DNA of 64,000 nucleotides from Barnesiella viscericola DSM 18177 (GTDB lineage: Bacteria; Bacteroidota; Bacteroidia; Bacteroidales; Barnesiellaceae): assembly GCF_000512915.1 (NCBI RefSeq), contig NZ_CP007034.1:1-64000 (forward strand). Reading direction: 5' to 3'. A program made the translations under genes and the position numbers. The first letter of the stretch is position 1; each line of letters starts with the position of its first letter. The notes beneath the pieces were generated by a model, which worked only from the letters and a program-made list of their open reading frames with translations, had not been told where the DNA came from and did no database searches. Positions 1-64,000 of this stretch are shown one piece after another.

Positions 1-302
1 TGCACGGAGAATTTCTTCGTAAAATACCCATAGTTACCCTTGTAGGGGTTTATTTGTTGGGTGGAAAGGTGTGATAAAAAGTATGCTGAAAAACATAGTA
101 TAATTATAAATGGCTGATTTTTAGAGTGGTGATAGTTTCTAAATTTAAAAAAATTGTAACGAAAGGTGTCCCTTTATAAAAACTTTGAAATCAACCGTTT
201 GTAATCGAAATGTAAAATGCAAATATTTTCCGATTTGTTTTTGAGGAAAAATAGTTTGAATTTTGTAAACGCAAAAGTTTTTTGATAGAAGATTTACATA
301 AA
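1..302. other. AT-rich region upstream of dnaA
   Basis: This is AT-rich, apparently non-coding DNA ahead of dnaA. The short reverse-strand open frame here is low-complexity and has no recognisable product. I looked for clusters of the DnaA box TTATCCACA on both strands and saw none, so I do not call an origin. A partial -7-like element, TAGTTTG, lies at 252-258 about 45 bases before the dnaA ATG, but it is one base short of TAnnTTTG and I give it little weight. Confidence 0.5.
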
Positions 303-1706
303 ATGGGTTCAGAACAACATGTTCAGTTGTGGGACCAATGTTTGACAATTATCAAAGACAACATCAATCCTGAGGCATTCGAGAGTCTGTTCAAGCCGAT
401 AACCTCGTTGGGTGTTGATAGCGATAATGTGTTGACTTTGCTTGTCCCTTCGCATTTCGTCATCGAGCAGATTGAGGAGCATTACCTCAATCTCTTGAAG
501 AAGGTTTTGCCTCGCATCTATGGGGCAAACGTAAAATTGGTGTATCGTGTGCAGATCGTCCGTCAGCCCGAAGCTACGGTCGACTTGACTGCTACGACAC
601 GGTCGACTGCCGTGAAGAAGATGCAGCAGGCGATGCCCGACCTTTTGGACCCCTTCAAGCAACGCGTATATGATGAGCTCGACCCCCGCCTGAACCCGAT
701 TTATACTTTTGAGAGCTACTATCAGGGGGCCAGCAATATGTTGGCGCGTACGGCTGCCGAATCGATTGCCGCCAATCCCGGTCGCAATACCTTCAACCCC
801 TTGTTTCTGTTTGGAGAGTCGGGGGTAGGAAAGACTCACCTGATTCAAGCCATCGGTTTGCGCATCAAGGAGAATAACCCTTCGTCGCGCGTACTCTATC
901 TGTCGGCTCACGATTTTCTGGTACAGTATACCGATGCCGTGCGCAACAACCGGGTGAACGACTTTATCAGCTTCTACCAGAGCATCGATGTGCTGTTGAT
1001 GGACGATATTCAGGAGTTTGCCGGGAAGACACAGACCCAGAACACCTTCTTTCACATATTCAACCACCTGCATCAGAGCAACAAGCAACTGGTGCTCACC
1101 TGCGACCGCCCGCCGGTCGAGCTGGTAGGTATGGTTTCGCGCCTGCTCACCCGTTTCAAATGGGGTTTGACGGCCGAGGTGGAGCGTCCCGATTACAAGT
1201 TGCGCTACGATATTCTCATGAGCAAGGTGCATCGCGACGGCCTGATCATCGACGAGGAGGTAATCGACTACATTGCCCGCAACGTGACCGACAACGTGCG
1301 TGACCTCGAAGGGGTTATCGTTTCGCTGATGGTTCGTTCGAGCGTCTTGAAAAAGGAGATTTCGATCGATATGGCCGACCAGGTGCTGGCTGCCAGCGTG
1401 AAGATGGTGCAGAAGCAGATTACCATCGATACCATCAAGGAGGCTGTGTGCGGCTATTACGGATTGGACGTTTCGCGTCTGCTCGAACGTACCCGCAAGA
1501 GAGAGGTGGTAGTGGCTCGGCAGATGTCGATGTATCTGGCCAAGAAATACACTTCGTTGTCGTTGGCCGGGATAGGCGACGTGTTGGGTAAGAAGGACCA
1601 CGCTACGGTGCTCCATGCCTGCAAGACCATTACCGAGCAGATCGGGGTCGACAAGAAACTGCGAGCCGATTTGGAAGAGATAGAACAACGTATCCAGCAA
1701 GGATAA
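303..1706 (+). CDS. dnaA: Chromosomal replication initiator DnaA
   Basis: DnaA is the AAA+ ATPase that binds DnaA boxes at oriC, melts the duplex and loads DnaB helicase. The 467-residue product has the N-terminal domain I, a variable linker, an AAA+ core with Walker A GESGVGKT near residue 171 and Walker B LLMDD near residue 231, and a C-terminal DnaA-box-binding helix-turn-helix with the signature DHATVLHACKTI near residue 433. The frame could start at a TTG at 282. I prefer the ATG at 303, because the product then begins MGSEQHVQLW, which fits the usual short lead-in to domain I. Length is normal for the family. A strong hairpin follows at 1738-1776. The gene stands alone and its neighbour is convergent. 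Confidence 0.97.
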   Translation: MGSEQHVQLWDQCLTIIKDNINPEAFESLFKPITSLGVDSDNVLTLLVPSHFVIEQIEEHYLNLLKKVLPRIYGANVKLVYRVQIVRQPEATVDLTATTRSTAVKKMQQAMPDLLDPFKQRVYDELDPRLNPIYTFESYYQGASNMLARTAAESIAANPGRNTFNPLFLFGESGVGKTHLIQAIGLRIKENNPSSRVLYLSAHDFLVQYTDAVRNNRVNDFISFYQSIDVLLMDDIQEFAGKTQTQNTFFHIFNHLHQSNKQLVLTCDRPPVELVGMVSRLLTRFKWGLTAEVERPDYKLRYDILMSKVHRDGLIIDEEVIDYIARNVTDNVRDLEGVIVSLMVRSSVLKKEISIDMADQVLAASVKMVQKQITIDTIKEAVCGYYGLDVSRLLERTRKREVVVARQMSMYLAKKYTSLSLAGIGDVLGKKDHATVLHACKTITEQIGVDKKLRADLEEIEQRIQQG

Positions 1707-1737
1707 AAGGATAACCTGTCATTGCAGGAACAGATCA

Positions 1738-1780
1738 ATAACAAAGCCCCGGAACCGAGTTCCGGGGCTTTGTTATTATA
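1738..1780. terminator. Bidirectional intrinsic terminator, dnaA / nitroreductase
   Basis: A perfect 17-bp stem (ATAACAAAGCCCCGGAA, 1738-1754, with its complement at 1760-1776) closes a 5-base loop. It has an A-run on one side and a T-rich run on the other, between two convergent genes, so it probably terminates both. Confidence 0.9.
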
Positions 1781-1799
1781 TAATAGGTATATGGCCTTC

Positions 1800-2549
1800 C
1801 TATTCAGGCAGCTTGAATCCCTGCTTTACGATGAAGTCGAGATAGATTTTGGAGAACAGCTCGTTGTTCTCGCGCGTGTAGCGTATGTCGGTGAATACCT
1901 GTGCCAGAGTCTCCTTGTGGTTCTCGGCGATGAACTGTTGGTTCTCGGGCAGGCTCTCCTTGTAGGCATAGAGGCGTTGAATATCCTCGGGCGAGTAGTC
2001 GCGATAGCTCTCATGGTGGACAATTGCCTCGATGGGCAGGCGGTCTACCTGAGCCGGTGTGTGAGCCGGATAGCCTACGGTGAGGGTGGTGATGGGGATA
2101 ACCAGGCGGGGCAGATGCAGCGCCTCGGCTATCTGGGGGGCATTGTAGGTAGTGGTACCCAGGTAACAGCAGCCCAAGCCCGAGAGCTCGGCTGCCGTGC
2201 AGAACTGTTGAGCCACGAGCAGAGCGTCGATGGCGGCGGTGACAAACGATTGGAAATTGTCGTAGCCCGGTTGGGCGTGGTTGAGTTCGCACCATTTTAC
2301 AAACCGGTTGAAATCGGCGCAGAAGGTCAGCACCACGGGAGCCTGGGTCACTGTCGGTTGGTTGAAGTGAGCCGGAGCCAGCCGCTCCTTGTTCTCCTGC
2401 TGGCGGGTAACCACTACGCTGTACACTTGCATGTTGCCCGTGGTAGGGGCGCGGAATGCCGTTTCGAGCAATTCGTTGAGCAGGCTGTCGTCAATCTCCT
2501 TGTCGAGATATTGCCTTATCGTTCTTCTCTCTTTTAGCTGGTTTATCAT
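1800..2549 (-). CDS. Nitroreductase family NAD(P)H-dependent oxidoreductase
   Basis: This is a flavin-dependent oxidoreductase of the nitroreductase (NfsA/FRP-like) superfamily, which reduces nitro compounds, quinones or flavins with NAD(P)H. The 249-residue protein opens with ERRTIRQY, the FMN-phosphate-binding arginine motif near residues 8-14. It continues with APTTGNMQ near residue 34, another FMN-contacting segment, and a central AAELSGLGCCYLG motif typical of the family. There is no signal peptide, so it should be cytoplasmic. It is a single gene convergent with dnaA. The physiological substrate cannot be read from sequence. Confidence 0.85.
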   Translation of the reverse strand: MINQLKERRTIRQYLDKEIDDSLLNELLETAFRAPTTGNMQVYSVVVTRQQENKERLAPAHFNQPTVTQAPVVLTFCADFNRFVKWCELNHAQPGYDNFQSFVTAAIDALLVAQQFCTAAELSGLGCCYLGTTTYNAPQIAEALHLPRLVIPITTLTVGYPAHTPAQVDRLPIEAIVHHESYRDYSPEDIQRLYAYKESLPENQQFIAENHKETLAQVFTDIRYTRENNELFSKIYLDFIVKQGFKLPE

Positions 2550-3001
2550 AAGTGTTTATCTTAATAGGGTAAATTTTTATCTTTTGTAAAGGTAGTGAAA
2601 TTTATTGATTTTGTTGATAGTTTGTCTCAAATCAAAGGGAAAAGTGTAAATTAATTGAAATGTATGAATTGTTGTAATTGTTAACTTTCCTGTGCGGGAA
2701 ATTTATGCAAAGTGAATACTGATGGGCTTTCCAGAAGAATCTGACTTTTCTTTATGAATTTGCCGGTTATTTTGCTGATTTTCAAAAACGGGAAACTTTT
2801 TTGATTTTTGAAAAATATAATATATTGATAATAAGTGGTTTGATTTTTAAAATTGAGAAACTTTGTAAAATGTTGATAATTAAAAAAGAGAATATTTGTG
2901 TATGTAGAATGTTTTTTATAAACTTGCACCGTAATTCTTCTATCGAAAAACCTTGGTCTAAGGAATTAACAAATTAACATAAAAAGAAAAACATATATCT
3001 C
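2550..3001. other. AT-rich intergenic region before the ribonucleotide reductase
   Basis: About 450 bases of very AT-rich DNA separate the divergent nitroreductase and ribonucleotide reductase genes. The short reverse-strand open frame at 2681-2929 is low-complexity and not a credible gene. I saw no B12 box here, although the downstream enzyme needs adenosylcobalamin. I also saw no NrdR-box pair. The one element I can support is the promoter at 2895-2926. Confidence 0.5.
2895..2926 (+). promoter_or_regulatory. Promoter of nrdJ
   Basis: TTTG at 2895-2898, a 20-base spacer, then TAAACTTG at 2919-2926. This matches the Bacteroidetes consensus TTTG / TAnnTTTG with one mismatch and would give a leader of roughly 70 bases. 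Confidence 0.55.
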
Positions 3002-5533
3002 GTGGAACCAACAACTTATACTTATGATGAGGCTTATAAAGCTTCATTGGAGTATTTCAAAGGTGACGAACTGGCCGCCCGTGTGTGGGTCAACAAGTAC
3101 GCTTTGAAAGATTCGTATGGGAATATCTATGAAAAGACTCCCGACGACATGCATTGGCGCATAGCCAATGAGATTGCTCGTATTGAGCAGAAGTATCCCA
3201 ATCCGCTTTCGTCGCAGGAACTGTTCGATTTGATGAAATCGTTCCGGTATATCGTGCCGCAGGGTAGCCCGATGAGCGGTATCGGCAACAACTACCAGGT
3301 GGGGTCGCTCTCCAACTGTTTTGTGATTGGTCTCGACGGTGCCCCCGACTCGTATGGAGGCATCATCAAAATCGACGAAGAGCAGGTGCAACTGATGAAG
3401 CGCCGCGGTGGAGTGGGGCACGACCTGTCGCATATCCGTCCCAAAGGTTCGCCCGTGAAAAACTCGGCCCTCACCTCAACCGGTCTGGTGCCGTTCATGG
3501 AGCGTTACTCCAACTCGACCCGCGAGGTGGCACAAGACGGCCGCCGGGGCGCGTTGATGTTGTCGGTATCGATCAAGCACCCCGACTCCGAGTCGTTCAT
3601 CGACGCCAAGATGGTCGAAGGCCGGGTAACCGGTGCCAACGTATCGGTGAAGATTCACGACGACTTTATGGAAGCTGCCACCGCCGGCAAGCCCTACATA
3701 CAACAATTCCCCATCGACTCGCCCGATCCCAAGGTGACGAAGGAGATTGATGCGCAAGCCCTCTGGAAGAAAATCGTGCACAATGCCTGGAAATCGGCCG
3801 AGCCCGGAGTCCTCTTCTGGGATACCATCATTCGCGAATCGGTGCCCGATTGCTATGCCGACCTCGGTTTCAAAACCGTCTCGACCAATCCTTGCGGTGA
3901 GATACCCCTCTGTCCCTACGACAGCTGCCGTCTGTTGGCCATCAACCTCTATTCTTATGTAGTTAATCCTTTCACGCCGGAGGCCTATTTCGATTTCGAC
4001 CTCTTCCACAAGCATGTGATGCTGGCTCAGCGAATCATGGACGACATCATCGACCTCGAAATGGAGAAAATCGACAAGATTATCGAGAAAATCAAGGCCG
4101 ACCCCGAGACCGACGAGGTGAAGAGTACTGAACTCAACTTGTGGTACAAGATACAGAAACGCACCCTGCAAGGCCGTCGTACCGGAGTGGGCACGACAGC
4201 CGAGGGAGACATGATTGCCGCCATGGGCTACCGTTACGGTACCGAAGAGGCCACCGACTTCTCCGAGAAAGTACACCGGGCCTTGGCTCTGGCCGCCTAC
4301 CGTTCGTCGGTTACGATGGCCAAGGAGCGTGGTGCCTTCTCCATCTATGATGCCGACCGTGAGGTGAACAACCCCTTTATCAAACGGTTGAAACATGAAG
4401 ACGAGGAGCTTTACAAGGACATGTGCAAATACGGTCGCCGCAACATCGCCTGCCTCACCATCGCTCCTACGGGAACGACGAGTCTGATGACGCAGACCAC
4501 CTCGGGAATCGAGCCTGTGTTCATGCCGGTCTATCGTCGTCGCCGCAAGGTGAATCCCAACGATCCCGCCGTGCACATCGACTATGTCGACGAGACAGGC
4601 GACGCCTTTGAAGAGTATGTGGTTTATCACCATAAATTCATCACCTGGATGCAGGTAAACGGCATCGAGGTAAAAGAGAACTATACCCAGGAAGAGGTTG
4701 ACGCTCTGGTAGCCCGGTCGCCCTATTACAAGGCTACGGCCAACGACATCGACTGGTTGCAGAAAGTGCGCATGCAGGGCCGTATCCAGAAGTGGGTCGA
4801 CCACTCGATAAGCGTGACCATCAACCTTCCCGCCGATGTGAGCGAGGATATGGTAGGTCAGTTGTATGTCGAGGCTTGGCGTTCGGGCTGCAAAGGGTGT
4901 ACGGTCTATCGCGACGGTTCCCGCTCGGGAGTGCTCATCTCGACCAAGAAAGAGGAGAAGAAACCGGTGGTTCCCGTGCAGGCCGAGAAGCTGGTGCGTC
5001 CCATCGAGTTGGAGGCCGACGTGGTCCGCTTCCAGAACAACAAGGAGAAGTGGATTGCCTTCGTGGGCCTGAAAGACGGGAAACCCTACGAAATCTTTAC
5101 CGGTTTGGCCGACGACGACGACGGTATCTTCTGCCCCAAGAATGTGGTGAAGGGTAAGATCGTGAAGGCGGTGAACCCCGATGGCACGAAACGTTACGAC
5201 TTCCAGTTCTCCAACAAACGGGGATACAAGACCACCATCGAAGGCCTATCCGACAAGTTCAATCCCGAGTATTGGAACTACGCAAAACTCATCTCGGGTG
5301 TGCTCCGTTACGGAATGCCCATTCCCCAAGTGCTCAAACTGGTATCGAGCCTCGAACTCGACAGCCAGTCGATCAACAGCTGGAAGAACGGTGTGGAGCG
5401 TGCCTTGAAGAAATACCTGCCCAACGGTACTAAGGCCAGCGGCCAGACCTGCCCGAATTGCGGTAACGAGACGCTTATCTATCAGGAGGGCTGTCTCATC
5501 TGTACCTCGTGCGGAACTTCGCGTTGTGGATAA
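3002..5533 (+). CDS. nrdJ: Adenosylcobalamin-dependent (class II) ribonucleotide reductase
   Basis: This enzyme reduces ribonucleotides to deoxyribonucleotides using a thiyl radical generated from adenosylcobalamin. The 843-residue protein starts at a GTG codon. It carries the SLSNCF segment (first redox cysteine, near residue 105), the active-site NPCGEIPL with its cysteine at residue 298, and a family-typical barrel. The C-terminus is a zinc-ribbon-like segment with CPNCG, CLICTSCG and a final CG, which probably shuttles reducing equivalents to the active site. Length fits the long B12-dependent form common in Bacteroidales. It is monocistronic, with a promoter at 2895 and a terminator at 5563. 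B12 dependence links it in theme with the riboswitch at 48.4 kb, but no riboswitch precedes it. Confidence 0.93.
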   Translation: MEPTTYTYDEAYKASLEYFKGDELAARVWVNKYALKDSYGNIYEKTPDDMHWRIANEIARIEQKYPNPLSSQELFDLMKSFRYIVPQGSPMSGIGNNYQVGSLSNCFVIGLDGAPDSYGGIIKIDEEQVQLMKRRGGVGHDLSHIRPKGSPVKNSALTSTGLVPFMERYSNSTREVAQDGRRGALMLSVSIKHPDSESFIDAKMVEGRVTGANVSVKIHDDFMEAATAGKPYIQQFPIDSPDPKVTKEIDAQALWKKIVHNAWKSAEPGVLFWDTIIRESVPDCYADLGFKTVSTNPCGEIPLCPYDSCRLLAINLYSYVVNPFTPEAYFDFDLFHKHVMLAQRIMDDIIDLEMEKIDKIIEKIKADPETDEVKSTELNLWYKIQKRTLQGRRTGVGTTAEGDMIAAMGYRYGTEEATDFSEKVHRALALAAYRSSVTMAKERGAFSIYDADREVNNPFIKRLKHEDEELYKDMCKYGRRNIACLTIAPTGTTSLMTQTTSGIEPVFMPVYRRRRKVNPNDPAVHIDYVDETGDAFEEYVVYHHKFITWMQVNGIEVKENYTQEEVDALVARSPYYKATANDIDWLQKVRMQGRIQKWVDHSISVTINLPADVSEDMVGQLYVEAWRSGCKGCTVYRDGSRSGVLISTKKEEKKPVVPVQAEKLVRPIELEADVVRFQNNKEKWIAFVGLKDGKPYEIFTGLADDDDGIFCPKNVVKGKIVKAVNPDGTKRYDFQFSNKRGYKTTIEGLSDKFNPEYWNYAKLISGVLRYGMPIPQVLKLVSSLELDSQSINSWKNGVERALKKYLPNGTKASGQTCPNCGNETLIYQEGCLICTSCGTSRCG

Positions 5534-5562
5534 TTTTTTGGTTACAAAATAAACGTGCAGCC

Positions 5563-5605
5563 TCGGGGGCGGACTCTTAATTAGAGTCTGCCCCCGACTG
5601 TTTTC
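5563..5605 (+). terminator. Intrinsic terminator after nrdJ
   Basis: A long GC-rich stem (GGGGGCGGACTCT pairing with AGAGTCTGCCCCC, one G-U pair) spans 5565-5595 and is followed by TTTT. Confidence 0.85.
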
Positions 5606-5701
5606 AGCTTCCATGAAAGAAGGGTCGAAGGGTAGGTGGGTAGCGATATAAAGACCTGTTATTGAGCCATACGGCAACGATAAATGAGCCGTATACTAAC
5701 A

Positions 5702-5729
5702 TTGTTTTATCTGGCTATTCATACCTTTG
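5702..5729 (+). promoter_or_regulatory. Promoter of the amidohydrolase gene
   Basis: A perfect -7 element TACCTTTG at 5722-5729 is preceded by TTG at 5702-5704 with a 17-base gap. The predicted start is about 25 bases before the ATG at 5761. Confidence 0.5.
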
Positions 5730-5760
5730 CTATCGATAATTCAAGTGTAACCAAATACGT

Positions 5761-7170
5761 ATGAAACCCCTGTTATTGGTTTGGCTTATGGCTGTAAGTA
5801 GTGGAGTGGGCCATGCCCGCCAGATTGTCGATGTGCACAGTCACAACATATTCCCGTTTTATCGGGAGGTTATTGAGCGTCATGGAGCCGAGATGGAGGA
5901 GGGCTTTCCCTTGCCGGCGTGGGAGGTCGATTCGCACCGGGCCTTCATGGACAGCGCGGGTATCGGGTGCACCATACTCTCGATGCCGGCACCTCAACCC
6001 TGGTTTGGCGACCGTGACGAGTGTCGTCGGGGCGTGCGACAGTACAACGATTCCTGTGCCCGGTTGAAGGCTGCCAGTCCCGAGCGTTTCCGCTTTTGTG
6101 CTTCGTTGCCCTTGCCCGATGTCGATGCGGCCATTGCCGAGGCCGTCTATGCGCTCGACACGCTTGGGGCCGACGGGGTGAAACTGGCTACCAACAGCCG
6201 GGGACAATATCTGGGCGACGAGGCGCTCGACCCGTTGATGGAGGTACTGAATCGTCGGAAGGCAGTCATCGTCGTTCACCCCCACAAGCCCGTTCCTGTG
6301 AACGAACAGTTAATGGCGAGGTTGCCGCTGGCGGCCTATGAATATCCGGCCGAGACAACCCGTGCTCTGATGAATATGCTGACCCGTAACCTGTTGGTGC
6401 GTTACCCCGATGTCAAGGTCGTTGTGCCGCATGGCGGCTCGTTTCTGCCATTGGCCATACCTCGCCTGAAAGCCCTCGTCCCGGTACTGCAAGCCCGGGG
6501 TCTGATGGGCGAGGTGAATATCGAGGCCAACCTCTCCCGGCTCTATTACGACCTGGCCGGTGTTACTTCACCGGCCGTCATACGCACGCTGCTCACCATT
6601 ACCAGTCCAGATCACATCATGTATGGCTCGGACTATCCCTATCAGTCGGCCGAACTCCTGACCCGTAACTTGCGCCGGTTGGAAGCGGCGTTGGCTGTCG
6701 ACAAGGAACTCTCGGCTTATGCCGATGACTTTTTGTGGAGGAATGCGGCCCGGCTTTTTTTCCTGCCCGTGGATTCCCAGTCCGTAGCCAGTCTGGCGAA
6801 CCAGCTCCCGACGGTCGTGACCGATACCGATTCGGGTATGCTGGTGCGCATCTCCGAGATAGAGATCTATCCCCAGTATCTCGATGCCTACCTTGCCGCC
6901 GCCTTGGAGGTGGGGGCCACCTCGGTGCGTGAGGAGCCGGGCGTGATTGCCATCTATCCCATGATACAGCAGCGCGACTCCTGCCAGGTGCGCATCTTGG
7001 AGATATATGCCAGCGGCGAGGCCTACCGGCATCACCTCACGACTCCGCATTTCAAGACCTACAAGCAGGGTACGCTGCACATGGTCAAATCGCTCGACCT
7101 GGTCGACATGATACCGATGAACCCCTCGGCCATGTCCGAAATATTTCTCAAAATGAAGCCGGAGAAATAG
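5761..7170 (+). CDS. Exported amidohydrolase (ACMSD-like) fused to an ABM-like domain
   Basis: This is a 469-residue two-domain protein with a signal peptide (cleavage near residue 19, after GHA). Residues about 22-340 form a metal-dependent amidohydrolase of the amidohydrolase-2/ACMSD type. It has the first metal-ligand motif DVHSHN (His26, His28), a barrel HPHKP motif, VPHGGS, and YGSDYPY with the conserved catalytic-type aspartate. Residues about 355-465 look like an antibiotic-biosynthesis-monooxygenase (YgiN-like) ferredoxin-fold domain, with EIYPQYLDAYLAAA and the ending HHLTTPHFKTYKQG. Decarboxylation or hydrolysis of a small aromatic or keto acid is typical of the first domain; the second often acts on quinone-like molecules. 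The export signal and the fusion are unusual. An AraC regulator follows 23 bases downstream. The substrate is unknown. Confidence 0.8.
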   Translation: MKPLLLVWLMAVSSGVGHARQIVDVHSHNIFPFYREVIERHGAEMEEGFPLPAWEVDSHRAFMDSAGIGCTILSMPAPQPWFGDRDECRRGVRQYNDSCARLKAASPERFRFCASLPLPDVDAAIAEAVYALDTLGADGVKLATNSRGQYLGDEALDPLMEVLNRRKAVIVVHPHKPVPVNEQLMARLPLAAYEYPAETTRALMNMLTRNLLVRYPDVKVVVPHGGSFLPLAIPRLKALVPVLQARGLMGEVNIEANLSRLYYDLAGVTSPAVIRTLLTITSPDHIMYGSDYPYQSAELLTRNLRRLEAALAVDKELSAYADDFLWRNAARLFFLPVDSQSVASLANQLPTVVTDTDSGMLVRISEIEIYPQYLDAYLAAALEVGATSVREEPGVIAIYPMIQQRDSCQVRILEIYASGEAYRHHLTTPHFKTYKQGTLHMVKSLDLVDMIPMNPSAMSEIFLKMKPEK

Positions 7171-7193
7171 CTGTCCTGTCTTATCTTTGTCGT

Positions 7194-8036
7194 ATGAATG
7201 GACAAGTAGAGAGTCTGGTCAACTACGGGGATATTCTGTTGAGTTGCTGCATTCCCCACGACATGCATGTGGAGCACCGCATGCCGGCGCACTCCATTAT
7301 TTTCGTCCGTTCGGGCAAGTTGGTCATCGCCGGTCGCGACAAGAGCGAGGCGGTCGAGGCCGGGCAGTATGTCTTTATCCGCCGCGATTGTACCATCGAT
7401 GTTACCAAGGTACCGTTTGACGGCGAACCCTATCGGGGCATCAATCTGACGTTGCCCCGCAGGGAGTTGAAGGAGTATTACACACGCATAGCCGGTAGCT
7501 GCAAGCGGTTGCAGGGAGTCGCACCCATCGGTAAGACGGTGAACGTGTTGCCCCGCACCGTGGCGTTGAAGAGTCTGTTCGATTCGTTCCTGCCTTATAC
7601 CGACAGTGGCGAGACTCCTGCGACCGAGTGGTTGCAGCTGAAAGTGCAGGAGGCTGTCATGTGTCTGCTGGCTCTCGACGACCGGTTCTATCCGACCCTG
7701 TTCGATTTCAACGAGGTGTGGAAAATCGACCTCTTGGATTTCATGGAACAGAATTTCACCGAAGAGCTCAGTCTCGAAGAGTTCGCCTCCTATACGGGGC
7801 GCAGTCTGGCCACCTTCAAGCGCGATTTTGCCAAAATCAGCCCCCTCTCTCCGCAGCGGTGGATTCTGGAACATCGTTTGGAACGGGCCAAAAGTCTGCT
7901 CCTGGCCGGGGGAATCACGGCGCAGGAGGCAGGTTATCGGGTAGGATTCAAGAATCGGTCGCACTTCTCGCAAGCCTTCAAGAAGCGGTATGGCTGTGCC
8001 CCGGCCTATTACCAGCGGCAGAATCGCAAAGATTGA
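7194..8036 (+). CDS. AraC-family transcriptional regulator
   Basis: This 280-residue DNA-binding protein has an N-terminal cupin-like sensor domain (residues about 1-150, including HSIIFVRSGKLVIAGRD) and a C-terminal double helix-turn-helix (residues about 180-278, including SLEEFASYTGRSLATFKRDF and GYRVGFKNRSHFSQAFKKRYG). It lies 23 bases after the amidohydrolase-ABM gene on the same strand, so it may regulate that gene or be co-transcribed with it. A perfect -7 element TATCTTTG sits at 7182-7189, only four bases before the ATG. If used, it would give a nearly leaderless transcript. The ligand cannot be inferred. Confidence 0.88.
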   Translation: MNGQVESLVNYGDILLSCCIPHDMHVEHRMPAHSIIFVRSGKLVIAGRDKSEAVEAGQYVFIRRDCTIDVTKVPFDGEPYRGINLTLPRRELKEYYTRIAGSCKRLQGVAPIGKTVNVLPRTVALKSLFDSFLPYTDSGETPATEWLQLKVQEAVMCLLALDDRFYPTLFDFNEVWKIDLLDFMEQNFTEELSLEEFASYTGRSLATFKRDFAKISPLSPQRWILEHRLERAKSLLLAGGITAQEAGYRVGFKNRSHFSQAFKKRYGCAPAYYQRQNRKD

Positions 8037-8144
8037 TTTCCGAAGCGCCGTTTCACCCGTAAAAAAAGCGTGGGACAGATGCCGACTTTCTCTGTAAAGT
8101 TTTCTATCTTTATGACTCCAATTAACGACCAATGAAGGACTATC

Positions 8145-10832
8145 ATGAAGATAACTTTTGAACTATATTACCACACCTGTTGGGGTGAATTGCTCATGCT
8201 CTCGGGCGATGTCGAGCCGCTGGGAGCGGGCGACGAAGCCCGGGCCGTCGTGATGGATTATCGGGGCGGCGACCTGTGGAGCTATACCATCGAGGTGCCC
8301 TCCTCGACAACTTCGTTCGCGTATCGGTATTGGGTGAAGTCGGGCGATGCGGTGCGTCGGGAGTGGAACCGTCCGCACCGGTTTGTGCCGGGCGAGAAGG
8401 TGTCCGAATACCGGTTGCTCGACCGTTGGCGCGACTGCCCCGACGACCTGCCGTTCTACTCCTCGGCCTTTACGCAAGGTATCTTCTTTCGTCAGCACCC
8501 CCAGCCGCAACTCGAGCGGCCGGCGGCCGGCACGATCACGTTCAGGGTCTTTGCCCCGCAACTGCGGCCCGACGAACAGCTGCTGCTGGTGGGGAGTTCG
8601 CCCGCATTGGGCAGCTGGAATCCCACCCAGGCTCCGGCCCTCGACGATACCGATTTCCCCGAGTGGCACATCACCCTCGATGCCTCGCAAACGGGTATTC
8701 CCTTTGAATACAAGTTTGTCGTCGTTCGCACGCAGCAACGGGAGGTCGTAGCGTGGGAATCGGGTGCGAACCGAGTATGCGACGATTCCATGCAGCCCAA
8801 TTCGGCTGCCGTCGTCGTTTCGGACCTCCGTTTTCAGGCCCCGGAACGTACGTGGAAGGGAGCCGGCACGGCTATTCCCGTCTTTTCGTTGCGTACCGAC
8901 TACGGTTTCGGTACGGGCGAGTTTCTCGATTTGAAATATCTGGTCGACTGGGCCCTGCGCACCGGGCAGTCCTTTATCCAGCTGTTGCCGGTCAACGACA
9001 CGACCTTCACGGGCGGTTGGCGTGACTCCTATCCCTACAATGCCAATTCGACCTTTGCCCTGCACCCGCAGTATCTGCGTCTCTCGGAGGTGGGGCGGTT
9101 GCGCGACGAGGCCGAACAGGCCCGTTTCGACACTCTGCAACGGGAGCTGAACCTGCTGGCTGAGGTCGATTACGAACGGGTGAACCGGGTCAAGATGGAG
9201 TATCTGCGTCTGTTGTTCGACGAGCAGGGCGAGGAAACCCTCGCCAGCGAGGGGTTCAAGAGCTTCTTCCGGGAGAACCGCTTCTGGTTGCAGCCCTATG
9301 CGGCATATAGCAGTCTGCGCGACCGTTTCGGCACGGCCGACTTTACCCGCTGGGGCGAGTTTGCCAGCTACGACGAGTCGATGATTGCCGACTACTGCGC
9401 CGTGTGGAGTCCCTGGTACCGGTCGGTCGCTCTTTACTATTACATACAGTATCATCTGCATCTGCAACTGGCCGATGTGCGCGAGTATGCTCACCGGGCC
9501 GGGGTTGTGTTGAAAGGCGATATCCCCATTGGCATCAGCCGACACAGTGTCGATGCGTGGGTCAATCCCGACCTCTTCCGCCTGAACTGCCAGGCCGGAG
9601 CTCCCCCCGACGATTTTTCGGTCGAGGGGCAGAACTGGGGATTCCCCACCTACGACTGGGAGGTGATGGCTCGCGACGGATATGCCTGGTGGAAGGCTCG
9701 CTTGCGCAAGATGGCCGGCTATTTCGATGCCTACCGCATCGACCACATCTTGGGCTTCTTCCGCATTTGGGAGATTCCGCTCGATGCCGTTCACGGGCTG
9801 TTGGGCCATTTCCATTCGGCCATGCCGCTCTCGCCCGACGAGTTGGAGCAGCGGGGATTTCACTTCGATGCCTCGTGGCAGACCGTGCCCTATGTGCGCG
9901 AGGAGTCGCTGACCGACCTTTTCGGGCCCTATACCGATGAAGTAAAGACTCGCTTCCTGATCAACAAGGGGAACGGCCGTTGGGACCTGAACGTGATGAT
10001 GAATACCCAACGCAAGGTGGTCGACTACTTTGCCGGGGCCGACGACGAGATGAACATACTGATACGCGATGGTTTGTTGAAGTTGCTCGACGAGGTGCTC
10101 TTCCTCGAAGATCCCGATAAGCCGGGCTATTATCACCCCCGCATTCTGGGCAGTCGCACCCAGGCCTACCGGGCGCTCGACGAGGAGCAGCGGGGCTGTT
10201 TCGACCGCCTCTATGAGGATTTCTTCTACTGGCGGCACAACGATTTCTGGAAGGCCGAGGCGCTGCGCAAACTGCCGGTACTTGTGGCCTCGACCGATAT
10301 GCTGGTGTGTGGCGAAGACCTGGGTATGATACCCGCCTGCGTGCCCGAGGTGATGGAGCAGTTGCAGATTCTCTCGCTCGAAATACAGCGCATGCCCAAG
10401 GAGTGGAATTGCGAGTTTGGCGATGTGAGCCGTTACCCCGTGCGGTCGGTCTGCACCACCTCGACCCACGATATGTCGGGCATACGGAGTTGGTGGACGG
10501 AGGACCCCGTGCGCACTCAGCACTACTTCAACCAGGTGTTGGGCGAGGAGGGAACCGCGCCTGCCACTTGCGAACCGTGGATATGCGAACGCATTGTAGC
10601 CCTCAACCTCTCGGCCCCTTCGATGCTGGCCATATTGCCCTTGCAGGACTGGCTCTCCATCGACGGCCGTCTGCGCCGGAAGAATCCCGATGAGGAGCGC
10701 ATCAACATACCGGCCTGCCCGCACCATTACTGGCGCTATCGCATGCACTTGTCGATTGAGCAGCTGTTGGCCGAGGGGGAATTCAACACCCGCCTGCGAG
10801 AGCTGATAGCCCGTAGCGGCCGTTGTGTCTGA
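8145..10832 (+). CDS. malQ: 4-alpha-glucanotransferase (GH77) with N-terminal CBM20 domains
   Basis: This amylomaltase/disproportionating enzyme transfers alpha-1,4-glucan segments between maltodextrins. The 895-residue protein begins with two starch-binding-like (CBM20) modules at about residues 1-110 and 125-240 (for example LLLVGSSPALGSWNP). The GH77 catalytic barrel follows, beginning near GTAIPVFSLRTDYGFGTGEF. Visible family motifs are YRIDHILGFFRIWEIP (catalytic-loop region), VCGEDLGMIP (acid/base region) and STHDM (transition-state aspartate). Two CBM20 modules with about 890 residues match the long Bacteroidetes and plant DPE2-like form rather than the short bacterial MalQ. It has no signal peptide, so it should act in the cytoplasm on internalised or stored glucans. 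It appears monocistronic, ending at the hairpin at 10864-10902. Confidence 0.93.
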   Translation: MKITFELYYHTCWGELLMLSGDVEPLGAGDEARAVVMDYRGGDLWSYTIEVPSSTTSFAYRYWVKSGDAVRREWNRPHRFVPGEKVSEYRLLDRWRDCPDDLPFYSSAFTQGIFFRQHPQPQLERPAAGTITFRVFAPQLRPDEQLLLVGSSPALGSWNPTQAPALDDTDFPEWHITLDASQTGIPFEYKFVVVRTQQREVVAWESGANRVCDDSMQPNSAAVVVSDLRFQAPERTWKGAGTAIPVFSLRTDYGFGTGEFLDLKYLVDWALRTGQSFIQLLPVNDTTFTGGWRDSYPYNANSTFALHPQYLRLSEVGRLRDEAEQARFDTLQRELNLLAEVDYERVNRVKMEYLRLLFDEQGEETLASEGFKSFFRENRFWLQPYAAYSSLRDRFGTADFTRWGEFASYDESMIADYCAVWSPWYRSVALYYYIQYHLHLQLADVREYAHRAGVVLKGDIPIGISRHSVDAWVNPDLFRLNCQAGAPPDDFSVEGQNWGFPTYDWEVMARDGYAWWKARLRKMAGYFDAYRIDHILGFFRIWEIPLDAVHGLLGHFHSAMPLSPDELEQRGFHFDASWQTVPYVREESLTDLFGPYTDEVKTRFLINKGNGRWDLNVMMNTQRKVVDYFAGADDEMNILIRDGLLKLLDEVLFLEDPDKPGYYHPRILGSRTQAYRALDEEQRGCFDRLYEDFFYWRHNDFWKAEALRKLPVLVASTDMLVCGEDLGMIPACVPEVMEQLQILSLEIQRMPKEWNCEFGDVSRYPVRSVCTTSTHDMSGIRSWWTEDPVRTQHYFNQVLGEEGTAPATCEPWICERIVALNLSAPSMLAILPLQDWLSIDGRLRRKNPDEERINIPACPHHYWRYRMHLSIEQLLAEGEFNTRLRELIARSGRCV

Positions 10833-10863
10833 GAATAACCGGTTCCCTTTTCAGAAGCATACG

Positions 10864-10904
10864 AAAAATCCCTGGTAACCCGTTGGGTAGCCAGGGATTT
10901 TTGT
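10864..10904. terminator. Bidirectional terminator, malQ / cysK
   Basis: AAAAATCCCTGG (10864-10875) pairs with CCAGGGATTTTT (10891-10902), with an inner ACCC/GGGT pairing. It sits between convergent genes and has A/T runs on both sides. Confidence 0.85.
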
Positions 10905-10969
10905 TGAGTATGCAAGACCGAAAGTCCTCACCTCGTAGAGAAGGGGTAGGGCAGCCTTTCGGGTCTGTT

Positions 10970-11917
10970 TCAGAGTTTGTATCCCTCGAAGTCGTAGAGG
11001 ACGGTCGAGAGGTATCGCTCGCCGGTATCGGGCAACAGCACCACGATATTCTTGCCCTGGTTTTCGGGACGCCGGGCCAGCTGGGTGGCGGCCCAGGCGG
11101 CAGCCCCCGACGAGATGCCCACCAGCATGCCTTCGGTAGCGGTGAGTTCGCGGCTGGTGCGGATAGCGTCGTCGTCGCCGACGGGAATCACCTCGTCGAC
11201 CACCGAGGCGTCGTAGGTCTTGGGTACGAATCCGGCCCCGATGCCTTGCAGCTGGTGCGGCCCGGGTTTCCCTCCCGACAGGACGGGTGAGCCGGCCGGT
11301 TCTACCGCTACAATCCTGACAGCCGGGTTGTGGCTTTTCAATCCTTTGCCCACACCGCTCACTGTGCCACCCGTGCCGACTCCGGCCACGAAGATGTCGA
11401 CTTCGCCTGCGGTGTCGCGCCAAATCTCTTCGGCCGTTGTTGCTACGTGAGCTGCCGGGTTGGCCGGGTTCTCAAACTGTTGCAAGATGACACTGCCCTC
11501 GATCTGCTCGTTAAGTTCCTGTGCTTTTTTGATTGCACCCGTCATGCCTTCGGCTCCCGGGGTGAGCACCAGTTGCGCCCCCAGCGCTTTGAGCAGGTTA
11601 CGCCGTTCGAGGCTCATGGTTTCGGGCATGGTGAGTATCAGGTGATACCCCCGGGCAGCGGCCACGAAGGCCAGCCCTACGCCGGTGTTACCACTGGTGG
11701 GTTCGATGAGGGTGGCATGCGGTTTCAGCACTCCCCGCCGTTCGGCATCGTCGATCATGGCCAGAGCGATGCGGTCTTTCACACTGCCGGCAGGATTGAA
11801 ATACTCCAATTTGGCAATGACCGTAGCCCCCAACTCGTGCTTGCGGTTGTAGTTCGAGAGTTCCAATAGGGGCGTGTTCCCGATGAGGTCGGTCAGGTTT
11901 TTAGCTATCTTTTTCAT
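10970..11917 (-). CDS. cysK: Cysteine synthase A (O-acetylserine sulfhydrylase)
   Basis: This PLP enzyme makes cysteine from O-acetylserine and sulfide. The 315-residue protein has the PLP-lysine motif NPAGSVKDR (Lys47), the substrate loop PTSGNTG near residue 73, the phosphate-binding glycine loop [10 protein letters not shown] near residue 181 and the C-terminal GISSGAA motif. Length and motifs are standard for CysK. It lies 38 bases downstream of the endonuclease IV gene on the same strand, so the two are probably co-transcribed. A hairpin follows towards malQ. Confidence 0.95.
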
Positions 11918-11955
11918 GACTTGTTCTGTGTTGGGTTGATATGAGGCATCGGCAC

Positions 11956-12804
11956 CTATCGGGCGGCCGCCAGTTCGTAGAGTCGGCTGATTTCTTGCGG
12001 CCAGAGGCTCTCGTCGGGCGTTTCGAGAATGAGCGGAATGTTGTCGAAGCGAGGGTCTTGCATGAGGCGCTCGAAGAAGCCGATGCCCAGCACGCCGGCT
12101 CCCAGACTGTCGTGACGGTCGACCCGCGAGTTCAGCCCTTTCTTGGCATCGTTCAGGTGCATGCCCCGCAGGTAGTGAAATCCGATTATCCGGTCAAAAT
12201 CCTTCCACGTCTGTTCATACCCCTCGGCCGTAGCCAGGTCGTATCCACCGGCAAAGGCATGACACGAGTCGATGCATACCCCTACGCGGCTCTTGTCCTC
12301 CACCTGGTCGATGATAGCGGCCAGGTGTTCAAACTGGAATCCCACGTTGCTGCCCTGCCCGGCGGTGTTTTCGATGACGGCGGTAACCCCCTGGGTCTTG
12401 TCGAGTGTCTGGTTTATCGACTCGGCGATGCGCGACAGACACTCGTCCATCGAAATCTCTTTCAGGTGGCTGCCCGGGTGGAAGTTCAGTAATTTCAACC
12501 CCAGTTGTTCGCAGCGCTGCATCTCGTCGAGGAAGGCTGCCCGGCTTTTGGCCAGCCCCTCTTCCTGCGGGTGACCCAGATTGATGAGGTAGCTGTCGTG
12601 CGGCAAGATGTGTTCGGGGGCAAATCCATACTGCTCGCAGCGCTCCTTGAATGCCTGTATACTCTTATCCGACAAGGGGGGCGATTGCCACTGCCGCTGG
12701 TTCTTGGTGAATAGAGCGAAAGCCTTCGCTCCGATGGTGTGTGCGTTTACGGGAGCGTTTTCTACACCGCCCGAGGCACTTACATGAGCTCCTATGTATT
12801 TCAT
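11956..12804 (-). CDS. nfo: Deoxyribonuclease IV (endonuclease IV, AP endonuclease)
   Basis: This zinc-dependent AP endonuclease cleaves 5' of abasic sites in base-excision repair. I start it at the ATG at 12804 ([13 protein letters not shown]), where family members begin. An in-frame upstream ATG at 12834 would only add ten unconserved residues. The 282-residue protein shows KNQRQW, the metal-ligand segments [10 protein letters not shown] and NFHPGSHL, the metal-ligand Glu in [24 protein letters not shown], and [20 protein letters not shown], all diagnostic of the family. It probably forms a two-gene operon with cysK, which follows. Confidence 0.95.
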
Positions 12805-12951
12805 ATCGTTGTCTGATAAGTTTAGTCTATTCAAAGATAAGAAAGAGGGTTGGGTTTATTACAATCGGTTTGGATTTTTTTAATGATTATTCAATCTCTT
12901 ACCTTCGGTATTTCCGGGTTACGGTGGATATTATCTTTATATAATATTGCT

Positions 12952-14517
12952 TTATTTCGAACCGTCGGGATAGGGGCAGGCCTCGCCCGTAGCCTTGTAG
13001 ACGGGGCACTGGGCGTCGGTCGATTTCAGGTAGTCGGTCAACTCCCGGGCCAGCGACTCGGCCACTTCGGGCAGTTCGCTCGATAGCTCGTGCTGTTCGC
13101 CCACGTCCTCGCGCACGTTGTAGAGTCGTCGTTGTTGCGTCTCCCAGTGGTAGATGAGGTGATAGTCGCCTTTCAGGATTGAGGAGTAGGCCCCGTAGCC
13201 CTCCTCCTTGTTCTGGCTTTCGCCCCACAGGTTGGGGAAGTGCCATATGATGGGCCGCTCGTATCGGGCCGAAGGGTTGCGCAGCACATCGGTAAAGCTC
13301 ACCCCGTCGACGGTCTGTACGGTCGAATACTCCTTTACCCCGGCCATGTCGAGAATCGTGGGGAAGAAATCCTCGATCATTACTCGTTGGTTACACTCGC
13401 TGCCAGCCACGGTTACACCGGGCCAATAGACCATCATCGGTTCATGCACACCACCCATGAAGGCCGACCCCTTGCCACCTCGGGCCGGGTAGTTTGGGTC
13501 GCGGTTGGCACGGCCCTGACGCACGTTGTTCAGTCCCTGTCCACCGTTGTCCGACATGAAGAGGACGATGGTGTTGGCGGCCACCTCGGGCTGGCTTTCG
13601 AGAAAGTCGAGCAGGTCGCCCAGACTCTTGTCCATACCCTCGACCAATGCCGCATAGCGGGCTTCGTTCTCATTGAGCGGAGCATGGAGTTGGGCATCGG
13701 GCCGGTTGCGGTAGTAGTCGCTGAATCGGACGTCATCGTCGTAGGGCGAATGTACCGCATAGTGCGACATATAGAGATAGAAGGGGCGCTTCTCCCCGAT
13801 AGGGAGTTTCATCGCCTCGATGGCTTCGAGGGTGAGTGCCTCGGTGAGGAATATGTTCTGTCCGTAATATTTTTCCAGACCCAGGACCTCGAAGGGAGAG
13901 CCTTGTCCGAAATTCCGGGTCCCCAGATAGCTGCCCGGTGCACCGTTGGCTCCACCGGCAATGTTGACGTCGAATCCCATCGTCGAGGGGTCGGCTCCCG
14001 AAGTTCCTTTGGCTCCGAAATGAGCCTTGCCGCAGTGTATCGTGTAGTATCCGTTCTGGTGTAGAATCTGAGGCAGCGACGTGATAGGTGTCGAGTTCTT
14101 CAAGTCGGCAGCCTGTGTCGTGCCGGCCGGTTGTATGCCGTTGTAGTTCCAGTCGGGCAGTTGGATTACCTCGCTGGTAGCGTCGGTCTTCTGGTCGTAG
14201 TTCAGGGTCCAGTTCGTCACCCGGTGGCGAGCTGCATTCATGCCCGACATCAGGCTGCATCGGGTAGGCGAGGAGATGGCACAGGCATACGCTTCGGTAA
14301 ATTTTACCCCCATGCGGGCCAAGCGCTCCATATTGGGCGTACGGTACCGGTTGTTTAGCGGGGTCGATTCGGAATAGAAGGGAACCGACGTATCCTGCCA
14401 ACCCATGTCGTCGACCAGGAACAGGATAATATTGGGCTGTTGTTGAGCCTGCATGAGCGAAGCCCCGGAGAGGGAGGCTAGTACCAGGGCGCTTTTCAAG
14501 GATAAACTCTTTTTCAT
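12952..14517 (-). CDS. Exported sulfatase, serine type
   Basis: This 521-residue sulfatase family S1 protein has a signal peptide (cleavage near residue 24, after MQA). The metal-binding start NIILFLVDDMGW is followed by the sulfatase signature S-S-P-T-R at residues 82-86. Ser82 would be converted to formylglycine, so the enzyme is the Ser type that depends on an anaerobic sulfatase-maturating enzyme, and one is encoded at 54.2-55.5 kb. The second metal-ligand segment FMSDNGG and the active-site segment HCGKAHFG are present. It probably removes sulfate from glycans in the periplasm or at the surface. It is transcribed divergently from the GH31 gene at 14763. The exact sulfated substrate is not readable. 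Confidence 0.92.
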   Translation of the reverse strand: MKKSLSLKSALVLASLSGASLMQAQQQPNIILFLVDDMGWQDTSVPFYSESTPLNNRYRTPNMERLARMGVKFTEAYACAISSPTRCSLMSGMNAARHRVTNWTLNYDQKTDATSEVIQLPDWNYNGIQPAGTTQAADLKNSTPITSLPQILHQNGYYTIHCGKAHFGAKGTSGADPSTMGFDVNIAGGANGAPGSYLGTRNFGQGSPFEVLGLEKYYGQNIFLTEALTLEAIEAMKLPIGEKRPFYLYMSHYAVHSPYDDDVRFSDYYRNRPDAQLHAPLNENEARYAALVEGMDKSLGDLLDFLESQPEVAANTIVLFMSDNGGQGLNNVRQGRANRDPNYPARGGKGSAFMGGVHEPMMVYWPGVTVAGSECNQRVMIEDFFPTILDMAGVKEYSTVQTVDGVSFTDVLRNPSARYERPIIWHFPNLWGESQNKEEGYGAYSSILKGDYHLIYHWETQQRRLYNVREDVGEQHELSSELPEVAESLARELTDYLKSTDAQCPVYKATGEACPYPDGSK

Positions 14518-14762
14518 CGTGTGTTTCGGGTAAAAAGATTCCCGGCGTTGTGCCGAAAATCGATTACAATGATAGTGAATTTTTTCGGTTTATCGGGTTG
14601 GCATGTCCGAATAAAACTTGTTAAACCGTTATTCCGGAGCTTTCGGTTTTCACTTGCACCGATACATGGCCGTCGTTTGAAAAAATTATTTTACCGAAGG
14701 TGGGTATGTTGGGACAGTCTTGTCGTCTTATCTGTGTTACCTTATATACTTAATTTGAGACC

Positions 14763-17354
14763 ATGAAAAAAAGACTTTTGTTTTTTTCGCTGTTCAGTTG
14801 TCTGTTGTTGTTTGCCGCCCGAGGTGAGATGCGCGACGGACAAGCCGATGCCCGGGCGATTATCGAGGAGGGCGAAGTGAGATTTACCGTGTTGACCCCC
14901 CGTGTAATCCGTATGGAATGGGATTCTCTGCGACAGTTTACCGACGATCGGTCATTCGTGGTGGTGAACCGTCATTTGCCGGTGCCCGACTTTGAGAAAA
15001 AGATAAAGGGAGGGAAACTGATTATTCGTACCGATGAGTTGGAGTTGACCTATCGGCTGAATTCCGGAAAATTTTCGGCAGAAAATCTGAGTATAAAATA
15101 TAAGAATAAGAATAATCCCTTCACTTGGAATCCCGGTGTGAAGCAACAACGCAATTTGAAGGGCACGGCCCGCACGCTCGACCGTATGGACGGCACGACA
15201 TTTATTAAGCGCAACGAGCCCCGGCATGAGTTGCAGTTGGAAGACGGTATACTCTCGCGCGACGGCTGGACGCTGATCGACGATTCGAAGAGCCTCCTGT
15301 TTGACAACAGCGATTTTCCCTGGGTCGAAGAGCGGGATAAAAACCGGTCGGTTCAGGATTGGTATTTCATGGCCTATGGGACCGACTATAAGACGGCCTT
15401 GAAAGATTTTACCCTCTTTGCCGGGAAGATGCCCTTGCCCCCCCGTTTTGTATTCGGCTACTGGTGGTCGCGCTACTGGGCCTACTCCGACAACGAGATG
15501 CGCGATGTCGTGTCGCGGTTCGAGCAGTATAACATACCACTCGATGTGCTGGTGGTCGATATGGACTGGCACGAGACCGACAGCCTCTTTTCCAAACCCG
15601 ATGCCTGGGACCAGCGCAAGCACTGGACCGGCTACACGTGGGAAAAACGGCTCTTCTCCGACCCCGATCAGTTTTTCGACTGGACCAAGTCGAAACATTT
15701 GAAGACTACGTTGAATCTGCACCCCGCTTCGGGTATCGCCCCCTTTGAGTGCCAGTACAACGATTTTGCCAAACAGATGAATTTCGATACCTCCACGCGG
15801 GAAAATATCCCTTGGCAAGGCGCTAATAAAAAATTCATGCAGACCCTCTTCGATGTCGTGCTGCACCCCATCGAAAAGCAGGGGGTCGACTTCTGGTGGC
15901 TCGATTGGCAACAATGGGTCTTCGACAAGGATATACCGACGTTGAACAACACCTGGTGGCTCAACTATACCTTCTTTGAAGACATGAAGCGCAATACCGA
16001 CAAGCGGCCGCTCATCTACCATCGCTGGGGTGGGTTGGGTAATCATCGCTATCAAATTGGTTTTTCGGGCGATGCCTACATCACCTGGAATACCCTCGAA
16101 TATCAGCCCTACTTTACCAACACGGCGTCGAATGTGCTGTATGGCTATTGGAGCCACGACATTGGCGGACATAAATTTATTGAGGACGACAACGTCTATG
16201 AATTTGAACCCGAGATGTATGTGCGTTGGGTGCAGTATGGCGCATTGAGTCCCATCTTGCGGACTCACTCCAACAAGGACCCCTCGCTGGTTAAAGAGAT
16301 CTGGCGCTATCGCGACGAGTACTACGACGCACTATACAGTGCCGTGCGGTTGCGCTACCAGCTGGTACCCTATATCTATACGATGGCTCGCGAGGCCTAT
16401 GAAACCGGTGTTTCGCTGTGTCGTCCCATGTACTATGATTATCCCGAGGAGGAGTTGGCCTATACCTACTCTCGGCAGTATATGTTTGGCGACCAGATTT
16501 TGGTAGCCCCCATCGGGGCCCCCATGGAAGAGGGCGTTTCAGAGGTCAAGGTGTGGCTGCCGGCCGGTAACGACTGGTATGAGTGGCACACCGGAACGAT
16601 GTTGAAAGGAGGGCAGGAATTGGTACGCTGCTTTACCCTCGAAGAGTATCCAATCTACATCAAGGCCGGAGCCGTGATTCCCATGTATGGTGAGGAGGTG
16701 AATACGCTCGACGAGAATCCGAACCGTTTGATTTTCGGCATATTCCCGGGACGTGAAGGAGCGTTTACCGTCTATGAAGATGCCGGTAACGACCAGCAGT
16801 ACGATACCCAATATGCCACGACACAAGTCGTTTCGCAGACCGAAAACCGCATGCAACGCATCACCATTGCCCCGAGAGCCGGGCAGTATGAGGGCATGAC
16901 CGACTCGAAAGATTATCTCGTGCGACTCTATGGTGCCGAGATGCCCCGGACGGTTCGTGTAAACGGCGAGGCGGTCGATTATACCGCTTTGCCCGATTCG
17001 AACCGGTGGTCCTACTCGGGAAAAGATTTTGTGGTTTCCATACCGGTACCCAATGCCGATTGTCGCAACACGTATGAGATTGAAGTGGAGTACGACAAAA
17101 CCGATTCCATTGATGTAAACGACGGCATGATCAAGCAGATGAAAGAGTTGCACGAAGCTATCGCTGCCCGCAAATTCAAGTATGCCGGCAACTATGTGGT
17201 TCCCGAGGTCACCGGGTTCTGTTCGGAGACCAATTTGAAGGTCTCTTATGACCCTGCCGGTTTCTACCGCTATATCCGCTATTTCAAGGATAACTTCCAA
17301 CAGGCCATGGAGATTACCTTGAAAGATGATTTGGTGAGTCCTTTTGCCAAGTAA
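14763..17354 (+). CDS. Exported GH31 family alpha-glycosidase
   Basis: This 863-residue glycoside hydrolase family 31 protein has a signal peptide (residues about 1-20). The N-terminal beta-sandwich (about 25-210) leads into the catalytic barrel: VFGYWWSRYWAYSDNEM, DVLVVDMDWH, the nucleophile motif WWLDWQQW (Asp381) and the acid/base region SHDIGGH (Asp466). The ending carries GH31 C-terminal beta domains (for example ILVAPIGAPMEEG). Family members cleave alpha-glucosidic or alpha-xylosidic linkages or act as transglycosylases, and the specificity is not clear from the motifs. It lies just before the four beta-helix genes. A GC-rich hairpin with little U-tract follows at 17369-17400. Probably periplasmic. 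Confidence 0.92.
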   Translation: MKKRLLFFSLFSCLLLFAARGEMRDGQADARAIIEEGEVRFTVLTPRVIRMEWDSLRQFTDDRSFVVVNRHLPVPDFEKKIKGGKLIIRTDELELTYRLNSGKFSAENLSIKYKNKNNPFTWNPGVKQQRNLKGTARTLDRMDGTTFIKRNEPRHELQLEDGILSRDGWTLIDDSKSLLFDNSDFPWVEERDKNRSVQDWYFMAYGTDYKTALKDFTLFAGKMPLPPRFVFGYWWSRYWAYSDNEMRDVVSRFEQYNIPLDVLVVDMDWHETDSLFSKPDAWDQRKHWTGYTWEKRLFSDPDQFFDWTKSKHLKTTLNLHPASGIAPFECQYNDFAKQMNFDTSTRENIPWQGANKKFMQTLFDVVLHPIEKQGVDFWWLDWQQWVFDKDIPTLNNTWWLNYTFFEDMKRNTDKRPLIYHRWGGLGNHRYQIGFSGDAYITWNTLEYQPYFTNTASNVLYGYWSHDIGGHKFIEDDNVYEFEPEMYVRWVQYGALSPILRTHSNKDPSLVKEIWRYRDEYYDALYSAVRLRYQLVPYIYTMAREAYETGVSLCRPMYYDYPEEELAYTYSRQYMFGDQILVAPIGAPMEEGVSEVKVWLPAGNDWYEWHTGTMLKGGQELVRCFTLEEYPIYIKAGAVIPMYGEEVNTLDENPNRLIFGIFPGREGAFTVYEDAGNDQQYDTQYATTQVVSQTENRMQRITIAPRAGQYEGMTDSKDYLVRLYGAEMPRTVRVNGEAVDYTALPDSNRWSYSGKDFVVSIPVPNADCRNTYEIEVEYDKTDSIDVNDGMIKQMKELHEAIAARKFKYAGNYVVPEVTGFCSETNLKVSYDPAGFYRYIRYFKDNFQQAMEITLKDDLVSPFAK

Positions 17355-17368
17355 ACAACTAAATAAAT

Positions 17369-17400
17369 GCTCGTCGGGGAGGGTATTCTTCCCGGCGAGC
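17369..17400 (+). terminator. Hairpin after the GH31 gene
   Basis: GCTCGTCGGG (17369-17378) pairs with CCCGGCGAGC (17391-17400) through one G-U pair. There is no U-run behind it, so it may be a weak terminator or an RNA-processing or stabilising hairpin. Confidence 0.5.
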
Positions 17401-17426
17401 CATTGTCCCATATAAATCTTATGCGT

Positions 17427-18980
17427 ATGAAAACACTTTACTTATTCGTTGTTTTTGGAGTTGTAGCCAGCCTGTGTGCAACTCAGGCCCAGCAGGTCTA
17501 CTATGTAACACCCGAGGGTGGTGGCGACGGCAGCAGTTGGGCGAGTGCCACCACGTTGGAGCAGGCAATCGGTAGTGCTTCGGGTACAGCCGAGGCCGCT
17601 GACATCATTCTGGTCAAGAAGGGGACTTATACCGCACCGGCCACCGATGGACTTGGGTTCTATTTTCAGACGAAGAAACAGATTGTTATTTATGGGAACT
17701 GCGAGGGAACCGAATCGGAGACCGATCTGCCCGTAATCGATGAGGAGACGCCTATCGAAACCTATTTGGTTGCTCCCGTTGATGAGAATCAGGAACCGGT
17801 ATCGCGGGTGATTACCATATATAAAGGTAGTGTTGCTTTCGAGGGATTCGATATATCGGGTGGAACATCGGCATTCAGTACCAGTCGAGGCCCCAATGAA
17901 GGCGGATCGGTATGGATTTACGGACAGGGCGTTTTACGCAAATGCCATATCCACGGCTCTTCTTCTCAAAAGGGCGGAGGTGTATACCTGTCGACTTTCG
18001 AGGAAGGAAAAGAAGCCGGACTGGAATCTTGCCACGTGTATAATAATAGTTCGACAGGTGACGGAAAGAGCTCGTTGGGCGGTGGTGTCTACATGAAAAA
18101 CAATACATTCGTAAAAGATTGCGTGATAGAAGACAATGTGTCTCCTTACACGGGCGGTGGTATCTATTGCGAGTCTACGGGTGTCGTTTACAACTCGGTT
18201 ATTCGCAATAACCGGGCCGAGAAAAATTCATCTGGTGGAATTTGGATCCATTCTGGCGTAATAGCTAATTGTTTGATAATAGGGAATCAGGCTATGTCTG
18301 TAGGAGCAGGTGTACAACTGGGTTCTGAAGAGGCACAGATTATTAATTCTACAGTAGTCTCCAACCAGTTGAATAATACGTCGGGCAGTGCCATATCGGG
18401 AGGCATTATGGTTGATAACGGCCATGTGAGGAATTGTATCGTGTGGGGAAATACCGTTAATGGAGGAACCGTTGAACGAGATATACGTATTTCCAATATG
18501 AGAACCGGTACTCTGACCAATACCTGTTACAAGGTTGCCTCAATTGTTTCTGCTGATGCTCAGGAGATAGATTGCATACAAGACGATCCTCTCTTTGTCG
18601 ATGCCGAGGGTGGCGATTATCGTCTGGCCGAAGGCAGTCCCTGTATCGATACCGGTAATAACGATTCGTATGCAGTTGTCCCTATGGATACCGATCTGAA
18701 CGGTGAGTCGCGAATTGAAAACAACACGATTGACATGGGGGCTTACGAGTATCACAAAGATATTTCAACCGGAGTTGCAGAGCTTGCGGGCGGGCCCAGG
18801 ATTTATGCCGCGGCAGGTCGCCTGATTGTCGTTGAGGTCGAAGGTAACTTGATGGTATATGATGTGTTGGGAAGGTTACGCCATACCCAGATTGTATCGG
18901 GACAAGCCGAAATCACTTTACCCTCGGGCATATATATTGTTCGTCTGAATAAAGTATGCCGAAAGGTATCCATACGGTAA
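17427..18980 (+). CDS. Exported beta-helix protein 1 with T9SS-like C-terminal domain
   Basis: A 517-residue exported protein. The frame is open from 17367, but the signal peptide begins at the ATG at 17427 (MKTLYLFVVFGVVASLCATQAQ), with another ATG two codons before. The body is a right-handed beta-helix, with repeated short turns such as GGGVYMKN, GGGIYCES and NCLIIGNQ. It then shows GSPCIDTGNN and DMGAYEY, the pattern of choice-of-anchor Q proteins. The last about 70 residues (VYDVLGRLRHTQIVSG, GIYIVRLNK) resemble a T9SS type A sorting domain, so the protein is probably surface-anchored or released. It is the first of four tandem paralogues at 17.4-23.7 kb and the most divergent in its tail. 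The function is not known; beta-helices often bind or cleave polysaccharide. Confidence 0.85.
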   Translation: MKTLYLFVVFGVVASLCATQAQQVYYVTPEGGGDGSSWASATTLEQAIGSASGTAEAADIILVKKGTYTAPATDGLGFYFQTKKQIVIYGNCEGTESETDLPVIDEETPIETYLVAPVDENQEPVSRVITIYKGSVAFEGFDISGGTSAFSTSRGPNEGGSVWIYGQGVLRKCHIHGSSSQKGGGVYLSTFEEGKEAGLESCHVYNNSSTGDGKSSLGGGVYMKNNTFVKDCVIEDNVSPYTGGGIYCESTGVVYNSVIRNNRAEKNSSGGIWIHSGVIANCLIIGNQAMSVGAGVQLGSEEAQIINSTVVSNQLNNTSGSAISGGIMVDNGHVRNCIVWGNTVNGGTVERDIRISNMRTGTLTNTCYKVASIVSADAQEIDCIQDDPLFVDAEGGDYRLAEGSPCIDTGNNDSYAVVPMDTDLNGESRIENNTIDMGAYEYHKDISTGVAELAGGPRIYAAAGRLIVVEVEGNLMVYDVLGRLRHTQIVSGQAEITLPSGIYIVRLNKVCRKVSIR

Positions 18981-19043
18981 AATTTTGTTCATCGATATTT
19001 TTTTGTCTTCATACAAAAAAAATAAAAAAAGAAGGGTATAAAG

Positions 19044-19060
19044 AGACGACAGTGTCGTCT
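19044..19060. promoter_or_regulatory. Perfect 17-bp palindrome ahead of beta-helix gene 2
   Basis: AGACGACA-G-TGTCGTCT is symmetrical about a single base, 36 bases before the ATG of the second paralogue. It could be an operator or a short mRNA hairpin in the leader. There is no U-run to make it a terminator. Confidence 0.35.
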
Positions 19061-19096
19061 TTAATATCAGTATTATTAATCTTAAATTTAAAAGAC

Positions 19097-20593
19097 ATGA
19101 AGAAAATTGCTTTACTCTCGAGTGCATTGTTGTTGTCAGGAGTATTGTCGACAATGAATGCAGATGTGATTTACGTGAAAGAAAACGCTTCGGGCGACGG
19201 TATGTCGTGGAGTAGCCCTGCCAGTTTGGAAGATGCTCTAACTTGGGCAGCCAAAGGTGATGAGATTTTTGTGGCCAAAGGAACCTATACCGGTAGCTTT
19301 TCATTAAAAGTGGCTGCTACGATATATGGGAACTGCGAAGGTACCGAGACATCGGCTCCTACCTATACGACGGCCGAAGGTCTTGAAACGTTCTTGAAAG
19401 GTCCCGGTGACAAACGTGTACTTATTCTGGACGGTGGAGCCTCCATTTATGGTCTTGATATTTCGGGGGGTGACGCTACACTCGAAACCACAGGGGTAGG
19501 CCGTGGTGGCGGTGTTTATGTCAACAGTGGTGGCGGTAGTATCAAATACTGTCGCATTCACGACAATATGGCTGTCGACGGGACCAAAAAGGCTACCGAA
19601 GATAACGGTCGTATTCCTCTGCGTGGTGTAGGCGGTGGTGCCTATGTGTGGAATGGCCGGGTAGAAAATTGTATCATTGAGAACAACGTATCGACCGATG
19701 CTCCTTGGATGATGGAAGGAAACAATGTTTGGTCAATGGGTGTTGGTGGTGGCCTCTGTCTCGAATCATCGGGCGATCCCGAAGCTGCCGTTGTCATGAA
19801 CTGCATTATCCGCAACAACAGTACGACTCCCGAAGACGACGAAAATTCATATCCCTGCCAAGGTGGCGGTATCGCTATCAAGTCGGGTTATCTGGTCAAT
19901 TCGCTGGTCGTAGGTAATCGCATCAACGGATCGAACAACAACCAAAATGTGGGCGGTGGTATCGCTTGTACTCAGAATCAGGCTTATGTAATCAACTGTA
20001 CGGCCTATGACAATCATGTGATGGGCTTGGGTGGCGGTATTGCCTTCCAGTCGCAGAATGCCGACGGCATGAGAGCCGTTGTATCCAACTGCATCGCCTG
20101 GAACAATACCTGTCGCGACGATGATTACGGCGCAGGATTGGATAATATCCGTATGGGTAACTCTCAAACCGATGGTAGTTTGCCAGACCGTGTGACGATC
20201 AATGTAGTTTGTGTCCCCGAGTCGACTGTGGTCAAGGGTGCCATTACCTCGGATCCCAAGTTTGTCGATGCCGCTGCCGGCGATTTCCGTCTGGCCGAAG
20301 GTAGCCCTTGTATCGATGCCGGTGACGATCCTGCCGTAGAAGGCTACGATGTCGATTTGGACGGGAATCCCCGTATCGCAGGAGCCGCAGTTGACCTGGG
20401 TCCGTATGAATATACCGGTGGCAGTGCCATTGACGAGGTAGAGGCTTATGAAGGAGAAGTGGTTCGCACCCAGTATTATACCTTGCAAGGTGTCGAGGTA
20501 ACTTATCCCAGCGTATCGGGCCTTTACATCGTGAAGAAAACCCTTGATACCCGTGAGGTGATTACCGAAAAACAATTCATCACAATAAGATAG
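19097..20593 (+). CDS. Exported beta-helix protein 2
   Basis: A 498-residue paralogue of the preceding protein. The frame opens at 18956, but the credible start is the ATG at 19097, which begins a signal peptide (MKKIALLSSALLLSGVLSTMNA). Beta-helix turns include GGGVYVNSGGG, GGGAYVWNG, GGGLCLESSG and GGGIAIKSG, with interleaved NCIIRNNS motifs. The C-terminal GSPCIDAGDDPA and DLGPYEY are followed by a short tail (QYYTLQGVEV, GLYIVKKT) that resembles C-terminal sorting or anchoring tails of Bacteroidales. It is very similar to paralogue 3 throughout. The unusually long lead-in and a 17-bp palindrome precede it, so it may be separately regulated from paralogue 1. A 19-bp perfect hairpin follows. 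The role is unknown; probably surface-located. Confidence 0.85.
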   Translation: MKKIALLSSALLLSGVLSTMNADVIYVKENASGDGMSWSSPASLEDALTWAAKGDEIFVAKGTYTGSFSLKVAATIYGNCEGTETSAPTYTTAEGLETFLKGPGDKRVLILDGGASIYGLDISGGDATLETTGVGRGGGVYVNSGGGSIKYCRIHDNMAVDGTKKATEDNGRIPLRGVGGGAYVWNGRVENCIIENNVSTDAPWMMEGNNVWSMGVGGGLCLESSGDPEAAVVMNCIIRNNSTTPEDDENSYPCQGGGIAIKSGYLVNSLVVGNRINGSNNNQNVGGGIACTQNQAYVINCTAYDNHVMGLGGGIAFQSQNADGMRAVVSNCIAWNNTCRDDDYGAGLDNIRMGNSQTDGSLPDRVTINVVCVPESTVVKGAITSDPKFVDAAAGDFRLAEGSPCIDAGDDPAVEGYDVDLDGNPRIAGAAVDLGPYEYTGGSAIDEVEAYEGEVVRTQYYTLQGVEVTYPSVSGLYIVKKTLDTREVITEKQFITIR

Positions 20594-20602
20594 TAGAATG
20601 AT

Positions 20603-20647
20603 AATATCCATCTGTGAGAATATAGAACATTCTCACAGATGGATATT
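20603..20647 (+). terminator. 19-bp perfect hairpin between beta-helix genes 2 and 3
   Basis: AATATCCATCTGTGAGAAT (20603-20621) pairs perfectly with 20629-20647 around a 7-base loop. No U-tract follows, so termination is uncertain. It may instead mark a processing or attenuation point between the paralogues. Confidence 0.55.
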
Positions 20648-20674
20648 GCATAAGACCAAAATAAATTTAATAGC

Positions 20675-22186
20675 ATGAAAAAAAAATGTTTACTATCAGG
20701 AACTCTTTTATTCTTGGCCGGAGCATTATCGACAGCGAATGCCGAGGTGATTTATGTAACAGAATCAGGTGCGGGATCGGGCGATGGCTCGACGTGGAGT
20801 AATGCCGCTACCTTGGAAGATGCCTTTTCGTGGGCATCGACCGGTACCGAAATATATATAGCCAAGGGGACCTATACGGGCAGTTTCAAATTGAGAGCCC
20901 AAGCCAAAGTATATGGAAATTGCGAAGGTACCGAAACCGAACCTCCTACGTATACGACCGCCGAGGGACTTGAAACCTTTTTGAAGGGTACCGGCGACAA
21001 TCGGGTGCTTTATCTGGACGGCAAAGCATCGGAACTCTACGGTTTGGATATCTCCGGAGGTGATGCTTCGTTGGAAAAGACCGGTGTAGGTCGTGGAGGT
21101 GGCGTCTATATCAACAACGGTGGTGCCACTTTGAAATATTGCAACATTCACGATAATGTGGGTGTAGATGGTAGCCGGGAGCTCCTCGGTTCCAATGGAA
21201 AACCGCAAAAGGGTGTAGGTGGTGGATTGTATATCCTGAACGGCCGCCTCGAAAACTGTATTATTGAAAACAACATTGCCACGAAGGCCCCTTGGGTAGA
21301 TAGCCAAGTATGGGCTACCGGTATTGGTGGTGGTATCTGTCTCGATGCAACCGAAGGCAATGGGTGTAATCCCGATAAGGCTGTGGTGTTGAATTGTATC
21401 ATTCGCAACAACAGCACGACTCCTGCCGACGATGAAGACTCTTTCGCCAGTCAGGGTGGAGGTATCGCCATCAAGTCGGGGAAACTGGTCAACAGCCTGG
21501 TGATTGGTAATTCGGTAAACGGATCGTTGAATAACCAGTCGATTGGTGGCGGTGTGGCTTGTACCGAAAAAGAGGCCTATGTGATTAACTGTACGGTTGT
21601 GAAGAACCATGCACAAGGCTTGGGCGGAGGCATCAGTTTCCAAACGACCAATGCCGACGGTATGACAGCTTCGGTAGCCAACTGTATCGCTTGGGATAAT
21701 ACCTGTCGTGAAGATGAGTATGGCGAAGGAAATGCCAACATTCGGTTGGGCAATTCTAAAACCGATGGCAAGTTGCCCGAGCGTGTAACGATTGGTGCCG
21801 TGTGCGTGCCCGAGAAGACCGTGAGTGCCGGAGCCATTACGGTAGATCCCCGATTTGTCAATGCTGCGGGTGGCGACTATCGTTTGTCGGAAGGCAGTCC
21901 CTGTATCGATGCCGGTGACGACCCTGCTATCGAAGGATTCGATACCGATTTGGCCGGTAATGCCCGTATCTTCGGATCATCGGTCGATTTGGGCGCTTAT
22001 GAGTCGACCGACGGCAGCGCGATTGACGAGATAGAGGCTTATGAGGGCGAAGTGGTTCGCACCCAATACTATACGTTGCAAGGTGTCGAGGTCGCTTATC
22101 CCAGTGTGTCGGGCGTTTATATAGTTAAGAGAACTCTCGATACCAATCAGGTAATTACCGAAAAGGTGTTTGTTGCGGTTAAATAA
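20675..22186 (+). CDS. Exported beta-helix protein 3
   Basis: A 503-residue protein with a signal peptide (MKKKCLLSGTLLFLAGALSTANA). It shares the whole layout of paralogue 2: a TWSNAATLEDA segment, a YGNCEGTETEPPTYTTAEG block, GGGVYINNGG and GGGLYILNG turns, then GSPCIDAGDDPA, DLGAYES and the QYYTLQGVEV tail. The tails of paralogues 2 and 3 are almost identical, also at DNA level, which indicates recent duplication or gene conversion. It follows the 19-bp hairpin and ends before the terminator at 22207. Probably a surface or secreted glycan-binding or degrading beta-helix; no catalytic residues of a known lyase family could be assigned. Confidence 0.85.
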   Translation: MKKKCLLSGTLLFLAGALSTANAEVIYVTESGAGSGDGSTWSNAATLEDAFSWASTGTEIYIAKGTYTGSFKLRAQAKVYGNCEGTETEPPTYTTAEGLETFLKGTGDNRVLYLDGKASELYGLDISGGDASLEKTGVGRGGGVYINNGGATLKYCNIHDNVGVDGSRELLGSNGKPQKGVGGGLYILNGRLENCIIENNIATKAPWVDSQVWATGIGGGICLDATEGNGCNPDKAVVLNCIIRNNSTTPADDEDSFASQGGGIAIKSGKLVNSLVIGNSVNGSLNNQSIGGGVACTEKEAYVINCTVVKNHAQGLGGGISFQTTNADGMTASVANCIAWDNTCREDEYGEGNANIRLGNSKTDGKLPERVTIGAVCVPEKTVSAGAITVDPRFVNAAGGDYRLSEGSPCIDAGDDPAIEGFDTDLAGNARIFGSSVDLGAYESTDGSAIDEIEAYEGEVVRTQYYTLQGVEVAYPSVSGVYIVKRTLDTNQVITEKVFVAVK

Positions 22187-22206
22187 ATCGTTTGAATTTC
22201 TCTCTA

Positions 22207-22247
22207 TGGGGCTGATAAGGAGAAGTCCTCATTGGCCCCACTTTTTT
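22207..22247 (+). terminator. Intrinsic terminator after beta-helix gene 3
   Basis: TGGGGC (22207-22212) pairs with GCCCCA (22235-22240), extended by a weaker AGGA/TCCT inner pairing, and is followed by CTTTTTTA. Confidence 0.7.
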
Positions 22248-22271
22248 ATTATACCTTTAAATCTTACAATC

Positions 22272-23714
22272 ATGAACACAAAAATATGGGGACTTTTAAT
22301 CCTTTCGGCTCTTTCATTGCAGAGTCTGTATGCAACCCGATATTTCGTAACCCCCGAAGGTAACGATGATAACGACGGGTTGAGTTGGGAAACTCCGGTA
22401 ACCTTGAACGGAATATTGACCGATACCAAACTGGTCGAAGGTGATGAGATTCTGGTAAAGAAAGGAACCTACATGGCGCCCGAAGGAGCCAGTTTTACTT
22501 GTAACCGTGCGGCAGTAAAGGTATATGGCAACTGTGAAGGTACCGAGGTAGATCCTCCCACAAGCTATCAGTTGGACAAGATCGAGACCTATCTGGTAGG
22601 TAGCGGCCGCCGGGTCTTGTATTTCAAGACAGCTTCCTACTTGGTTGGATTCGATATTTCGGGAGGCGATGCCTATAATTCTACGGCCGGTGGTTCGGGC
22701 CGAGGTGGAGGCGTCTATATCGATGACCCCGACGGGGTGATAGAATATTGTATCGTACACGATAACTATGGGTCGAAGTTGGCCCAAATCAAGGGCGTAG
22801 GCGGTGGCGTTTATGCTCTTGGAACCGTTAAGAACTGTATTGTAGAAAATAATATCGCCACGGCAGCCGAGGGTAAGAAACCGGGTGTAGGCGGTGGCGT
22901 TTGTCTGGAAGGTGGTTATCTGATCAACACCATCGTTCGGAATAACAGTTGTGTTGATGAAAATGTCAACAATACCTCTGCGGGAGGAAACGTCGGCGGA
23001 GGTGTCTCTATTAAAACGGGCTATGTAGTGAATTGCCTGATTGAAGGAAATGTGATAGGCGGTACCCCCAACAATGCCAACTATGGCGGCGGTATAGATT
23101 GCAGCCTGGTGAGTGAACCGTCCGAGCCGGGTATCGTGGCTCACATCATCAACTGTACCATTGTAGGCAATGATGCCACGAGTGGCCGTGGCGGGGGTAT
23201 AGGTTTTGGAAACAAAGGCAGTTCGGAGGTCGTGAATTGTATTGTCGTTGACAATGTGGCTCGTCCCGAAGCCACCCCCGATGGCTCTAATATTTTCATG
23301 GGAGCCGAGTCGACAACCGAGGTCTCGTATACGCTGTGGCCCGAGGCCGAATCGGGAACGGGAAATATCAGCGAGGCACCTCTGTTTGTCGAGGGTTCCT
23401 ATACGCTTCAATCTTCGAGTCCAGCCGTCAATGCCGGGAATAACGAGGCTATTGCCGGATATGAGAAAGACCTGGCCGGTAAAGTTCGCATCTTCGACGA
23501 GGTGGTAGACCTGGGGGCCTATGAGTTTGACGGGATTGCCAGTGCTGTTGATGAGGCAGTTGCCGATGCCGATGATCCCATAGTTGAAGTTCAGTATTTC
23601 ACCTTGTCGGGCGCACGTGTAGAAGAGCCGCAGGTGACCGGCATCTATTTGGTAAAAAAAATACATGCTTCTCGAAATTATACGGTAGAAAAGATGATAT
23701 TTGTATATAAATAG
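22272..23714 (+). CDS. Exported beta-helix protein 4
   Basis: A 480-residue fourth paralogue. The frame is open from 22170, but the signal peptide begins at the ATG at 22272 (MNTKIWGLLILSALSLQSLYA). It keeps the family blocks: RYFVTPEGNDDNDGLSWETP, VYGNCEGTEVDPP, GFDISGGDAYN, repeated GGGVYxxx and NCIVENN turns, a shortened SPAVNAGNNEAI variant of the Q-domain motif, DLGAYEF, and the QYFTLSGARV / GIYLVKK tail. It is more diverged than paralogues 2 and 3 and is preceded by its own terminator-bounded leader. It is the last of the cluster before the ECF sigma gene. The function is unknown; a surface location is inferred from the tail. Confidence 0.84.
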   Translation: MNTKIWGLLILSALSLQSLYATRYFVTPEGNDDNDGLSWETPVTLNGILTDTKLVEGDEILVKKGTYMAPEGASFTCNRAAVKVYGNCEGTEVDPPTSYQLDKIETYLVGSGRRVLYFKTASYLVGFDISGGDAYNSTAGGSGRGGGVYIDDPDGVIEYCIVHDNYGSKLAQIKGVGGGVYALGTVKNCIVENNIATAAEGKKPGVGGGVCLEGGYLINTIVRNNSCVDENVNNTSAGGNVGGGVSIKTGYVVNCLIEGNVIGGTPNNANYGGGIDCSLVSEPSEPGIVAHIINCTIVGNDATSGRGGGIGFGNKGSSEVVNCIVVDNVARPEATPDGSNIFMGAESTTEVSYTLWPEAESGTGNISEAPLFVEGSYTLQSSSPAVNAGNNEAIAGYEKDLAGKVRIFDEVVDLGAYEFDGIASAVDEAVADADDPIVEVQYFTLSGARVEEPQVTGIYLVKKIHASRNYTVEKMIFVYK

Positions 23715-23732
23715 TTTTCATGGAAAAATGGG

Positions 23733-23770
23733 GAGACTGCGCGGCATTCGGGCCGGGCAGTCTCTTTTAT
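23733..23770 (+). terminator. Terminator before the ECF sigma gene
   Basis: AGACTGC (23734-23740) pairs with GCAGTCT (23757-23763), with a GC-rich inner part, followed by CTTTT. It separates the beta-helix cluster from the sigma/anti-sigma locus. Confidence 0.75.
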
Positions 23771-23825
23771 GAACGATAGCTTATTTATGTGTTAGACCTT
23801 AATTCAGCCCAAAAACAGCAAGACA

Positions 23826-24380
23826 ATGGACGAAGTCGTTTTTCAAAGGTTTGTTGAGGGAGATGATGCGGCATTTACTTTCATCTATAACAAGTATGTC
23901 GATCTCCTTCTGCAATATGGTAGGAGTTTAGGATTTGAGAAAGAGGTTTTGAAAGATGCCATTCAAGATGTTTTCGTGAAACTCTATCTCAATCGTAAAA
24001 ACCTGAGCGAAGTAAGAAACTTGAAATTTTATTTGTTCAGGTCTTTGAAGAATAATCTGTTGGATATGTTGAAAGCATCGGTAGATACTTGCAACATAGA
24101 CGATTATCAGTGCAAGTTTTCAATCAAGTGGAATGTTCTGAACGATCTGATTGCCGAGGAGGACAAGAAGGAGATTGAGGGAAAACTGAACAAGTTGCTC
24201 AACTCGCTTACCGGCAGGCAACGAGAAATCGTATACCTGCGATTTATACACGAACTGGACTATGAAGAGATAGCTGCGCTGATGAATATGACTATACAGT
24301 CATCGCGTAAAGCTGTTTCGAGAGCTATTGTGAAGATGCGTAAACTGAAAGTTGCCTTTCTTTTTGCGATTATGGGGTAA
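23826..24380 (+). CDS. ECF-type RNA polymerase sigma factor
   Basis: A 184-residue sigma-70 family ECF factor. Region 2 lies at about residues 20-95 (DAIQDVFVKLYLN in region 2.2, RNLKFYLFRSLKNNLLDMLK in region 2.3-2.4). Region 4 lies at about 125-175 (SLTGRQREIVYLRFIHELDYEEIAALMNM, then SSRKAVSRAIVKMRKL). It should direct polymerase to the SusCD operon and be held inactive by the FecR-like protein encoded 87 bases downstream. This arrangement (sigma, FecR, STN-SusC) is the trans-envelope signalling type that Bacteroidales use for host-glycan loci. The gene is isolated from the beta-helix genes by a terminator. Confidence 0.93.
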   Translation: MDEVVFQRFVEGDDAAFTFIYNKYVDLLLQYGRSLGFEKEVLKDAIQDVFVKLYLNRKNLSEVRNLKFYLFRSLKNNLLDMLKASVDTCNIDDYQCKFSIKWNVLNDLIAEEDKKEIEGKLNKLLNSLTGRQREIVYLRFIHELDYEEIAALMNMTIQSSRKAVSRAIVKMRKLKVAFLFAIMG

Positions 24381-24467
24381 ATAATAGAGAAAAACAGGGG
24401 ATAAAAACCCGGTTTTGTCGTCTATATAGTGTATTTGTGATTTAAGAAAAATAAATAAGCGATAAAG

Positions 24468-25691
24468 ATGAAAACGAGAGCAGAATATACGGTCATAGAT
24501 TTCCTTAAAGACGATTCGTTTTTGAGGAGCGTTTTGCTTTTGACCGACGAAGATGTCGCTTTTTGGAAGAACTATATTTTGGAGAATCCGGAGAAAGAGC
24601 AGGAGATGGAAGCTGCCAGGCAACTGTTATTGTCTATGTCTTTTGATAAGGAGGTCTACTCCGAGCAGGAGAAACTGGAACTCTTGGATCAGATAAATAA
24701 TGAAATCAAGGCTGTCAGGAAACGTAAAATCTATGTGGGATTCGGAAAGATTCTCGCTGCGGCATGTGTGGTAGCGCTGGTATCGATAGGTATTGTCATT
24801 CACTTTAAGCCAGCAACACCTGCTTCTTCGAATCTGGTTGCCGATGAGACAAGTTCGCTTGCCTTGGAAAAGGAAACCCGCCTTGTTTTGGCCGGTGAGA
24901 AGACAATAGCCATAGAAGAGGGGGGAGATATACTTTATGAAAATGGCGAAATGACTATCTCGTCAATGAGCCAGCAGGACAAGCGATATGCCGTTGATAC
25001 GGAGAGTGAAGAAGTACAGTATAACGAGTTGATTGTGCCCAAAGGACGCCGGGCTTCGCATTTGATTCTCGACGATGGCTCGAAGGTTTGGGTCAATTCG
25101 GGCTCGAAATTCCGTTTCCCTGCCACGTTTGCCCAGGATAAGAGAGAGGTCTATGTCGAGGGCGAAATCTACATCGAGGTGGCCAAGGACCCCAAACGAC
25201 CCTTCTTTGTGAAGACCTCCGAGATGCAGGTCAGGGCTTTGGGTACCCGGTTTAATGTGACGGCTTATCGCGATGATTTGTCGCAAATGGTGGTCCTGGT
25301 TGAGGGTTTGGTCGAGGTACAATCCAATGACGAAACCAAAAAGAAAATTTTGCAACCCGACCACATGCTGACTTTGGCCGGCAACTCCATGGATATAAAG
25401 GTAGCCAATACTTACGATTTCATCAGCTGGAAAGATGGGCTGCTTCAATTCCGCAGCCAGCCTCTGTCGATGATTTTGGCTAAGATTTCGAGACATTACG
25501 ACCTGTATATCGATTGTGAACAAGATATTAAAGACCTGAAATGCAGTGGAAAACTGGTCTTGTTTGACGACCCCAAAGATGTGTTGGAGACAATCGCCCG
25601 CACTATCTCCCTGGAAAAGCCCGATTCCAAGACCGTGCCGATGGCCTATGAAATGAATGGCAATACCATATTGCTGAAAAAGAAAAGCTGA
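24468..25691 (+). CDS. FecR-family anti-sigma factor
   Basis: A 407-residue inner-membrane anti-sigma regulator. A cytoplasmic N-terminal part (about 1-94) that should bind the ECF sigma factor is followed by one transmembrane helix at about residues 95-115 (ILAAACVVALVSIGIVIHF). The large periplasmic FecR domain has the typical NELIVPKGRRASHLILDDGSK, VWVNSGSKFRFPATF and GLVEV motifs, then a DUF4974-like C-terminal segment (LSMILAKISRHYDLYI). It is expected to sense the STN domain of the SusC encoded only 11 bases downstream and so to release the sigma factor when the glycan is transported. Confidence 0.92.
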   Translation: MKTRAEYTVIDFLKDDSFLRSVLLLTDEDVAFWKNYILENPEKEQEMEAARQLLLSMSFDKEVYSEQEKLELLDQINNEIKAVRKRKIYVGFGKILAAACVVALVSIGIVIHFKPATPASSNLVADETSSLALEKETRLVLAGEKTIAIEEGGDILYENGEMTISSMSQQDKRYAVDTESEEVQYNELIVPKGRRASHLILDDGSKVWVNSGSKFRFPATFAQDKREVYVEGEIYIEVAKDPKRPFFVKTSEMQVRALGTRFNVTAYRDDLSQMVVLVEGLVEVQSNDETKKKILQPDHMLTLAGNSMDIKVANTYDFISWKDGLLQFRSQPLSMILAKISRHYDLYIDCEQDIKDLKCSGKLVLFDDPKDVLETIARTISLEKPDSKTVPMAYEMNGNTILLKKKS

Positions 25692-25702
25692 TTGTAAAAG
25701 AG

Positions 25703-28700
25703 ATGTTAACTACTAATACCGAAAAACTTATGTTACCTTGGAAAAATCTATTGGGAGCGTATCGGATAGGGCATTTCTGCAATAAATTGAGAGTCTCGAT
25801 GTTATTGCTGTTTTTGCTGGGTATTCTTCCGAGTGCCTGGGGGCAACAGACTAATGTTACGTTGAACATGAAGAATGTCCCCATCAAGAGTGTTTTGTCG
25901 CAAATCGAAAAAGCGACAAACTACTATGTTTTTTTCTACACCGATAATTTGAATGCCGAATTGTCGAAACGGGTAAATGTGACTGTCAACGATACTCCGG
26001 TTGTTACGGTGCTGAATCAGATTTTCAGTTCTACCCATATTTCGTACGAAATAAAAAACCGGCGACAGATCAGCCTGTTCTGGGTAGAGAAACCGGCTTC
26101 GACCGCCAAGGCTTCACCCACTGTCAAGAGTAATAAGATACAGATTTCGGGTATCGTATCCGATGTCAAGGGCGAGCCGCTTATCGGCGCCAGTGTGCGG
26201 GTGCTGGGCACTACCGTAGGTACGATGGCCGACGTGAACGGAGCCTATAAACTGGAAGTGTCGCCGGGTGATGTATTGGAGGCTTCGTTTATTGGTTATG
26301 ATTCTCGACAAGTAAAGGTGGGTGAATCGCAAAACCGATTAAATTTTGTATTAAGAGAAGGAGTCAGTTCGCTCGATGATATTGTGGTGGTAGGATATAG
26401 TTCGCAGAAGAAAGAGACGGTAACCGGTTCTATCTCCATGGTGACAACCAAAGACCTTCTGCAATCTCCCCAAGCCAATATCAGTAATGCTTTGGGGGGT
26501 AGAATCCCGGGATTGTTGAGTGTGCAACGTAGCGGTGAGCCGGGACAGGACATGTCGACCCTGCGCATTCGTGGTGTGGGTACTTTTGCTAGCGATGATG
26601 GGTCGCAGGATCCCTTGATCATGGTCGACGGTATTGAGGTGAATAATCTCAACGATATTGACCCCAACGAGGTGGAGTCACTCTCTATCCTGAAAGATGC
26701 CTCGGCTACGGCTGTGTATGGTGTGCGAGGCGCCAATGGTGTGATTCTCATCACAACGAAACGTGGTGAACTGGGAAAACCCAAAATCAGTTTCTCGACC
26801 AACATTGCCATTACCGACTTTCCGATGCTGAACGAGCCGATGAACTCGTATGACTATGCCCGGGCTTATAATACCGCACAGGCCTACGATTATTATACGC
26901 AGCTTTCGTATAACCCCTTGTACTCCGACGAGGCTATTGAGGCCTATCGCACGGGGTCCGATCCGCTCTTCTATCCTGACATAAATTGGTATGACTACAT
27001 GTTGAAAGATTTTTCGACTCAGACTCAAACCAACTTTAACGTAAGCGGCGGTACCGAAAGGGTGAAATATTTCGTGTCGTTGGGTGTCTTTACCCAAGAT
27101 GGTATGCTTGATACGAGCATTTATGATCCCGGATATAGCTATCAGATAGCATTCCGTCGATACAACATGCGTTCTAATTTTGATATAAATGTGACCAAGA
27201 ACCTGTTGTTAAGTATCGATGTATCTAATCAAATGGGTAATCTGCAAAATCCTAACTGGAATACAGGAGCAATTATCGAGTCATTGAATTCAACACCATC
27301 AAATGCAGCACCAGGAGTAATCGACAACAAAGTGGTAACGATAAGTGAGGTCTATGGTAGTGGTAAAAATCCGGCTTCACCCTATACGAGAGGTTGGAAA
27401 TCGAAATATGAGAATAACCTGAACTTGTCGGGGCGCTTTACTTATAAAATGGATTATCTGCTTAAAGGTTTTTCGTTGCGGGGGGCTCTTTCGTACAAGA
27501 GTTACAGTACTGAGACCAAAACCTATAATGACCGGGGCATTACCTATGACCTCCGTCATGCTGGTGACGAACTCATTTATGTACCCTCTACCGATCCGGG
27601 TAAACTTACTTATCAAGGGACTAATACCCGCAACATACGGGTTTACTCCGAAATTGGAGCCGAGTACACCGGGAAATTCGGATTGCATACGGTTACTGGA
27701 TTGATCTTGTATAATCAGGGTAAATACTATAATCCGACATTGAAATACAATATTCCTAACGGTTATCAAGGCCTGGTGGGTCGTGTAACCTATAATTATG
27801 GCAACCGCTATTTGGCCGAAGTCAATGTGGGTTACAACGGAACCGAGAACTTTGCCCCCGGCAAGCGGTTCGGCTGGTTTCCAGCTTATTCGTTGGGTTG
27901 GGTCTTGACCGAGGAGCCTTATTTCCCTCGAAACGAAGTGTTATCGTTCTTGAAAGTAAGAGGATCGTATGGTATTGTAGGAAATGATAAGATTGGAGGT
28001 GATAGATTCTTGTATTTACCTTCGGTATATACTTATACGGGTAATGATGCCTATTACTTTGGAGATGTAGGTTCTACTTATGTCGGGTATAAGGGATCGA
28101 ATGAAAGTAAAGCCGGTAATCCCGATTTGACGTGGGAAAAAGCCATCAAATGGAATGTGGGTGCCGACATCAAGTTCTGGGGCGACCGCATCGGCCTTAC
28201 TTTCGATTACTTCATGGAGCACCGCGACAATATCTTGTGTAATCGCAACACCGTGCCTACCATCATTGGTATATCGGCCTCGAACCTGCCGGCCTACAAC
28301 ATGGGTCGCATGCGCAACTCGGGTTGGGACGGCGAGATTTCAATTGGCGACAACATCGGTGATTGGAGCTATTTCGTGAAAGCCAACTTTACCTATGCTC
28401 ACAATAAGATTTTGGAGCAGGACGAGGTGATACGCAACGAAGACTATCTCTATCGCACGGGCTTGCGTTATGGACAGTTCTTCGGTTATGTAGCTGATGG
28501 CCTCTTCAACTCGTGGGAGGAGGTGAATGCCGCCGACCGTCCCGAGTATGTGATGGCCAATAACAACAATAAGATTCAGCCGGGTGATATCCGTTATGTC
28601 GACATCAATGGCGACGGCAAAATCAATGACGACGACCAAGTCCCCATTGGATACTCCAATTTCCCCGAAATCATGTATGGTATTTCGCTGGGAGGGTCAT

Positions 28701-29158
28701 ACAAGAACCTCGATGTCTCAGTGCTCTTCCAAGGAGCCGCACATGTGTCGAATATGCCGTCACGACGTATCATGCGGGGGTTCTACGAATATACGGGAGC
28801 CAATAAAGACCTGTTGAAGAGTTGGAGTTACGAACGACTCATCAATAATCAGGAGATTGTTTATCCCCGCTATGGTGTCAATGGAATAGGACATAACTAT
28901 GTGACCTCGACCTACTGGTTGGAAGATGCCTCATACCTGCGTTTGAAGAATGTCGAGATAGGCTATACCTTCCGTCAAGAGGCACTGAGAAAAGTAGGCA
29001 TCGGTTCAATAAGAGTTTATGTCAACGGTAGCAACCTGCTCACGTGGGCCGACATGCTGCCGGGACAAGATCCCGAGGTGGCTAATGGTGGGGTGACCAA
29101 CAGTGAGCCCTATCCGGTGACCCGGGTATTCAATCTGGGATTGAATGTGAATTTTTAA
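25703..29158 (+). CDS. SusC/RagA-family TonB-dependent transporter with STN domain (SusC1)
   Basis: This 1151-residue outer-membrane TonB-dependent transporter imports oligosaccharides with its SusD partner. Order: a signal sequence (to about residue 48, after GILPSAWG); an STN/secretin-like signalling domain at about 52-115 (NVTLNMKNVPIKSVLSQIEKAT); a carboxypeptidase-regulatory-like beta-sandwich at about 145-225 (ISGIVSDVKGEPLIGASVRVLGTT); a plug domain with PLIMVDGIEVNNL and SILKDASATAVYG; then the beta-barrel ending NLGLNVNF. The STN domain makes it the sensor for the FecR/sigma pair just upstream. An alternative start lies nine codons inside (25730). It heads the long operon running to 45.4 kb. 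Confidence 0.95.
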   Translation: MLTTNTEKLMLPWKNLLGAYRIGHFCNKLRVSMLLLFLLGILPSAWGQQTNVTLNMKNVPIKSVLSQIEKATNYYVFFYTDNLNAELSKRVNVTVNDTPVVTVLNQIFSSTHISYEIKNRRQISLFWVEKPASTAKASPTVKSNKIQISGIVSDVKGEPLIGASVRVLGTTVGTMADVNGAYKLEVSPGDVLEASFIGYDSRQVKVGESQNRLNFVLREGVSSLDDIVVVGYSSQKKETVTGSISMVTTKDLLQSPQANISNALGGRIPGLLSVQRSGEPGQDMSTLRIRGVGTFASDDGSQDPLIMVDGIEVNNLNDIDPNEVESLSILKDASATAVYGVRGANGVILITTKRGELGKPKISFSTNIAITDFPMLNEPMNSYDYARAYNTAQAYDYYTQLSYNPLYSDEAIEAYRTGSDPLFYPDINWYDYMLKDFSTQTQTNFNVSGGTERVKYFVSLGVFTQDGMLDTSIYDPGYSYQIAFRRYNMRSNFDINVTKNLLLSIDVSNQMGNLQNPNWNTGAIIESLNSTPSNAAPGVIDNKVVTISEVYGSGKNPASPYTRGWKSKYENNLNLSGRFTYKMDYLLKGFSLRGALSYKSYSTETKTYNDRGITYDLRHAGDELIYVPSTDPGKLTYQGTNTRNIRVYSEIGAEYTGKFGLHTVTGLILYNQGKYYNPTLKYNIPNGYQGLVGRVTYNYGNRYLAEVNVGYNGTENFAPGKRFGWFPAYSLGWVLTEEPYFPRNEVLSFLKVRGSYGIVGNDKIGGDRFLYLPSVYTYTGNDAYYFGDVGSTYVGYKGSNESKAGNPDLTWEKAIKWNVGADIKFWGDRIGLTFDYFMEHRDNILCNRNTVPTIIGISASNLPAYNMGRMRNSGWDGEISIGDNIGDWSYFVKANFTYAHNKILEQDEVIRNEDYLYRTGLRYGQFFGYVADGLFNSWEEVNAADRPEYVMANNNNKIQPGDIRYVDINGDGKINDDDQVPIGYSNFPEIMYGISLGGSYKNLDVSVLFQGAAHVSNMPSRRIMRGFYEYTGANKDLLKSWSYERLINNQEIVYPRYGVNGIGHNYVTSTYWLEDASYLRLKNVEIGYTFRQEALRKVGIGSIRVYVNGSNLLTWADMLPGQDPEVANGGVTNSEPYPVTRVFNLGLNVNF

Positions 29159-29188
29159 CGGAATAGAAACGACCTAAATTATTATACC

Positions 29189-31012
29189 ATGTATTTGAAA
29201 AATATAAATCCGAAAAGGCTGAGGCAACTGATTTCTCCTCTGCTGATCATATTGGTTTTGGTCCTGCCCGCTGCGGTGGTTTCGTGCGAGGATATGATGG
29301 GTAACTACTTGGAGAAACCACCGGGAGGAGATGTGACCGAGGATACTATTTTTTCGTCGAAGACTCAGTTGGAGACCTTCATGACTAGTATTTACCAGAT
29401 GGGTATTCACTCCAATTTGGGATATGCTTCGGTAAAATCCAATATTTATTCCAATCGAGACGAGAATATCTTTGCCGGAGCTTGTGACGAGGCTGAAACC
29501 TGTGCCAACTGGTATCGTATGAACTGGTGGAACGAAGGTTCTATTTCGGCCAACCGTATCGATGATTCCCGATTTGATTATCGGTTTATTGCTATCAGAA
29601 AAGTGACGGTGTTGCTTGATCGCATCTACGATGTACCTGATATTACCCCCGAGTATAGAGACCAGTTGATTGCCGAGGCTAAACTCATACGAGCCTTGAA
29701 CTATTTCGAGATGATGAAACGGTATGGCGGTATGCCTATCATTCGCGAGCGCTTGCAACTGGACGACAACTTGAAGATACCCCGCGCTAGTTTGCGCGAG
29801 ATGCTCAATTTCATCTTGCAGGATATCGATGAAGCTTATCCGGCTCTGCTCGACAATGCGTTGCAGAATTTACGGGGACGCATGCACAAGGGCGTAGCCT
29901 TGGCTTTGAAGTCGAAAGTGTTGCTCTATGCCGCCAGTCCGTTATTTAATACGAATGTACCCTATCTTGATTTTGGAGCTAACAACAATCTTATCTGTTT
30001 GAATGAACCTAAGAATATGGTGTGGTGGGAACGCGCGGCAGCTGTGGCCGATTCGTGTATCCGCTGGGCCGAACAGAATGGCTGTTATTTGATAACCGAT
30101 CAAGGTGTCGATGCCAACTATCAATATAGTTGGGAGGTCTATGACAATCCTGAAATTATTCTGGCGGAGAAATGTTCTTCTGGCATGGGGTGTTGGAATC
30201 GTCCATGGTCAGGTATTATACCTAGTACAATTATTGCCGGTAGTTCAGGCACCAACGGTACGACCCCGTTGTTGAATTTCGTGCGCAAGTATGAAGACCG
30301 AGAGGGAAACAAGGTTGAGTGGAATGGCGGTGATGATTTGCAAGCTAAGATGGCTAATCTTGACAGACGTTTCTCCCAAACGATTGCCTATAATTTGTCG
30401 TGGTGGAATTCACAGACGCCTGAGGTGCAATTATGGGAGGCTAACGCTGAGTTAGGTGTCTCAGCTGGGAAACACATCAAAGATTGTTACGGGGGATTTT
30501 GGTTGCATAAATTGGTTTCCCCATCGATTATGAGGCCTGATAATCAAAATCCGGTACCCAATTCGACCCTCTTTCAATTGAACGAAATCTATTTGAATTT
30601 TGCTGAGGCCATGAACGAGGCTTACGGACCCGACGATCGCCACGGCTTCAAGTACACGGCCCGTGAGGCCATCAACATCATACGTCAGCGTTCGGGGCAG
30701 CCGGCTATCCTGTCGGGTAGCGGAGCTTACCCTGATTTCAGAGAACTGGTGCGTAATGAGCGAGCCATCGAGCTGGCCTTCGACAATCACCGGTTCTGGG
30801 ACGTGCGCCGTTGGATGATAGCCGAGGAAGACGGCGTGATGAGCGGTCCCATGTATGGTATTAAAATCTACTGGATCAGTACGAGCCCTCAGGAATTCCG
30901 TTATACCCCGTACCTGTATGAGAACCGCACGTTTACAAAGAAGATGTATCTGCACCCGTTCTCTACCAACGAGGTCAATAAGGGATATTTGATACAGAAC
31001 CCAGGTTATTAA
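29189..31012 (+). CDS. SusD/RagB-family glycan-binding lipoprotein (SusD1)
   Basis: A 607-residue surface lipoprotein that caps the preceding SusC and binds the oligosaccharide. The signal peptide ends in the lipobox AAVVSC with the lipidated cysteine at residue 33. The SusD fold is visible as tetratricopeptide-like helices (LIAEAKLIRALNYFEMMKRYGGMPI) and the C-terminal segment FREL-VRNERAIELAFDNHRFWDVRRWM, which is diagnostic of the family. It starts 30 bases after SusC1. No other domain is attached. The ligand is not readable from sequence, though the neighbouring GH92 suggests a mannose-containing glycan. Confidence 0.95.
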   Translation: MYLKNINPKRLRQLISPLLIILVLVLPAAVVSCEDMMGNYLEKPPGGDVTEDTIFSSKTQLETFMTSIYQMGIHSNLGYASVKSNIYSNRDENIFAGACDEAETCANWYRMNWWNEGSISANRIDDSRFDYRFIAIRKVTVLLDRIYDVPDITPEYRDQLIAEAKLIRALNYFEMMKRYGGMPIIRERLQLDDNLKIPRASLREMLNFILQDIDEAYPALLDNALQNLRGRMHKGVALALKSKVLLYAASPLFNTNVPYLDFGANNNLICLNEPKNMVWWERAAAVADSCIRWAEQNGCYLITDQGVDANYQYSWEVYDNPEIILAEKCSSGMGCWNRPWSGIIPSTIIAGSSGTNGTTPLLNFVRKYEDREGNKVEWNGGDDLQAKMANLDRRFSQTIAYNLSWWNSQTPEVQLWEANAELGVSAGKHIKDCYGGFWLHKLVSPSIMRPDNQNPVPNSTLFQLNEIYLNFAEAMNEAYGPDDRHGFKYTAREAINIIRQRSGQPAILSGSGAYPDFRELVRNERAIELAFDNHRFWDVRRWMIAEEDGVMSGPMYGIKIYWISTSPQEFRYTPYLYENRTFTKKMYLHPFSTNEVNKGYLIQNPGY

Positions 31013-31057
31013 CACAGTCATACTATGATTAACATGAAGATAAAGAAAGAGTCCCCA

Positions 31058-33838
31058 ATGAAACATAGAATGTTTTTACTGGTGCAAGGATTGTTGTTTG
31101 CCGGGCTGTTGTCGGCACAGGTAGTCGTTACCGACTCGGCATCGACCGAGAGGCTTGTCCCGATTGCTTACGGTGAACGTCCCGATTGGGAAATGACAGG
31201 AGCCGTATCTTCGGTAAAAGGAGATGAACTTATCAAGTCGTTTACGACAAATGTGGCCAATACGTTATACGGCCGGTTGCCTGGGCTTACGGTAGGGCAG
31301 CAGAGCAGCGAACCGGGTGACGATGCTCCCACTTTGCATGCCAGGGGTATAGGTACGTTTGGGTCGGGACGCGATGTAACTATTATTATAGATGGTTTCC
31401 CTTCTACCTATGAGTTATTTCAGCAACTTTCTCCACAAGAAATCGAGTCGGTCAACTTGTTGAAAGATGCTGCATCGGCGGCTATTTACGGGAATAAGGC
31501 TGCTAACGGTGTACTGCTCGTGAAGACAAAGCGAGGTGTGAATGCTCCGTTGGAGTTAAAACTGGGGGTACGGTTCGGTATGCAACAGGCTACCCGGTTA
31601 CCCGATTTCCTGGATTCGTATGATTATGCCCGGTTGTACAACGAGGCGATGGTCAACGATTACGGGCCGGGTTCCGAAGTCTATTCGGCGGCTGATTTGG
31701 ACGCCTATAAAAATGGCACCGATAAATATCGCTATCCCAACGTAAACTGGTATGACCAGCTTTTGCGCAAACTCTCACCGATAGCCGACTATAACCTGTC
31801 GGCCCGAGGCGGTTCCGATGTCGTTCGTTATTTCGTTTTGCTCAATGTAGCAACTAACAGTGGTTTGTACAAGGGAATCGAAAAGGAGTCGGACTATACG
31901 AAAGATTTCTCATATACACGTTACAATTTCAGAACTAATGTCGATGTGAAACTGTCGAAGCGCATATCTTCGGAGTTTACGTTGGGAGGTAGTGTAGAAG
32001 ATCGGGTGAATCCGGGTCGTGTGAGAAACAACGTGAGTGGTGAGTACAGTACCAATGTATTCAACCTGATGGCCAAACTTCCGCCCAACGCATTTCCCGT
32101 ATATTACGAAGATGGTCGGATAGGAGGTAACTCGGCTTATTATAATCCTTGGGCCGAGATTACCGAGACCGGGTACTATTCGACCAACCGACGGGCTGCT
32201 CAACTGTCGGCCAAATTGATTGGCGATTTGGGTATGATTACCCCGGGATTGAGTATTTCGGGGGCCGTAGGATTCAATACCATTTACAAGTCCTATACGA
32301 TTGCTTCGCGCGAATATGCACGTTATGATTTGAGTGGGCAGTCCTTTGGAGAGGTGTCGGCGATGTCGATAAGTGAGAGTGCTTATAATCAGTGGCGTAA
32401 TTTTGTGGTTCATGGCTTTTTGAATTACGATCGCACCTTCGGAGCCCACCACGTCGATGCCATGTTGATGGGTGGATATGAAGAGTATAACGTCTCGACG
32501 ACCGATTTGCCCTATAAGGATATTGTATCGGGAGGGCGGTTGACCTATTCGTACGACAAGCGGTATGTAGGTGAGTTTTCGTTTGCCTACTCGGGTTGCG
32601 ATAACTACGCTCCCGGTAAGAGGTTCGGCTTCTTCCCTGCTGGGTCATTGGGGTATGTCATCTCCAACGAGGAGTTCCTGAAAGGAAACCGTGTGATTGA
32701 CTATCTGAAACTGCGGGCCTCGTATGGGCTTACCGGTAACAAGGATAACGGTTCTACCCGTTTCCCCTATAACCAATATTATACGGGAGGAAATTACTAC
32801 TTGGGAGAATCGAATACTGCGACTTATTACTATGTGCAGAACTATTATGCCAATCCTGATGCTACGTGGGAGAAAGATACGAAATTTAACATTGGGTTTG
32901 ATGCCATTCTTTTTGATCGGTTGAGTATTACGGCTGACTATTTTAAGGAGCGCCGTTACGATATTCTCACGATGCCGTATGATGTGCTGCCCAGTTTTGT
33001 CGGGTTCGAACGTCCCGAGTTAAATATCGGCGAGGTGAGCAACCAAGGCTTCGAAGCTGTGGTTCGCTATACCGGCAAGGAGACGAGAGATCTTACCTGG
33101 TTTGTCGAGGCCAGTGCTTGGTTCGCCCGCAATAAGATTATCTACAATGCTGAGGCTCCCCAAAACTACGATTATCAGTATCGCACCGGCCATCGTGTCG
33201 ATCAGCCCTTCTTACTCGAATCGCTCGGATTCTTCAACGACCAGGCCGAGATAGACCAGTCGCCTACGCAGACTTTTGCTACGGTTCAGCCGGGCGACTT
33301 GAAATATGCCGATTTGAATAACGACGACCGCATCGATGCCGAGGATTACAAAGCCATTGGTTATACCGACGTGCCCGAATGTACCTTGGGCCTGCATGCT
33401 GGAGCCACCTATAAGGGATTCGATTTCGATATTCTGTTCCAGGGGGCCGTTAACCGGTCGGTCTATTGGAGCGGTTCCTATTTCGAAGCCTTCCAGAATG
33501 ACGGGCAGATATCGTCGATAGCATTGAACCGTTGGACCGAGGATACTAAGGCCACGGCTACTTATCCTCGTCTCTCGGCGTCGAACAATCAAAATAATTA
33601 TCAATCCTCCTCTTTCTGGCAGAAAAACGGTGATTTCTTGAAACTCCGTTCGTTGGAGATTGGATACACGATACCGTCGAACTTAACCAAGAAAATAAAA
33701 ATCGAGGGTATCCGAGTTTTTGCGAACGGAACCAATCTGTTCTCGCTGGATCATATGGACGGATTTACCGACCCTGAAACCCTTACTGGCTATCCGGCCA
33801 TGAGGACGGTAAGTTTAGGCCTCAGTGTTCAACTTTAA
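31058..33838 (+). CDS. SusC/RagA-family TonB-dependent transporter without STN and regulatory domain (SusC2)
   Basis: A 926-residue second SusC in the same operon. An ATG at 31025 is in frame, but the signal peptide begins at 31058 (MKHRMFLLVQGLLFAGLLSAQ). The plug starts directly after about 60 residues (ELIKSFTTNVANTLYGRLPGLTV, VTIIIDGFPSTYE, LLKDAASAAIYGNKAANGVLLV). The STN and carboxypeptidase-like domains seen in SusC1 are both absent. The barrel ends TVSLGLSVQL. The lean N-terminus means it should transport but not signal to the FecR protein. It pairs with the SusD2 gene 17 bases downstream and may take up a second product of the same glycan. Confidence 0.93.
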   Translation: MKHRMFLLVQGLLFAGLLSAQVVVTDSASTERLVPIAYGERPDWEMTGAVSSVKGDELIKSFTTNVANTLYGRLPGLTVGQQSSEPGDDAPTLHARGIGTFGSGRDVTIIIDGFPSTYELFQQLSPQEIESVNLLKDAASAAIYGNKAANGVLLVKTKRGVNAPLELKLGVRFGMQQATRLPDFLDSYDYARLYNEAMVNDYGPGSEVYSAADLDAYKNGTDKYRYPNVNWYDQLLRKLSPIADYNLSARGGSDVVRYFVLLNVATNSGLYKGIEKESDYTKDFSYTRYNFRTNVDVKLSKRISSEFTLGGSVEDRVNPGRVRNNVSGEYSTNVFNLMAKLPPNAFPVYYEDGRIGGNSAYYNPWAEITETGYYSTNRRAAQLSAKLIGDLGMITPGLSISGAVGFNTIYKSYTIASREYARYDLSGQSFGEVSAMSISESAYNQWRNFVVHGFLNYDRTFGAHHVDAMLMGGYEEYNVSTTDLPYKDIVSGGRLTYSYDKRYVGEFSFAYSGCDNYAPGKRFGFFPAGSLGYVISNEEFLKGNRVIDYLKLRASYGLTGNKDNGSTRFPYNQYYTGGNYYLGESNTATYYYVQNYYANPDATWEKDTKFNIGFDAILFDRLSITADYFKERRYDILTMPYDVLPSFVGFERPELNIGEVSNQGFEAVVRYTGKETRDLTWFVEASAWFARNKIIYNAEAPQNYDYQYRTGHRVDQPFLLESLGFFNDQAEIDQSPTQTFATVQPGDLKYADLNNDDRIDAEDYKAIGYTDVPECTLGLHAGATYKGFDFDILFQGAVNRSVYWSGSYFEAFQNDGQISSIALNRWTEDTKATATYPRLSASNNQNNYQSSSFWQKNGDFLKLRSLEIGYTIPSNLTKKIKIEGIRVFANGTNLFSLDHMDGFTDPETLTGYPAMRTVSLGLSVQL

Positions 33839-33855
33839 CTTAAAAATTAAGTATT

Positions 33856-35586
33856 ATGAAACTATATAGAATCCCGATTGTCCTCGGACTACTGTTCCCG
33901 CTGCTGATTAGTTCTTGCGACGACCTGCTCGACCCTAAGGCCGAGACCAAGTTGACTGAAGAGTTTGCCAATATTTCGTATAGCAATACCTTATCACGCT
34001 CGGTAGGTTTATATTCTTATCTGCCCGACGGGCTCTCTTATCTGGACGGAGCCATGATGGCATCGGCCAGCGACGAGGCTGAGTTTACGTTAGAAACTGC
34101 ATCGATTCACAATTTTAACGTGGGTAGCTGGAATGCCAACAGCAATCCCGATGAATCGGCTTGGGAGCGTAACTTTGAAGGTATATATGCCACTAATCTG
34201 TTCTTGAAAGAGTCGGACGATGTAGACTTGGACTATCTGAAATACGATCCGGCCAAGCAACAGGATTATCAAAACCGACTCAACAACATTCACCGCTGGA
34301 AATATGAGGCTCGGTTCCTGAGAGCCTACTACTATTTCGAGTTGGTGAAACGTTATGGTGGTGTGCCTATTATTACCGAACCGTTGAGTTTGGAGTCGGA
34401 CTTGTCGGCCTATTCGCGAGACTCGCTGGCTGCCTGTATCCGGTTTATCGTCAATGAATGCGATTCGGCTGCAACTGTGTTGCAGGCTCCCGACCGCATG
34501 ACCGATGTGGCCAATAACCTGGGGCGGGCCTCCAAAGGAGCCGCCTTGGGATTGAAATGCCGGGTTTTGCTCTATGCCGCCAGCGACCTGTTCAACAAGC
34601 CCGACGAGTGGGCCCCGGGATATGAGCACAAAGAGTTAATCTCCATGCAAGACGGGAAGACCCAGCAACAGCGTTGGGAAGAGGCTGCTGCGGCTTGCAA
34701 CGATTTTATTACTTCGCTGGGCAACAAATATCCTTTGGACGAATACCGCTTGATTCGTAACTACCAGAATAGCGAGATTATCTTTGACCGTCGCTACGGT
34801 TCGACCAATACTTATGAGAAGACCAACTATCCGGTAGGCTATGATTTGGGAGAGAGTGGTAACACTCCGTCGCAAAATCTGGTAGATGCCTACGAGATGA
34901 TCGACGGGACTCCTTTCGATTGGAACAACCCCGAGCACAGAGCCAATCCCTATGCCAACCGTGACCCGCGACTGGCCATGTCGATACTTACCAATAATGT
35001 CGAGTTCAAGGACCGCACGGTCGAGGCTTGGACCGGGGGGCGCGACGGGAAAGGGGTGATTCATGCCTCCCGCACCGGTTATTATCTGTATAAGTTTATC
35101 GATCCCAACCTGGACTTGTTGCAAAACCGCACCAGCGTGCACCATTGGGTTATCATGCGATATGCCGAAATTCTGCTGAGTTATGCCGAGGCCATGAACG
35201 AAGCCTATGGACCCACCGGCAATGTGGGCTATCGGTTGAACGCCGTGCGAGCCTTGAACCAGGTGCGCAACCGGGTGGGAATAGAGATGCCAGCCGTACC
35301 TTCTACCTTGACGCAAGAGGAATTGAGGGAGAGAATCCGGAACGAACGTCGGGTTGAGCTGGCCTTTGAAGACCACCGCTTCTGGGACGTGCGTCGTTGG
35401 ATGATTGCTCCCGAGACCTTGGGCGCTCCGTTGCGGGGTGTAGAGATTACGAAAATCTCGGACGAAGAGTTTGAATACAAACCTGTCGAGATAGAGAAGA
35501 GAACGTTTGAACCTAAGATGTATTTATATCCGATTCCCCAGGCCGACTTGAATACGACGGGCTGGCCTCAGAATCCGCTTTGGTAA
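33856..35586 (+). CDS. SusD/RagB-family glycan-binding lipoprotein (SusD2)
   Basis: A 576-residue surface lipoprotein with lipobox LLISSC (Cys21). Family motifs include RWKYEARFLRAYYYFELVKRYGG near residues 140-165, ASKGAALGLKCRVLLYAAS near 220-240, and IRNERRVELAFEDHRFWDVRRWM near the C-terminus, all typical of SusD. It is the partner of SusC2. The two SusD proteins share only the general fold motifs, so this is a distinct pair and not a fresh duplicate of the first. Confidence 0.95.
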   Translation: MKLYRIPIVLGLLFPLLISSCDDLLDPKAETKLTEEFANISYSNTLSRSVGLYSYLPDGLSYLDGAMMASASDEAEFTLETASIHNFNVGSWNANSNPDESAWERNFEGIYATNLFLKESDDVDLDYLKYDPAKQQDYQNRLNNIHRWKYEARFLRAYYYFELVKRYGGVPIITEPLSLESDLSAYSRDSLAACIRFIVNECDSAATVLQAPDRMTDVANNLGRASKGAALGLKCRVLLYAASDLFNKPDEWAPGYEHKELISMQDGKTQQQRWEEAAAACNDFITSLGNKYPLDEYRLIRNYQNSEIIFDRRYGSTNTYEKTNYPVGYDLGESGNTPSQNLVDAYEMIDGTPFDWNNPEHRANPYANRDPRLAMSILTNNVEFKDRTVEAWTGGRDGKGVIHASRTGYYLYKFIDPNLDLLQNRTSVHHWVIMRYAEILLSYAEAMNEAYGPTGNVGYRLNAVRALNQVRNRVGIEMPAVPSTLTQEELRERIRNERRVELAFEDHRFWDVRRWMIAPETLGAPLRGVEITKISDEEFEYKPVEIEKRTFEPKMYLYPIPQADLNTTGWPQNPLW

Positions 35587-35621
35587 ATAGATACGAACAC
35601 TAACCTATAAAATGCAATAAG

Positions 35622-36482
35622 ATGAAATCAAGAATAAAAAATCGCCTTCTGCTTGTCACTGCAATCTGCTCCTTGCTTGCGGGAACGTCCTGTCAATATG
35701 ACGAGATTGTCGATATTCCATATCCCGAGTCGCGTATCTATCTGCCTATTGCCGTGAATGGCAGTATCTCGACCGACGGCATCTATACGATTGACGAGGG
35801 TGCCTCTACCAGTTGGGTTTCGCCCACACCGGGACAACCCCTGAAATATACGGTCGAGAGAGACAACAATGCATTCATAATCCCGTTGGGCGTATATCGT
35901 TCGGGAACGGGAAAAACAATCGAGGAAACCGCCAATGTCTCTTTGGCCTTGAATCCCGATACGGTGCAGCAGTTGATTGCTTCGGGAACATTGACCGAGA
36001 CCGAGTTGTTGCCTTCGGAGTATGTGCAGCAGATACCGCAAGGCGTGCAGATTCAGGACGGCAAGAATGATGCTCCGTTTAATATCGTGATTGATCTCGA
36101 TTTCCTGCGGGCCGATGCTCCTAAAAAGTATGCCTTGGGTATTACCATCTCCGATACCGAGCATCGGGTGAATGAGGCCCTCAATACGGGAATCGTTCTC
36201 ATCGATACCCGCATCACCGTGCCGCAGGCTGTCTTTACGTCGCAACTCGAAGGCAGTTCGTCCGATACGTTTGTCTTCACCAACTCGTCGTTGTATTGGG
36301 ATTTCTTCTCGGGCGATAATGCTTTTGCCTGGGACTTTGGCGACGGGTCGGCCGTCTCGCATGAAATCAATCCCACGCATCAATATGCCGCCGCCGGTGA
36401 TTATGAGGTTACCTTGACGGTGACCGGGGTGACGGGCGAAAATGTCTCTGTGACCAATACAGTTTCTGTAAAAAATAATTGA
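35622..36482 (+). CDS. DUF1735/BT_3987-like lipoprotein with PKD domain
   Basis: A 286-residue lipoprotein with lipobox AGTSC (Cys24). Residues about 30-190 are a beta-rich domain of the DUF1735/BT_3987-N type found beside SusCD pairs (PLKYTVERDNNAFIIPLGVYRSG, YALGITISD). Residues about 215-285 are a PKD domain (AFAWDFGDGSAVSHEINPTHQYAAAGDYEVTLTVTG, with the WDFGDG core). PKD modules usually bind glycans or act as spacers. Position directly after SusD2 suggests a surface glycan-binding accessory protein, as with SusE/SusF-type proteins. Confidence 0.85.
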   Translation: MKSRIKNRLLLVTAICSLLAGTSCQYDEIVDIPYPESRIYLPIAVNGSISTDGIYTIDEGASTSWVSPTPGQPLKYTVERDNNAFIIPLGVYRSGTGKTIEETANVSLALNPDTVQQLIASGTLTETELLPSEYVQQIPQGVQIQDGKNDAPFNIVIDLDFLRADAPKKYALGITISDTEHRVNEALNTGIVLIDTRITVPQAVFTSQLEGSSSDTFVFTNSSLYWDFFSGDNAFAWDFGDGSAVSHEINPTHQYAAAGDYEVTLTVTGVTGENVSVTNTVSVKNN

Positions 36483-36509
36483 ATCGATAAATTTTAATTT
36501 TTGGATACG

Positions 36510-39065
36510 ATGAAAAATATTTGTAGTAGTTTTTTAAGTGTACTCTTGCTGTTGTGCTTGTTTCAGGGATATGTCTCGGCCCAAAACAGCTATGTATTGA
36601 GCGGGCTGTCGGAGCTGACGGCATTTACTTCCGAGACAACTCAGGAGGCGGTCGAAGACTTGACCGTGATTGAACCCGAAGGTAGTGAGGCTATTCCCGA
36701 ATCGGAAATCTTTAAACTGGCCGACCGGGTGAAACAGATAACGGGGACCCTGACCCTCGAAGGGCTTACTCAATTGACTACTACGATAGGGCTCATCGAT
36801 CGAATCGATTGCAGCCAGGCCGGGTTTGTCTTCAAGAACTGTTCGGCCTTGGTCGATATGGACGCCTTTGCCGATGAAGAGAAGTTTGCCGTTATCAACG
36901 GTGACTTTATCGTCGACAACTGTCCGATGGTACAGACCGGTGCCGCTACGGCTCACCTTGATAAATCTTTTTCAAAGATGCGCGAAGTCAAGGGTGACTT
37001 GAAACTCATCAACATCACAACGGCCATGAACAAACCCGAAAAGATATTTCCCTATCTGAATCGGGTCGAAGGCGATTTTGTAATCGACGGTTGCACGCGT
37101 CTTTACTATTTTACCAACGGTGATAACACGGCCAATATGCCGTTAACCTACATTGGCGGAGACTTGGTGCTGCAAAATAACCGTTCGCTGCAACGGCTGA
37201 ACGGATTCGGTACGCTGAAACACTTGGGCGGGAATGTGACGATTTTGGACAATGGAGCTATTCCCGAGGAACCTTCCGACGACGATATTATAGGTTATTG
37301 TAAAATCAAGTATTACGAGATGGCCGGTATCTTGAATGAGAACGCGGTGGTTCAGTTGGGGCGCACGACAAGCCTGGTTGATTTTGAATCGCTTTCGCCT
37401 TGTCCCTACGAAGTAGTCGAAGATGTCAACGGTACCTTCCGGGCCGTACCGGCCAATCGTTTCCTGTCGTCAATCGGTATGAATACCTCTATCAACGGTC
37501 GAGGAGAGAATGTCAATACGACCGAGGAAATTATGCGCTATCTGGGTGCTCGCTGGATTCGCACCAGCGTGGGGGGGAGTGTGAAATCAATTACTAATCT
37601 GCCTGATGAATCCTCGCTGGGTGGAGGTACCTCCATCGCTTCGTACAAACAGTTGTACGAGAATGCCGGTATCCGGTTCAGTGCAGGCTTGGGTGCCGGA
37701 GGTCAGGAGCGGAATATTCCCAACCTGATAAACAACGTAAAACGGATTATCGAAGCCACCTCTCCCGATGCAATTATAGCCATCGAGGGAAACAATGAGC
37801 CTAACAATAAAAACTGGTATGTAATTTTTGAAGGTGAAATAGGTGGTGGAAAAGCCGAGGGACAGTACAACTGGAAACCCGTGGCACGTATGCAGCGAAA
37901 ATTGTATGAAGACGTAAAGGCCGATCCCGTGTTGGGAACCGACGGTTATAACTATCCGGTTTGGAGTCTGACATACGGTGGAGCGTCGGAAGAGAATGTA
38001 GGTTTGCAATATCTTAAAGTGCCCGAAGATGATATGGAGGTTCCCGAAGAGTTCAGAGGTGTAACTTTTGCCGATGTGGCCAATCTGCACAACTATTTCA
38101 ATCACCCTAGTTTCAAGTTCCCGCAGAACAACCAGACGTGGAGAGCTGCCGAACCGGGTACCAACGTGCCGCCGGGTTGCGATGTGTTGTATCGTCACTT
38201 CGGAGTAACCTGGTTGAATAAGTATAAAGGCTATCTGACTGATGAAGAGTTGAAAGCTTTACCTCGTGTAACAACCGAGACAGGTGCTAAAATAGATGGA
38301 GCCGTTACTGAAGAAATGCAAGGTAGATTGTATCTGTCGCTCTATCTGGCCCAGTTTGCCCGCGGGTTTGACTATACAGCCATGTACATCTTGTCTGATC
38401 GTCGTGATGAATCGGGAAATCAGAGCTTCGGCTTTTACGATAAGTTCTATACGCCCAGGGCAGCAGCTCACTACTTGCACAACTTCACGACGATACTTGC
38501 CGACGACAGTGATATCGAAGAGCCGGGCGAGTTGACCTACTCCATTACGGGTCGCACGATAACGGTGCATGACCTGCTGTTGCAGAAAAACGACGGCACG
38601 TTTGAACTCATCGTCTGGGGCGAGAAATATGAAGGCGGTAGCGACCGGGTGACCGTTGGGTTCGACCAGACCTATGACGAGGTGTGGGTCTACAATCCGA
38701 TTACGGGTACCAATCCCGAGATGATTTTGAACAACGTCAACTCGATTGAGCTCGACATCTCCAATCACCCCTACATTATCGAAATCGGTAAGCACCCCGA
38801 GCTGTCGGTCGACGAGCTGGAAAGTGACGATTTCCAGATACGGGCCTTCCCCAATCCGGTTATCAAAAACCTTACCATCTACTCCGATACCGAGATGGGT
38901 AAAGTGTCGCTGTTCAATATGATGGGAGGGTGTGTATATACCGGTCGGGTGTATGACAAGGTCTACACCATCGACATGGATCGCTTGCCCCGAGGAGCCT
39001 ATATTTTGACGGTGTTTGATGAGGCCGGGAACTGCATAAAGAAAGAGAAGGTGATCAAGTCGTGA
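36510..39065 (+). CDS. Exported clan GH-A hydrolase-like protein with L-domain-like repeats and T9SS tail
   Basis: An 851-residue exported protein (signal peptide residues about 1-24, after YVSA). I start at the ATG at 36510, because the frame's first codon is an unneeded TTG at 36501. Residues about 70-270 look like receptor L-domain repeats (GDLVLQNNRSLQRLNGFGTL, GDFVIDGCTRL). Residues about 310-660 look like a clan GH-A barrel with a plausible acid/base EGNNEPNN (Glu430) and nucleophile TTETGAK (Glu590). A beta domain and a T9SS type A tail (FPNPVIKNLTIYSD, SLFNMMGGCVYTG, LPRGAYILTVFD) end the protein, implying surface delivery. I could not assign a specific GH family. The L-domain plus GH-A plus T9SS combination is unusual. 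Confidence 0.75.
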   Translation: MKNICSSFLSVLLLLCLFQGYVSAQNSYVLSGLSELTAFTSETTQEAVEDLTVIEPEGSEAIPESEIFKLADRVKQITGTLTLEGLTQLTTTIGLIDRIDCSQAGFVFKNCSALVDMDAFADEEKFAVINGDFIVDNCPMVQTGAATAHLDKSFSKMREVKGDLKLINITTAMNKPEKIFPYLNRVEGDFVIDGCTRLYYFTNGDNTANMPLTYIGGDLVLQNNRSLQRLNGFGTLKHLGGNVTILDNGAIPEEPSDDDIIGYCKIKYYEMAGILNENAVVQLGRTTSLVDFESLSPCPYEVVEDVNGTFRAVPANRFLSSIGMNTSINGRGENVNTTEEIMRYLGARWIRTSVGGSVKSITNLPDESSLGGGTSIASYKQLYENAGIRFSAGLGAGGQERNIPNLINNVKRIIEATSPDAIIAIEGNNEPNNKNWYVIFEGEIGGGKAEGQYNWKPVARMQRKLYEDVKADPVLGTDGYNYPVWSLTYGGASEENVGLQYLKVPEDDMEVPEEFRGVTFADVANLHNYFNHPSFKFPQNNQTWRAAEPGTNVPPGCDVLYRHFGVTWLNKYKGYLTDEELKALPRVTTETGAKIDGAVTEEMQGRLYLSLYLAQFARGFDYTAMYILSDRRDESGNQSFGFYDKFYTPRAAAHYLHNFTTILADDSDIEEPGELTYSITGRTITVHDLLLQKNDGTFELIVWGEKYEGGSDRVTVGFDQTYDEVWVYNPITGTNPEMILNNVNSIELDISNHPYIIEIGKHPELSVDELESDDFQIRAFPNPVIKNLTIYSDTEMGKVSLFNMMGGCVYTGRVYDKVYTIDMDRLPRGAYILTVFDEAGNCIKKEKVIKS

Positions 39066-39116
39066 TTGGATTCGGTTATCGATTTGAAAGTAAAGAATTT
39101 TTAGAATTTGCATATT

Positions 39117-41330
39117 ATGAAAAACTCGTTATGGATACTTTTGGGAGCCTTGTTGCTTACCGCTTGCGGCCATAGCTCTTCCGATGAAGAGAATGCCGAT
39201 ATACTCACCTATGTCAATCCGTTTATCGGTAATGCCGATAATGGTCACACCTTCCCGGGAGCCTGTGTGCCTTTTGGTCTGGTGCAGGCCAGCCCCGAGA
39301 CAGGCAATGACTCGTGGCGATATTGCTCGGGATTTAATTTTGAGGACGATTCGATTATGGGGTTCGCCCAGAATCACCTGAACGGTACCGGGTGTTCCGA
39401 CTTGGGCGATGTGTTGCTCTTCCCGTTCAGTGGCGAAGTGAAGGACGGCATATACAAGAGTGCTTATGATAAGACGACACAAAGTGCCGTTCCGGGATAT
39501 TACCGTGTGAAACTGACCGATTCGGATATTGACGTCGAGGTGACGGCTACACAACGTACCGCTTATTATGTGTTTACATACAATTCAAACGAACCGGCCC
39601 GCATGTTGCTGGATATGCAGAGCGGTGTGGTGTGGAATCAGGAGGCCCTGCGCACCCATGTGCTCTATGCCGACATGAATATGCCCGACAACTGGACCAT
39701 TACCGGCCATCAGGAGGTCACCAACTGGGTGCGCCGGCACTATTTTTATGTGGTGAAATTCGACAAGCCCTATACCGTGAAGGAGGTGCTCCCGGCTCGT
39801 GAAGGCGAAAAGGCCAAGCGGCTGGTTCTGGAATTCAAGTTGAAGCCCGGAGAGTCGCTGCAAACCAAGGTCGCCCTCTCGACGGTAGGGGTCGAGGGTG
39901 CTCAGAGTGCGCTGTTGACCGAGAGTCCCAACTGGGATTTTGAAACCGTCAAGACCGAGAGCCAAAACTTGTGGCGAAAATATCTGTCGAAAGTTACCGT
40001 ATCGGGAACAAAAGAGCAGAAGACCAATTTCTATACTTCGCTGTATCACCTCTATATCCAGCCCAACAACTTGGCCGACATCGATGGCAAGTATCGGGGT
40101 GAGAACGACAGTGTGTTTGTTTCGAAATCAGGAGCCTATTATTCTACCTTCTCGCTGTGGGATACCTATCGGGCCGCACACCCGCTCTACACGATATTGA
40201 TACCCAAGCAGGTGCCCGGCATGATCAACAGTCTGCTGGAATATGCCAAGGTGCGGGGCCATTTGCCGGTGTGGACCTTATGGGACAAGGAAACCTATTG
40301 CATGATTGCCAACCATGCCGTGCCGGTGATTGTCGATGCCTATTTGAAGGGTTTTAAAGGATTCAGTCCCGAAGATGCCTATAATGCCATCAAGACCTCG
40401 TTGACCGTGAGTCACAAGAAATCGGATTGGGAGACCTACGACAAGTATGGCTATTACCCCTACGACATTATTACGGTCGAGTCGGTATCCCGCACGTTGG
40501 AGTCGGCCTACGACGACTATTGCGCTGCCCAAATGGCCAAAGCCATGGGGAAGGACGAGGACTACGAGTTCTTCATGAAACGGGCGAGTGCTTACAAGTC
40601 GCTGTTCGATCCCGAGACCAAGCTGATGCGTGGCAAGGACTCGAAGGGGAAATGGCGCACCCCGTTCAATCCCTTCCTGCTGTCGCATGCAGCGAGCTGC
40701 GGTGGCGACTATACCGAGGGAAATGCCTGGCAATATACCTGGCACGTACAACATGATGTCGAGGGGCTCATCGATTTGATGGGAGGGAAAGAGTCGTTTG
40801 CCATCAAACTCGACTCGCTCTTTCAGATGGACAGCGTAGCTGCGAACACGGGCTTTGTTTCCGATGTCAGCGGATTTATCGGGCAGTATGCCCATGGCAA
40901 CGAGCCGAGTCATCATGTAGCCTATCTGTATAATTATGTCGACCAGCCTTGGAAAACGCAGGAGTTGATTTCCGAGATATTCGAGCGCTTCTATCAACCA
41001 CGTCCCGACGGACTGTGCGGGAATGACGATTGTGGTCAGATGTCGGCCTGGTATATCTTTTCGGCCATGGGATTCTATCCGGTCGACCCCATCAGCGGTG
41101 AGTATGTATTGGGTGCTCCACAAGTCGACAAGGTATCAATTCAGTTGACCGAAGACCGCACTTTTGTGGTCGAGGCCAAGAACTTGTCGAAAAAGAACAA
41201 GTATGTCAAGTCGGTTGAATTGAACGGCAAACCTGTCAAGGGGCTTATCATCAAGCACGAAGATATTATGAGCGGTGGTACCTTGGTATTTACCATGACC
41301 GACGAACCTGTGAAAAGAATGAGTGAATAA
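39117..41330 (+). CDS. GH92 family alpha-mannosidase lipoprotein
   Basis: A 737-residue GH92 enzyme with lipobox LLLTAC (Cys17). I start at the ATG at 39117 and not at the TTG at 39108. Family motifs are YVNPFIGN near the mature N-terminus, GHTFPGACVPFGLVQ, NHLNGTGCSDLGD, the general-acid region TEGNAWQYTWHVQHD, and the calcium- and base-bearing GNDDCGQMSAWYIFSAMGF. GH92 members are calcium-dependent exo-alpha-mannosidases, mostly alpha-1,2. The lipid anchor places it in the periplasm or on the surface. Its presence in the operon suggests that the target glycan carries alpha-mannose. Confidence 0.95.
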   Translation: MKNSLWILLGALLLTACGHSSSDEENADILTYVNPFIGNADNGHTFPGACVPFGLVQASPETGNDSWRYCSGFNFEDDSIMGFAQNHLNGTGCSDLGDVLLFPFSGEVKDGIYKSAYDKTTQSAVPGYYRVKLTDSDIDVEVTATQRTAYYVFTYNSNEPARMLLDMQSGVVWNQEALRTHVLYADMNMPDNWTITGHQEVTNWVRRHYFYVVKFDKPYTVKEVLPAREGEKAKRLVLEFKLKPGESLQTKVALSTVGVEGAQSALLTESPNWDFETVKTESQNLWRKYLSKVTVSGTKEQKTNFYTSLYHLYIQPNNLADIDGKYRGENDSVFVSKSGAYYSTFSLWDTYRAAHPLYTILIPKQVPGMINSLLEYAKVRGHLPVWTLWDKETYCMIANHAVPVIVDAYLKGFKGFSPEDAYNAIKTSLTVSHKKSDWETYDKYGYYPYDIITVESVSRTLESAYDDYCAAQMAKAMGKDEDYEFFMKRASAYKSLFDPETKLMRGKDSKGKWRTPFNPFLLSHAASCGGDYTEGNAWQYTWHVQHDVEGLIDLMGGKESFAIKLDSLFQMDSVAANTGFVSDVSGFIGQYAHGNEPSHHVAYLYNYVDQPWKTQELISEIFERFYQPRPDGLCGNDDCGQMSAWYIFSAMGFYPVDPISGEYVLGAPQVDKVSIQLTEDRTFVVEAKNLSKKNKYVKSVELNGKPVKGLIIKHEDIMSGGTLVFTMTDEPVKRMSE

Positions 41331-41347
41331 CCAATAGATGCGAATTT

Positions 41348-42988
41348 ATGAGACGAACGACAGGAATACTCACACTTTTGTGTGCCTCGGTTGCGGTTGC
41401 CTGGGGGCAACCGCAATCAGATGTCGTCGACATCACATTCGACAAGTTGGGGGCCCTCTATCATAAGAATGAATCGGGCAATGCCATCTGCCGGGTTATG
41501 AAGGCCGGCGATCGGGACACTTGCCGGGTGGCTGTCGAGTTGGTCGATATGGAGGGAAAACCGGCCGGTTATCGAGAGACCTACGAGCTGGCCTCTCCTT
41601 TCGAGCGTTATTACTATGTGCCCCTGAAACTTTCGGAGTGGGGCTACTACTATGTGCAGGTGAGCCTGATGCAGGCCGACAGTGTGGTGTTCAGCCAGCG
41701 GGCCGGTTTCGGGGTGATACCCGATGTTACTCTCACGCAGAAAGATTACGAATCGCCCTTTGGTGTAGGGGCCCATTATGCCCGCTATGGCGATTGGCGG
41801 GTTGCCGACATTCAGCAACGGTTGGGAATCGCATGGGTGAGAGACGTGGCTCGTTGGAAGGATTTCATCGGAAAGTGGAGCGACAAACCCGACCCGTTTG
41901 TCGACTATCTCGACCGCCATCACATCTGCTGGCTGCCCATCTTGGACTACGTCGATGCCCGTCACGGCTGGCAGGACCAGAAGGGTGTGTGGCGTTGGGA
42001 CGAAGATGTGTCGAATATCAAGAAGTATATAGAGATGAACCGGGGACACATCGATATATACGAGTCGCAAAACGAACCCAGCAACTTTGCCGGGTGGAAC
42101 CAGCGGTGGCCTCACCCGCAAGGGCAGAAGTGGCGTCCGCAAGGGTGGGGAATACCCTTTACCGATTTGGTGAAACAGATGCACGACTCGGTCAAGTCGG
42201 TCAGCCCTGACATCAAACTGATTTGGCCGGGCGAAGAGGAGTGGATCGAGTATTTCGACGATAACCGCGACCATGTGGCCGACCACATCGACTTTACCGC
42301 GATACACCCCTATATCTTGTGGCGGAAGACGCCCGAGACCTCTCCCTTCTACGACAGCTTCTACCGCACACAGAAGCAGATGTTGAAGAGCCGTCACATC
42401 TCTACCGAGATTTGGGTGACCGAGACGGGGTGGACAACCTATCTGCCCGACTCGATTCGTCGCCATTTCCCGCCGGTGACCGAGCTCCAGCAGGCACAGT
42501 ATCTGGTGCGAAACTATCTGGTGCAGTTCTATTTCGGAGCCGGGAAGATGTTTTGGTACGAGCTGGTCGAGGAGCCCTTTGGCGTGCATCACCCCGAATC
42601 GGGATTCGGTCTGTTGCGCTATAATGCTCAGCTGACGGTGAAACCTGCGGCCGTGGCCTTTGCCAACATGGTCTATAACTATCGTTACCTGAAACCGATA
42701 GGACGGTATCGGGCACAAGAGCGCAAGACCTATGGTTTTGTGTATGAAGATACCCGGGCCGACAATGCTCCCGTGCTGAGTATCTGGCGGCAGTCCGACG
42801 AGCGGGTAGAGTCGATTCCCGTGAAATATACCCGGTCGCTCACCGGTGTCGATATTTTCGGTCGTCGGGTCGAAATCCCCGTTATCGACGGTGTGGCTCG
42901 TTTGCCGTTGTCGATGTCGGTCCTCACGGTGAGAGGCTTTGACCCCAGAGATTTGAAAAATTTGTATGAACCCCAAGAACAAGATTGA
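41348..42988 (+). CDS. Exported clan GH-A glycoside hydrolase-like protein
   Basis: A 546-residue exported protein (signal peptide residues about 1-20, after AWG). A beta-sandwich occupies about residues 25-130. A TIM-barrel region runs from about 135 to 440, with the likely acid/base ESQNEPSNF (Glu243) at the strand-4 position and the likely nucleophile WVTETGWTTY (Glu359) at strand 7, matching clan GH-A geometry. A short beta domain follows. I could not assign a GH family number; a GH39- or GH5-like relation is possible. It lies 17 bases after the GH92 gene. Substrate inferred only as part of the same glycan. Confidence 0.78.
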   Translation: MRRTTGILTLLCASVAVAWGQPQSDVVDITFDKLGALYHKNESGNAICRVMKAGDRDTCRVAVELVDMEGKPAGYRETYELASPFERYYYVPLKLSEWGYYYVQVSLMQADSVVFSQRAGFGVIPDVTLTQKDYESPFGVGAHYARYGDWRVADIQQRLGIAWVRDVARWKDFIGKWSDKPDPFVDYLDRHHICWLPILDYVDARHGWQDQKGVWRWDEDVSNIKKYIEMNRGHIDIYESQNEPSNFAGWNQRWPHPQGQKWRPQGWGIPFTDLVKQMHDSVKSVSPDIKLIWPGEEEWIEYFDDNRDHVADHIDFTAIHPYILWRKTPETSPFYDSFYRTQKQMLKSRHISTEIWVTETGWTTYLPDSIRRHFPPVTELQQAQYLVRNYLVQFYFGAGKMFWYELVEEPFGVHHPESGFGLLRYNAQLTVKPAAVAFANMVYNYRYLKPIGRYRAQERKTYGFVYEDTRADNAPVLSIWRQSDERVESIPVKYTRSLTGVDIFGRRVEIPVIDGVARLPLSMSVLTVRGFDPRDLKNLYEPQEQD

Positions 42989-42989
42989 T

Positions 42990-44849
42990 ATGAAAAGATA
43001 CTTGCTGAATATTTTAGGACTGTTTTTCCCGATACTCCTGTGGGCCCAGGGCGGCCAATACGATGTAGTTATCGTAGGCGGAACGCCGGGAGGAATCATG
43101 ACGGCCATTGCTGCCTCGCGCGAGGGGAAGACGGCCGTGATTTTGGAGCGGTCGGGCCACATCGGCGGATTGCCGGCCAACGGCCTCGGGGCTACCGATA
43201 TATCTACCCGTGGGGCTACGACCGGGCTGTTTACCGAGTTTGTCGGTCATATACTGGATTATTATGTAGAAAAGTACGGCAAGGACTCCGAGCAGGTGAA
43301 GATGTGCAGCGACGGTTATCACTTCGAGCCCCATGTAGCCGCTTGGGTATTCGACCAGATGCTGGCACCCGAGAAGGAGCGGGTCACGGTATTGACGATG
43401 CGCCAGTTCGATGCAAAGCCCTCGAATGTGGTGATGGAGGGTGCCCAGATCAAGAGTATCCGAATCTATAACCGGGAGACGAAAAAAACGGAACAATACA
43501 TCGGTAAGGTGTTTGTCGATGCTACTTACGAAGGCGACCTGGGGGCCGCTGCGGGTGTACCCTATTCGATAGGCCGGGAGAGTCGCGACGAATACAACGA
43601 GAAGGGTGCCGGTCGCCTGTATAAGTTGTGGCTGGGTCCCGAGCTGGAAGGGTCGACCTACGAGGGCGACGGCAATATCCAGGCCTATAACTATCGCTTG
43701 TGTCTCACCAACGACCCGGATAACCGCATCATGCCCGAAAAGCCGAAACGCTACAATCGCAAGGAGTTTCTCTCGCTGGTCGACGACGTATATAGCGGAA
43801 CGTTTGCCGGGGTAGAGATGCTCGATGTTACCCCCGAGATGCAGGAGGCCAACCGGAAACATATCGAGAGCGGCGGTACAACCCAAATCCCGGGCGACCC
43901 CTGGGGTATTGCCAAGATTACCAATATGGTCGATTTGCCCAATCATAAGACCGATGCGAATAATCAGCATCTGGCACTCATCTCGACCGACCTCCCCGAG
44001 GAGAACTGGCAGTGGCCTACGGCCGATTGGAAGTGGCGCGACCGGTTTGCCCAACGGTTGAAGGAGTACACCCTGGGACTGTTGTGGTTTGCCCAAAACG
44101 ATAAGGATTTGCCCGAGGCTTTCAAGGCCAATGTGCGGGAGTGGGGCTTGGCCAAAGACGAGTATCTCGACAATGACCACTTCCCGCGGCAGGTCTACGT
44201 GAGGGAGGGGCGCCGCTTGCATGGCAAACACTTCTTTACGGCCAACGATGCCTTGCCTGTGGCCGAAGGCTGTCGCCCGCCGCTCTATGCCAACAGCATT
44301 ACGGCCAGCCACTATGCTCTCGATTCACATGCCGTGCACAAACGCGAAAAGGGAAAGATTGCCTTGGACGGGTTCTTCAATTACCGGGCTGCCGTGTATA
44401 CGGTCCCATTCGGGGTGATTCTCCCCCAGAAGGTCGACAATCTGTTGATACCCGTACCGGCATCGGCTACCCACGTGGGCTTCTCGACCCTGCGCATGGA
44501 GCCCTGTTGGATGGCTTTGGGGCAGGCTGCCGGGATAGCGGCAGCACTCTCCATCAAACAGAACAAACCGGTCAAGGAGTTGGCCGTAGCCGATGTGCAG
44601 GAGGCTCTGGTCAAGGAGAAGGCGACACTGATCTATTTCAGGGACATATCGGTCGATAGTCCCGATTTCGAGATGATTCAATATATGGGATTGCGAGGCT
44701 ACGTGACCGACTGGAATGCCAACCTCGATGCCCCGGTCGATGCGGCTACGGCCGAGCGTTGGAGCACGATGTCGGGTATCCGGATCGACCGGTTTGCCGG
44801 GAAGACCCGGGGTGAGATTCTGCGAGCCTTGTATAGCCTTATCAAATAG
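42990..44849 (+). CDS. Exported FAD-dependent oxidoreductase (FAD_oxidored type)
   Basis: A 619-residue flavoprotein with a signal peptide (MKRYLLNILGLFFPILLWAQG), starting at 42990, one base after the preceding stop. The dinucleotide-binding start DVVIVGGTPGGIMTAIAASREG (a GxGxxG variant), followed by ILERSGHIGG, marks the FAD-dependent oxidoreductase family found in many Bacteroidales glycan loci. A second FAD motif lies near the C-terminus (GQAAGIAAALSIK). Export means it would work in the periplasm or at the surface. The likely role is oxidation of a sugar hydroxyl, but the reaction is not known. The truncated Gfo/Idh-like gene follows 12 bases downstream. Confidence 0.85.
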   Translation: MKRYLLNILGLFFPILLWAQGGQYDVVIVGGTPGGIMTAIAASREGKTAVILERSGHIGGLPANGLGATDISTRGATTGLFTEFVGHILDYYVEKYGKDSEQVKMCSDGYHFEPHVAAWVFDQMLAPEKERVTVLTMRQFDAKPSNVVMEGAQIKSIRIYNRETKKTEQYIGKVFVDATYEGDLGAAAGVPYSIGRESRDEYNEKGAGRLYKLWLGPELEGSTYEGDGNIQAYNYRLCLTNDPDNRIMPEKPKRYNRKEFLSLVDDVYSGTFAGVEMLDVTPEMQEANRKHIESGGTTQIPGDPWGIAKITNMVDLPNHKTDANNQHLALISTDLPEENWQWPTADWKWRDRFAQRLKEYTLGLLWFAQNDKDLPEAFKANVREWGLAKDEYLDNDHFPRQVYVREGRRLHGKHFFTANDALPVAEGCRPPLYANSITASHYALDSHAVHKREKGKIALDGFFNYRAAVYTVPFGVILPQKVDNLLIPVPASATHVGFSTLRMEPCWMALGQAAGIAAALSIKQNKPVKELAVADVQEALVKEKATLIYFRDISVDSPDFEMIQYMGLRGYVTDWNANLDAPVDAATAERWSTMSGIRIDRFAGKTRGEILRALYSLIK

Positions 44850-44861
44850 GTTGCGAGTAGT

Positions 44862-45449
44862 ATGTGGTATCGCAGGATTTTAACCGCGGGATTATTGGTG
44901 GCGTGTACCTTGGGAGGCTTTGCTCAGGGAGTGGACGACATTTCACCGATGGCCATCTATAACGTGGGGCTGGTGGGGTGCGACACTTGCGGAGTGGCTG
45001 TACTGAACCACTTCTTGTCGACGGGCGAGGCGCGCTGTGTAGCCGTGTGGAGTCCCGACGAGGCTTGGAGCCGGGCTGTTAAAGAGGAGGTAGCTCCCCT
45101 TCAAAGCAAGGTTCCCGAGGTGTGTGCCGATTATGCCGATATGCTGGACCGTCGCGACCTGGATATTGTCCTTATCGTTCTGCCGGAGGCACAGGGGCTG
45201 CCACTATTCTTGCAGGCTTGTGATTACGACAAGAGTATCTATATCGAGTTGCCGATTCATCTGTCGGCCGAAGAGATAGCTCCGCTGGTAGAGGCTTCGC
45301 ACACTACGTCGGGGGCGGTACAGGTGGGTTGCCACACAACGGATCCGGGTGAAACGGCCGGCCTCGTAGAAAACATGTTGTCTTATTTGAACGGACAGAC
45401 CGACAGTCTGTCGTCTCCCATAGACAAGATTTCAGTTTCAGATAAATAA
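44862..45449 (+). CDS. Truncated exported Gfo/Idh/MocA-like protein
   Basis: A 195-residue exported protein (signal peptide residues about 1-21). The part after it resembles the N-terminal NAD-binding half of Gfo/Idh/MocA oxidoreductases: NVGLVGCDTCGVAVLNHFL, CADYADMLDRRDLDIVLIVLPE and a SIYIELPIHLSAEE block in place of the usual EKP motif. The glycine pattern is degenerate (GLVGCDTCG), and the C-terminal substrate domain, about 200 residues in active members, is absent. Cofactor binding and catalysis are therefore doubtful. It may be a remnant or an accessory partner of the preceding FAD oxidoreductase. It ends the operon before the strong terminator at 45471. Confidence 0.65.
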   Translation: MWYRRILTAGLLVACTLGGFAQGVDDISPMAIYNVGLVGCDTCGVAVLNHFLSTGEARCVAVWSPDEAWSRAVKEEVAPLQSKVPEVCADYADMLDRRDLDIVLIVLPEAQGLPLFLQACDYDKSIYIELPIHLSAEEIAPLVEASHTTSGAVQVGCHTTDPGETAGLVENMLSYLNGQTDSLSSPIDKISVSDK

Positions 45450-45470
45450 GATTTTTGTAAGTAATGGGTA

Positions 45471-45506
45471 AGGGGTGCGATAGAAACACTATCGCACCCC
45501 TTTTTT
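45471..45506 (+). terminator. Strong terminator ending the PUL operon
   Basis: AGGGGTGCGATAG (45471-45483) pairs perfectly with CTATCGCACCCCT (45489-45501) around AAACA and is followed by a run of T. It separates the glycan locus from the convergent exporter genes. Confidence 0.93.
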
Positions 45507-45550
45507 ATATTGATTCCTGTGAGAGTGGAATCTCTCCGAATCAAGACAGT

Positions 45551-46066
45551 TTACTTCTTCGAGCGGTTGGCCGTACGGGTCATGGAGAAGGCTCGCTTGT
45601 AGAAGATGAAGATAGGTATGGTGGCACCCACGCCCAGCCCGAACAGTACGGAGGCAGTGGTGATACCGTTTTTGAAAATTTCGAGCAGGTAGTGAATGGC
45701 TTCGTTGTCGTTTCCGCTGCTTTGCAGAAATCTGATGAGCGAGAACACGGTGCGGTAGGCATACATACCCGGAATCATGGGGAGCAGTGCCGGAATGTAG
45801 AGCACGGTGGCCGGACAGAAAATGTGATACCCGGCAAGCAGGCTGAGCATTCCTATCGAAAAGGCTGCAATAAATGAGGCCGTGGCCAGATCGAGTCCGG
45901 CATAGTTCAACAGGACGAATCGAATGCTGTGCCCGATGGCGGCCAGCAGGGCGGCGTAAAGAATGGCCCGGCGGGGCGGGTTGGAGATGACCGCAAAACC
46001 TATGGCGGCGATGGCGGCTCCGATGGCGTCGGCAATGACCGAGCCCAATATTTGCCAATCGATCAT
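45551..46066 (-). CDS. ThrE-type threonine/serine exporter, C-terminal half
   Basis: A 171-residue membrane protein of the ThrE/DUF3815 (ThrE_2) type, with about five hydrophobic helices such as VIADAIGAAIAAIGFAVISN and TASFIAAFSIGMLSLLAG. The PALLPMIPGMYAYRTV motif near residue 92 is family-typical. Its start overlaps the end of the preceding gene by four bases (ATGA), so the two halves should be translated together and form one split exporter for threonine or serine. The last residues are basic (SMTRTANRSKK). Confidence 0.85.
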   Translation of the reverse strand: MIDWQILGSVIADAIGAAIAAIGFAVISNPPRRAILYAALLAAIGHSIRFVLLNYAGLDLATASFIAAFSIGMLSLLAGYHIFCPATVLYIPALLPMIPGMYAYRTVFSLIRFLQSSGNDNEAIHYLLEIFKNGITTASVLFGLGVGATIPIFIFYKRAFSMTRTANRSKK

Positions 46067-46839
46067 AACAAGTTCCCTCCCATCATTAAAAGCGTAATGG
46101 ACATGCCGAAGGCGATGCAGACTATCAACAGCAGGGCGTTGATAAGTCGGGCGGTACCGGCCAGCACGTGGCCCTCGATGATGTCGATGATGCCGTTAAT
46201 CAAGGGCACACCCGGTATCAGATAGAGCACACTGGCACCGATGGCGATGTCGGGGGTGGTGCCCCACTGTTGCCACATGGTAATCGAGGCGATGAACGAG
46301 GCGACGAAGGCCGATATGGTGAACACGAAATAGTGGTTGATGTGGTGCTTGCCCAATACCTGTTTGAGGCGGAACCCGATGAGGGTGGCCACAAAGACGG
46401 CAGCCACGGCTACCCAGTCGCCGTTGAAGAGACGGCAGAACGAGGCGTTGGCAAATCCTACCAGAATCCACACGGCCCACGGGTTCATGCGCGGTTTGCC
46501 GGTGATGGTGTGGTATTTTTCCCAGAGTGTGTCGAGCGGGAGGTGGTTGTCGTAGGCCTCCCAACTGAGGGCACTCAACTCGGAGTTGAACTCGAAGTTG
46601 ATGGCGCCCGATTTGGCGGTGCTGACCGTGCTGTATACATGGGCATTGTCCTTGCTTCGCAGGGTCATGCTGATGGTTTTGTGAAAGAGAGTCATGTGGG
46701 CTTCAAACCCGAACGACTCGGCGATGCGGGCTGTATTGCGTACGATGCGCGAGGTATGTACCCCCGATGCCATCAAACAGGTGGCATACTCCGTGAGGAA
46801 TTGCGATACAGCTTTCAGTTCTTCGTGTACGTTGTTCAC
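46063..46839 (-). CDS. ThrE-type threonine/serine exporter, N-terminal half
   Basis: A 258-residue protein of the ThrE (PF06738-like) family. Residues about 1-120 are soluble (QFLTEYATCLMASGVHTSRIVRNTARIAESFG, the family's N-terminal motif). The rest holds about four or five membrane helices and the LYLIPGVPLINGIIDIIEGH motif. With the overlapping downstream partner it should form a split amino-acid exporter. A well-formed promoter lies at 46873-46904. Confidence 0.87.
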   Translation of the reverse strand: MNNVHEELKAVSQFLTEYATCLMASGVHTSRIVRNTARIAESFGFEAHMTLFHKTISMTLRSKDNAHVYSTVSTAKSGAINFEFNSELSALSWEAYDNHLPLDTLWEKYHTITGKPRMNPWAVWILVGFANASFCRLFNGDWVAVAAVFVATLIGFRLKQVLGKHHINHYFVFTISAFVASFIASITMWQQWGTTPDIAIGASVLYLIPGVPLINGIIDIIEGHVLAGTARLINALLLIVCIAFGMSITLLMMGGNLL

Positions 46840-46872
46840 CTTAAAAAAATCCTATTGACCGTTTTCAGCGCG

Positions 46873-46904
46873 CAAAGTTACAAAAAGGCGCGCGCAGAAA
46901 CAAA
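46873..46904 (-). promoter_or_regulatory. Promoter of the thrE pair
   Basis: On the minus strand, TTTG (plus-strand CAAA 46901-46904), a 20-base spacer, and TAACTTTG (plus-strand CAAAGTTA 46873-46880). This is an exact match to TTTG / TAnnTTTG, about 30 bases ahead of the gene. Confidence 0.7.
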
Positions 46905-47100
46905 TGAAAACACAGTTTGTGAATGGATTATGCCCAACCGGCATCTATTGTGGAATACCGAAGGACAGGTAGCGGGGCAATCGGGTGCAGACTCCCTTCC
47001 CGTTTCGGAAAAGAGGAAGGCCGCGTCGAACCCTTGGGAGGCTCGTCGCGGTCTTTGTTCTATGGCTCGTCGAGACAGCGTGTCGTATTGCCTCTCGACG

Positions 47101-48192
47101 TTATTTGCCCCACACGGTTTTGGCAATATTCTTCATCGTGACGATTTTGCTCCACATCATCTGCTCCGAGATGACGCTGTTGCCCAGGTTGTCCCGGAAG
47201 TCGCCCTGGCTGGTCAGGTGCAGCGATTCGAGGGGAATGAGTCGGGCGGCATTCTCGATGTGGAGAATGATGTTGCTGGTCGAGATGGGTTGGAGGCTCG
47301 TGGTCGAGATAAGCCCCAGAATCACCTCTTTGCCCTGGCAGTAGTTGAGGATAGAGAAGTCGATGTTCTCGTTTTCGCGGTTTCCGAATTCGAGGGCAAT
47401 GGCATCGGCCCGGGTCGAGAAGAGCAGTTCGGCCATCTTCTCCTTGTCGCCCACTTTCCACCAGGGGTTGCGGAATTGCAGCGAGATGCACATGTCGTCG
47501 GGCTTCTGAGCCAGACAGGCCTCGGTGAGCTGGGCCGATGTGGCGATGAGCGAGTGGAGGTCGAGGTGAGCGGCCTGGGCCACCTGCTCGATGTTGCTGT
47601 CGCCGGTCAGGTTCCAGGCATAGTCGGTCAGTTGGAGGAACCGGCACCCCATGTCGTAGAACTCGTTGATGACCTTCTGATAGGTCTGGGCAATATCGTG
47701 AACGAGCAGTTCGATGTCGGGGTAATAGCGCCCCGTGTTGTAGCGGTTCTCGGGGCGGAGCAGCTCGGCCAGCAGCGTAGTGGGCGAGGGGAGCAGTGCC
47801 TTGGCATACATGTCGCCACCGATGATACCCGTCAGGTAGGTGAACCGCTGTGTCACCGGCGGGGTGGAGAGGAACGAGTTGTCAAAATCGATTTTACCCG
47901 AAACGACCGATTCGTTCGGCTCTTCGGGTTGGGGTGTTTCGAGTTTCGAGATATTTTCCAAGTGATGGAAAAAGTCAGTATAGTTGGTCGACTTGTAATC
48001 GCCGTCGGTTACACATTTCAAGCCAATCTCTTTGCATTTCTCAACAATACGATAAATCTCCTTGTCTTCGATTTCGTGCAGTTTGGCCGAGATCAGTTCA
48101 CCCTCTTGATAGCGCTTGCGGGCCTCGGCCAGCGGCTCGGAGTAAACGAAGCTCCCGGTAATGTCTACACTGAAAGGAATTTTGTTTGCCAT
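47101..48192 (-). CDS. Short MetE-like (core methionine-synthase-like) protein under B12 riboswitch
   Basis: This 363-residue single-domain protein resembles the C-terminal catalytic half of MetE and the short YxjG/core-MetE proteins. It has no MetE N-terminal domain. Family-like segments are SVDITGSFVYSEPL, TDGDYKSTNY, PSPTTLLAELLR, FLQLTDYAWNLTGD and LHIENAARLIP. The usual zinc ligands (HxC, Glu, Cys) are only partly visible: by motif comparison HxC reads DMC, IALEFGN keeps a Glu, and the PQCGF-type Cys reads SQGDF. Activity is thus uncertain. A cobalamin riboswitch in the leader means it should be shut off when B12 is plentiful, as expected for a B12-independent stand-in for methionine synthase. 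No signal peptide. Confidence 0.8.
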   Translation of the reverse strand: MANKIPFSVDITGSFVYSEPLAEARKRYQEGELISAKLHEIEDKEIYRIVEKCKEIGLKCVTDGDYKSTNYTDFFHHLENISKLETPQPEEPNESVVSGKIDFDNSFLSTPPVTQRFTYLTGIIGGDMYAKALLPSPTTLLAELLRPENRYNTGRYYPDIELLVHDIAQTYQKVINEFYDMGCRFLQLTDYAWNLTGDSNIEQVAQAAHLDLHSLIATSAQLTEACLAQKPDDMCISLQFRNPWWKVGDKEKMAELLFSTRADAIALEFGNRENENIDFSILNYCQGKEVILGLISTTSLQPISTSNIILHIENAARLIPLESLHLTSQGDFRDNLGNSVISEQMMWSKIVTMKNIAKTVWGK

Positions 48193-48349
48193 GATTCTTT
48201 CTATTTTTGAGTTAAATACTGTGTTGGCGGCATAAAATCGCCGTTGCCTATGGTTTCTTTTGCAAAAGCAAAAAGTGCATCTTCCTGAAAACTCTTTTGT
48301 ACCGGCCTCCCGATCCGCGGAGAGGGCAGCTTTTGATCCATTCCGGGCA

Positions 48350-48512
48350 ACCGGCAGGTCTTCTGACTTGTTCCCTTTTCAGACGCCTTCCCAATCGCGC
48401 TCCGATTAGTGGCATTGCAGTATGTGTCTGAAACCATCATGAACTTCACAGCAGCGGGCCTGTTCGGGATTTACACCCGATTCCCTTTTCATTGCTTTAT
48501 CGGACCGATAAA
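48350..48512 (-). ncRNA. Cobalamin (B12) riboswitch
   Basis: Read on the minus strand this has the core of the cobalamin riboswitch: GGGAATCGGGTGTAAATCCC, then CAGGCCCGCTGCTGTGA, TGCCACT, GGGAAGGCG and the B12 box AGTCAGAAGACCTGCC (plus-strand 48353-48368). The order and spacing fit the family. It sits in the 5' leader of the MetE-like gene, about 160 bases before its ATG. That leaves space for an expression platform at 48193-48349, where GC-rich hairpins are visible. It probably turns expression off when adenosyl- or methylcobalamin is present. Confidence 0.93.
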
Positions 48513-48532
48513 TGCAAACCGGTTACGGGGTG

Positions 48533-48563
48533 CAAAGTTATATTCTTTATTCTTATTTCACAA
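48533..48563 (-). promoter_or_regulatory. Promoter of the riboswitch / MetE-like transcript
   Basis: On the minus strand TTG (plus-strand CAA 48561-48563), a 20-base spacer, then TAACTTTG (plus-strand 48533-48540). The start would lie about 15 bases ahead of the riboswitch core. Confidence 0.6.
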
Positions 48564-48659
48564 TGTTTTTCAAAAAAAACTCTTATATCAAACCCGTTTC
48601 AGATTGCTTATCTTCTCGCATTGAGTAAGATTGATTGGTTGTGGCGTTCATTCATTCCG

Positions 48660-48724
48660 CACTCCTGAGTAGAATCCCGTTTGCCGGAAATTCCCCGTCT
48701 CGCTTGTTTGTGGACCCCGCATCG
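48660..48724. repeat. 65-bp repeat, copy 1
   Basis: A GC-rich stretch containing GAATCCCGTTTGCCGGAAA and TTTGTGGACCCCGCATCG. It is repeated with few changes at 49590-49654, so the two copies flank the 6S-like RNA and the small zinc-ribbon gene. This copy lacks the second half of the ACCCCGCA / TGCGGGGT dyad. Confidence 0.75.
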
Positions 48725-48774
48725 AGTCTACCTATCTTTTTGAAAATGAGTGAAAATATAATTGTAGTAATAGA

Positions 48775-48806
48775 TTTTATTAGTTAAAAATATTTTAGTA
48801 CATTTG
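48775..48806 (+). promoter_or_regulatory. Promoter of the 6S-like RNA
   Basis: TTTT at 48775-48778 (near TTTG), a 20-base spacer, then TACATTTG at 48799-48806, an exact -7 element. The predicted start is near 48813. Confidence 0.55.
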
Positions 48807-48812
48807 TATCGA

Positions 48813-49008
48813 ACTGAAAAATATCGGTTCCATTTATTTGAAATAATATAGCTCAACCGCTCTCGAATCACCACCTCGGAAGACTACGAGCTACGAACCA
48901 ATACACGTTGGAAGTGTTGCCCTATTTGGGCGCAGACTTCCCATAGTGTATTGTGGCTTGTGGTGAGCCAGAGAGCGTATGGCGAGAGTCTGCGCTTTTC
49001 TTTTTTAG
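48813..49008 (+). ncRNA. ssrS: 6S-like RNA (long hairpin with central bulge)
   Basis: The + strand folds as one long interrupted hairpin. CGCTCTC (48858-48864) pairs with GAGAGCG (48971-48977), CACCAC with GTGGTG, CCAATACAC with GTGTATTG-TGG, GGAAGT with ACTTCC and GCCC with GGGC around a TATTT loop. The 5' side carries an extra small hairpin (CTCG/CGAG) opposite the centre, giving a large asymmetric bulge. The overall form is the open-promoter-mimic shape of 6S RNA, as in the Bacteroidales-1 type. A promoter stands upstream and a T-run (CTTTTCTTTTTTA) follows. The length, about 190 nt, suits 6S RNA, which binds the polymerase holoenzyme. Assignment is by shape; I have no covariance score. 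Confidence 0.65.
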
Positions 49009-49081
49009 TTAAACGGTAGTCTTGCATTAGTAGTTTTACCGACTATATATTTAAAAGGACGACAGTATTAATCATTTAATT

Positions 49082-49423
49082 ATGGAAATAAGTAATAATT
49101 GTAAAAAATGTGGTAGGCTTCTTAAAGAAGGTGAGGGGGTAAATGGTTTATGTGATAAATGCCTTACAGAACCATGGGACGCTGATGATAGTGCAGAATT
49201 GACAAATGCAGAAAGTGTATTACAAATAATGTCAACTATAATATTGATAATAGGAATTATTCTTTCTATCATACTTGCAGTCCAAACGACTAAAGATTTT
49301 AGTATGGAAGGTTTAGTAGGAACGATTGCAACATTGTTTTTTAGTATATGTTTTTGGGCTTTATCGTCATGCTTAATAAGTATATCTATGAATATTAGGA
49401 AAATAGCAAAAAAGAAAAGATGA
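49082..49423 (+). CDS. Small zinc-ribbon membrane protein
   Basis: A 113-residue protein of unknown function. The N-terminus has two CxxC pairs (CKKCGRLLKEGEG, then CDKC), an 11-plus-residue zinc-ribbon-like knuckle. Two hydrophobic helices follow at about residues 47-68 (IMSTIILIIGIILSIILAV) and 76-104, with a basic end (IRKIAKKKR). The gene is far more AT-rich than its neighbours and lies between REP-like repeats, so it may be recently acquired. No homologue could be named. Confidence 0.6.
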   Translation: MEISNNCKKCGRLLKEGEGVNGLCDKCLTEPWDADDSAELTNAESVLQIMSTIILIIGIILSIILAVQTTKDFSMEGLVGTIATLFFSICFWALSSCLISISMNIRKIAKKKR

Positions 49424-49711
49424 GTATTATGGCAGAAATTCCAATATTCTTTTGGGTAATACGGCTTGGGTAAGGTTACATTTAGAGTAATAGACTCTTT
49501 GTGGACCCCGCATCGGGGTGCGGGGTGACACCCTCTGTCATACCGCGCTGCGACGCGGTATCCAAGAAAGGGTAGGGCTCGTCGTTCCACACACCTGAGC
49601 GGAATCCCGTTTGCCGGAAAATTCTCGTCTCGTTTGTTTGTGGACCCCGCATCGGGGTGCAGGGTGACTTGAAGCTGCTTTTAACTCCTTCTTGACAGGA
49701 TACATAAAAGG
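49424..49711. repeat. Intergenic REP-like repeat block, with 65-bp repeat copy 2
   Basis: Three dyads or repeats are visible. TTTGTGGACCCCGCATCGGGG at 49498-49518 forms the stem ACCCCGCA (49505-49512) / TGCGGGGT (49519-49526). ATACCGCG (49540-49547) pairs with CGCGGTAT (49554-49561). The second 65-bp repeat copy at 49590-49654 contains GAATCCCGTTTGCCGGAAA and the same CCCCGCATCGGGGT core. No gene is credible in this block. Confidence 0.7.
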
Positions 49712-49743
49712 AAAAGGCCATGCCGAAACCGGCATGGCCTTTT
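49712..49743. terminator. Terminator after ppdK
   Basis: AAAAGGCCATGCCG (49712-49725) pairs perfectly with CGGCATGGCCTTTT (49730-49743) around AAAC. A/T runs on both sides allow termination in either direction. Confidence 0.9.
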
Positions 49744-49767
49744 ATCTTGGGATTAATGTTCAATCGC

Positions 49768-52482
49768 TTACTCCTCAATGGCAGCCTGTGCGGCAGCTAC
49801 GCGGGCGATGGGCACACGGTAGGGGCTGCACGATACGTAGTTCATGCCCAGTTTGGCGCAGAACTTAACCGACGAGGGTTCGCCACCGTGTTCGCCGCAG
49901 ATACCTACTTTGAGGCTCGGTTTGGTCGAACGGCCTTTCTCTACACCCATGCGGACGAGTTGGCCCACACCTTTCTGGTCGAGTACTTCGAACGGGTCGG
50001 TTTTGAGGATTCCCTTCTCTTTGTAGATTTTCAGGAACTTGCCGGCATCGTCGCGCGAGTAACCAAAGGTCATCTGCGTCAAGTCGTTGGTTCCGAACGA
50101 GAAGAAGTCGGCTACCTCGGCAATCTGGTCGGCCGTAACGGCAGCGCGGGGTACCTCGATCATCGTACCTACCTTGTAGGCTACCGTATCGCCACGCTCT
50201 TCAAATACTTGTGCGGCTACGCGGTTGATGACGTCGGCCTGCATGCGCAACTCTTCTACTACGCCTACGAGGGGCACCATGATTTCGGGGTGAACGTCGA
50301 TGCCACGGGCTTTCACGTTGAGGGCAGCCTCGATGATGGCGCGGGCCTGCATCTCGGTAATCTCGGGATAGGTGCAACCCAGACGGCAGCCGCGGTGTCC
50401 CAGCATGGGGTTGAACTCGGCAAGCGAGTCGCAGGCGAGTTTCACCTCTTCGATGGTCATGCCCATCTCTTCAGCCAGCTCTTTCTGCGTAGCGAGTTGA
50501 TGGGGTACGAACTCGTGCAAGGGGGGATCGAGCAGACGGATTGTCACGCCCAGACCGTCCATGGCCTCGAAGATACCTTCAAAGTCGCCACGTTGCATGG
50601 GCAACAGTTTGTCGAGTGCGTGGCGACGACCCTCTTCGTCTTTCGACAGAATCATTTCGCGCATGGCTTTGATGCGGTCGCCCTCGAAGAACATGTGCTC
50701 GGTACGGCACAGACCGATACCTTTGGCCCCGAACTTGCGGGCTACGGCAGCGTCGCGCGGGGTATCGGCGTTGGTGCGAACGTCGACTTTGGTGTATTTG
50801 TCGGCCAGGTTCATGATGGCTGCGAAATCGCCGCTCATGTCGGCGTCGACGGTAGGAACTTGTCCGTCGTATACTTCGCCGGTCGAACCGTTCAACGAAA
50901 TCCAGTCGCCTTCCTTATAGAGTTTGCCACCCATTTCTACGGTGCGGGCCTTGTAGTCTACCTTGATTTCGCCGGCGCCCGATACGCAGCATTTACCCAT
51001 ACCGCGGGCTACTACGGCAGCGTGCGAGGTCATACCACCGCGGGCGGTGAGGATACCTTGTGCCACGTTCATACCGCGCAGGTCTTCGGGCGAGGTTTCG
51101 ATACGTACCATAATCACTTTTTTACGCTTCTCGGCCCAAGCCTCGGCGTCGTCGGCGAAGAATACGATTTGTCCCGTGGCGGCACCCGGCGATGCGGGCA
51201 GACCTTTGGCAACGACTTTCACGCGTTTCACGGCGTCTTTGTCGAATACGGGGTGGAGCAGCTCGTCGAGCTTTTGAGCCTCCATGCGTTTCAGAGCGGT
51301 CTTCTCGTCGATGATTCCGGCACGGAGCATGTCCATGGCGATTTTTACCATGGCGGCACCGGTGCGTTTGCCGTTACGGGTTTGCAGCAACCACAATTTG
51401 CCATCTTGAATGGTAAATTCGAGGTCTTGCATATCTTTGAAATAGTCTTCGAGTTTCTGTTGGGTCTCGATGAGGTCTTTGGCGCACTCGGGCATCGACT
51501 CTTCGAGCGAGGGGTATTTGCTGGCGCGCTCCTCTTCGCTGATGCCTTGCAGGGCAGCCCAGCGGCGAGAGCCTTCGAGGGTAATCTGTTGGGGTGTGCG
51601 TACACCGGCAACCACGTCTTCGCCTTGTGCGTTGATGAGGTATTCGCCGTTGAAGATGTCCTCGCCGGTAGCGGCGTCGCGGGTGAAGGCTACACCGGTA
51701 GCCGAGGTGTTACCCATGTTACCGAATACCATGGCTTGTACGTTCACGGCCGTACCCCACTCTTCGGGAATCTGGTTCATGCGGCGGTAGAGAATGGCGC
51801 GCTCGTTCATCCAGCTGTCGAATACGGCGCAGATGGCACCCCACAGTTGCTCCCAGGGCGAGGTGGGGAAGTCTTTGCCGGTGTTCTCTTTTACGGCAGC
51901 CTTGAAGAGTTTTACCAGTTCTTTAAGGTCTTCTACCTGCAACTCGGTATCGCTCTTGATGCCTTTGGCCTCTTTCACTTTGTCCATTACCTCTTCAAAG
52001 GGGTCGATGTCTTCTTTGGTTTTGGGTTTCATGCCCAGTACCACGTCGCCGTACATCTGTACGAAACGGCGGTAGGAGTCCCAGGCGAAACGGGGATTGC
52101 CCGATTTCTTCGAGATGGCCTCGACGGCCTCGTCGTTCATACCCAAGTTGAGCACGGTGTCCATCATACCCGGCATGGAGACACGGGCACCCGAACGTAC
52201 CGATACCAGCAGCGGGTTGGCGGCGTCGCCAAACTTCGTGCCGGTGAGGCTCTCGATGTGTGCGATGGCTTTCTCGACATCACCTTGAATTTCTTTAACA
52301 ACGGCTTCGCGACCTTGTTGCGTATATGTGGTACAAACCTCGGTAGTGATGGTGAAGCCCGGGGGAACGGGAACACCGATCAGGTTCATTTCTGCCAAGT
52401 TGGCGCCTTTACCGCCCAGCAGGTTTTTCATGTCGGCACGGCCTTCTGCTTTGCCGTTGCCAAAAGTATAAACTCTTTTCAT
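49768..52482 (-). CDS. ppdK: Pyruvate, phosphate dikinase
   Basis: This enzyme interconverts pyruvate, ATP and phosphate with phosphoenolpyruvate, AMP and pyrophosphate, linking glycolysis and gluconeogenesis in anaerobes. I start it at the ATG at 52482 (MKRVYTFGNGKAEG), giving 904 residues, the usual length. The longer upstream frame from 52557 is not conserved in type. Visible motifs: LLGGKGANLAEM in the ATP-grasp domain, GMPGMMDTVLNLG, the phosphohistidine motif GGMTSHAAVVARGMGK, and the C-terminal PEP-binding barrel (LLDPPLHEFVP, GTNDLTQMTFGYSRDD, GICGEHGG). Promoter at 52569-52598, terminator at 49712-49743. It is monocistronic. Confidence 0.97.
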   Translation of the reverse strand: MKRVYTFGNGKAEGRADMKNLLGGKGANLAEMNLIGVPVPPGFTITTEVCTTYTQQGREAVVKEIQGDVEKAIAHIESLTGTKFGDAANPLLVSVRSGARVSMPGMMDTVLNLGMNDEAVEAISKKSGNPRFAWDSYRRFVQMYGDVVLGMKPKTKEDIDPFEEVMDKVKEAKGIKSDTELQVEDLKELVKLFKAAVKENTGKDFPTSPWEQLWGAICAVFDSWMNERAILYRRMNQIPEEWGTAVNVQAMVFGNMGNTSATGVAFTRDAATGEDIFNGEYLINAQGEDVVAGVRTPQQITLEGSRRWAALQGISEEERASKYPSLEESMPECAKDLIETQQKLEDYFKDMQDLEFTIQDGKLWLLQTRNGKRTGAAMVKIAMDMLRAGIIDEKTALKRMEAQKLDELLHPVFDKDAVKRVKVVAKGLPASPGAATGQIVFFADDAEAWAEKRKKVIMVRIETSPEDLRGMNVAQGILTARGGMTSHAAVVARGMGKCCVSGAGEIKVDYKARTVEMGGKLYKEGDWISLNGSTGEVYDGQVPTVDADMSGDFAAIMNLADKYTKVDVRTNADTPRDAAVARKFGAKGIGLCRTEHMFFEGDRIKAMREMILSKDEEGRRHALDKLLPMQRGDFEGIFEAMDGLGVTIRLLDPPLHEFVPHQLATQKELAEEMGMTIEEVKLACDSLAEFNPMLGHRGCRLGCTYPEITEMQARAIIEAALNVKARGIDVHPEIMVPLVGVVEELRMQADVINRVAAQVFEERGDTVAYKVGTMIEVPRAAVTADQIAEVADFFSFGTNDLTQMTFGYSRDDAGKFLKIYKEKGILKTDPFEVLDQKGVGQLVRMGVEKGRSTKPSLKVGICGEHGGEPSSVKFCAKLGMNYVSCSPYRVPIARVAAAQAAIEE

Positions 52483-52568
52483 AAATAAATAAGTATATGA
52501 TATTTGTATAATTTTGTTTTCGTATCCGGCTTTGTGGCCCAGGAGGAAAACCGGCATAAAACATTATG

Positions 52569-52598
52569 CAAAAATATAGGATTCGAGGAAACAACAAA
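52569..52598 (-). promoter_or_regulatory. Promoter of ppdK
   Basis: On the minus strand TTTG (plus-strand CAAA 52595-52598), an 18-base spacer, then TATTTTTG (plus-strand CAAAAATA 52569-52576). This would give a leader of about 80 bases. Confidence 0.6.
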
Positions 52599-52670
52599 AA
52601 TATTTTGCTACAAATTTTAACGCTATATATTATTTGTTGGCCGTTGGTCGGCTCTTTCCTGGAAAATGCC

Positions 52671-52678
52671 TATCTTTG
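52671..52678 (+). promoter_or_regulatory. -7 element of the RlmD-like gene
   Basis: TATCTTTG, an exact match to TAnnTTTG. A TTGG lies 23 bases upstream, which is slightly far for the -33 partner. The start codon TTG is at 52710. Confidence 0.45.
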
Positions 52679-52709
52679 TTTCGTTTAACACTTTATTTGA
52701 TTCTTTGTT

Positions 52710-54140
52710 TTGGCACGTAAAAAGAAAGAGCTCCCTTTGTTGGAGCAGATTGAGATAACCGGTGTGGCCGCCGAAGGGAAGGCGCTGGCACGGGTAAACG
52801 ACTTGGTCGTGTTTGTCCCCTTTGCGGCACCTGGGGATATAGTCGATTTGCAGGTGACGCGCAAGAAACACAGTTATGCCGAGGCCCGCATCGTGAAGTT
52901 TCACGCCTATTCGCCGCTGCGGGTGCAGCCCTTTTGCGAACACTTCGGGGTGTGCGGCGGCTGCAAGTGGCAGCATGTGACCTACGACTTCCAGTTGCAG
53001 TTCAAGCGGCAGCAGGTCGAGGACAACCTCACCCGCATAGGCAAGATTCCCTTGCCCGAGGTGTTGCCCACGAAGGGATCGGCCAAGCAGCGGTTCTACC
53101 GCAACAAACTCGAATATTCGTTTTCCAACCGGTCGTGGTTGACCTACGAGCAGTTGCAGTCGGCCCAGGAGTTCGACTGCCGCAACGCGCTGGGATTCCA
53201 CATACCGGGCATGTTCGACAAGGTGCTCGATATTAAGAAATGCTGGTTGCAGGACGACATCTCCAACCGCATACGACTCTCGATACGGCAGTTTGCCATC
53301 GACCACGATTACCCCTTCTTCGATTTGAAGGAGCAGACGGGGCTCATGCGCAACATGATTGTGCGCACCGCCTCGACGGGCGAGATTATGCTCATCGTCG
53401 TCTTTTTCGAGCCCGACATGGAGCGCATCGAGGCGCTGATGCAGCACATCGCCGACGAGTTTCCTCAAATCACGTCGCTCCTCTACATCATCAATCAGAA
53501 GCACAACGACACCATTACCGACCAGGAGGTACACCTGTACCGAGGTCGCGACTACATCTGGGAGAGCATGGAGGGGCTGCGGTTCAAAATCGGGCCCAAG
53601 TCGTTCTACCAGACCAACTCGGAGCAGGCCTACGAGCTCTACAAGGTGGCCCGCGAGTTTGCTTCCCTCACCGGCGACGAACTGGTCTACGACCTCTATA
53701 CCGGCACCGGTACCATAGCCAATTTCGTGGCCCGGCAGTCGCGCAAGGTAATCGGCATCGAGTATGTGCCCGAGGCTATCGAGGACGCCAAGGAGAATGC
53801 CCGTATCAACGGGTTGGACAACACGCTGTTCTATGCCGGCGACATGAAGGATATCCTCACCGAGGAGTTCATCGGTGAGCATGGTCGCCCCGATGTCATC
53901 ATTACCGACCCACCCCGTGCCGGCATGCACGACGATGTGATCAAGACCATCTTGTTTGCCGAGCCTCGTCGCATCGTCTATGTGAGTTGCAACCCGGCTA
54001 CCCAGGCGCGCGACCTGTCGCTGCTCGATGTCAAGTATCGTGTAGAGCGGGTGCAGCCGGTCGATATGTTCCCCCACACCCACCACGTGGAGAATGTGGT
54101 GCTGTTGATGCGCAAGGAGGAGGAACCGGCCGAGGCATAA
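52710..54140 (+). CDS. rlmD: 23S rRNA (uracil-5-)-methyltransferase RlmD-like
   Basis: A 476-residue SAM-dependent m5U methyltransferase of the RlmC/RlmD/TrmA family. It begins at a TTG codon (no ATG fits the N-terminus). An N-terminal TRAM domain (about 10-70) is followed by a [4Fe-4S] cysteine set CEHFGVCGGC plus a later KKCW. The SAM-binding motif DLYTGTGTIANF lies near residue 330, DPPRAG near 410 and the nucleophile VSCNPATQARDL (Cys about 427). RlmD is the usual name for this length in Bacteroidetes, but which uridine is modified cannot be read from sequence. Followed by a strong terminator at 54169-54201. Confidence 0.9.
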   Translation: MARKKKELPLLEQIEITGVAAEGKALARVNDLVVFVPFAAPGDIVDLQVTRKKHSYAEARIVKFHAYSPLRVQPFCEHFGVCGGCKWQHVTYDFQLQFKRQQVEDNLTRIGKIPLPEVLPTKGSAKQRFYRNKLEYSFSNRSWLTYEQLQSAQEFDCRNALGFHIPGMFDKVLDIKKCWLQDDISNRIRLSIRQFAIDHDYPFFDLKEQTGLMRNMIVRTASTGEIMLIVVFFEPDMERIEALMQHIADEFPQITSLLYIINQKHNDTITDQEVHLYRGRDYIWESMEGLRFKIGPKSFYQTNSEQAYELYKVAREFASLTGDELVYDLYTGTGTIANFVARQSRKVIGIEYVPEAIEDAKENARINGLDNTLFYAGDMKDILTEEFIGEHGRPDVIITDPPRAGMHDDVIKTILFAEPRRIVYVSCNPATQARDLSLLDVKYRVERVQPVDMFPHTHHVENVVLLMRKEEEPAEA

Positions 54141-54168
54141 GAAAAACTACCGAGATAGTGAATACGGA

Positions 54169-54201
54169 CGAAGCCCCGGAGTCATGAACTCCGGGGCTTC
54201 G
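54169..54201. terminator. Terminator, rlmD / sulfatase maturase
   Basis: CGAAGCCCCGGAGT (54169-54182) pairs perfectly with ACTCCGGGGCTTCG (54188-54201) around CATGA, between convergent genes. Confidence 0.85.
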
Positions 54202-54222
54202 TCGTGTATCTATGGTAGGGGA

Positions 54223-55461
54223 TTAGCGTTGCTTCTCGTTCTCGCGAATCCATCGCATCACGTTGGCAGGCGGTCGCTGGTTGTCGAGCTCGCGTTTCAT
54301 GAAATCCATGTAGGGAGCCACGTGTTTGAAAAACTGGTGGTATCCGGCACACAGGTAGTTTAGACCCGGTTCACCGGTAGCCGTCCGGGTAAAGCGGTTT
54401 TTGGGACACTCGCCGTGGCAGGCAAACAGGTAGTCACACTCTTTGCACTGTGTGGGCAGACTGTCGCGCTTGTTCTGCCCGAAGGCGACTTGTCGCGGAC
54501 TGTTCATCATCTCGATGAGCGAGTGGGTGTAGATGTTGCCCAGTTTGTATTCGGGGAAGACAAAGTGGTCGCAACTGTACACGTCGCCGTTAAATTCCAT
54601 CACGCCGGCATGGCCGCAGGTCTCGGCCATGGAGCAGACGCCCGGCATCACGCCCGCCCAGTTGGCGAGGGTGGCATCGAACAGCTGTATGAAGTATTCG
54701 CCCACGTCGTTTCGCACCCAGTCGTCGAAGAGGGTACAGAGAAAATTGCCCCACTGTTCGGGCGTGACCGAGAAGTCGGTTACCCCGTTGTGGGTCTCTT
54801 CGTCGGGAGCCGCCAAATGTCGGCCGTCGGCATGCGGGTTGATGCGCTCGACAATGGGGGTGAACTGGATATACTTGCAATGTATGTCTTTGAAAAAGTG
54901 ATAGAAATCGAGCGGATAGTCGGCATTGAAATCGTTGATGACCGCCAGGGCATTCCACTCGACTCCATGCTTGTTGAGCAGGTTGATGCCCTGCATCACC
55001 TTCACGAAGGTGGGACGACCCTGTTTCGTGAGGCGGTATTCGTCGTGGAACTCCTGGGGACCGTCGATACTCACCCCCACCAGCCAGTTGTTCTCCTTGA
55101 AGAAGCGGCACCAGCTGTCGGTGAGCAGCGTGCCGTTGGTCTGAATGCTGTTCTCGATGACGCGGCCGCGTCCGTATTGCGCCTGCAACTTCACCACCTT
55201 TTGGTAAAAGTCGAGCGGGCGCATCAGCGTTTCGCCGCCGTGCCAGGTGAAGAGAATATGGTCGCTGGCCTGGCTCTCGATATACTCTTTGATGAATTTC
55301 TCCAACAGGCTCTCGCTCATGATGTGGCGGGGCGTGTCGTGGTAGAGTTTTGCCTTCTCGGTATAGTAGCAGTAGGTGCAGGCCAGGTTGCAGATCGATC
55401 CCACCGGCTTGGTCATGATATACATGATTCGGTCGAAGGGTGTATAGAGTGTCTTTTCCAT
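54223..55461 (-). CDS. Anaerobic sulfatase-maturating enzyme (radical SAM)
   Basis: A 412-residue radical SAM SPASM enzyme that oxidises the active-site Ser (or Cys) of sulfatases to formylglycine under anaerobic conditions. I start it at the ATG at 55461 (MEKTLYTPFD); the longer frame to 55614 adds only an unlikely N-terminus. The radical cluster motif is CNLACTYC (Cys24, Cys28, Cys31). The HGGETLMR SAM-contact motif lies near residue 80, and the SPASM cysteines include CKECDYLFACHGECPKNR near residue 350. It is divergent from a Ser-type sulfatase (55799) and can also serve the sulfatase at 12952. Confidence 0.93.
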   Translation of the reverse strand: MEKTLYTPFDRIMYIMTKPVGSICNLACTYCYYTEKAKLYHDTPRHIMSESLLEKFIKEYIESQASDHILFTWHGGETLMRPLDFYQKVVKLQAQYGRGRVIENSIQTNGTLLTDSWCRFFKENNWLVGVSIDGPQEFHDEYRLTKQGRPTFVKVMQGINLLNKHGVEWNALAVINDFNADYPLDFYHFFKDIHCKYIQFTPIVERINPHADGRHLAAPDEETHNGVTDFSVTPEQWGNFLCTLFDDWVRNDVGEYFIQLFDATLANWAGVMPGVCSMAETCGHAGVMEFNGDVYSCDHFVFPEYKLGNIYTHSLIEMMNSPRQVAFGQNKRDSLPTQCKECDYLFACHGECPKNRFTRTATGEPGLNYLCAGYHQFFKHVAPYMDFMKRELDNQRPPANVMRWIRENEKQR

Positions 55462-55798
55462 AAAAGTCGTTTGTGTTGTGTGTTTATTTCGGTGGGTAAA
55501 GATAGTGAAAGGTGAGAGTAAAGTCAAATGGAAAACGAAGTTTTCGGTATTTGGCTTTGGTGTGTTGCTATCAGTTTTTGGTAAAGTGTGTAAAAAAAAG
55601 AGGGGGAGAGGCAAGAGGCAAGAGGAAATCAGGATATTTATTCTCTTCTTTCTCCTATCGGGGTATGAGGAGAAAGGGACGATAAATTTCTGTGTAGGCG
55701 TGTCGGATTTTTTTTGAGCCCGCTTTCTTGGGGGTACAGGATTTTAGTTCTATATTTGACGATTGTAGTTCTGGAAAATCAAAAAAAACAAGATACCG
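55462..55798. other. Divergent intergenic region between maturase and sulfatase 2
   Basis: About 340 bases hold the two divergent promoters. On the minus side a near -7 TATCTTTA (plus-strand 55497-55504) lies about 36 bases before the maturase ATG. On the plus side the promoter at 55727-55758 is better formed. No other gene is credible here. Confidence 0.5.
55727..55758 (+). promoter_or_regulatory. Promoter of sulfatase 2
   Basis: CTTG at 55727-55730 (near TTTG), a 20-base spacer, then TATATTTG at 55751-55758, an exact -7 match, about 40 bases ahead of the ATG. Confidence 0.6.
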
Positions 55799-57313
55799 AT
55801 GAAATACAGTCGATTTTTATGTGTGGGAGGCGGGCTGCTGGCTGCTGCCTTCCCGGTGTTGGCGCAGAAGAGCGACAAGCCTAACATTATTTTTATCCTG
55901 TGCGACGACATGGGCTATGGCGACCTGGGGTGTTACGGACAGCCATATATCGATACCCCCAATCTCGACCGCATGGCCTCGGAGGGCATGCGGTTTACCC
56001 AGGCCTATTCGGGCAGTCCCGTGAGTGCCCCTTCGCGGGCCAGTATCATGACGGGGCAGCACTCGGGGCACGGCGAGGTGCGCGGCAACAAGGAGTATTG
56101 GCCCGAGAGCGGCGAGGTGCGTTATGGCATCAATACCGACTATGCCGTGGTGGGGCAGCACCCCTACGACCCCAATCATGTGGTCTTAACCGAGGTGATG
56201 AAGGACAATGGCTACACGACCGGCATGTTCGGCAAGTGGGCCGGCGGTTATGAAGGTTCGGTCTCTACCCCCGACAAGCGTGGAGTCGACGAGTTTTTCG
56301 GCTACATCTGCCAGTTTCAGGCTCACCTCTACTATCCCAACTTCTTGAACCGCTACAACCCGGCTTTGGGCGACACAGCCACGGTACGGGTCACGCTCGA
56401 CGAGAATATCCGGTATCCCATGTGGGGGGCCGGTTATGAATTGCGCAAGCAGTACTCGGCCGACCTCATTCACCGGGCTGCGCTCGATTGGCTCGACCGA
56501 CAGTCGGCCGACCAACCCTTCTTCGGCTACTTTACCTACACCTTGCCTCACGCCGAACTGGTGCAACCCGAGGATTCCATCTTGAACAAATATCGAGAAC
56601 GGTTGGGCGACAAGGGTGTCTATACCGGCAGCTATTGGAGCCGCTACAACCCGGTGACCCACACTCATGCCCAGTTTGCCGCCATGATCGAGCGGCTCGA
56701 CAAGTATGTGGGCGAGGTGTTGGCCAAGCTCAAAGAGAAGGGGCTTGACGAGAATACGATTGTCATCTTTTCGTCGGATAACGGTCCTCACGAAGAGGGG
56801 GGGGCCGACCCCACATTCTTTGGTCGTGACGGTAAGTTGAAAGGGTTGAAACGTTCGTGCCACGAAGGGGGTATTCGCATTCCGTTCATCGTGCGCTGGC
56901 CGGGCCACGTGCCGGTATCGGTCAACGACCATCAATTGGCTTTCTACGATATTCTGCCCACCTTCTGCGACCTCACGGGTATGAAGAATTATGAGAAACG
57001 GTATGCGAAGGGGCAATCCAATTATTTCGACGGACTCTCCTTCGCACCTACCTTGCTGGGTAAGGACAAGAAACAGAAGCAGCACGATTTCCTCTACTGG
57101 GAGTTCTGCGAGACCGACCAGATAGCCGTGCGTCAAGGCGACTGGAAACTCTTCATTGAGAAGGGCGAGTGTCACCTATACAACCTGGCCGACGACATTC
57201 ACGAAGACCACGACCTGGCCGCACAATACCCCGAGCGGGTAGAGGCCATGAAACAGATTGTTTTTGAACAGCACGTCGATAATCCCTATTTCAAGGTGAC
57301 GCTGCCGCAATAG
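55799..57313 (+). CDS. Exported sulfatase, serine type (sulfatase 2)
   Basis: A 504-residue family S1 sulfatase with a signal peptide (residues about 1-22, after VLA). Metal-ligand start NIIFILCDDMGYGD, then the maturation signature S-A-P-S-R at residues 76-80. Ser76 would become formylglycine, made by the maturase encoded divergently upstream. The second metal-ligand motif SSDNGPH and the catalytic-lysine segment MFGKWAGG are present. It likely removes sulfate from glycans such as mucin or glycosaminoglycan; the exact position and sugar are not clear. A terminator at 57369-57395 follows. Confidence 0.93.
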   Translation: MKYSRFLCVGGGLLAAAFPVLAQKSDKPNIIFILCDDMGYGDLGCYGQPYIDTPNLDRMASEGMRFTQAYSGSPVSAPSRASIMTGQHSGHGEVRGNKEYWPESGEVRYGINTDYAVVGQHPYDPNHVVLTEVMKDNGYTTGMFGKWAGGYEGSVSTPDKRGVDEFFGYICQFQAHLYYPNFLNRYNPALGDTATVRVTLDENIRYPMWGAGYELRKQYSADLIHRAALDWLDRQSADQPFFGYFTYTLPHAELVQPEDSILNKYRERLGDKGVYTGSYWSRYNPVTHTHAQFAAMIERLDKYVGEVLAKLKEKGLDENTIVIFSSDNGPHEEGGADPTFFGRDGKLKGLKRSCHEGGIRIPFIVRWPGHVPVSVNDHQLAFYDILPTFCDLTGMKNYEKRYAKGQSNYFDGLSFAPTLLGKDKKQKQHDFLYWEFCETDQIAVRQGDWKLFIEKGECHLYNLADDIHEDHDLAAQYPERVEAMKQIVFEQHVDNPYFKVTLPQ

Positions 57314-57368
57314 TCGGGTGAGGGTGGGGCGATGCTCCACCGCTTGACAGGCCGGATAATAATGGAAA

Positions 57369-57400
57369 GGGCTGTACTCTCCCGAGCACAGCCTCTCTAT
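57369..57400. terminator. Terminator, sulfatase 2 / BlaR1-like gene
   Basis: GGCTGTaCTC (57370-57379) pairs with GAGcACAGCC (57384-57393) with one internal mismatch around TCCC, between convergent genes. The T-tract is modest. Confidence 0.65.
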
Positions 57401-57422
57401 TTTCAGTTGAGGAATTGTATAG

Positions 57423-59369
57423 TTATTTTTTCTTTTGGGTGGTGATGAGGAGGACTTTGTCATTGTCCTTGGCCCCATATCTCTTTTTGGCTTCTTTACT
57501 TTTCACCACCTTGATGCTGGCAATGTGATCCGGGGGTAGTTGGCTGAACTCTCTTTCCGAGCTTCTTTTGCCGTCGATGATGTAGATGATATGGGGTATC
57601 GGTTTGAAGTATTTTGATACCGAATCGGTATTTACGATTCGGGTCGAGAGGGCATTGATACCTTTTTCGTCGATGGCTCGGGTGATGGAGTCGGCATTGG
57701 CTCTTATCCGGGTCGAGAGGGAATCGATGCGAGCTATGGCTTCGGGCGAGAATTCTTTTCCCTCTTTGGTGATGGTCACCTTTGCACGAATGGAGTCGGA
57801 CAGGGCTCTTACCTGTTGCTGCCAATCCTGCAAGGAGGAATTTTGCGAATGGATAATGATTGTATTCTCTCCATTGTCGTTGCCGTTGAGTATCGAGATG
57901 TTTCCGACTTGTCCCGATAGGTTGAGCTTTTCCATATCCTCGGCCGAGATCTCCTTGCCGTTGATGATATAGGAGAACTTGCCTGTCGAGAGATTGTCTA
58001 TCACTTCGGCCGGGACTTTCTTCCCGTTGATGACGTAGTAGCTTGTTTGGGAGCCCTGTTTCCCGTCGTTCGAGAGGGTTATTTTCATCGGTTGGGTCTC
58101 GTCCTCCTCTTTCGTATTGATGAGCAGGACGCCCCCTTGGGCTTCGTCGCCATATTTCTCAACGGCCGCTTTCCCTTTGAGAACCGTGACACTCTTTATC
58201 TGGTCGGCTGAGAGTCGGTCGACCTCTTCGCGGGAGACTTTCTTGCCGTCAATGATGCAAAGTGCACTGTCCATCGATGCCGGTTTGCCGTTCTCGGTGA
58301 CTTGAATACGCAGATTGTTGCCGGTTGAGTCGTTCGACTCATCGAGGTTGACGTTCAGACCGTTTGTCTGGGTCGACTCATCGGCTGCGGTGATGGTGAT
58401 TGTCTGGAAGTTGGTGGTCGACTGTTCATCGGCCGGGTCGAGCAGGGCCAGCAGGTCGGTCGAGGCGATTTCGTCGAGACGGTCCGATACTTCGGGTCGG
58501 GCAAATACCGTAACGGTGCAGAGGGCGACGGGTATCACATAGAGATATTTCCAGATCGCTTTGTGGGGAGATTTCTTTTTAAGCATCATGGTAATACGTT
58601 TATTAAGTTTATTGTGATTGAAATGGTTGGTCACGCAGTAGAATTTCGAGCCTACCGACCGTTTGATGAGCAGCAGCTGGTATTGCTTGGCGTCGATCCC
58701 CTGAGCTAGTACATCGGCATCGGCTTCGTATTCGTGCACGGTTTGCAGTTCGCGTTTCAGCAGCCAGGCGGCGGGATTGAACCATTGCAACCCGGTACAG
58801 AGGTCGGCTGCCAGCAGGTCGAAGGAGTGGTGCTTGTGTATGTGTGCCGCCTCGTGTAGCAGAATCTCGCGGCTGTGGGTGGCATAGTCGGCCTCGGAGA
58901 GTACGATATAGCCGAACCAGCTGAACGGTGCGATGCGCTGGGGCAGGACGATGATAGGTCGGCCTTCGTCGTCGGTCACCCGGCGGCCGCCCCGCAGGAG
59001 TCGCCACAGGCGTACGATGGTCACCAGATAGCGGGCGACGAAGAACATCACTCCCGTCCAGTAGAGGATTACCGCAACCATAAGGGCTATGGGCATCGGG
59101 GTGGCTGTTGTTTCGACCACGTCGGTCATGTAGCTGAAAGCCGACAGATTGTCGAGCATCAAGACGGTAGCGGGGGCCACACTTTCGCTTGCGGGAGCCA
59201 ACAGCGACAGATGGCACAGCGGCAGCACAAACGAGAGGGGAATGAGGCCGAGCAGGGCTACCCGGTTGTAGCGGTAGAAGGTCTCCTTGCTCAGCAGAAT
59301 GCTGTAAAAGAGATAGAGCAGAGCCAGGCAAACGGCTGCTTGCAAGATGTAGACGAAAAATGCACTCAT
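57423..59369 (-). CDS. BlaR1-like M56 membrane metallopeptidase with TonB-plug-like repeats
   Basis: A 648-residue membrane sensor-protease. Membrane helices lie at about residues 5-25, 35-55, 92-115 and 270-290. The zinc protease motif HEAAH (His172, Glu173, His176) in LLHEAAHIHKHHS sits in the loop, as in BlaR1 and MecR1. In place of a penicillin-binding sensor, the extracytoplasmic part (about 290-648) has three or four repeats resembling TonB-plug segments: IDGKKVSREEVDRLSADQIK with SVTVLKGKAAVEKYG, then INGKKVPAEV, INGKEISAED, and IDGKRSSERE with YGAKDNDKVLL. It overlaps no gene and follows the BlaI-type repressor by 12 bases. Signal, ligand and target are unknown; the pair may respond to an envelope cue. 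Confidence 0.85.
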   Translation of the reverse strand: MSAFFVYILQAAVCLALLYLFYSILLSKETFYRYNRVALLGLIPLSFVLPLCHLSLLAPASESVAPATVLMLDNLSAFSYMTDVVETTATPMPIALMVAVILYWTGVMFFVARYLVTIVRLWRLLRGGRRVTDDEGRPIIVLPQRIAPFSWFGYIVLSEADYATHSREILLHEAAHIHKHHSFDLLAADLCTGLQWFNPAAWLLKRELQTVHEYEADADVLAQGIDAKQYQLLLIKRSVGSKFYCVTNHFNHNKLNKRITMMLKKKSPHKAIWKYLYVIPVALCTVTVFARPEVSDRLDEIASTDLLALLDPADEQSTTNFQTITITAADESTQTNGLNVNLDESNDSTGNNLRIQVTENGKPASMDSALCIIDGKKVSREEVDRLSADQIKSVTVLKGKAAVEKYGDEAQGGVLLINTKEEDETQPMKITLSNDGKQGSQTSYYVINGKKVPAEVIDNLSTGKFSYIINGKEISAEDMEKLNLSGQVGNISILNGNDNGENTIIIHSQNSSLQDWQQQVRALSDSIRAKVTITKEGKEFSPEAIARIDSLSTRIRANADSITRAIDEKGINALSTRIVNTDSVSKYFKPIPHIIYIIDGKRSSEREFSQLPPDHIASIKVVKSKEAKKRYGAKDNDKVLLITTQKKK

Positions 59370-59381
59370 GGTCTGACGGTT

Positions 59382-59747
59382 TTATGATTCATGACCCCGT
59401 TCTACTTTCTCGATGAGCTCTTTCAACTCGTTCAGTGAGATGTCTTCCTCTTCAATGAGCGACGAGACCACGCCCAGGTAGGAGTTGTTGAAATATTTTC
59501 GTACCACCTGTTTCAAGGTACTTTTCCTGAACTCCTCTTCGCTCACGGTGGCGTAGTACTGGTAGGTCTTGCCATAGGCTTTGTGCGACAGGTAGCCCTT
59601 CTCTTCGAGCCCCCGTACGATGGTCGACAGGGTGTTGAAGTGGGGTTTGGGTTCGTCGTAGAAATCGAGCAGTTCTTTCACGAACAGCGGCCCTTTGAGC
59701 CAAAAGTAGTTCATGATTTCTTCTTCTTTTGCAGTAAGTCCTTTCAT
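59382..59747 (-). CDS. BlaI/MecI/CopY-family transcriptional repressor
   Basis: A 121-residue winged-helix repressor of the penicillinase-repressor family. I start it at the ATG at 59747 (MKGLTAKEEEIMNYF), eight codons after an upstream ATG. The DNA-binding region (about 1-75) includes KPHFNTLSTIVRGLEEKGYLSHKAYGKTYQYYA, and the C-terminal half forms the dimer. The BlaR1-like gene follows 12 bases downstream, as in the classical pair, where the protease cleaves the repressor. Four AACTA-N7-TAGTT dyads at 59775-59855 stand directly upstream and are very likely its operator. Confidence 0.93.
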   Translation of the reverse strand: MKGLTAKEEEIMNYFWLKGPLFVKELLDFYDEPKPHFNTLSTIVRGLEEKGYLSHKAYGKTYQYYATVSEEEFRKSTLKQVVRKYFNNSYLGVVSSLIEEEDISLNELKELIEKVERGHES

Positions 59748-59768
59748 GGTTTTCTGTTTTTGTCGATA

Positions 59769-59797
59769 CAAATAAACTAAAAGTTTTAGTTGTTCAA
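59769..59797 (-). promoter_or_regulatory. Promoter of the blaI-like operon
   Basis: On the minus strand TTG (plus-strand CAA 59795-59797), an 18-base spacer, and TTTATTTG (plus-strand CAAATAAA 59769-59776), a one-mismatch -7 element. Operator dyads 1 and 2 overlap these elements, which fits repression by promoter occlusion. Confidence 0.55.
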
Positions 59798-59855
59798 CTA
59801 ATATTTATAGTTAATAAAACTAAACAATATAGTTTTATCACTATAATTCATAGTT
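59775..59855. promoter_or_regulatory. Four phased operator dyads of the BlaI-like repressor
   Basis: AACTA-N7-TAGTT is repeated: 59775-59791, 59796-59812, 59818-59834, and a one-base variant CACTA-N7-TAGTT at 59839-59855. Centres at 59783, 59804, 59826 and 59847 are 21, 22 and 21 bases apart, about two helical turns. All four should therefore face the same side of the DNA and allow cooperative binding of repressor dimers. Confidence 0.85.
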
Positions 59856-59876
59856 TATATAGGTTTGAAACGAAAA

Positions 59877-59906
59877 GCGGCAACCGGTTACCAAACCGGT
59901 TGCCGC
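59877..59906. terminator. Terminator after the MFS gene
   Basis: GCGGCAACCGGTT (59877-59889) pairs perfectly with AACCGGTTGCCGC (59894-59906) around ACCA. It lies 40 bases beyond the stop of the MFS transporter gene. A short A-rich flank is present on the minus-strand exit side. Confidence 0.75.
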
Positions 59907-59945
59907 ATATACAGGCATCGACGGGTCGTTTGATCCGACGGCGAT

Positions 59946-61382
59946 TTACTTTTGGATATTGGGTTCTTCGAGACCGTATCCCCGTTTCTTGTCCTCTACC
60001 TTCAACCACAACCCGAAGATGAGAGCCAGAATACCCAGACTGGCGAAGATGAGCATCGGCACGGTGTAGTTGTATTGCAGCGGGTCGGTGATGCCGGGGT
60101 TCGACATGCGCAGCGTGGCACCGATAATCATGGGGAAGGAGTAGAGACCGATGTTCTGAATCCAGAAAATGACGGCGTAGGCCGACCCCAGCAGCTTGTT
60201 GTCGACCAGCTTGGGCACCGAGGGCCACAGCGAGGCCGGTACCAGCGAAAACGAGATACCCAGCAGGATAATCGACAGGTAGGCCACGATGACGGCAACC
60301 GTCGTACCTTTGAGGGACGGCAGTACCAGGGCGAATACCAGGTGACAGGCAATCATGAGCAGGGCACCGAAGATGAGCATCGTGGCACCCTTACCCTTGT
60401 GGTCGAGGAAGTTGCCCAGGATAGGGGTGATGGCAGCAGCTCCCAGCGGGAAGACGAAGAATACCCAACCGGCTTGCTCGGCCGTGTAGCCCAGGTTGCA
60501 TTGCAACATGTTGATGGCATATTTCTGGAAGGGGAAGATGGCCGAGTAATAGAGCACGCACAGCAGCGCTACCAGCCAGAACACCTTACTCGAGAAGATG
60601 TATTTGAGGTCCGAAATCTTGAAGGGGTCGTCCTTCTCTTCGCCGCTTTCGCCCATCTGTTGTTCGAGCTTGCGGTCCATGAAGGCATAGCTGATAAAGC
60701 AGATGAGACCGATGGCCAGCAGGATAACGGCCACGAGCACGGGGCGCGAAACGTCGACCGGAGCAAATTTGTTGGCCAGTACCGGCGAACCCAGCACTAC
60801 CACGGCTACACCTACGCGGGCAATAGCCATCTCTACACCCATGGCCAGAGCCATCTCTTTACCCTTGAACCATTTGACGATACCGCGCGAAACGGTGATG
60901 CCTGCCATCTCGACACCGCAGCCGAAGAACATGAAGCCGATGGCCGACATCTTGGCCGAGGCGGGCATGCCCTCGTAGAAGGGGGTGACGTTCCACCACT
61001 CCAACGGCAGGTTCATGAAGCGGTTCATGAAGGCTTCGGCACCGCTGCCGATAAAGGCGTTGCTCACGGCGTAGTAGTTGACCGCGGCACCGATGAGCAT
61101 GACGGTACCCGAGAGTACGGCAGTAAAGCGTACCCCCATCTTGTCGAGAATGATACCGGCAAAAATCAGGAAGAAGACGAATACGTTCAGAAACGTTTCG
61201 GAACCGGCGTAGTGGCCGTAGGCATCGGGCGACCAGCCTCGTGTGTTCTGCAACAGCTCTTGCAGGGGAGAGAGTATATCCATGAAGATATACCCGAAAA
61301 ACATGGCGCTCGCCAGTAAGACGAGGGCCGTCCACCGTACGGCCGGGACGTCCTTCATCAGTTGAGTCATTTTTTCTGTCAT
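59946..61382 (-). CDS. Major facilitator superfamily transporter
   Basis: A 478-residue inner-membrane transporter with about 12 hydrophobic helices, such as WTALVLLASAMFFGYIFMDIL, VFVFFLIFAGIILDKMGVRF, VFWLVALLCVLYYSAIFPF and IVAYLSIILLGISFSLVPASLW. The family loop DKMGVRF lies between helices 2 and 3, and LDHKGKGA in the second half matches it. The SMSAIGFMFFGCGVEMAG segment and long internal loop (ESGEEKDDPFKI) are typical of a large bacterial MFS group of uncertain substrate. A small beta-barrel gene precedes it by 33 bases on the same strand, so the genes may be co-transcribed. Confidence 0.87.
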   Translation of the reverse strand: MTEKMTQLMKDVPAVRWTALVLLASAMFFGYIFMDILSPLQELLQNTRGWSPDAYGHYAGSETFLNVFVFFLIFAGIILDKMGVRFTAVLSGTVMLIGAAVNYYAVSNAFIGSGAEAFMNRFMNLPLEWWNVTPFYEGMPASAKMSAIGFMFFGCGVEMAGITVSRGIVKWFKGKEMALAMGVEMAIARVGVAVVVLGSPVLANKFAPVDVSRPVLVAVILLAIGLICFISYAFMDRKLEQQMGESGEEKDDPFKISDLKYIFSSKVFWLVALLCVLYYSAIFPFQKYAINMLQCNLGYTAEQAGWVFFVFPLGAAAITPILGNFLDHKGKGATMLIFGALLMIACHLVFALVLPSLKGTTVAVIVAYLSIILLGISFSLVPASLWPSVPKLVDNKLLGSAYAVIFWIQNIGLYSFPMIIGATLRMSNPGITDPLQYNYTVPMLIFASLGILALIFGLWLKVEDKKRGYGLEEPNIQK

Positions 61383-61415
61383 AGTGTTATGTGTTTTGAT
61401 TGATTAATTCGTTGT

Positions 61416-61940
61416 TCAGAAGTAGACCGACAGACCTATCTTCAACCCGTACTGGTCGAACTTGTCGGTAAAGCTGTGTTTCCAGTAGAGGGCCGGGTCG
61501 AGCGATATGTTGGGGCTCACGAAGATGGCGTAACCCAGTTCGGCCCCTACGTAGAGATAGTCGCGACAAACCGAGCTCCCTCCCTTGGGTTTGTTCCAGG
61601 CGTGGGTGTAGCCGGTGTTCACCCCGATGAACAGGGTGGTGAGGGTGTAGTAGCGTATGCTCGCCATCAGGTCTATGCTGTTGTCGTTGTACTCTTTGTT
61701 CCAGGAGAAGTCACCGCCGAGACCTACCAGAAAGGCCAGGTTGTTGGCAATGAAGTTACCCGCCTCGACTTTCAGACCGAGGTCAAACGCTTCGTTCCCA
61801 GTCTCCTGGGTGTGGGTACTGCCCAGGTTGAAGCCGCTCACCTGGGGATTGACAATCCAGGTATTTTTCAAAATCTGGGCCGACCCGGTGCTCGACAGCA
61901 ACCCGACGACCGACAGAATCAGTAGCACTTTCTTTATCAT
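61416..61940 (-). CDS. Small outer-membrane beta-barrel protein
   Basis: A 174-residue exported protein. The credible start is the ATG at 61940, which begins a signal peptide (MIKKVLLILSVVGLLSSTGSAQ); the frame upstream to 62111 is not credible. The mature part has alternating hydrophobic beta-strands ending in aromatic residues (SIRYYTLTTLFIGVNTGY, LKIGLSVYF). The terminal Phe and strand pattern are typical of small OmpA/OmpW-like barrels in Bacteroidales. No ligand or function can be assigned. It lies between the MFS gene and the small membrane protein, all on the minus strand. Confidence 0.75.
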   Translation of the reverse strand: MIKKVLLILSVVGLLSSTGSAQILKNTWIVNPQVSGFNLGSTHTQETGNEAFDLGLKVEAGNFIANNLAFLVGLGGDFSWNKEYNDNSIDLMASIRYYTLTTLFIGVNTGYTHAWNKPKGGSSVCRDYLYVGAELGYAIFVSPNISLDPALYWKHSFTDKFDQYGLKIGLSVYF

Positions 61941-61960
61941 AGTCGTGTAGCGATTGGTGT

Positions 61961-62203
61961 TTACGAAAGGTGATCGTTGCGCAGCGTGCGGCGGTCGGAG
62001 GCATCTTGCTTCTTGCGGCGCTCGTTGCGGATTTTTTCCCGGCGCTTCAAGGCCCATCGCAGCATGATGATGACCAGCAGCGTGATGACGATGATGCTGA
62101 AATATTCCCAATAGTTCCCGCTCAGCAGCATGCCGCGGCCGAAGTAGGCCATGACGGCCAGGTAGATGACCAGGAGCAGGGTGATGATGTTGTAACGTTT
62201 CAT
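61961..62203 (-). CDS. Small two-helix membrane protein
   Basis: An 80-residue protein of unknown function. I start it at the ATG at 62203, which overlaps the stop of the upstream exonuclease by four bases (ATGA); the longer frame from 62302 lies inside that gene and is not needed. It has two membrane helices (NIITLLLVIYLAVMAYFG and FSIIVITLLVIIMLRWAL) and a highly charged tail (KRREKIRNERRKKQD). The translational overlap suggests co-expression with the exonuclease. Confidence 0.65.
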   Translation of the reverse strand: MKRYNIITLLLVIYLAVMAYFGRGMLLSGNYWEYFSIIVITLLVIIMLRWALKRREKIRNERRKKQDASDRRTLRNDHLS

Positions 62204-62856
62204 TGTGGTTGAGATGAGGGGCGTTGCAGCAACGCCGGGTTTAACGAGGATAATTGAAATTCGCCCGATTGCAGGGCTTCGTATATCTTGATGCAGCTCC
62301 ATGCGTCGGTAGCGGCATAGAGTTGCTGACTGTCGGTCAGGTGGTCGGCCTCCCAGTTGGAGAGGCGTTGTCCCTTGGAAATCTTTTTCCCCAGGACAAT
62401 GGCGTAGATTTTTTGCAGGCTCTGGTCTTCGATGCCGTATCTCTTGACCACCTTCTGCAACTCCACGAAGTTGCGGGGGGTGAACTGTCCGTTGTTGAGG
62501 CGTCCCAGCATGCAGAAGTCGTCTTTGAGCGAGATACCTACTTTCAGTATCGCCTCGTTTTCGAGCAACTGTTTCAGCAGCGGGGTAAAACCGATGCGGT
62601 TGATTCGGAACAGGTAGCAGATGTCGTGGGTCGACAGTTGCATGAGGGCCACCTGGTTACTGTGCCCCTTCTTGAAGGTGGGGCGGGTCTCGGTGTCAAA
62701 GCCGATAATCTTCTCGTGACTCAGCTGCTCCACCGCGTGGGCCGCACGCGAAGGGGTATCGATCACGACGATTTTCCCGGGGAAGGTCTCGATGGGTAAG
62801 GTCGCAATAATCTCTTTGCTTATTTTTATTTTGTTGTCAGTCGTATCGTTCTCCAT
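62200..62856 (-). CDS. 3'-5' exonuclease of the RNase D / DEDDy family
   Basis: A 218-residue single-domain exonuclease. The DEDDy motifs are visible: ExoI GFDTETRP (Asp and Glu metal ligands) near residue 52, ExoII VGISLKDD near 106, and ExoIII YAATDAW (Tyr and Asp) near 180. It lacks the HRDC domain of full-length RNase D, so it resembles the short 3'-5' exonuclease-domain proteins common in Bacteroidetes. Substrate, RNA or DNA, is not known. The ATGA overlap with the following small membrane protein implies coupling. Confidence 0.85.
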   Translation of the reverse strand: MENDTTDNKIKISKEIIATLPIETFPGKIVVIDTPSRAAHAVEQLSHEKIIGFDTETRPTFKKGHSNQVALMQLSTHDICYLFRINRIGFTPLLKQLLENEAILKVGISLKDDFCMLGRLNNGQFTPRNFVELQKVVKRYGIEDQSLQKIYAIVLGKKISKGQRLSNWEADHLTDSQQLYAATDAWSCIKIYEALQSGEFQLSSLNPALLQRPSSQPQ

Positions 62857-62861
62857 AATCG

Positions 62862-63515
62862 TTAATCCACATCATCGTTGAGTTTGTCGAAAATATCGTC
62901 GTCCCCTTGTTGATGACCGAAAATATCGGTGTAATGGCTGGATTGTGTATGATGGTGGTGATGATGACCGCAATCGCAATGGTCGTCGTCCTCGTCATCT
63001 TCATCATCGTTGGGCGAGTACTTGATGTTGTGCAGCGCCCGCAGAACGTTTACCAGTTGTTGTCCCCAATAGGAGACAAAGTTTTCGTAGCAAATGTACA
63101 GGGCTTCGAGCATCTGGGGCTCGTTGCCCAAGCGATATATCGAGATAAAGTCTTTTAAGTCCTGATAGATGTCGGCAAGACCCTCCGAGATACTGGCGGC
63201 CAAGGGAGTCTCGCTGTATTTCATGTCGGTTTGGAACACTTCCAGGTAGTTGTCGTCTTCGCCCAGCAGGCTCTCCATGTTCAGTCTGATGGTTTCGTAC
63301 AGGCTTTCGGTAACGAACCGTTCGGTATATCCCTCCTCTTCGGGTTCTTCGGGCGAGAGCAGGGTGGCTTTGAGGTACAGCAGCGGGAGTATCTTGATGA
63401 TTTTGTCTATAAATTCGTCTCTTTCCAGTTCGGGAGTACGTTCGATAAAGGCGCAATATTCGGCACTTACGGTGACAAATTCGATGATGTTCTTTGAATA
63501 AATGCGTTCGTCCAT
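62862..63515 (-). CDS. DUF5063 protein with Asp/His-rich tail
   Basis: A 217-residue protein of unknown function (DUF5063-like). The first about 160 residues are helical with the segments IIEFVTVSAEYCAFIE, LPLLYLKATLL and ENFVSYWGQQLVNVLRALH. The tail is very acidic and then histidine-rich (DDEDDEDDDHCDCGHHHHHH), followed by another acidic stretch. The histidine, cysteine and acid cluster could bind metal. It starts one base within the stop of nadD (TAATG), so translational coupling is likely; only five bases separate it from the exonuclease gene. Confidence 0.75.
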   Translation of the reverse strand: MDERIYSKNIIEFVTVSAEYCAFIERTPELERDEFIDKIIKILPLLYLKATLLSPEEPEEEGYTERFVTESLYETIRLNMESLLGEDDNYLEVFQTDMKYSETPLAASISEGLADIYQDLKDFISIYRLGNEPQMLEALYICYENFVSYWGQQLVNVLRALHNIKYSPNDDEDDEDDDHCDCGHHHHHHTQSSHYTDIFGHQQGDDDIFDKLNDDVD

Positions 63516-64000
63516 TACTCGTTGTTTTTATAAAGTCCGTGTTTGATTATATAGTTATATACCGACTGGGGTACGAAATAGTTCATGTTCTTGCCGGCGG
63601 CGATACCCGCTCGCACCTGTGTCGATGAAATTTCGATGAGGGGAGCCCGGCAATATCGCACGGTGGGAGGGAGCTTTGTCTCGTCGATCTCGTAGCCCCG
63701 CCGGGGATAGATGCACACGTGGTATTCGTCGACGATGCGACGGCTTTCGTACCACCGGTCGAACAGCAGCCAGTTGTCGGCCCCGATGACGAGGGTGAAT
63801 TCGCGGTCGGGGTAGCGGCTTCTGAGGTGGTCGAGCGTGCGAATTGTGTAGGAGGGGAGGGGGAGCGAAAACTCCGCATCGGTCACCACGATTTTGGGAT
63901 TGCCCGTCACGGCGAGTCGCAGCATCTCGATGCGTTGCCGGTCGGCCTCGGGCGACAGCTTTTCCCGCAGGGGGTTCTGAGGCGTCACCGATATCCACAC
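63515..64000 (-). CDS. nadD: Nicotinate-nucleotide adenylyltransferase, C-terminal part
   Basis: This enzyme adenylates nicotinate mononucleotide in NAD synthesis. The 161 residues in the window lack the N-terminal part with the GSFNPIHIGH motif, which must lie beyond the right edge, so this is a partial gene and the Met at 64000 is not the true start. Visible family segments: TPQNPLREKL, the IGADNWLLFDRWY core and ISSTQVRAGIAAGKNMNYFVP with the diagnostic ISSTxxR motif. It overlaps the next gene by one base (TAATG). Confidence 0.93.
   Translation of the reverse strand: MWISVTPQNPLREKLSPEADRQRIEMLRLAVTGNPKIVVTDAEFSLPLPSYTIRTLDHLRSRYPDREFTLVIGADNWLLFDRWYESRRIVDEYHVCIYPRRGYEIDETKLPPTVRYCRAPLIEISSTQVRAGIAAGKNMNYFVPQSVYNYIIKHGLYKNNE

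Follow-up and report, generated by a model that had tools for sequence, protein, structure and literature searches.

The locus examined here raises the question of what a cluster of inverted repeats ahead of a blaI-family gene in Barnesiella viscericola DSM 18177 controls, whether the operon that it precedes or a wider set of genes. The window, meaning the whole stretch of DNA analysed, comprised 64,000 nucleotides (positions 1 to 64,000 of contig NZ_CP007034.1, forward strand), and the features of the locus are collected in Table 1.

Table 1. Features of the blaI-M56 locus, in window coordinates.
Feature	Position	Strand	Remarks
M56 (BlaR1-type) membrane protease gene	57423..59369	-	648 aa, HEAAH motif, TonB-receptor-plug-like tail
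blaI-family repressor gene	59382..59747	-	121 aa from ATG at 59747
-7-like element	59769..59776	-	TTTATTTG; one mismatch to TAnnTTTG; unchanged in 9/9 Barnesiella genomes
Predicted operator O1	59775..59791	-	exact dyad, AACTAAAACTTTTAGTT on the minus strand; closest to blaI
-33-like TTG	59795..59797	-	18 bp before the -7-like element
Predicted operator O2	59796..59812	-	exact dyad
Predicted operator O3	59818..59834	-	exact dyad
Predicted operator O4	59839..59855	-	one mismatch, CACTA...TAGTT on the + strand
Terminator-like hairpin	59877..59906	-	separates the array from the upstream MFS transporter gene

The predicted operator array and promoter

The array lies in an intergenic stretch of 130 bp, of which 103 positions (79%) are A or T. 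Scanning of the window sequence recovered three copies of AACTA-N7-TAGTT and a fourth with one mismatch, and their centres (59783, 59804, 59826, and 59847) are 21, 22, and 21 bp apart, exactly as the initial annotation had described. The span of 64 bp corresponds to about 6.1 turns at 10.5 bp per turn, and the earlier placing of all sites near one face of the helix was borne out. In 20,000 dinucleotide shuffles of the same stretch, one exact dyad arose in 45 and two in none; with up to one mismatch allowed, two dyads arose in 23 shuffles and three in none, against the four observed. When the half-site was left free, 8 of the 20,000 reached the observed count of three N7 dyads sharing a half-site. 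Across the window as a whole, 21 matches with zero to two mismatches were counted against an expected 15.7 (sd 4.2), which is no excess. The exceptional feature is clustering, rather than the number of motifs in the window.

The -7 consensus is TAnnTTTG. The earlier statement that sites 1 and 2 overlap the -7 and -33 elements was correct only at the edges, as O1 shares 2 bp with TTTATTTG and O2 shares 2 bp with the -33-like TTG, while O1 fills the spacer between these elements. The TTG was kept in seven of nine Barnesiella genomes, and was TTT in the other two. Among loci whose dyads have the seven-base spacer (N7 loci), TTTG or TTCG followed soon after the dyad in 65 of 82, compared with 21 of 82 in the stretch preceding it. 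The sequence supports a predicted Bacteroidota-type promoter at the array. The RNA start that the -7-like element predicts is downstream of all four sites, so the dyads should be absent from the RNA. The MFS transporter gene upstream runs in the same direction and stops ahead of the terminator-like hairpin, and there is no divergent gene.

An ortholog of the repressor was found in all nine Barnesiella genomes (81-97% identity in the eight besides that of the window), as were the four sites in 21/22/21 phase, each of them exact or with one mismatch. O1 was exact in all nine; O2 and O3 were each exact in eight, with one mismatch in the remaining genome, and O4 was exact in six, with one mismatch in three. 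In the genus alignment most half-site positions, the O3-O2 linker, and the -7-like element were kept, while the upstream stem, the leader, and the flanks drifted. Within the dyads, half-sites were constant and spacer letters varied.

The repressor and its partner protease

The start of the repressor gene was taken as the ATG given in Table 1; the ORF list instead starts at TTG 59771. The protein matched PF03965 with 99.7 bits (cut-off 22.6) over profile positions 1-114 of 115, covering the winged-helix and dimer region, and the family alignment matched solved MecI and BlaI structures (PDB MecI 1okr, BlaI 1sd4, and others). This match, together with the four sites kept in all nine Barnesiella genomes, supports the earlier reading of the repeats as a putative operator array of the BlaI family. 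Against the CopY/TcrY profile TIGR02698 the repressor scored 49.9 bits, under the cut-off of 121.95. Text excerpted from PMC3305447 places the BlaI cleavage bond at N101-F102. That position aligns to Ser-Leu in the window repressor, so cleavage at that bond is unsupported, and because the known bond is not conserved, release is the least secure step of the mechanism proposed below.

The gene directly behind specifies a protein matching PF05569 (37.3 bits, cut-off 31) and PF07715 (36.2 bits), and its tail also matched SusC/RagA profiles of NCBIfam. Residues H172, E173, and H176 were invariant in 12 of 12 aligned proteins, that of the window included, and the alignment showed a second invariant motif, HE/AD. 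The partner had been called BlaR1-like, which holds for the M56 protease half but not for the sensor: no penicillin-sensor domain was among the Pfam or NCBIfam matches at E 0.001, and the tail is TonB-plug-like. The NCBIfam profile blaR1_generic gave 17.9 bits against 400 (residues 166-279), and BlaR1 of the PDB (8exp) matched family profile positions 1-285 of 555, the protease part only. Among ten partner proteins of relatives, Pfam gave an M56 match in nine (that of L139 below cut-off), Plug in three (that of L074 below cut-off), and a TonB_C tail in four. The tails of the L086 and L087 partners were without a Pfam match, that of L087 being SusC/RagA-like by NCBIfam. TonB-type tails stand where the penicillin sensor would be. 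In the M56 partners of L094, L139, L036, and L133, one to three TonB C-terminal domains replaced the sensor domain, and such partners occurred in both of the spacer classes described below.

At a locus of a Bacteroides MAG (L070:3711-6224), source of the tenth partner protein, the gene behind a blaI of the N7 class specified redoxin/AhpC/thioredoxin-like domains, without an M56 match or HEXXH, possibly a change of partner judging by these domains.

No beta-lactamase or PBP gene adjoins the array among the window ORFs, and the genome shows no second operator pair at a linker of 4 with up to two mismatches. Within the window no same-strand gene follows the protease, the next gene being convergent and sulfatase-like. 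The latter (55799-57313, +) stands beside a radical-SAM enzyme gene (54223-55614, -), both named by eye, and the enzyme is probably the maturase of the adjoining sulfatase-like protein. A conserved third gene as hidden output of the operon was considered and rejected: in a crude scan covering 64 closed protease loci, 33 had a third ORF on the same strand, 28 had no candidate, and 3 ran into a contig end, the third-ORF proteins were diverse by eye, and several of the calls are probably spurious.

Dyads and blaI genes in other genomes

The exact N7-N4-N7 pair occurred in 18 of 247 Bacteroidales genomes, and its reversed control in none of the 247; the number is small because mismatches or other linkers occur in many arrays. 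A blaI gene was present at all 18 exact-pair loci examined (one per genome; G063 has two further places), and N7 dyads lay no more than 300 bp upstream of the gene. In a sample of the phylum the exact pair was found in 4 of 395 genomes, all among the six belonging to the order of the window, and in none of the 389 others. It was also seen outside Bacteroidales, at a Capnocytophaga locus (L131). A corresponding pair with six-base spacers (N6) was more widespread, occurring in 59 of the 247 Bacteroidales genomes and in no control, and at 26 of 30 N6 pair loci examined a blaI was detected with N6 dyads in the 300 bp ahead of it. At L173 the blaI start was cut by the contig end, and at L177 the pair stood behind a probable M56 frame. 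It is the phased pair, rather than the single motif, that is the signature.

The association was also seen from the side of the protein. A BlaI relative was detected in 43 of 60 relatives searched, and 110 blaI loci were picked by protein alone, one locus each from 30 of the 43 matching genomes together with 80 kept of 586. An exact N6 or N7 dyad lay within 300 bp upstream in 99 of these 110 loci, at least one of which (L024/L069) was counted twice, and 11 loci were without such a dyad. HEXXH was found in the next ORF at 93 of 98 N7 loci having one (spacer-picked loci included; two further N7 loci had no next ORF), and at 35 of 41 N6 loci having one. BlaI-M56 pairs were found in many Bacteroidales, and a usable predicted operator for them is now given.

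Two spacer classes

Spacers of 2 to 12 bases were scanned at the 110 protein-picked loci, and the exact dyads had spacers of 7 (164), 6 (32), 10 (3), 3 (1), and 8 (1), so that 196 of 201 were N6 or N7, with half-sites AACTA/TAGTT common to both. By locus, 82 had N7 dyads (L028 also N6), 17 had N6 without N7, and 11 had neither; as the 80 kept loci were those nearest to the protein of the window, the N7 share is no census. Successive exact N7 sites were 21 bp apart in 50 of 82 distances, the others being 23 bp (11), 22 bp (10), 19 bp (4), and further values (7), and successive N6 sites were 20 bp apart in 8 of 14. N6 loci also carried paired sites with a 4-bp linker.

In a tree of 143 distinct BlaI proteins, built from few columns, with many unresolved forks and with spacer-picked loci included, the N6 and N7 labels needed 3 changes over 131 labelled rows, suggesting that spacer class largely follows the BlaI tree. 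Four genomes (G031, G088, G132, and G230) carried both classes, with a separate spacer for each repressor; three had been picked since both exact pair patterns matched, and the fourth came from the BlaI-relative and N6-pair searches. Repressors of N6 loci shared 39-46% identity with that of the window in the relatives search, and L133 and L145 reached 54%, so identity alone does not separate the classes. Residue H36 of the recognition helix was rejected as sole cause of the N7 spacer, since His also occurs at the N6 loci L133 and L145 and Ala in 2 of 93 N7 rows.

No exact AACTA dyad was found at the other BlaI paralogs (in G033, G019, and the genome of the window). One G033 paralog (L201) had two N6-like dyads in which one arm is TCGTT, which indicates that further specificities exist. 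In G019 (contig 240, L203) two blaI genes stand in tandem, identical at 82 of 121 residues, and upstream of them stretches like ATACGACGTATTCGTAT take the place of an exact AACTA dyad. The genome of the window has a second BlaI-family gene (G000 contig 1, 1230388-1230781; L001, L198). A different dyad, CTACGAAATTTTCGTAG, stands immediately before it, so operators are not expected to be shared between this repressor and that of the array. The putative operator motif of the second gene, CTACG-N7-CGTAG, had 3 matches in that genome against 5 in the control, with no regulon seen; of the two further matches (L199 and L197), that of L199 falls in a long frame.

Spacer length may be a specificity code, by which two BlaI groups would read AACTA/TAGTT at N7 or at N6, keeping co-resident repressors apart with each controlling its own protease operon, and the N7 array would have grown to four phased sites in Barnesiella. 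We hold this tentatively, as a reading of the sequences that comes close to an even chance but falls short of it. The apparent new part is the bimodal spacer, with an N7 class one base longer than the known family sites. The matches listed from the open-access literature held nothing on operators, signals, or outputs of Bacteroidota BlaI-M56 pairs, which suggests that the N7 spacer class is undescribed. Genomes with both classes offer a clean test of whether one spacer base insulates paralogous repressors.

Self-control or a wider regulon

From its position, conservation, and company, the array is most probably an autoregulatory operator of a BlaI-family repressor that controls the blaI-M56 operon. 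In the mechanism that we infer, repressor dimers would line up on the four sites along one DNA face, covering the only promoter of the blaI-M56 operon and so keeping the levels of repressor and protease low. The phasing makes cooperative binding plausible. The M56 protease would receive an envelope signal, probably by way of the TonB-plug-like tail and not of a beta-lactam sensor, and would then inactivate the repressor, allowing the operon to switch itself on. The direct output at the motif is most likely the operon itself.

The array could alternatively be the hub of a wider regulon acting in trans, whose other targets have single or weaker dyads, and the initial annotation had in this sense proposed the motif as a searchable regulon signature, with a genome scan as one check and equal frequency at random as a refutation. 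At the stringency applied, the scan gave the proposal no support, the single AACTA-N7-TAGTT being no commoner than chance. The genome of the window (one contig, 3,076,856 bp) held 4 exact dyads, 3 of them in the array, and the reversed control 6; one-mismatch dyads numbered 63 against 198. Pairs in the same genome (linker 4 only) with up to two mismatches were limited to the two of the array itself, and six with three mismatches brought the total to 8 against 57 in the control. Over the nine Barnesiella genomes there were 36 exact dyads against 57, with 31 in the blaI array and 5 elsewhere, and the exact pair was found beside blaI at 18 of 18 loci.

The off-array dyads do give a wider regulon some footing, as five Barnesiella genomes have one each, but four of the five lie inside frames (G007, G003, and G005) or, in the genome of the window (757585), where two frames converge, between their 3' ends. 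By the exact motif no off-array place was common to more than one Barnesiella genome, positions being unaligned between genomes. The fifth, L048:688-704 of G008, falls right where an outer-membrane-protein-like frame begins, roughly twelve bases after TATATTTG, and judged by this placement may be a real site and the best candidate for a non-blaI target in the genus. Two N6 pair loci point the same way: at L174 a TPR-like gene stands between the pair and blaI, and at L170, one of the 30, another gene adjoins the pair (L170:525-560) with blaI undetected on the stretch. The L170 gene is a possible aspartyl-protease-like frame, named by eye, and a candidate trans target. On balance a wider regulon is unlikely, and the results suggest that BlaI-M56 pairs mainly control themselves.

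A different regulator that binds the sites and acts on blaI is a good deal less probable still, since the dyads accompany the gene at 99 of 110 loci picked by protein, and the tracking of the BlaI tree by spacer class, with its 3 changes over 131 rows, would be unexpected for a foreign regulator. Least credible is that the dyads matter through hairpin formation or through the A+T richness of the promoter rather than as protein sites: the 79% A+T content and the self-complementarity agree with this, but half-sites are kept while spacer letters vary, steps are regular (mostly 21-22 bp for N7 and 20 bp for N6), two spacers account for 196 of the 201 exact dyads, and sites upstream of the predicted start would be missing from any transcript.

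Comparison with known systems

The predicted autoregulatory array has its nearest counterparts in BlaI/BlaR1 and MecI/MecR1 of Staphylococcus and Bacillus licheniformis, which likewise have a BlaI-family repressor, an M56 gene directly behind it, several promoter operators, and self-control; three operators are given for B. licheniformis BlaI in an excerpt of PMC3305447. Unlike these, the window has a TonB-plug-like tail with no penicillin-sensor domain detected, and is without N101-F102; next to the array there is no beta-lactamase or PBP gene.

The CopY/TcrY copper repressors belong to the same family and often carry a pair of operators ahead of the cop operon (in 67 of 88 sequences), mostly 24-39 bases apart with a mode of 26 by the counting of that paper (PMC7253601, in part). 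The window differs in its centres at 21-22 bp, in a score far under the CopY cut-off, and in having a protease as partner. As stated in the same excerpted source, two sites gave CopY no significant gain in affinity (PMC7253601).

The CopY/BlaI core is given as TACANNTGTA, that is TA-N6-TA, in part of PMC7253601, and the OP1 oligo of B. licheniformis reads TTA-N6-TAA in the text excerpted from PMC3305447. This TA-N6-TA core is shared by characterised BlaI, MecI, and CopY members, although it does not define the Pfam family, and in the window it is TA-N7-TA. The N6-class BlaI-M56 pairs of Bacteroidales have the same half-sites as the window but differ in their N6 spacer and 20-bp period; they fit the published geometry, and the class of the window is one base longer.
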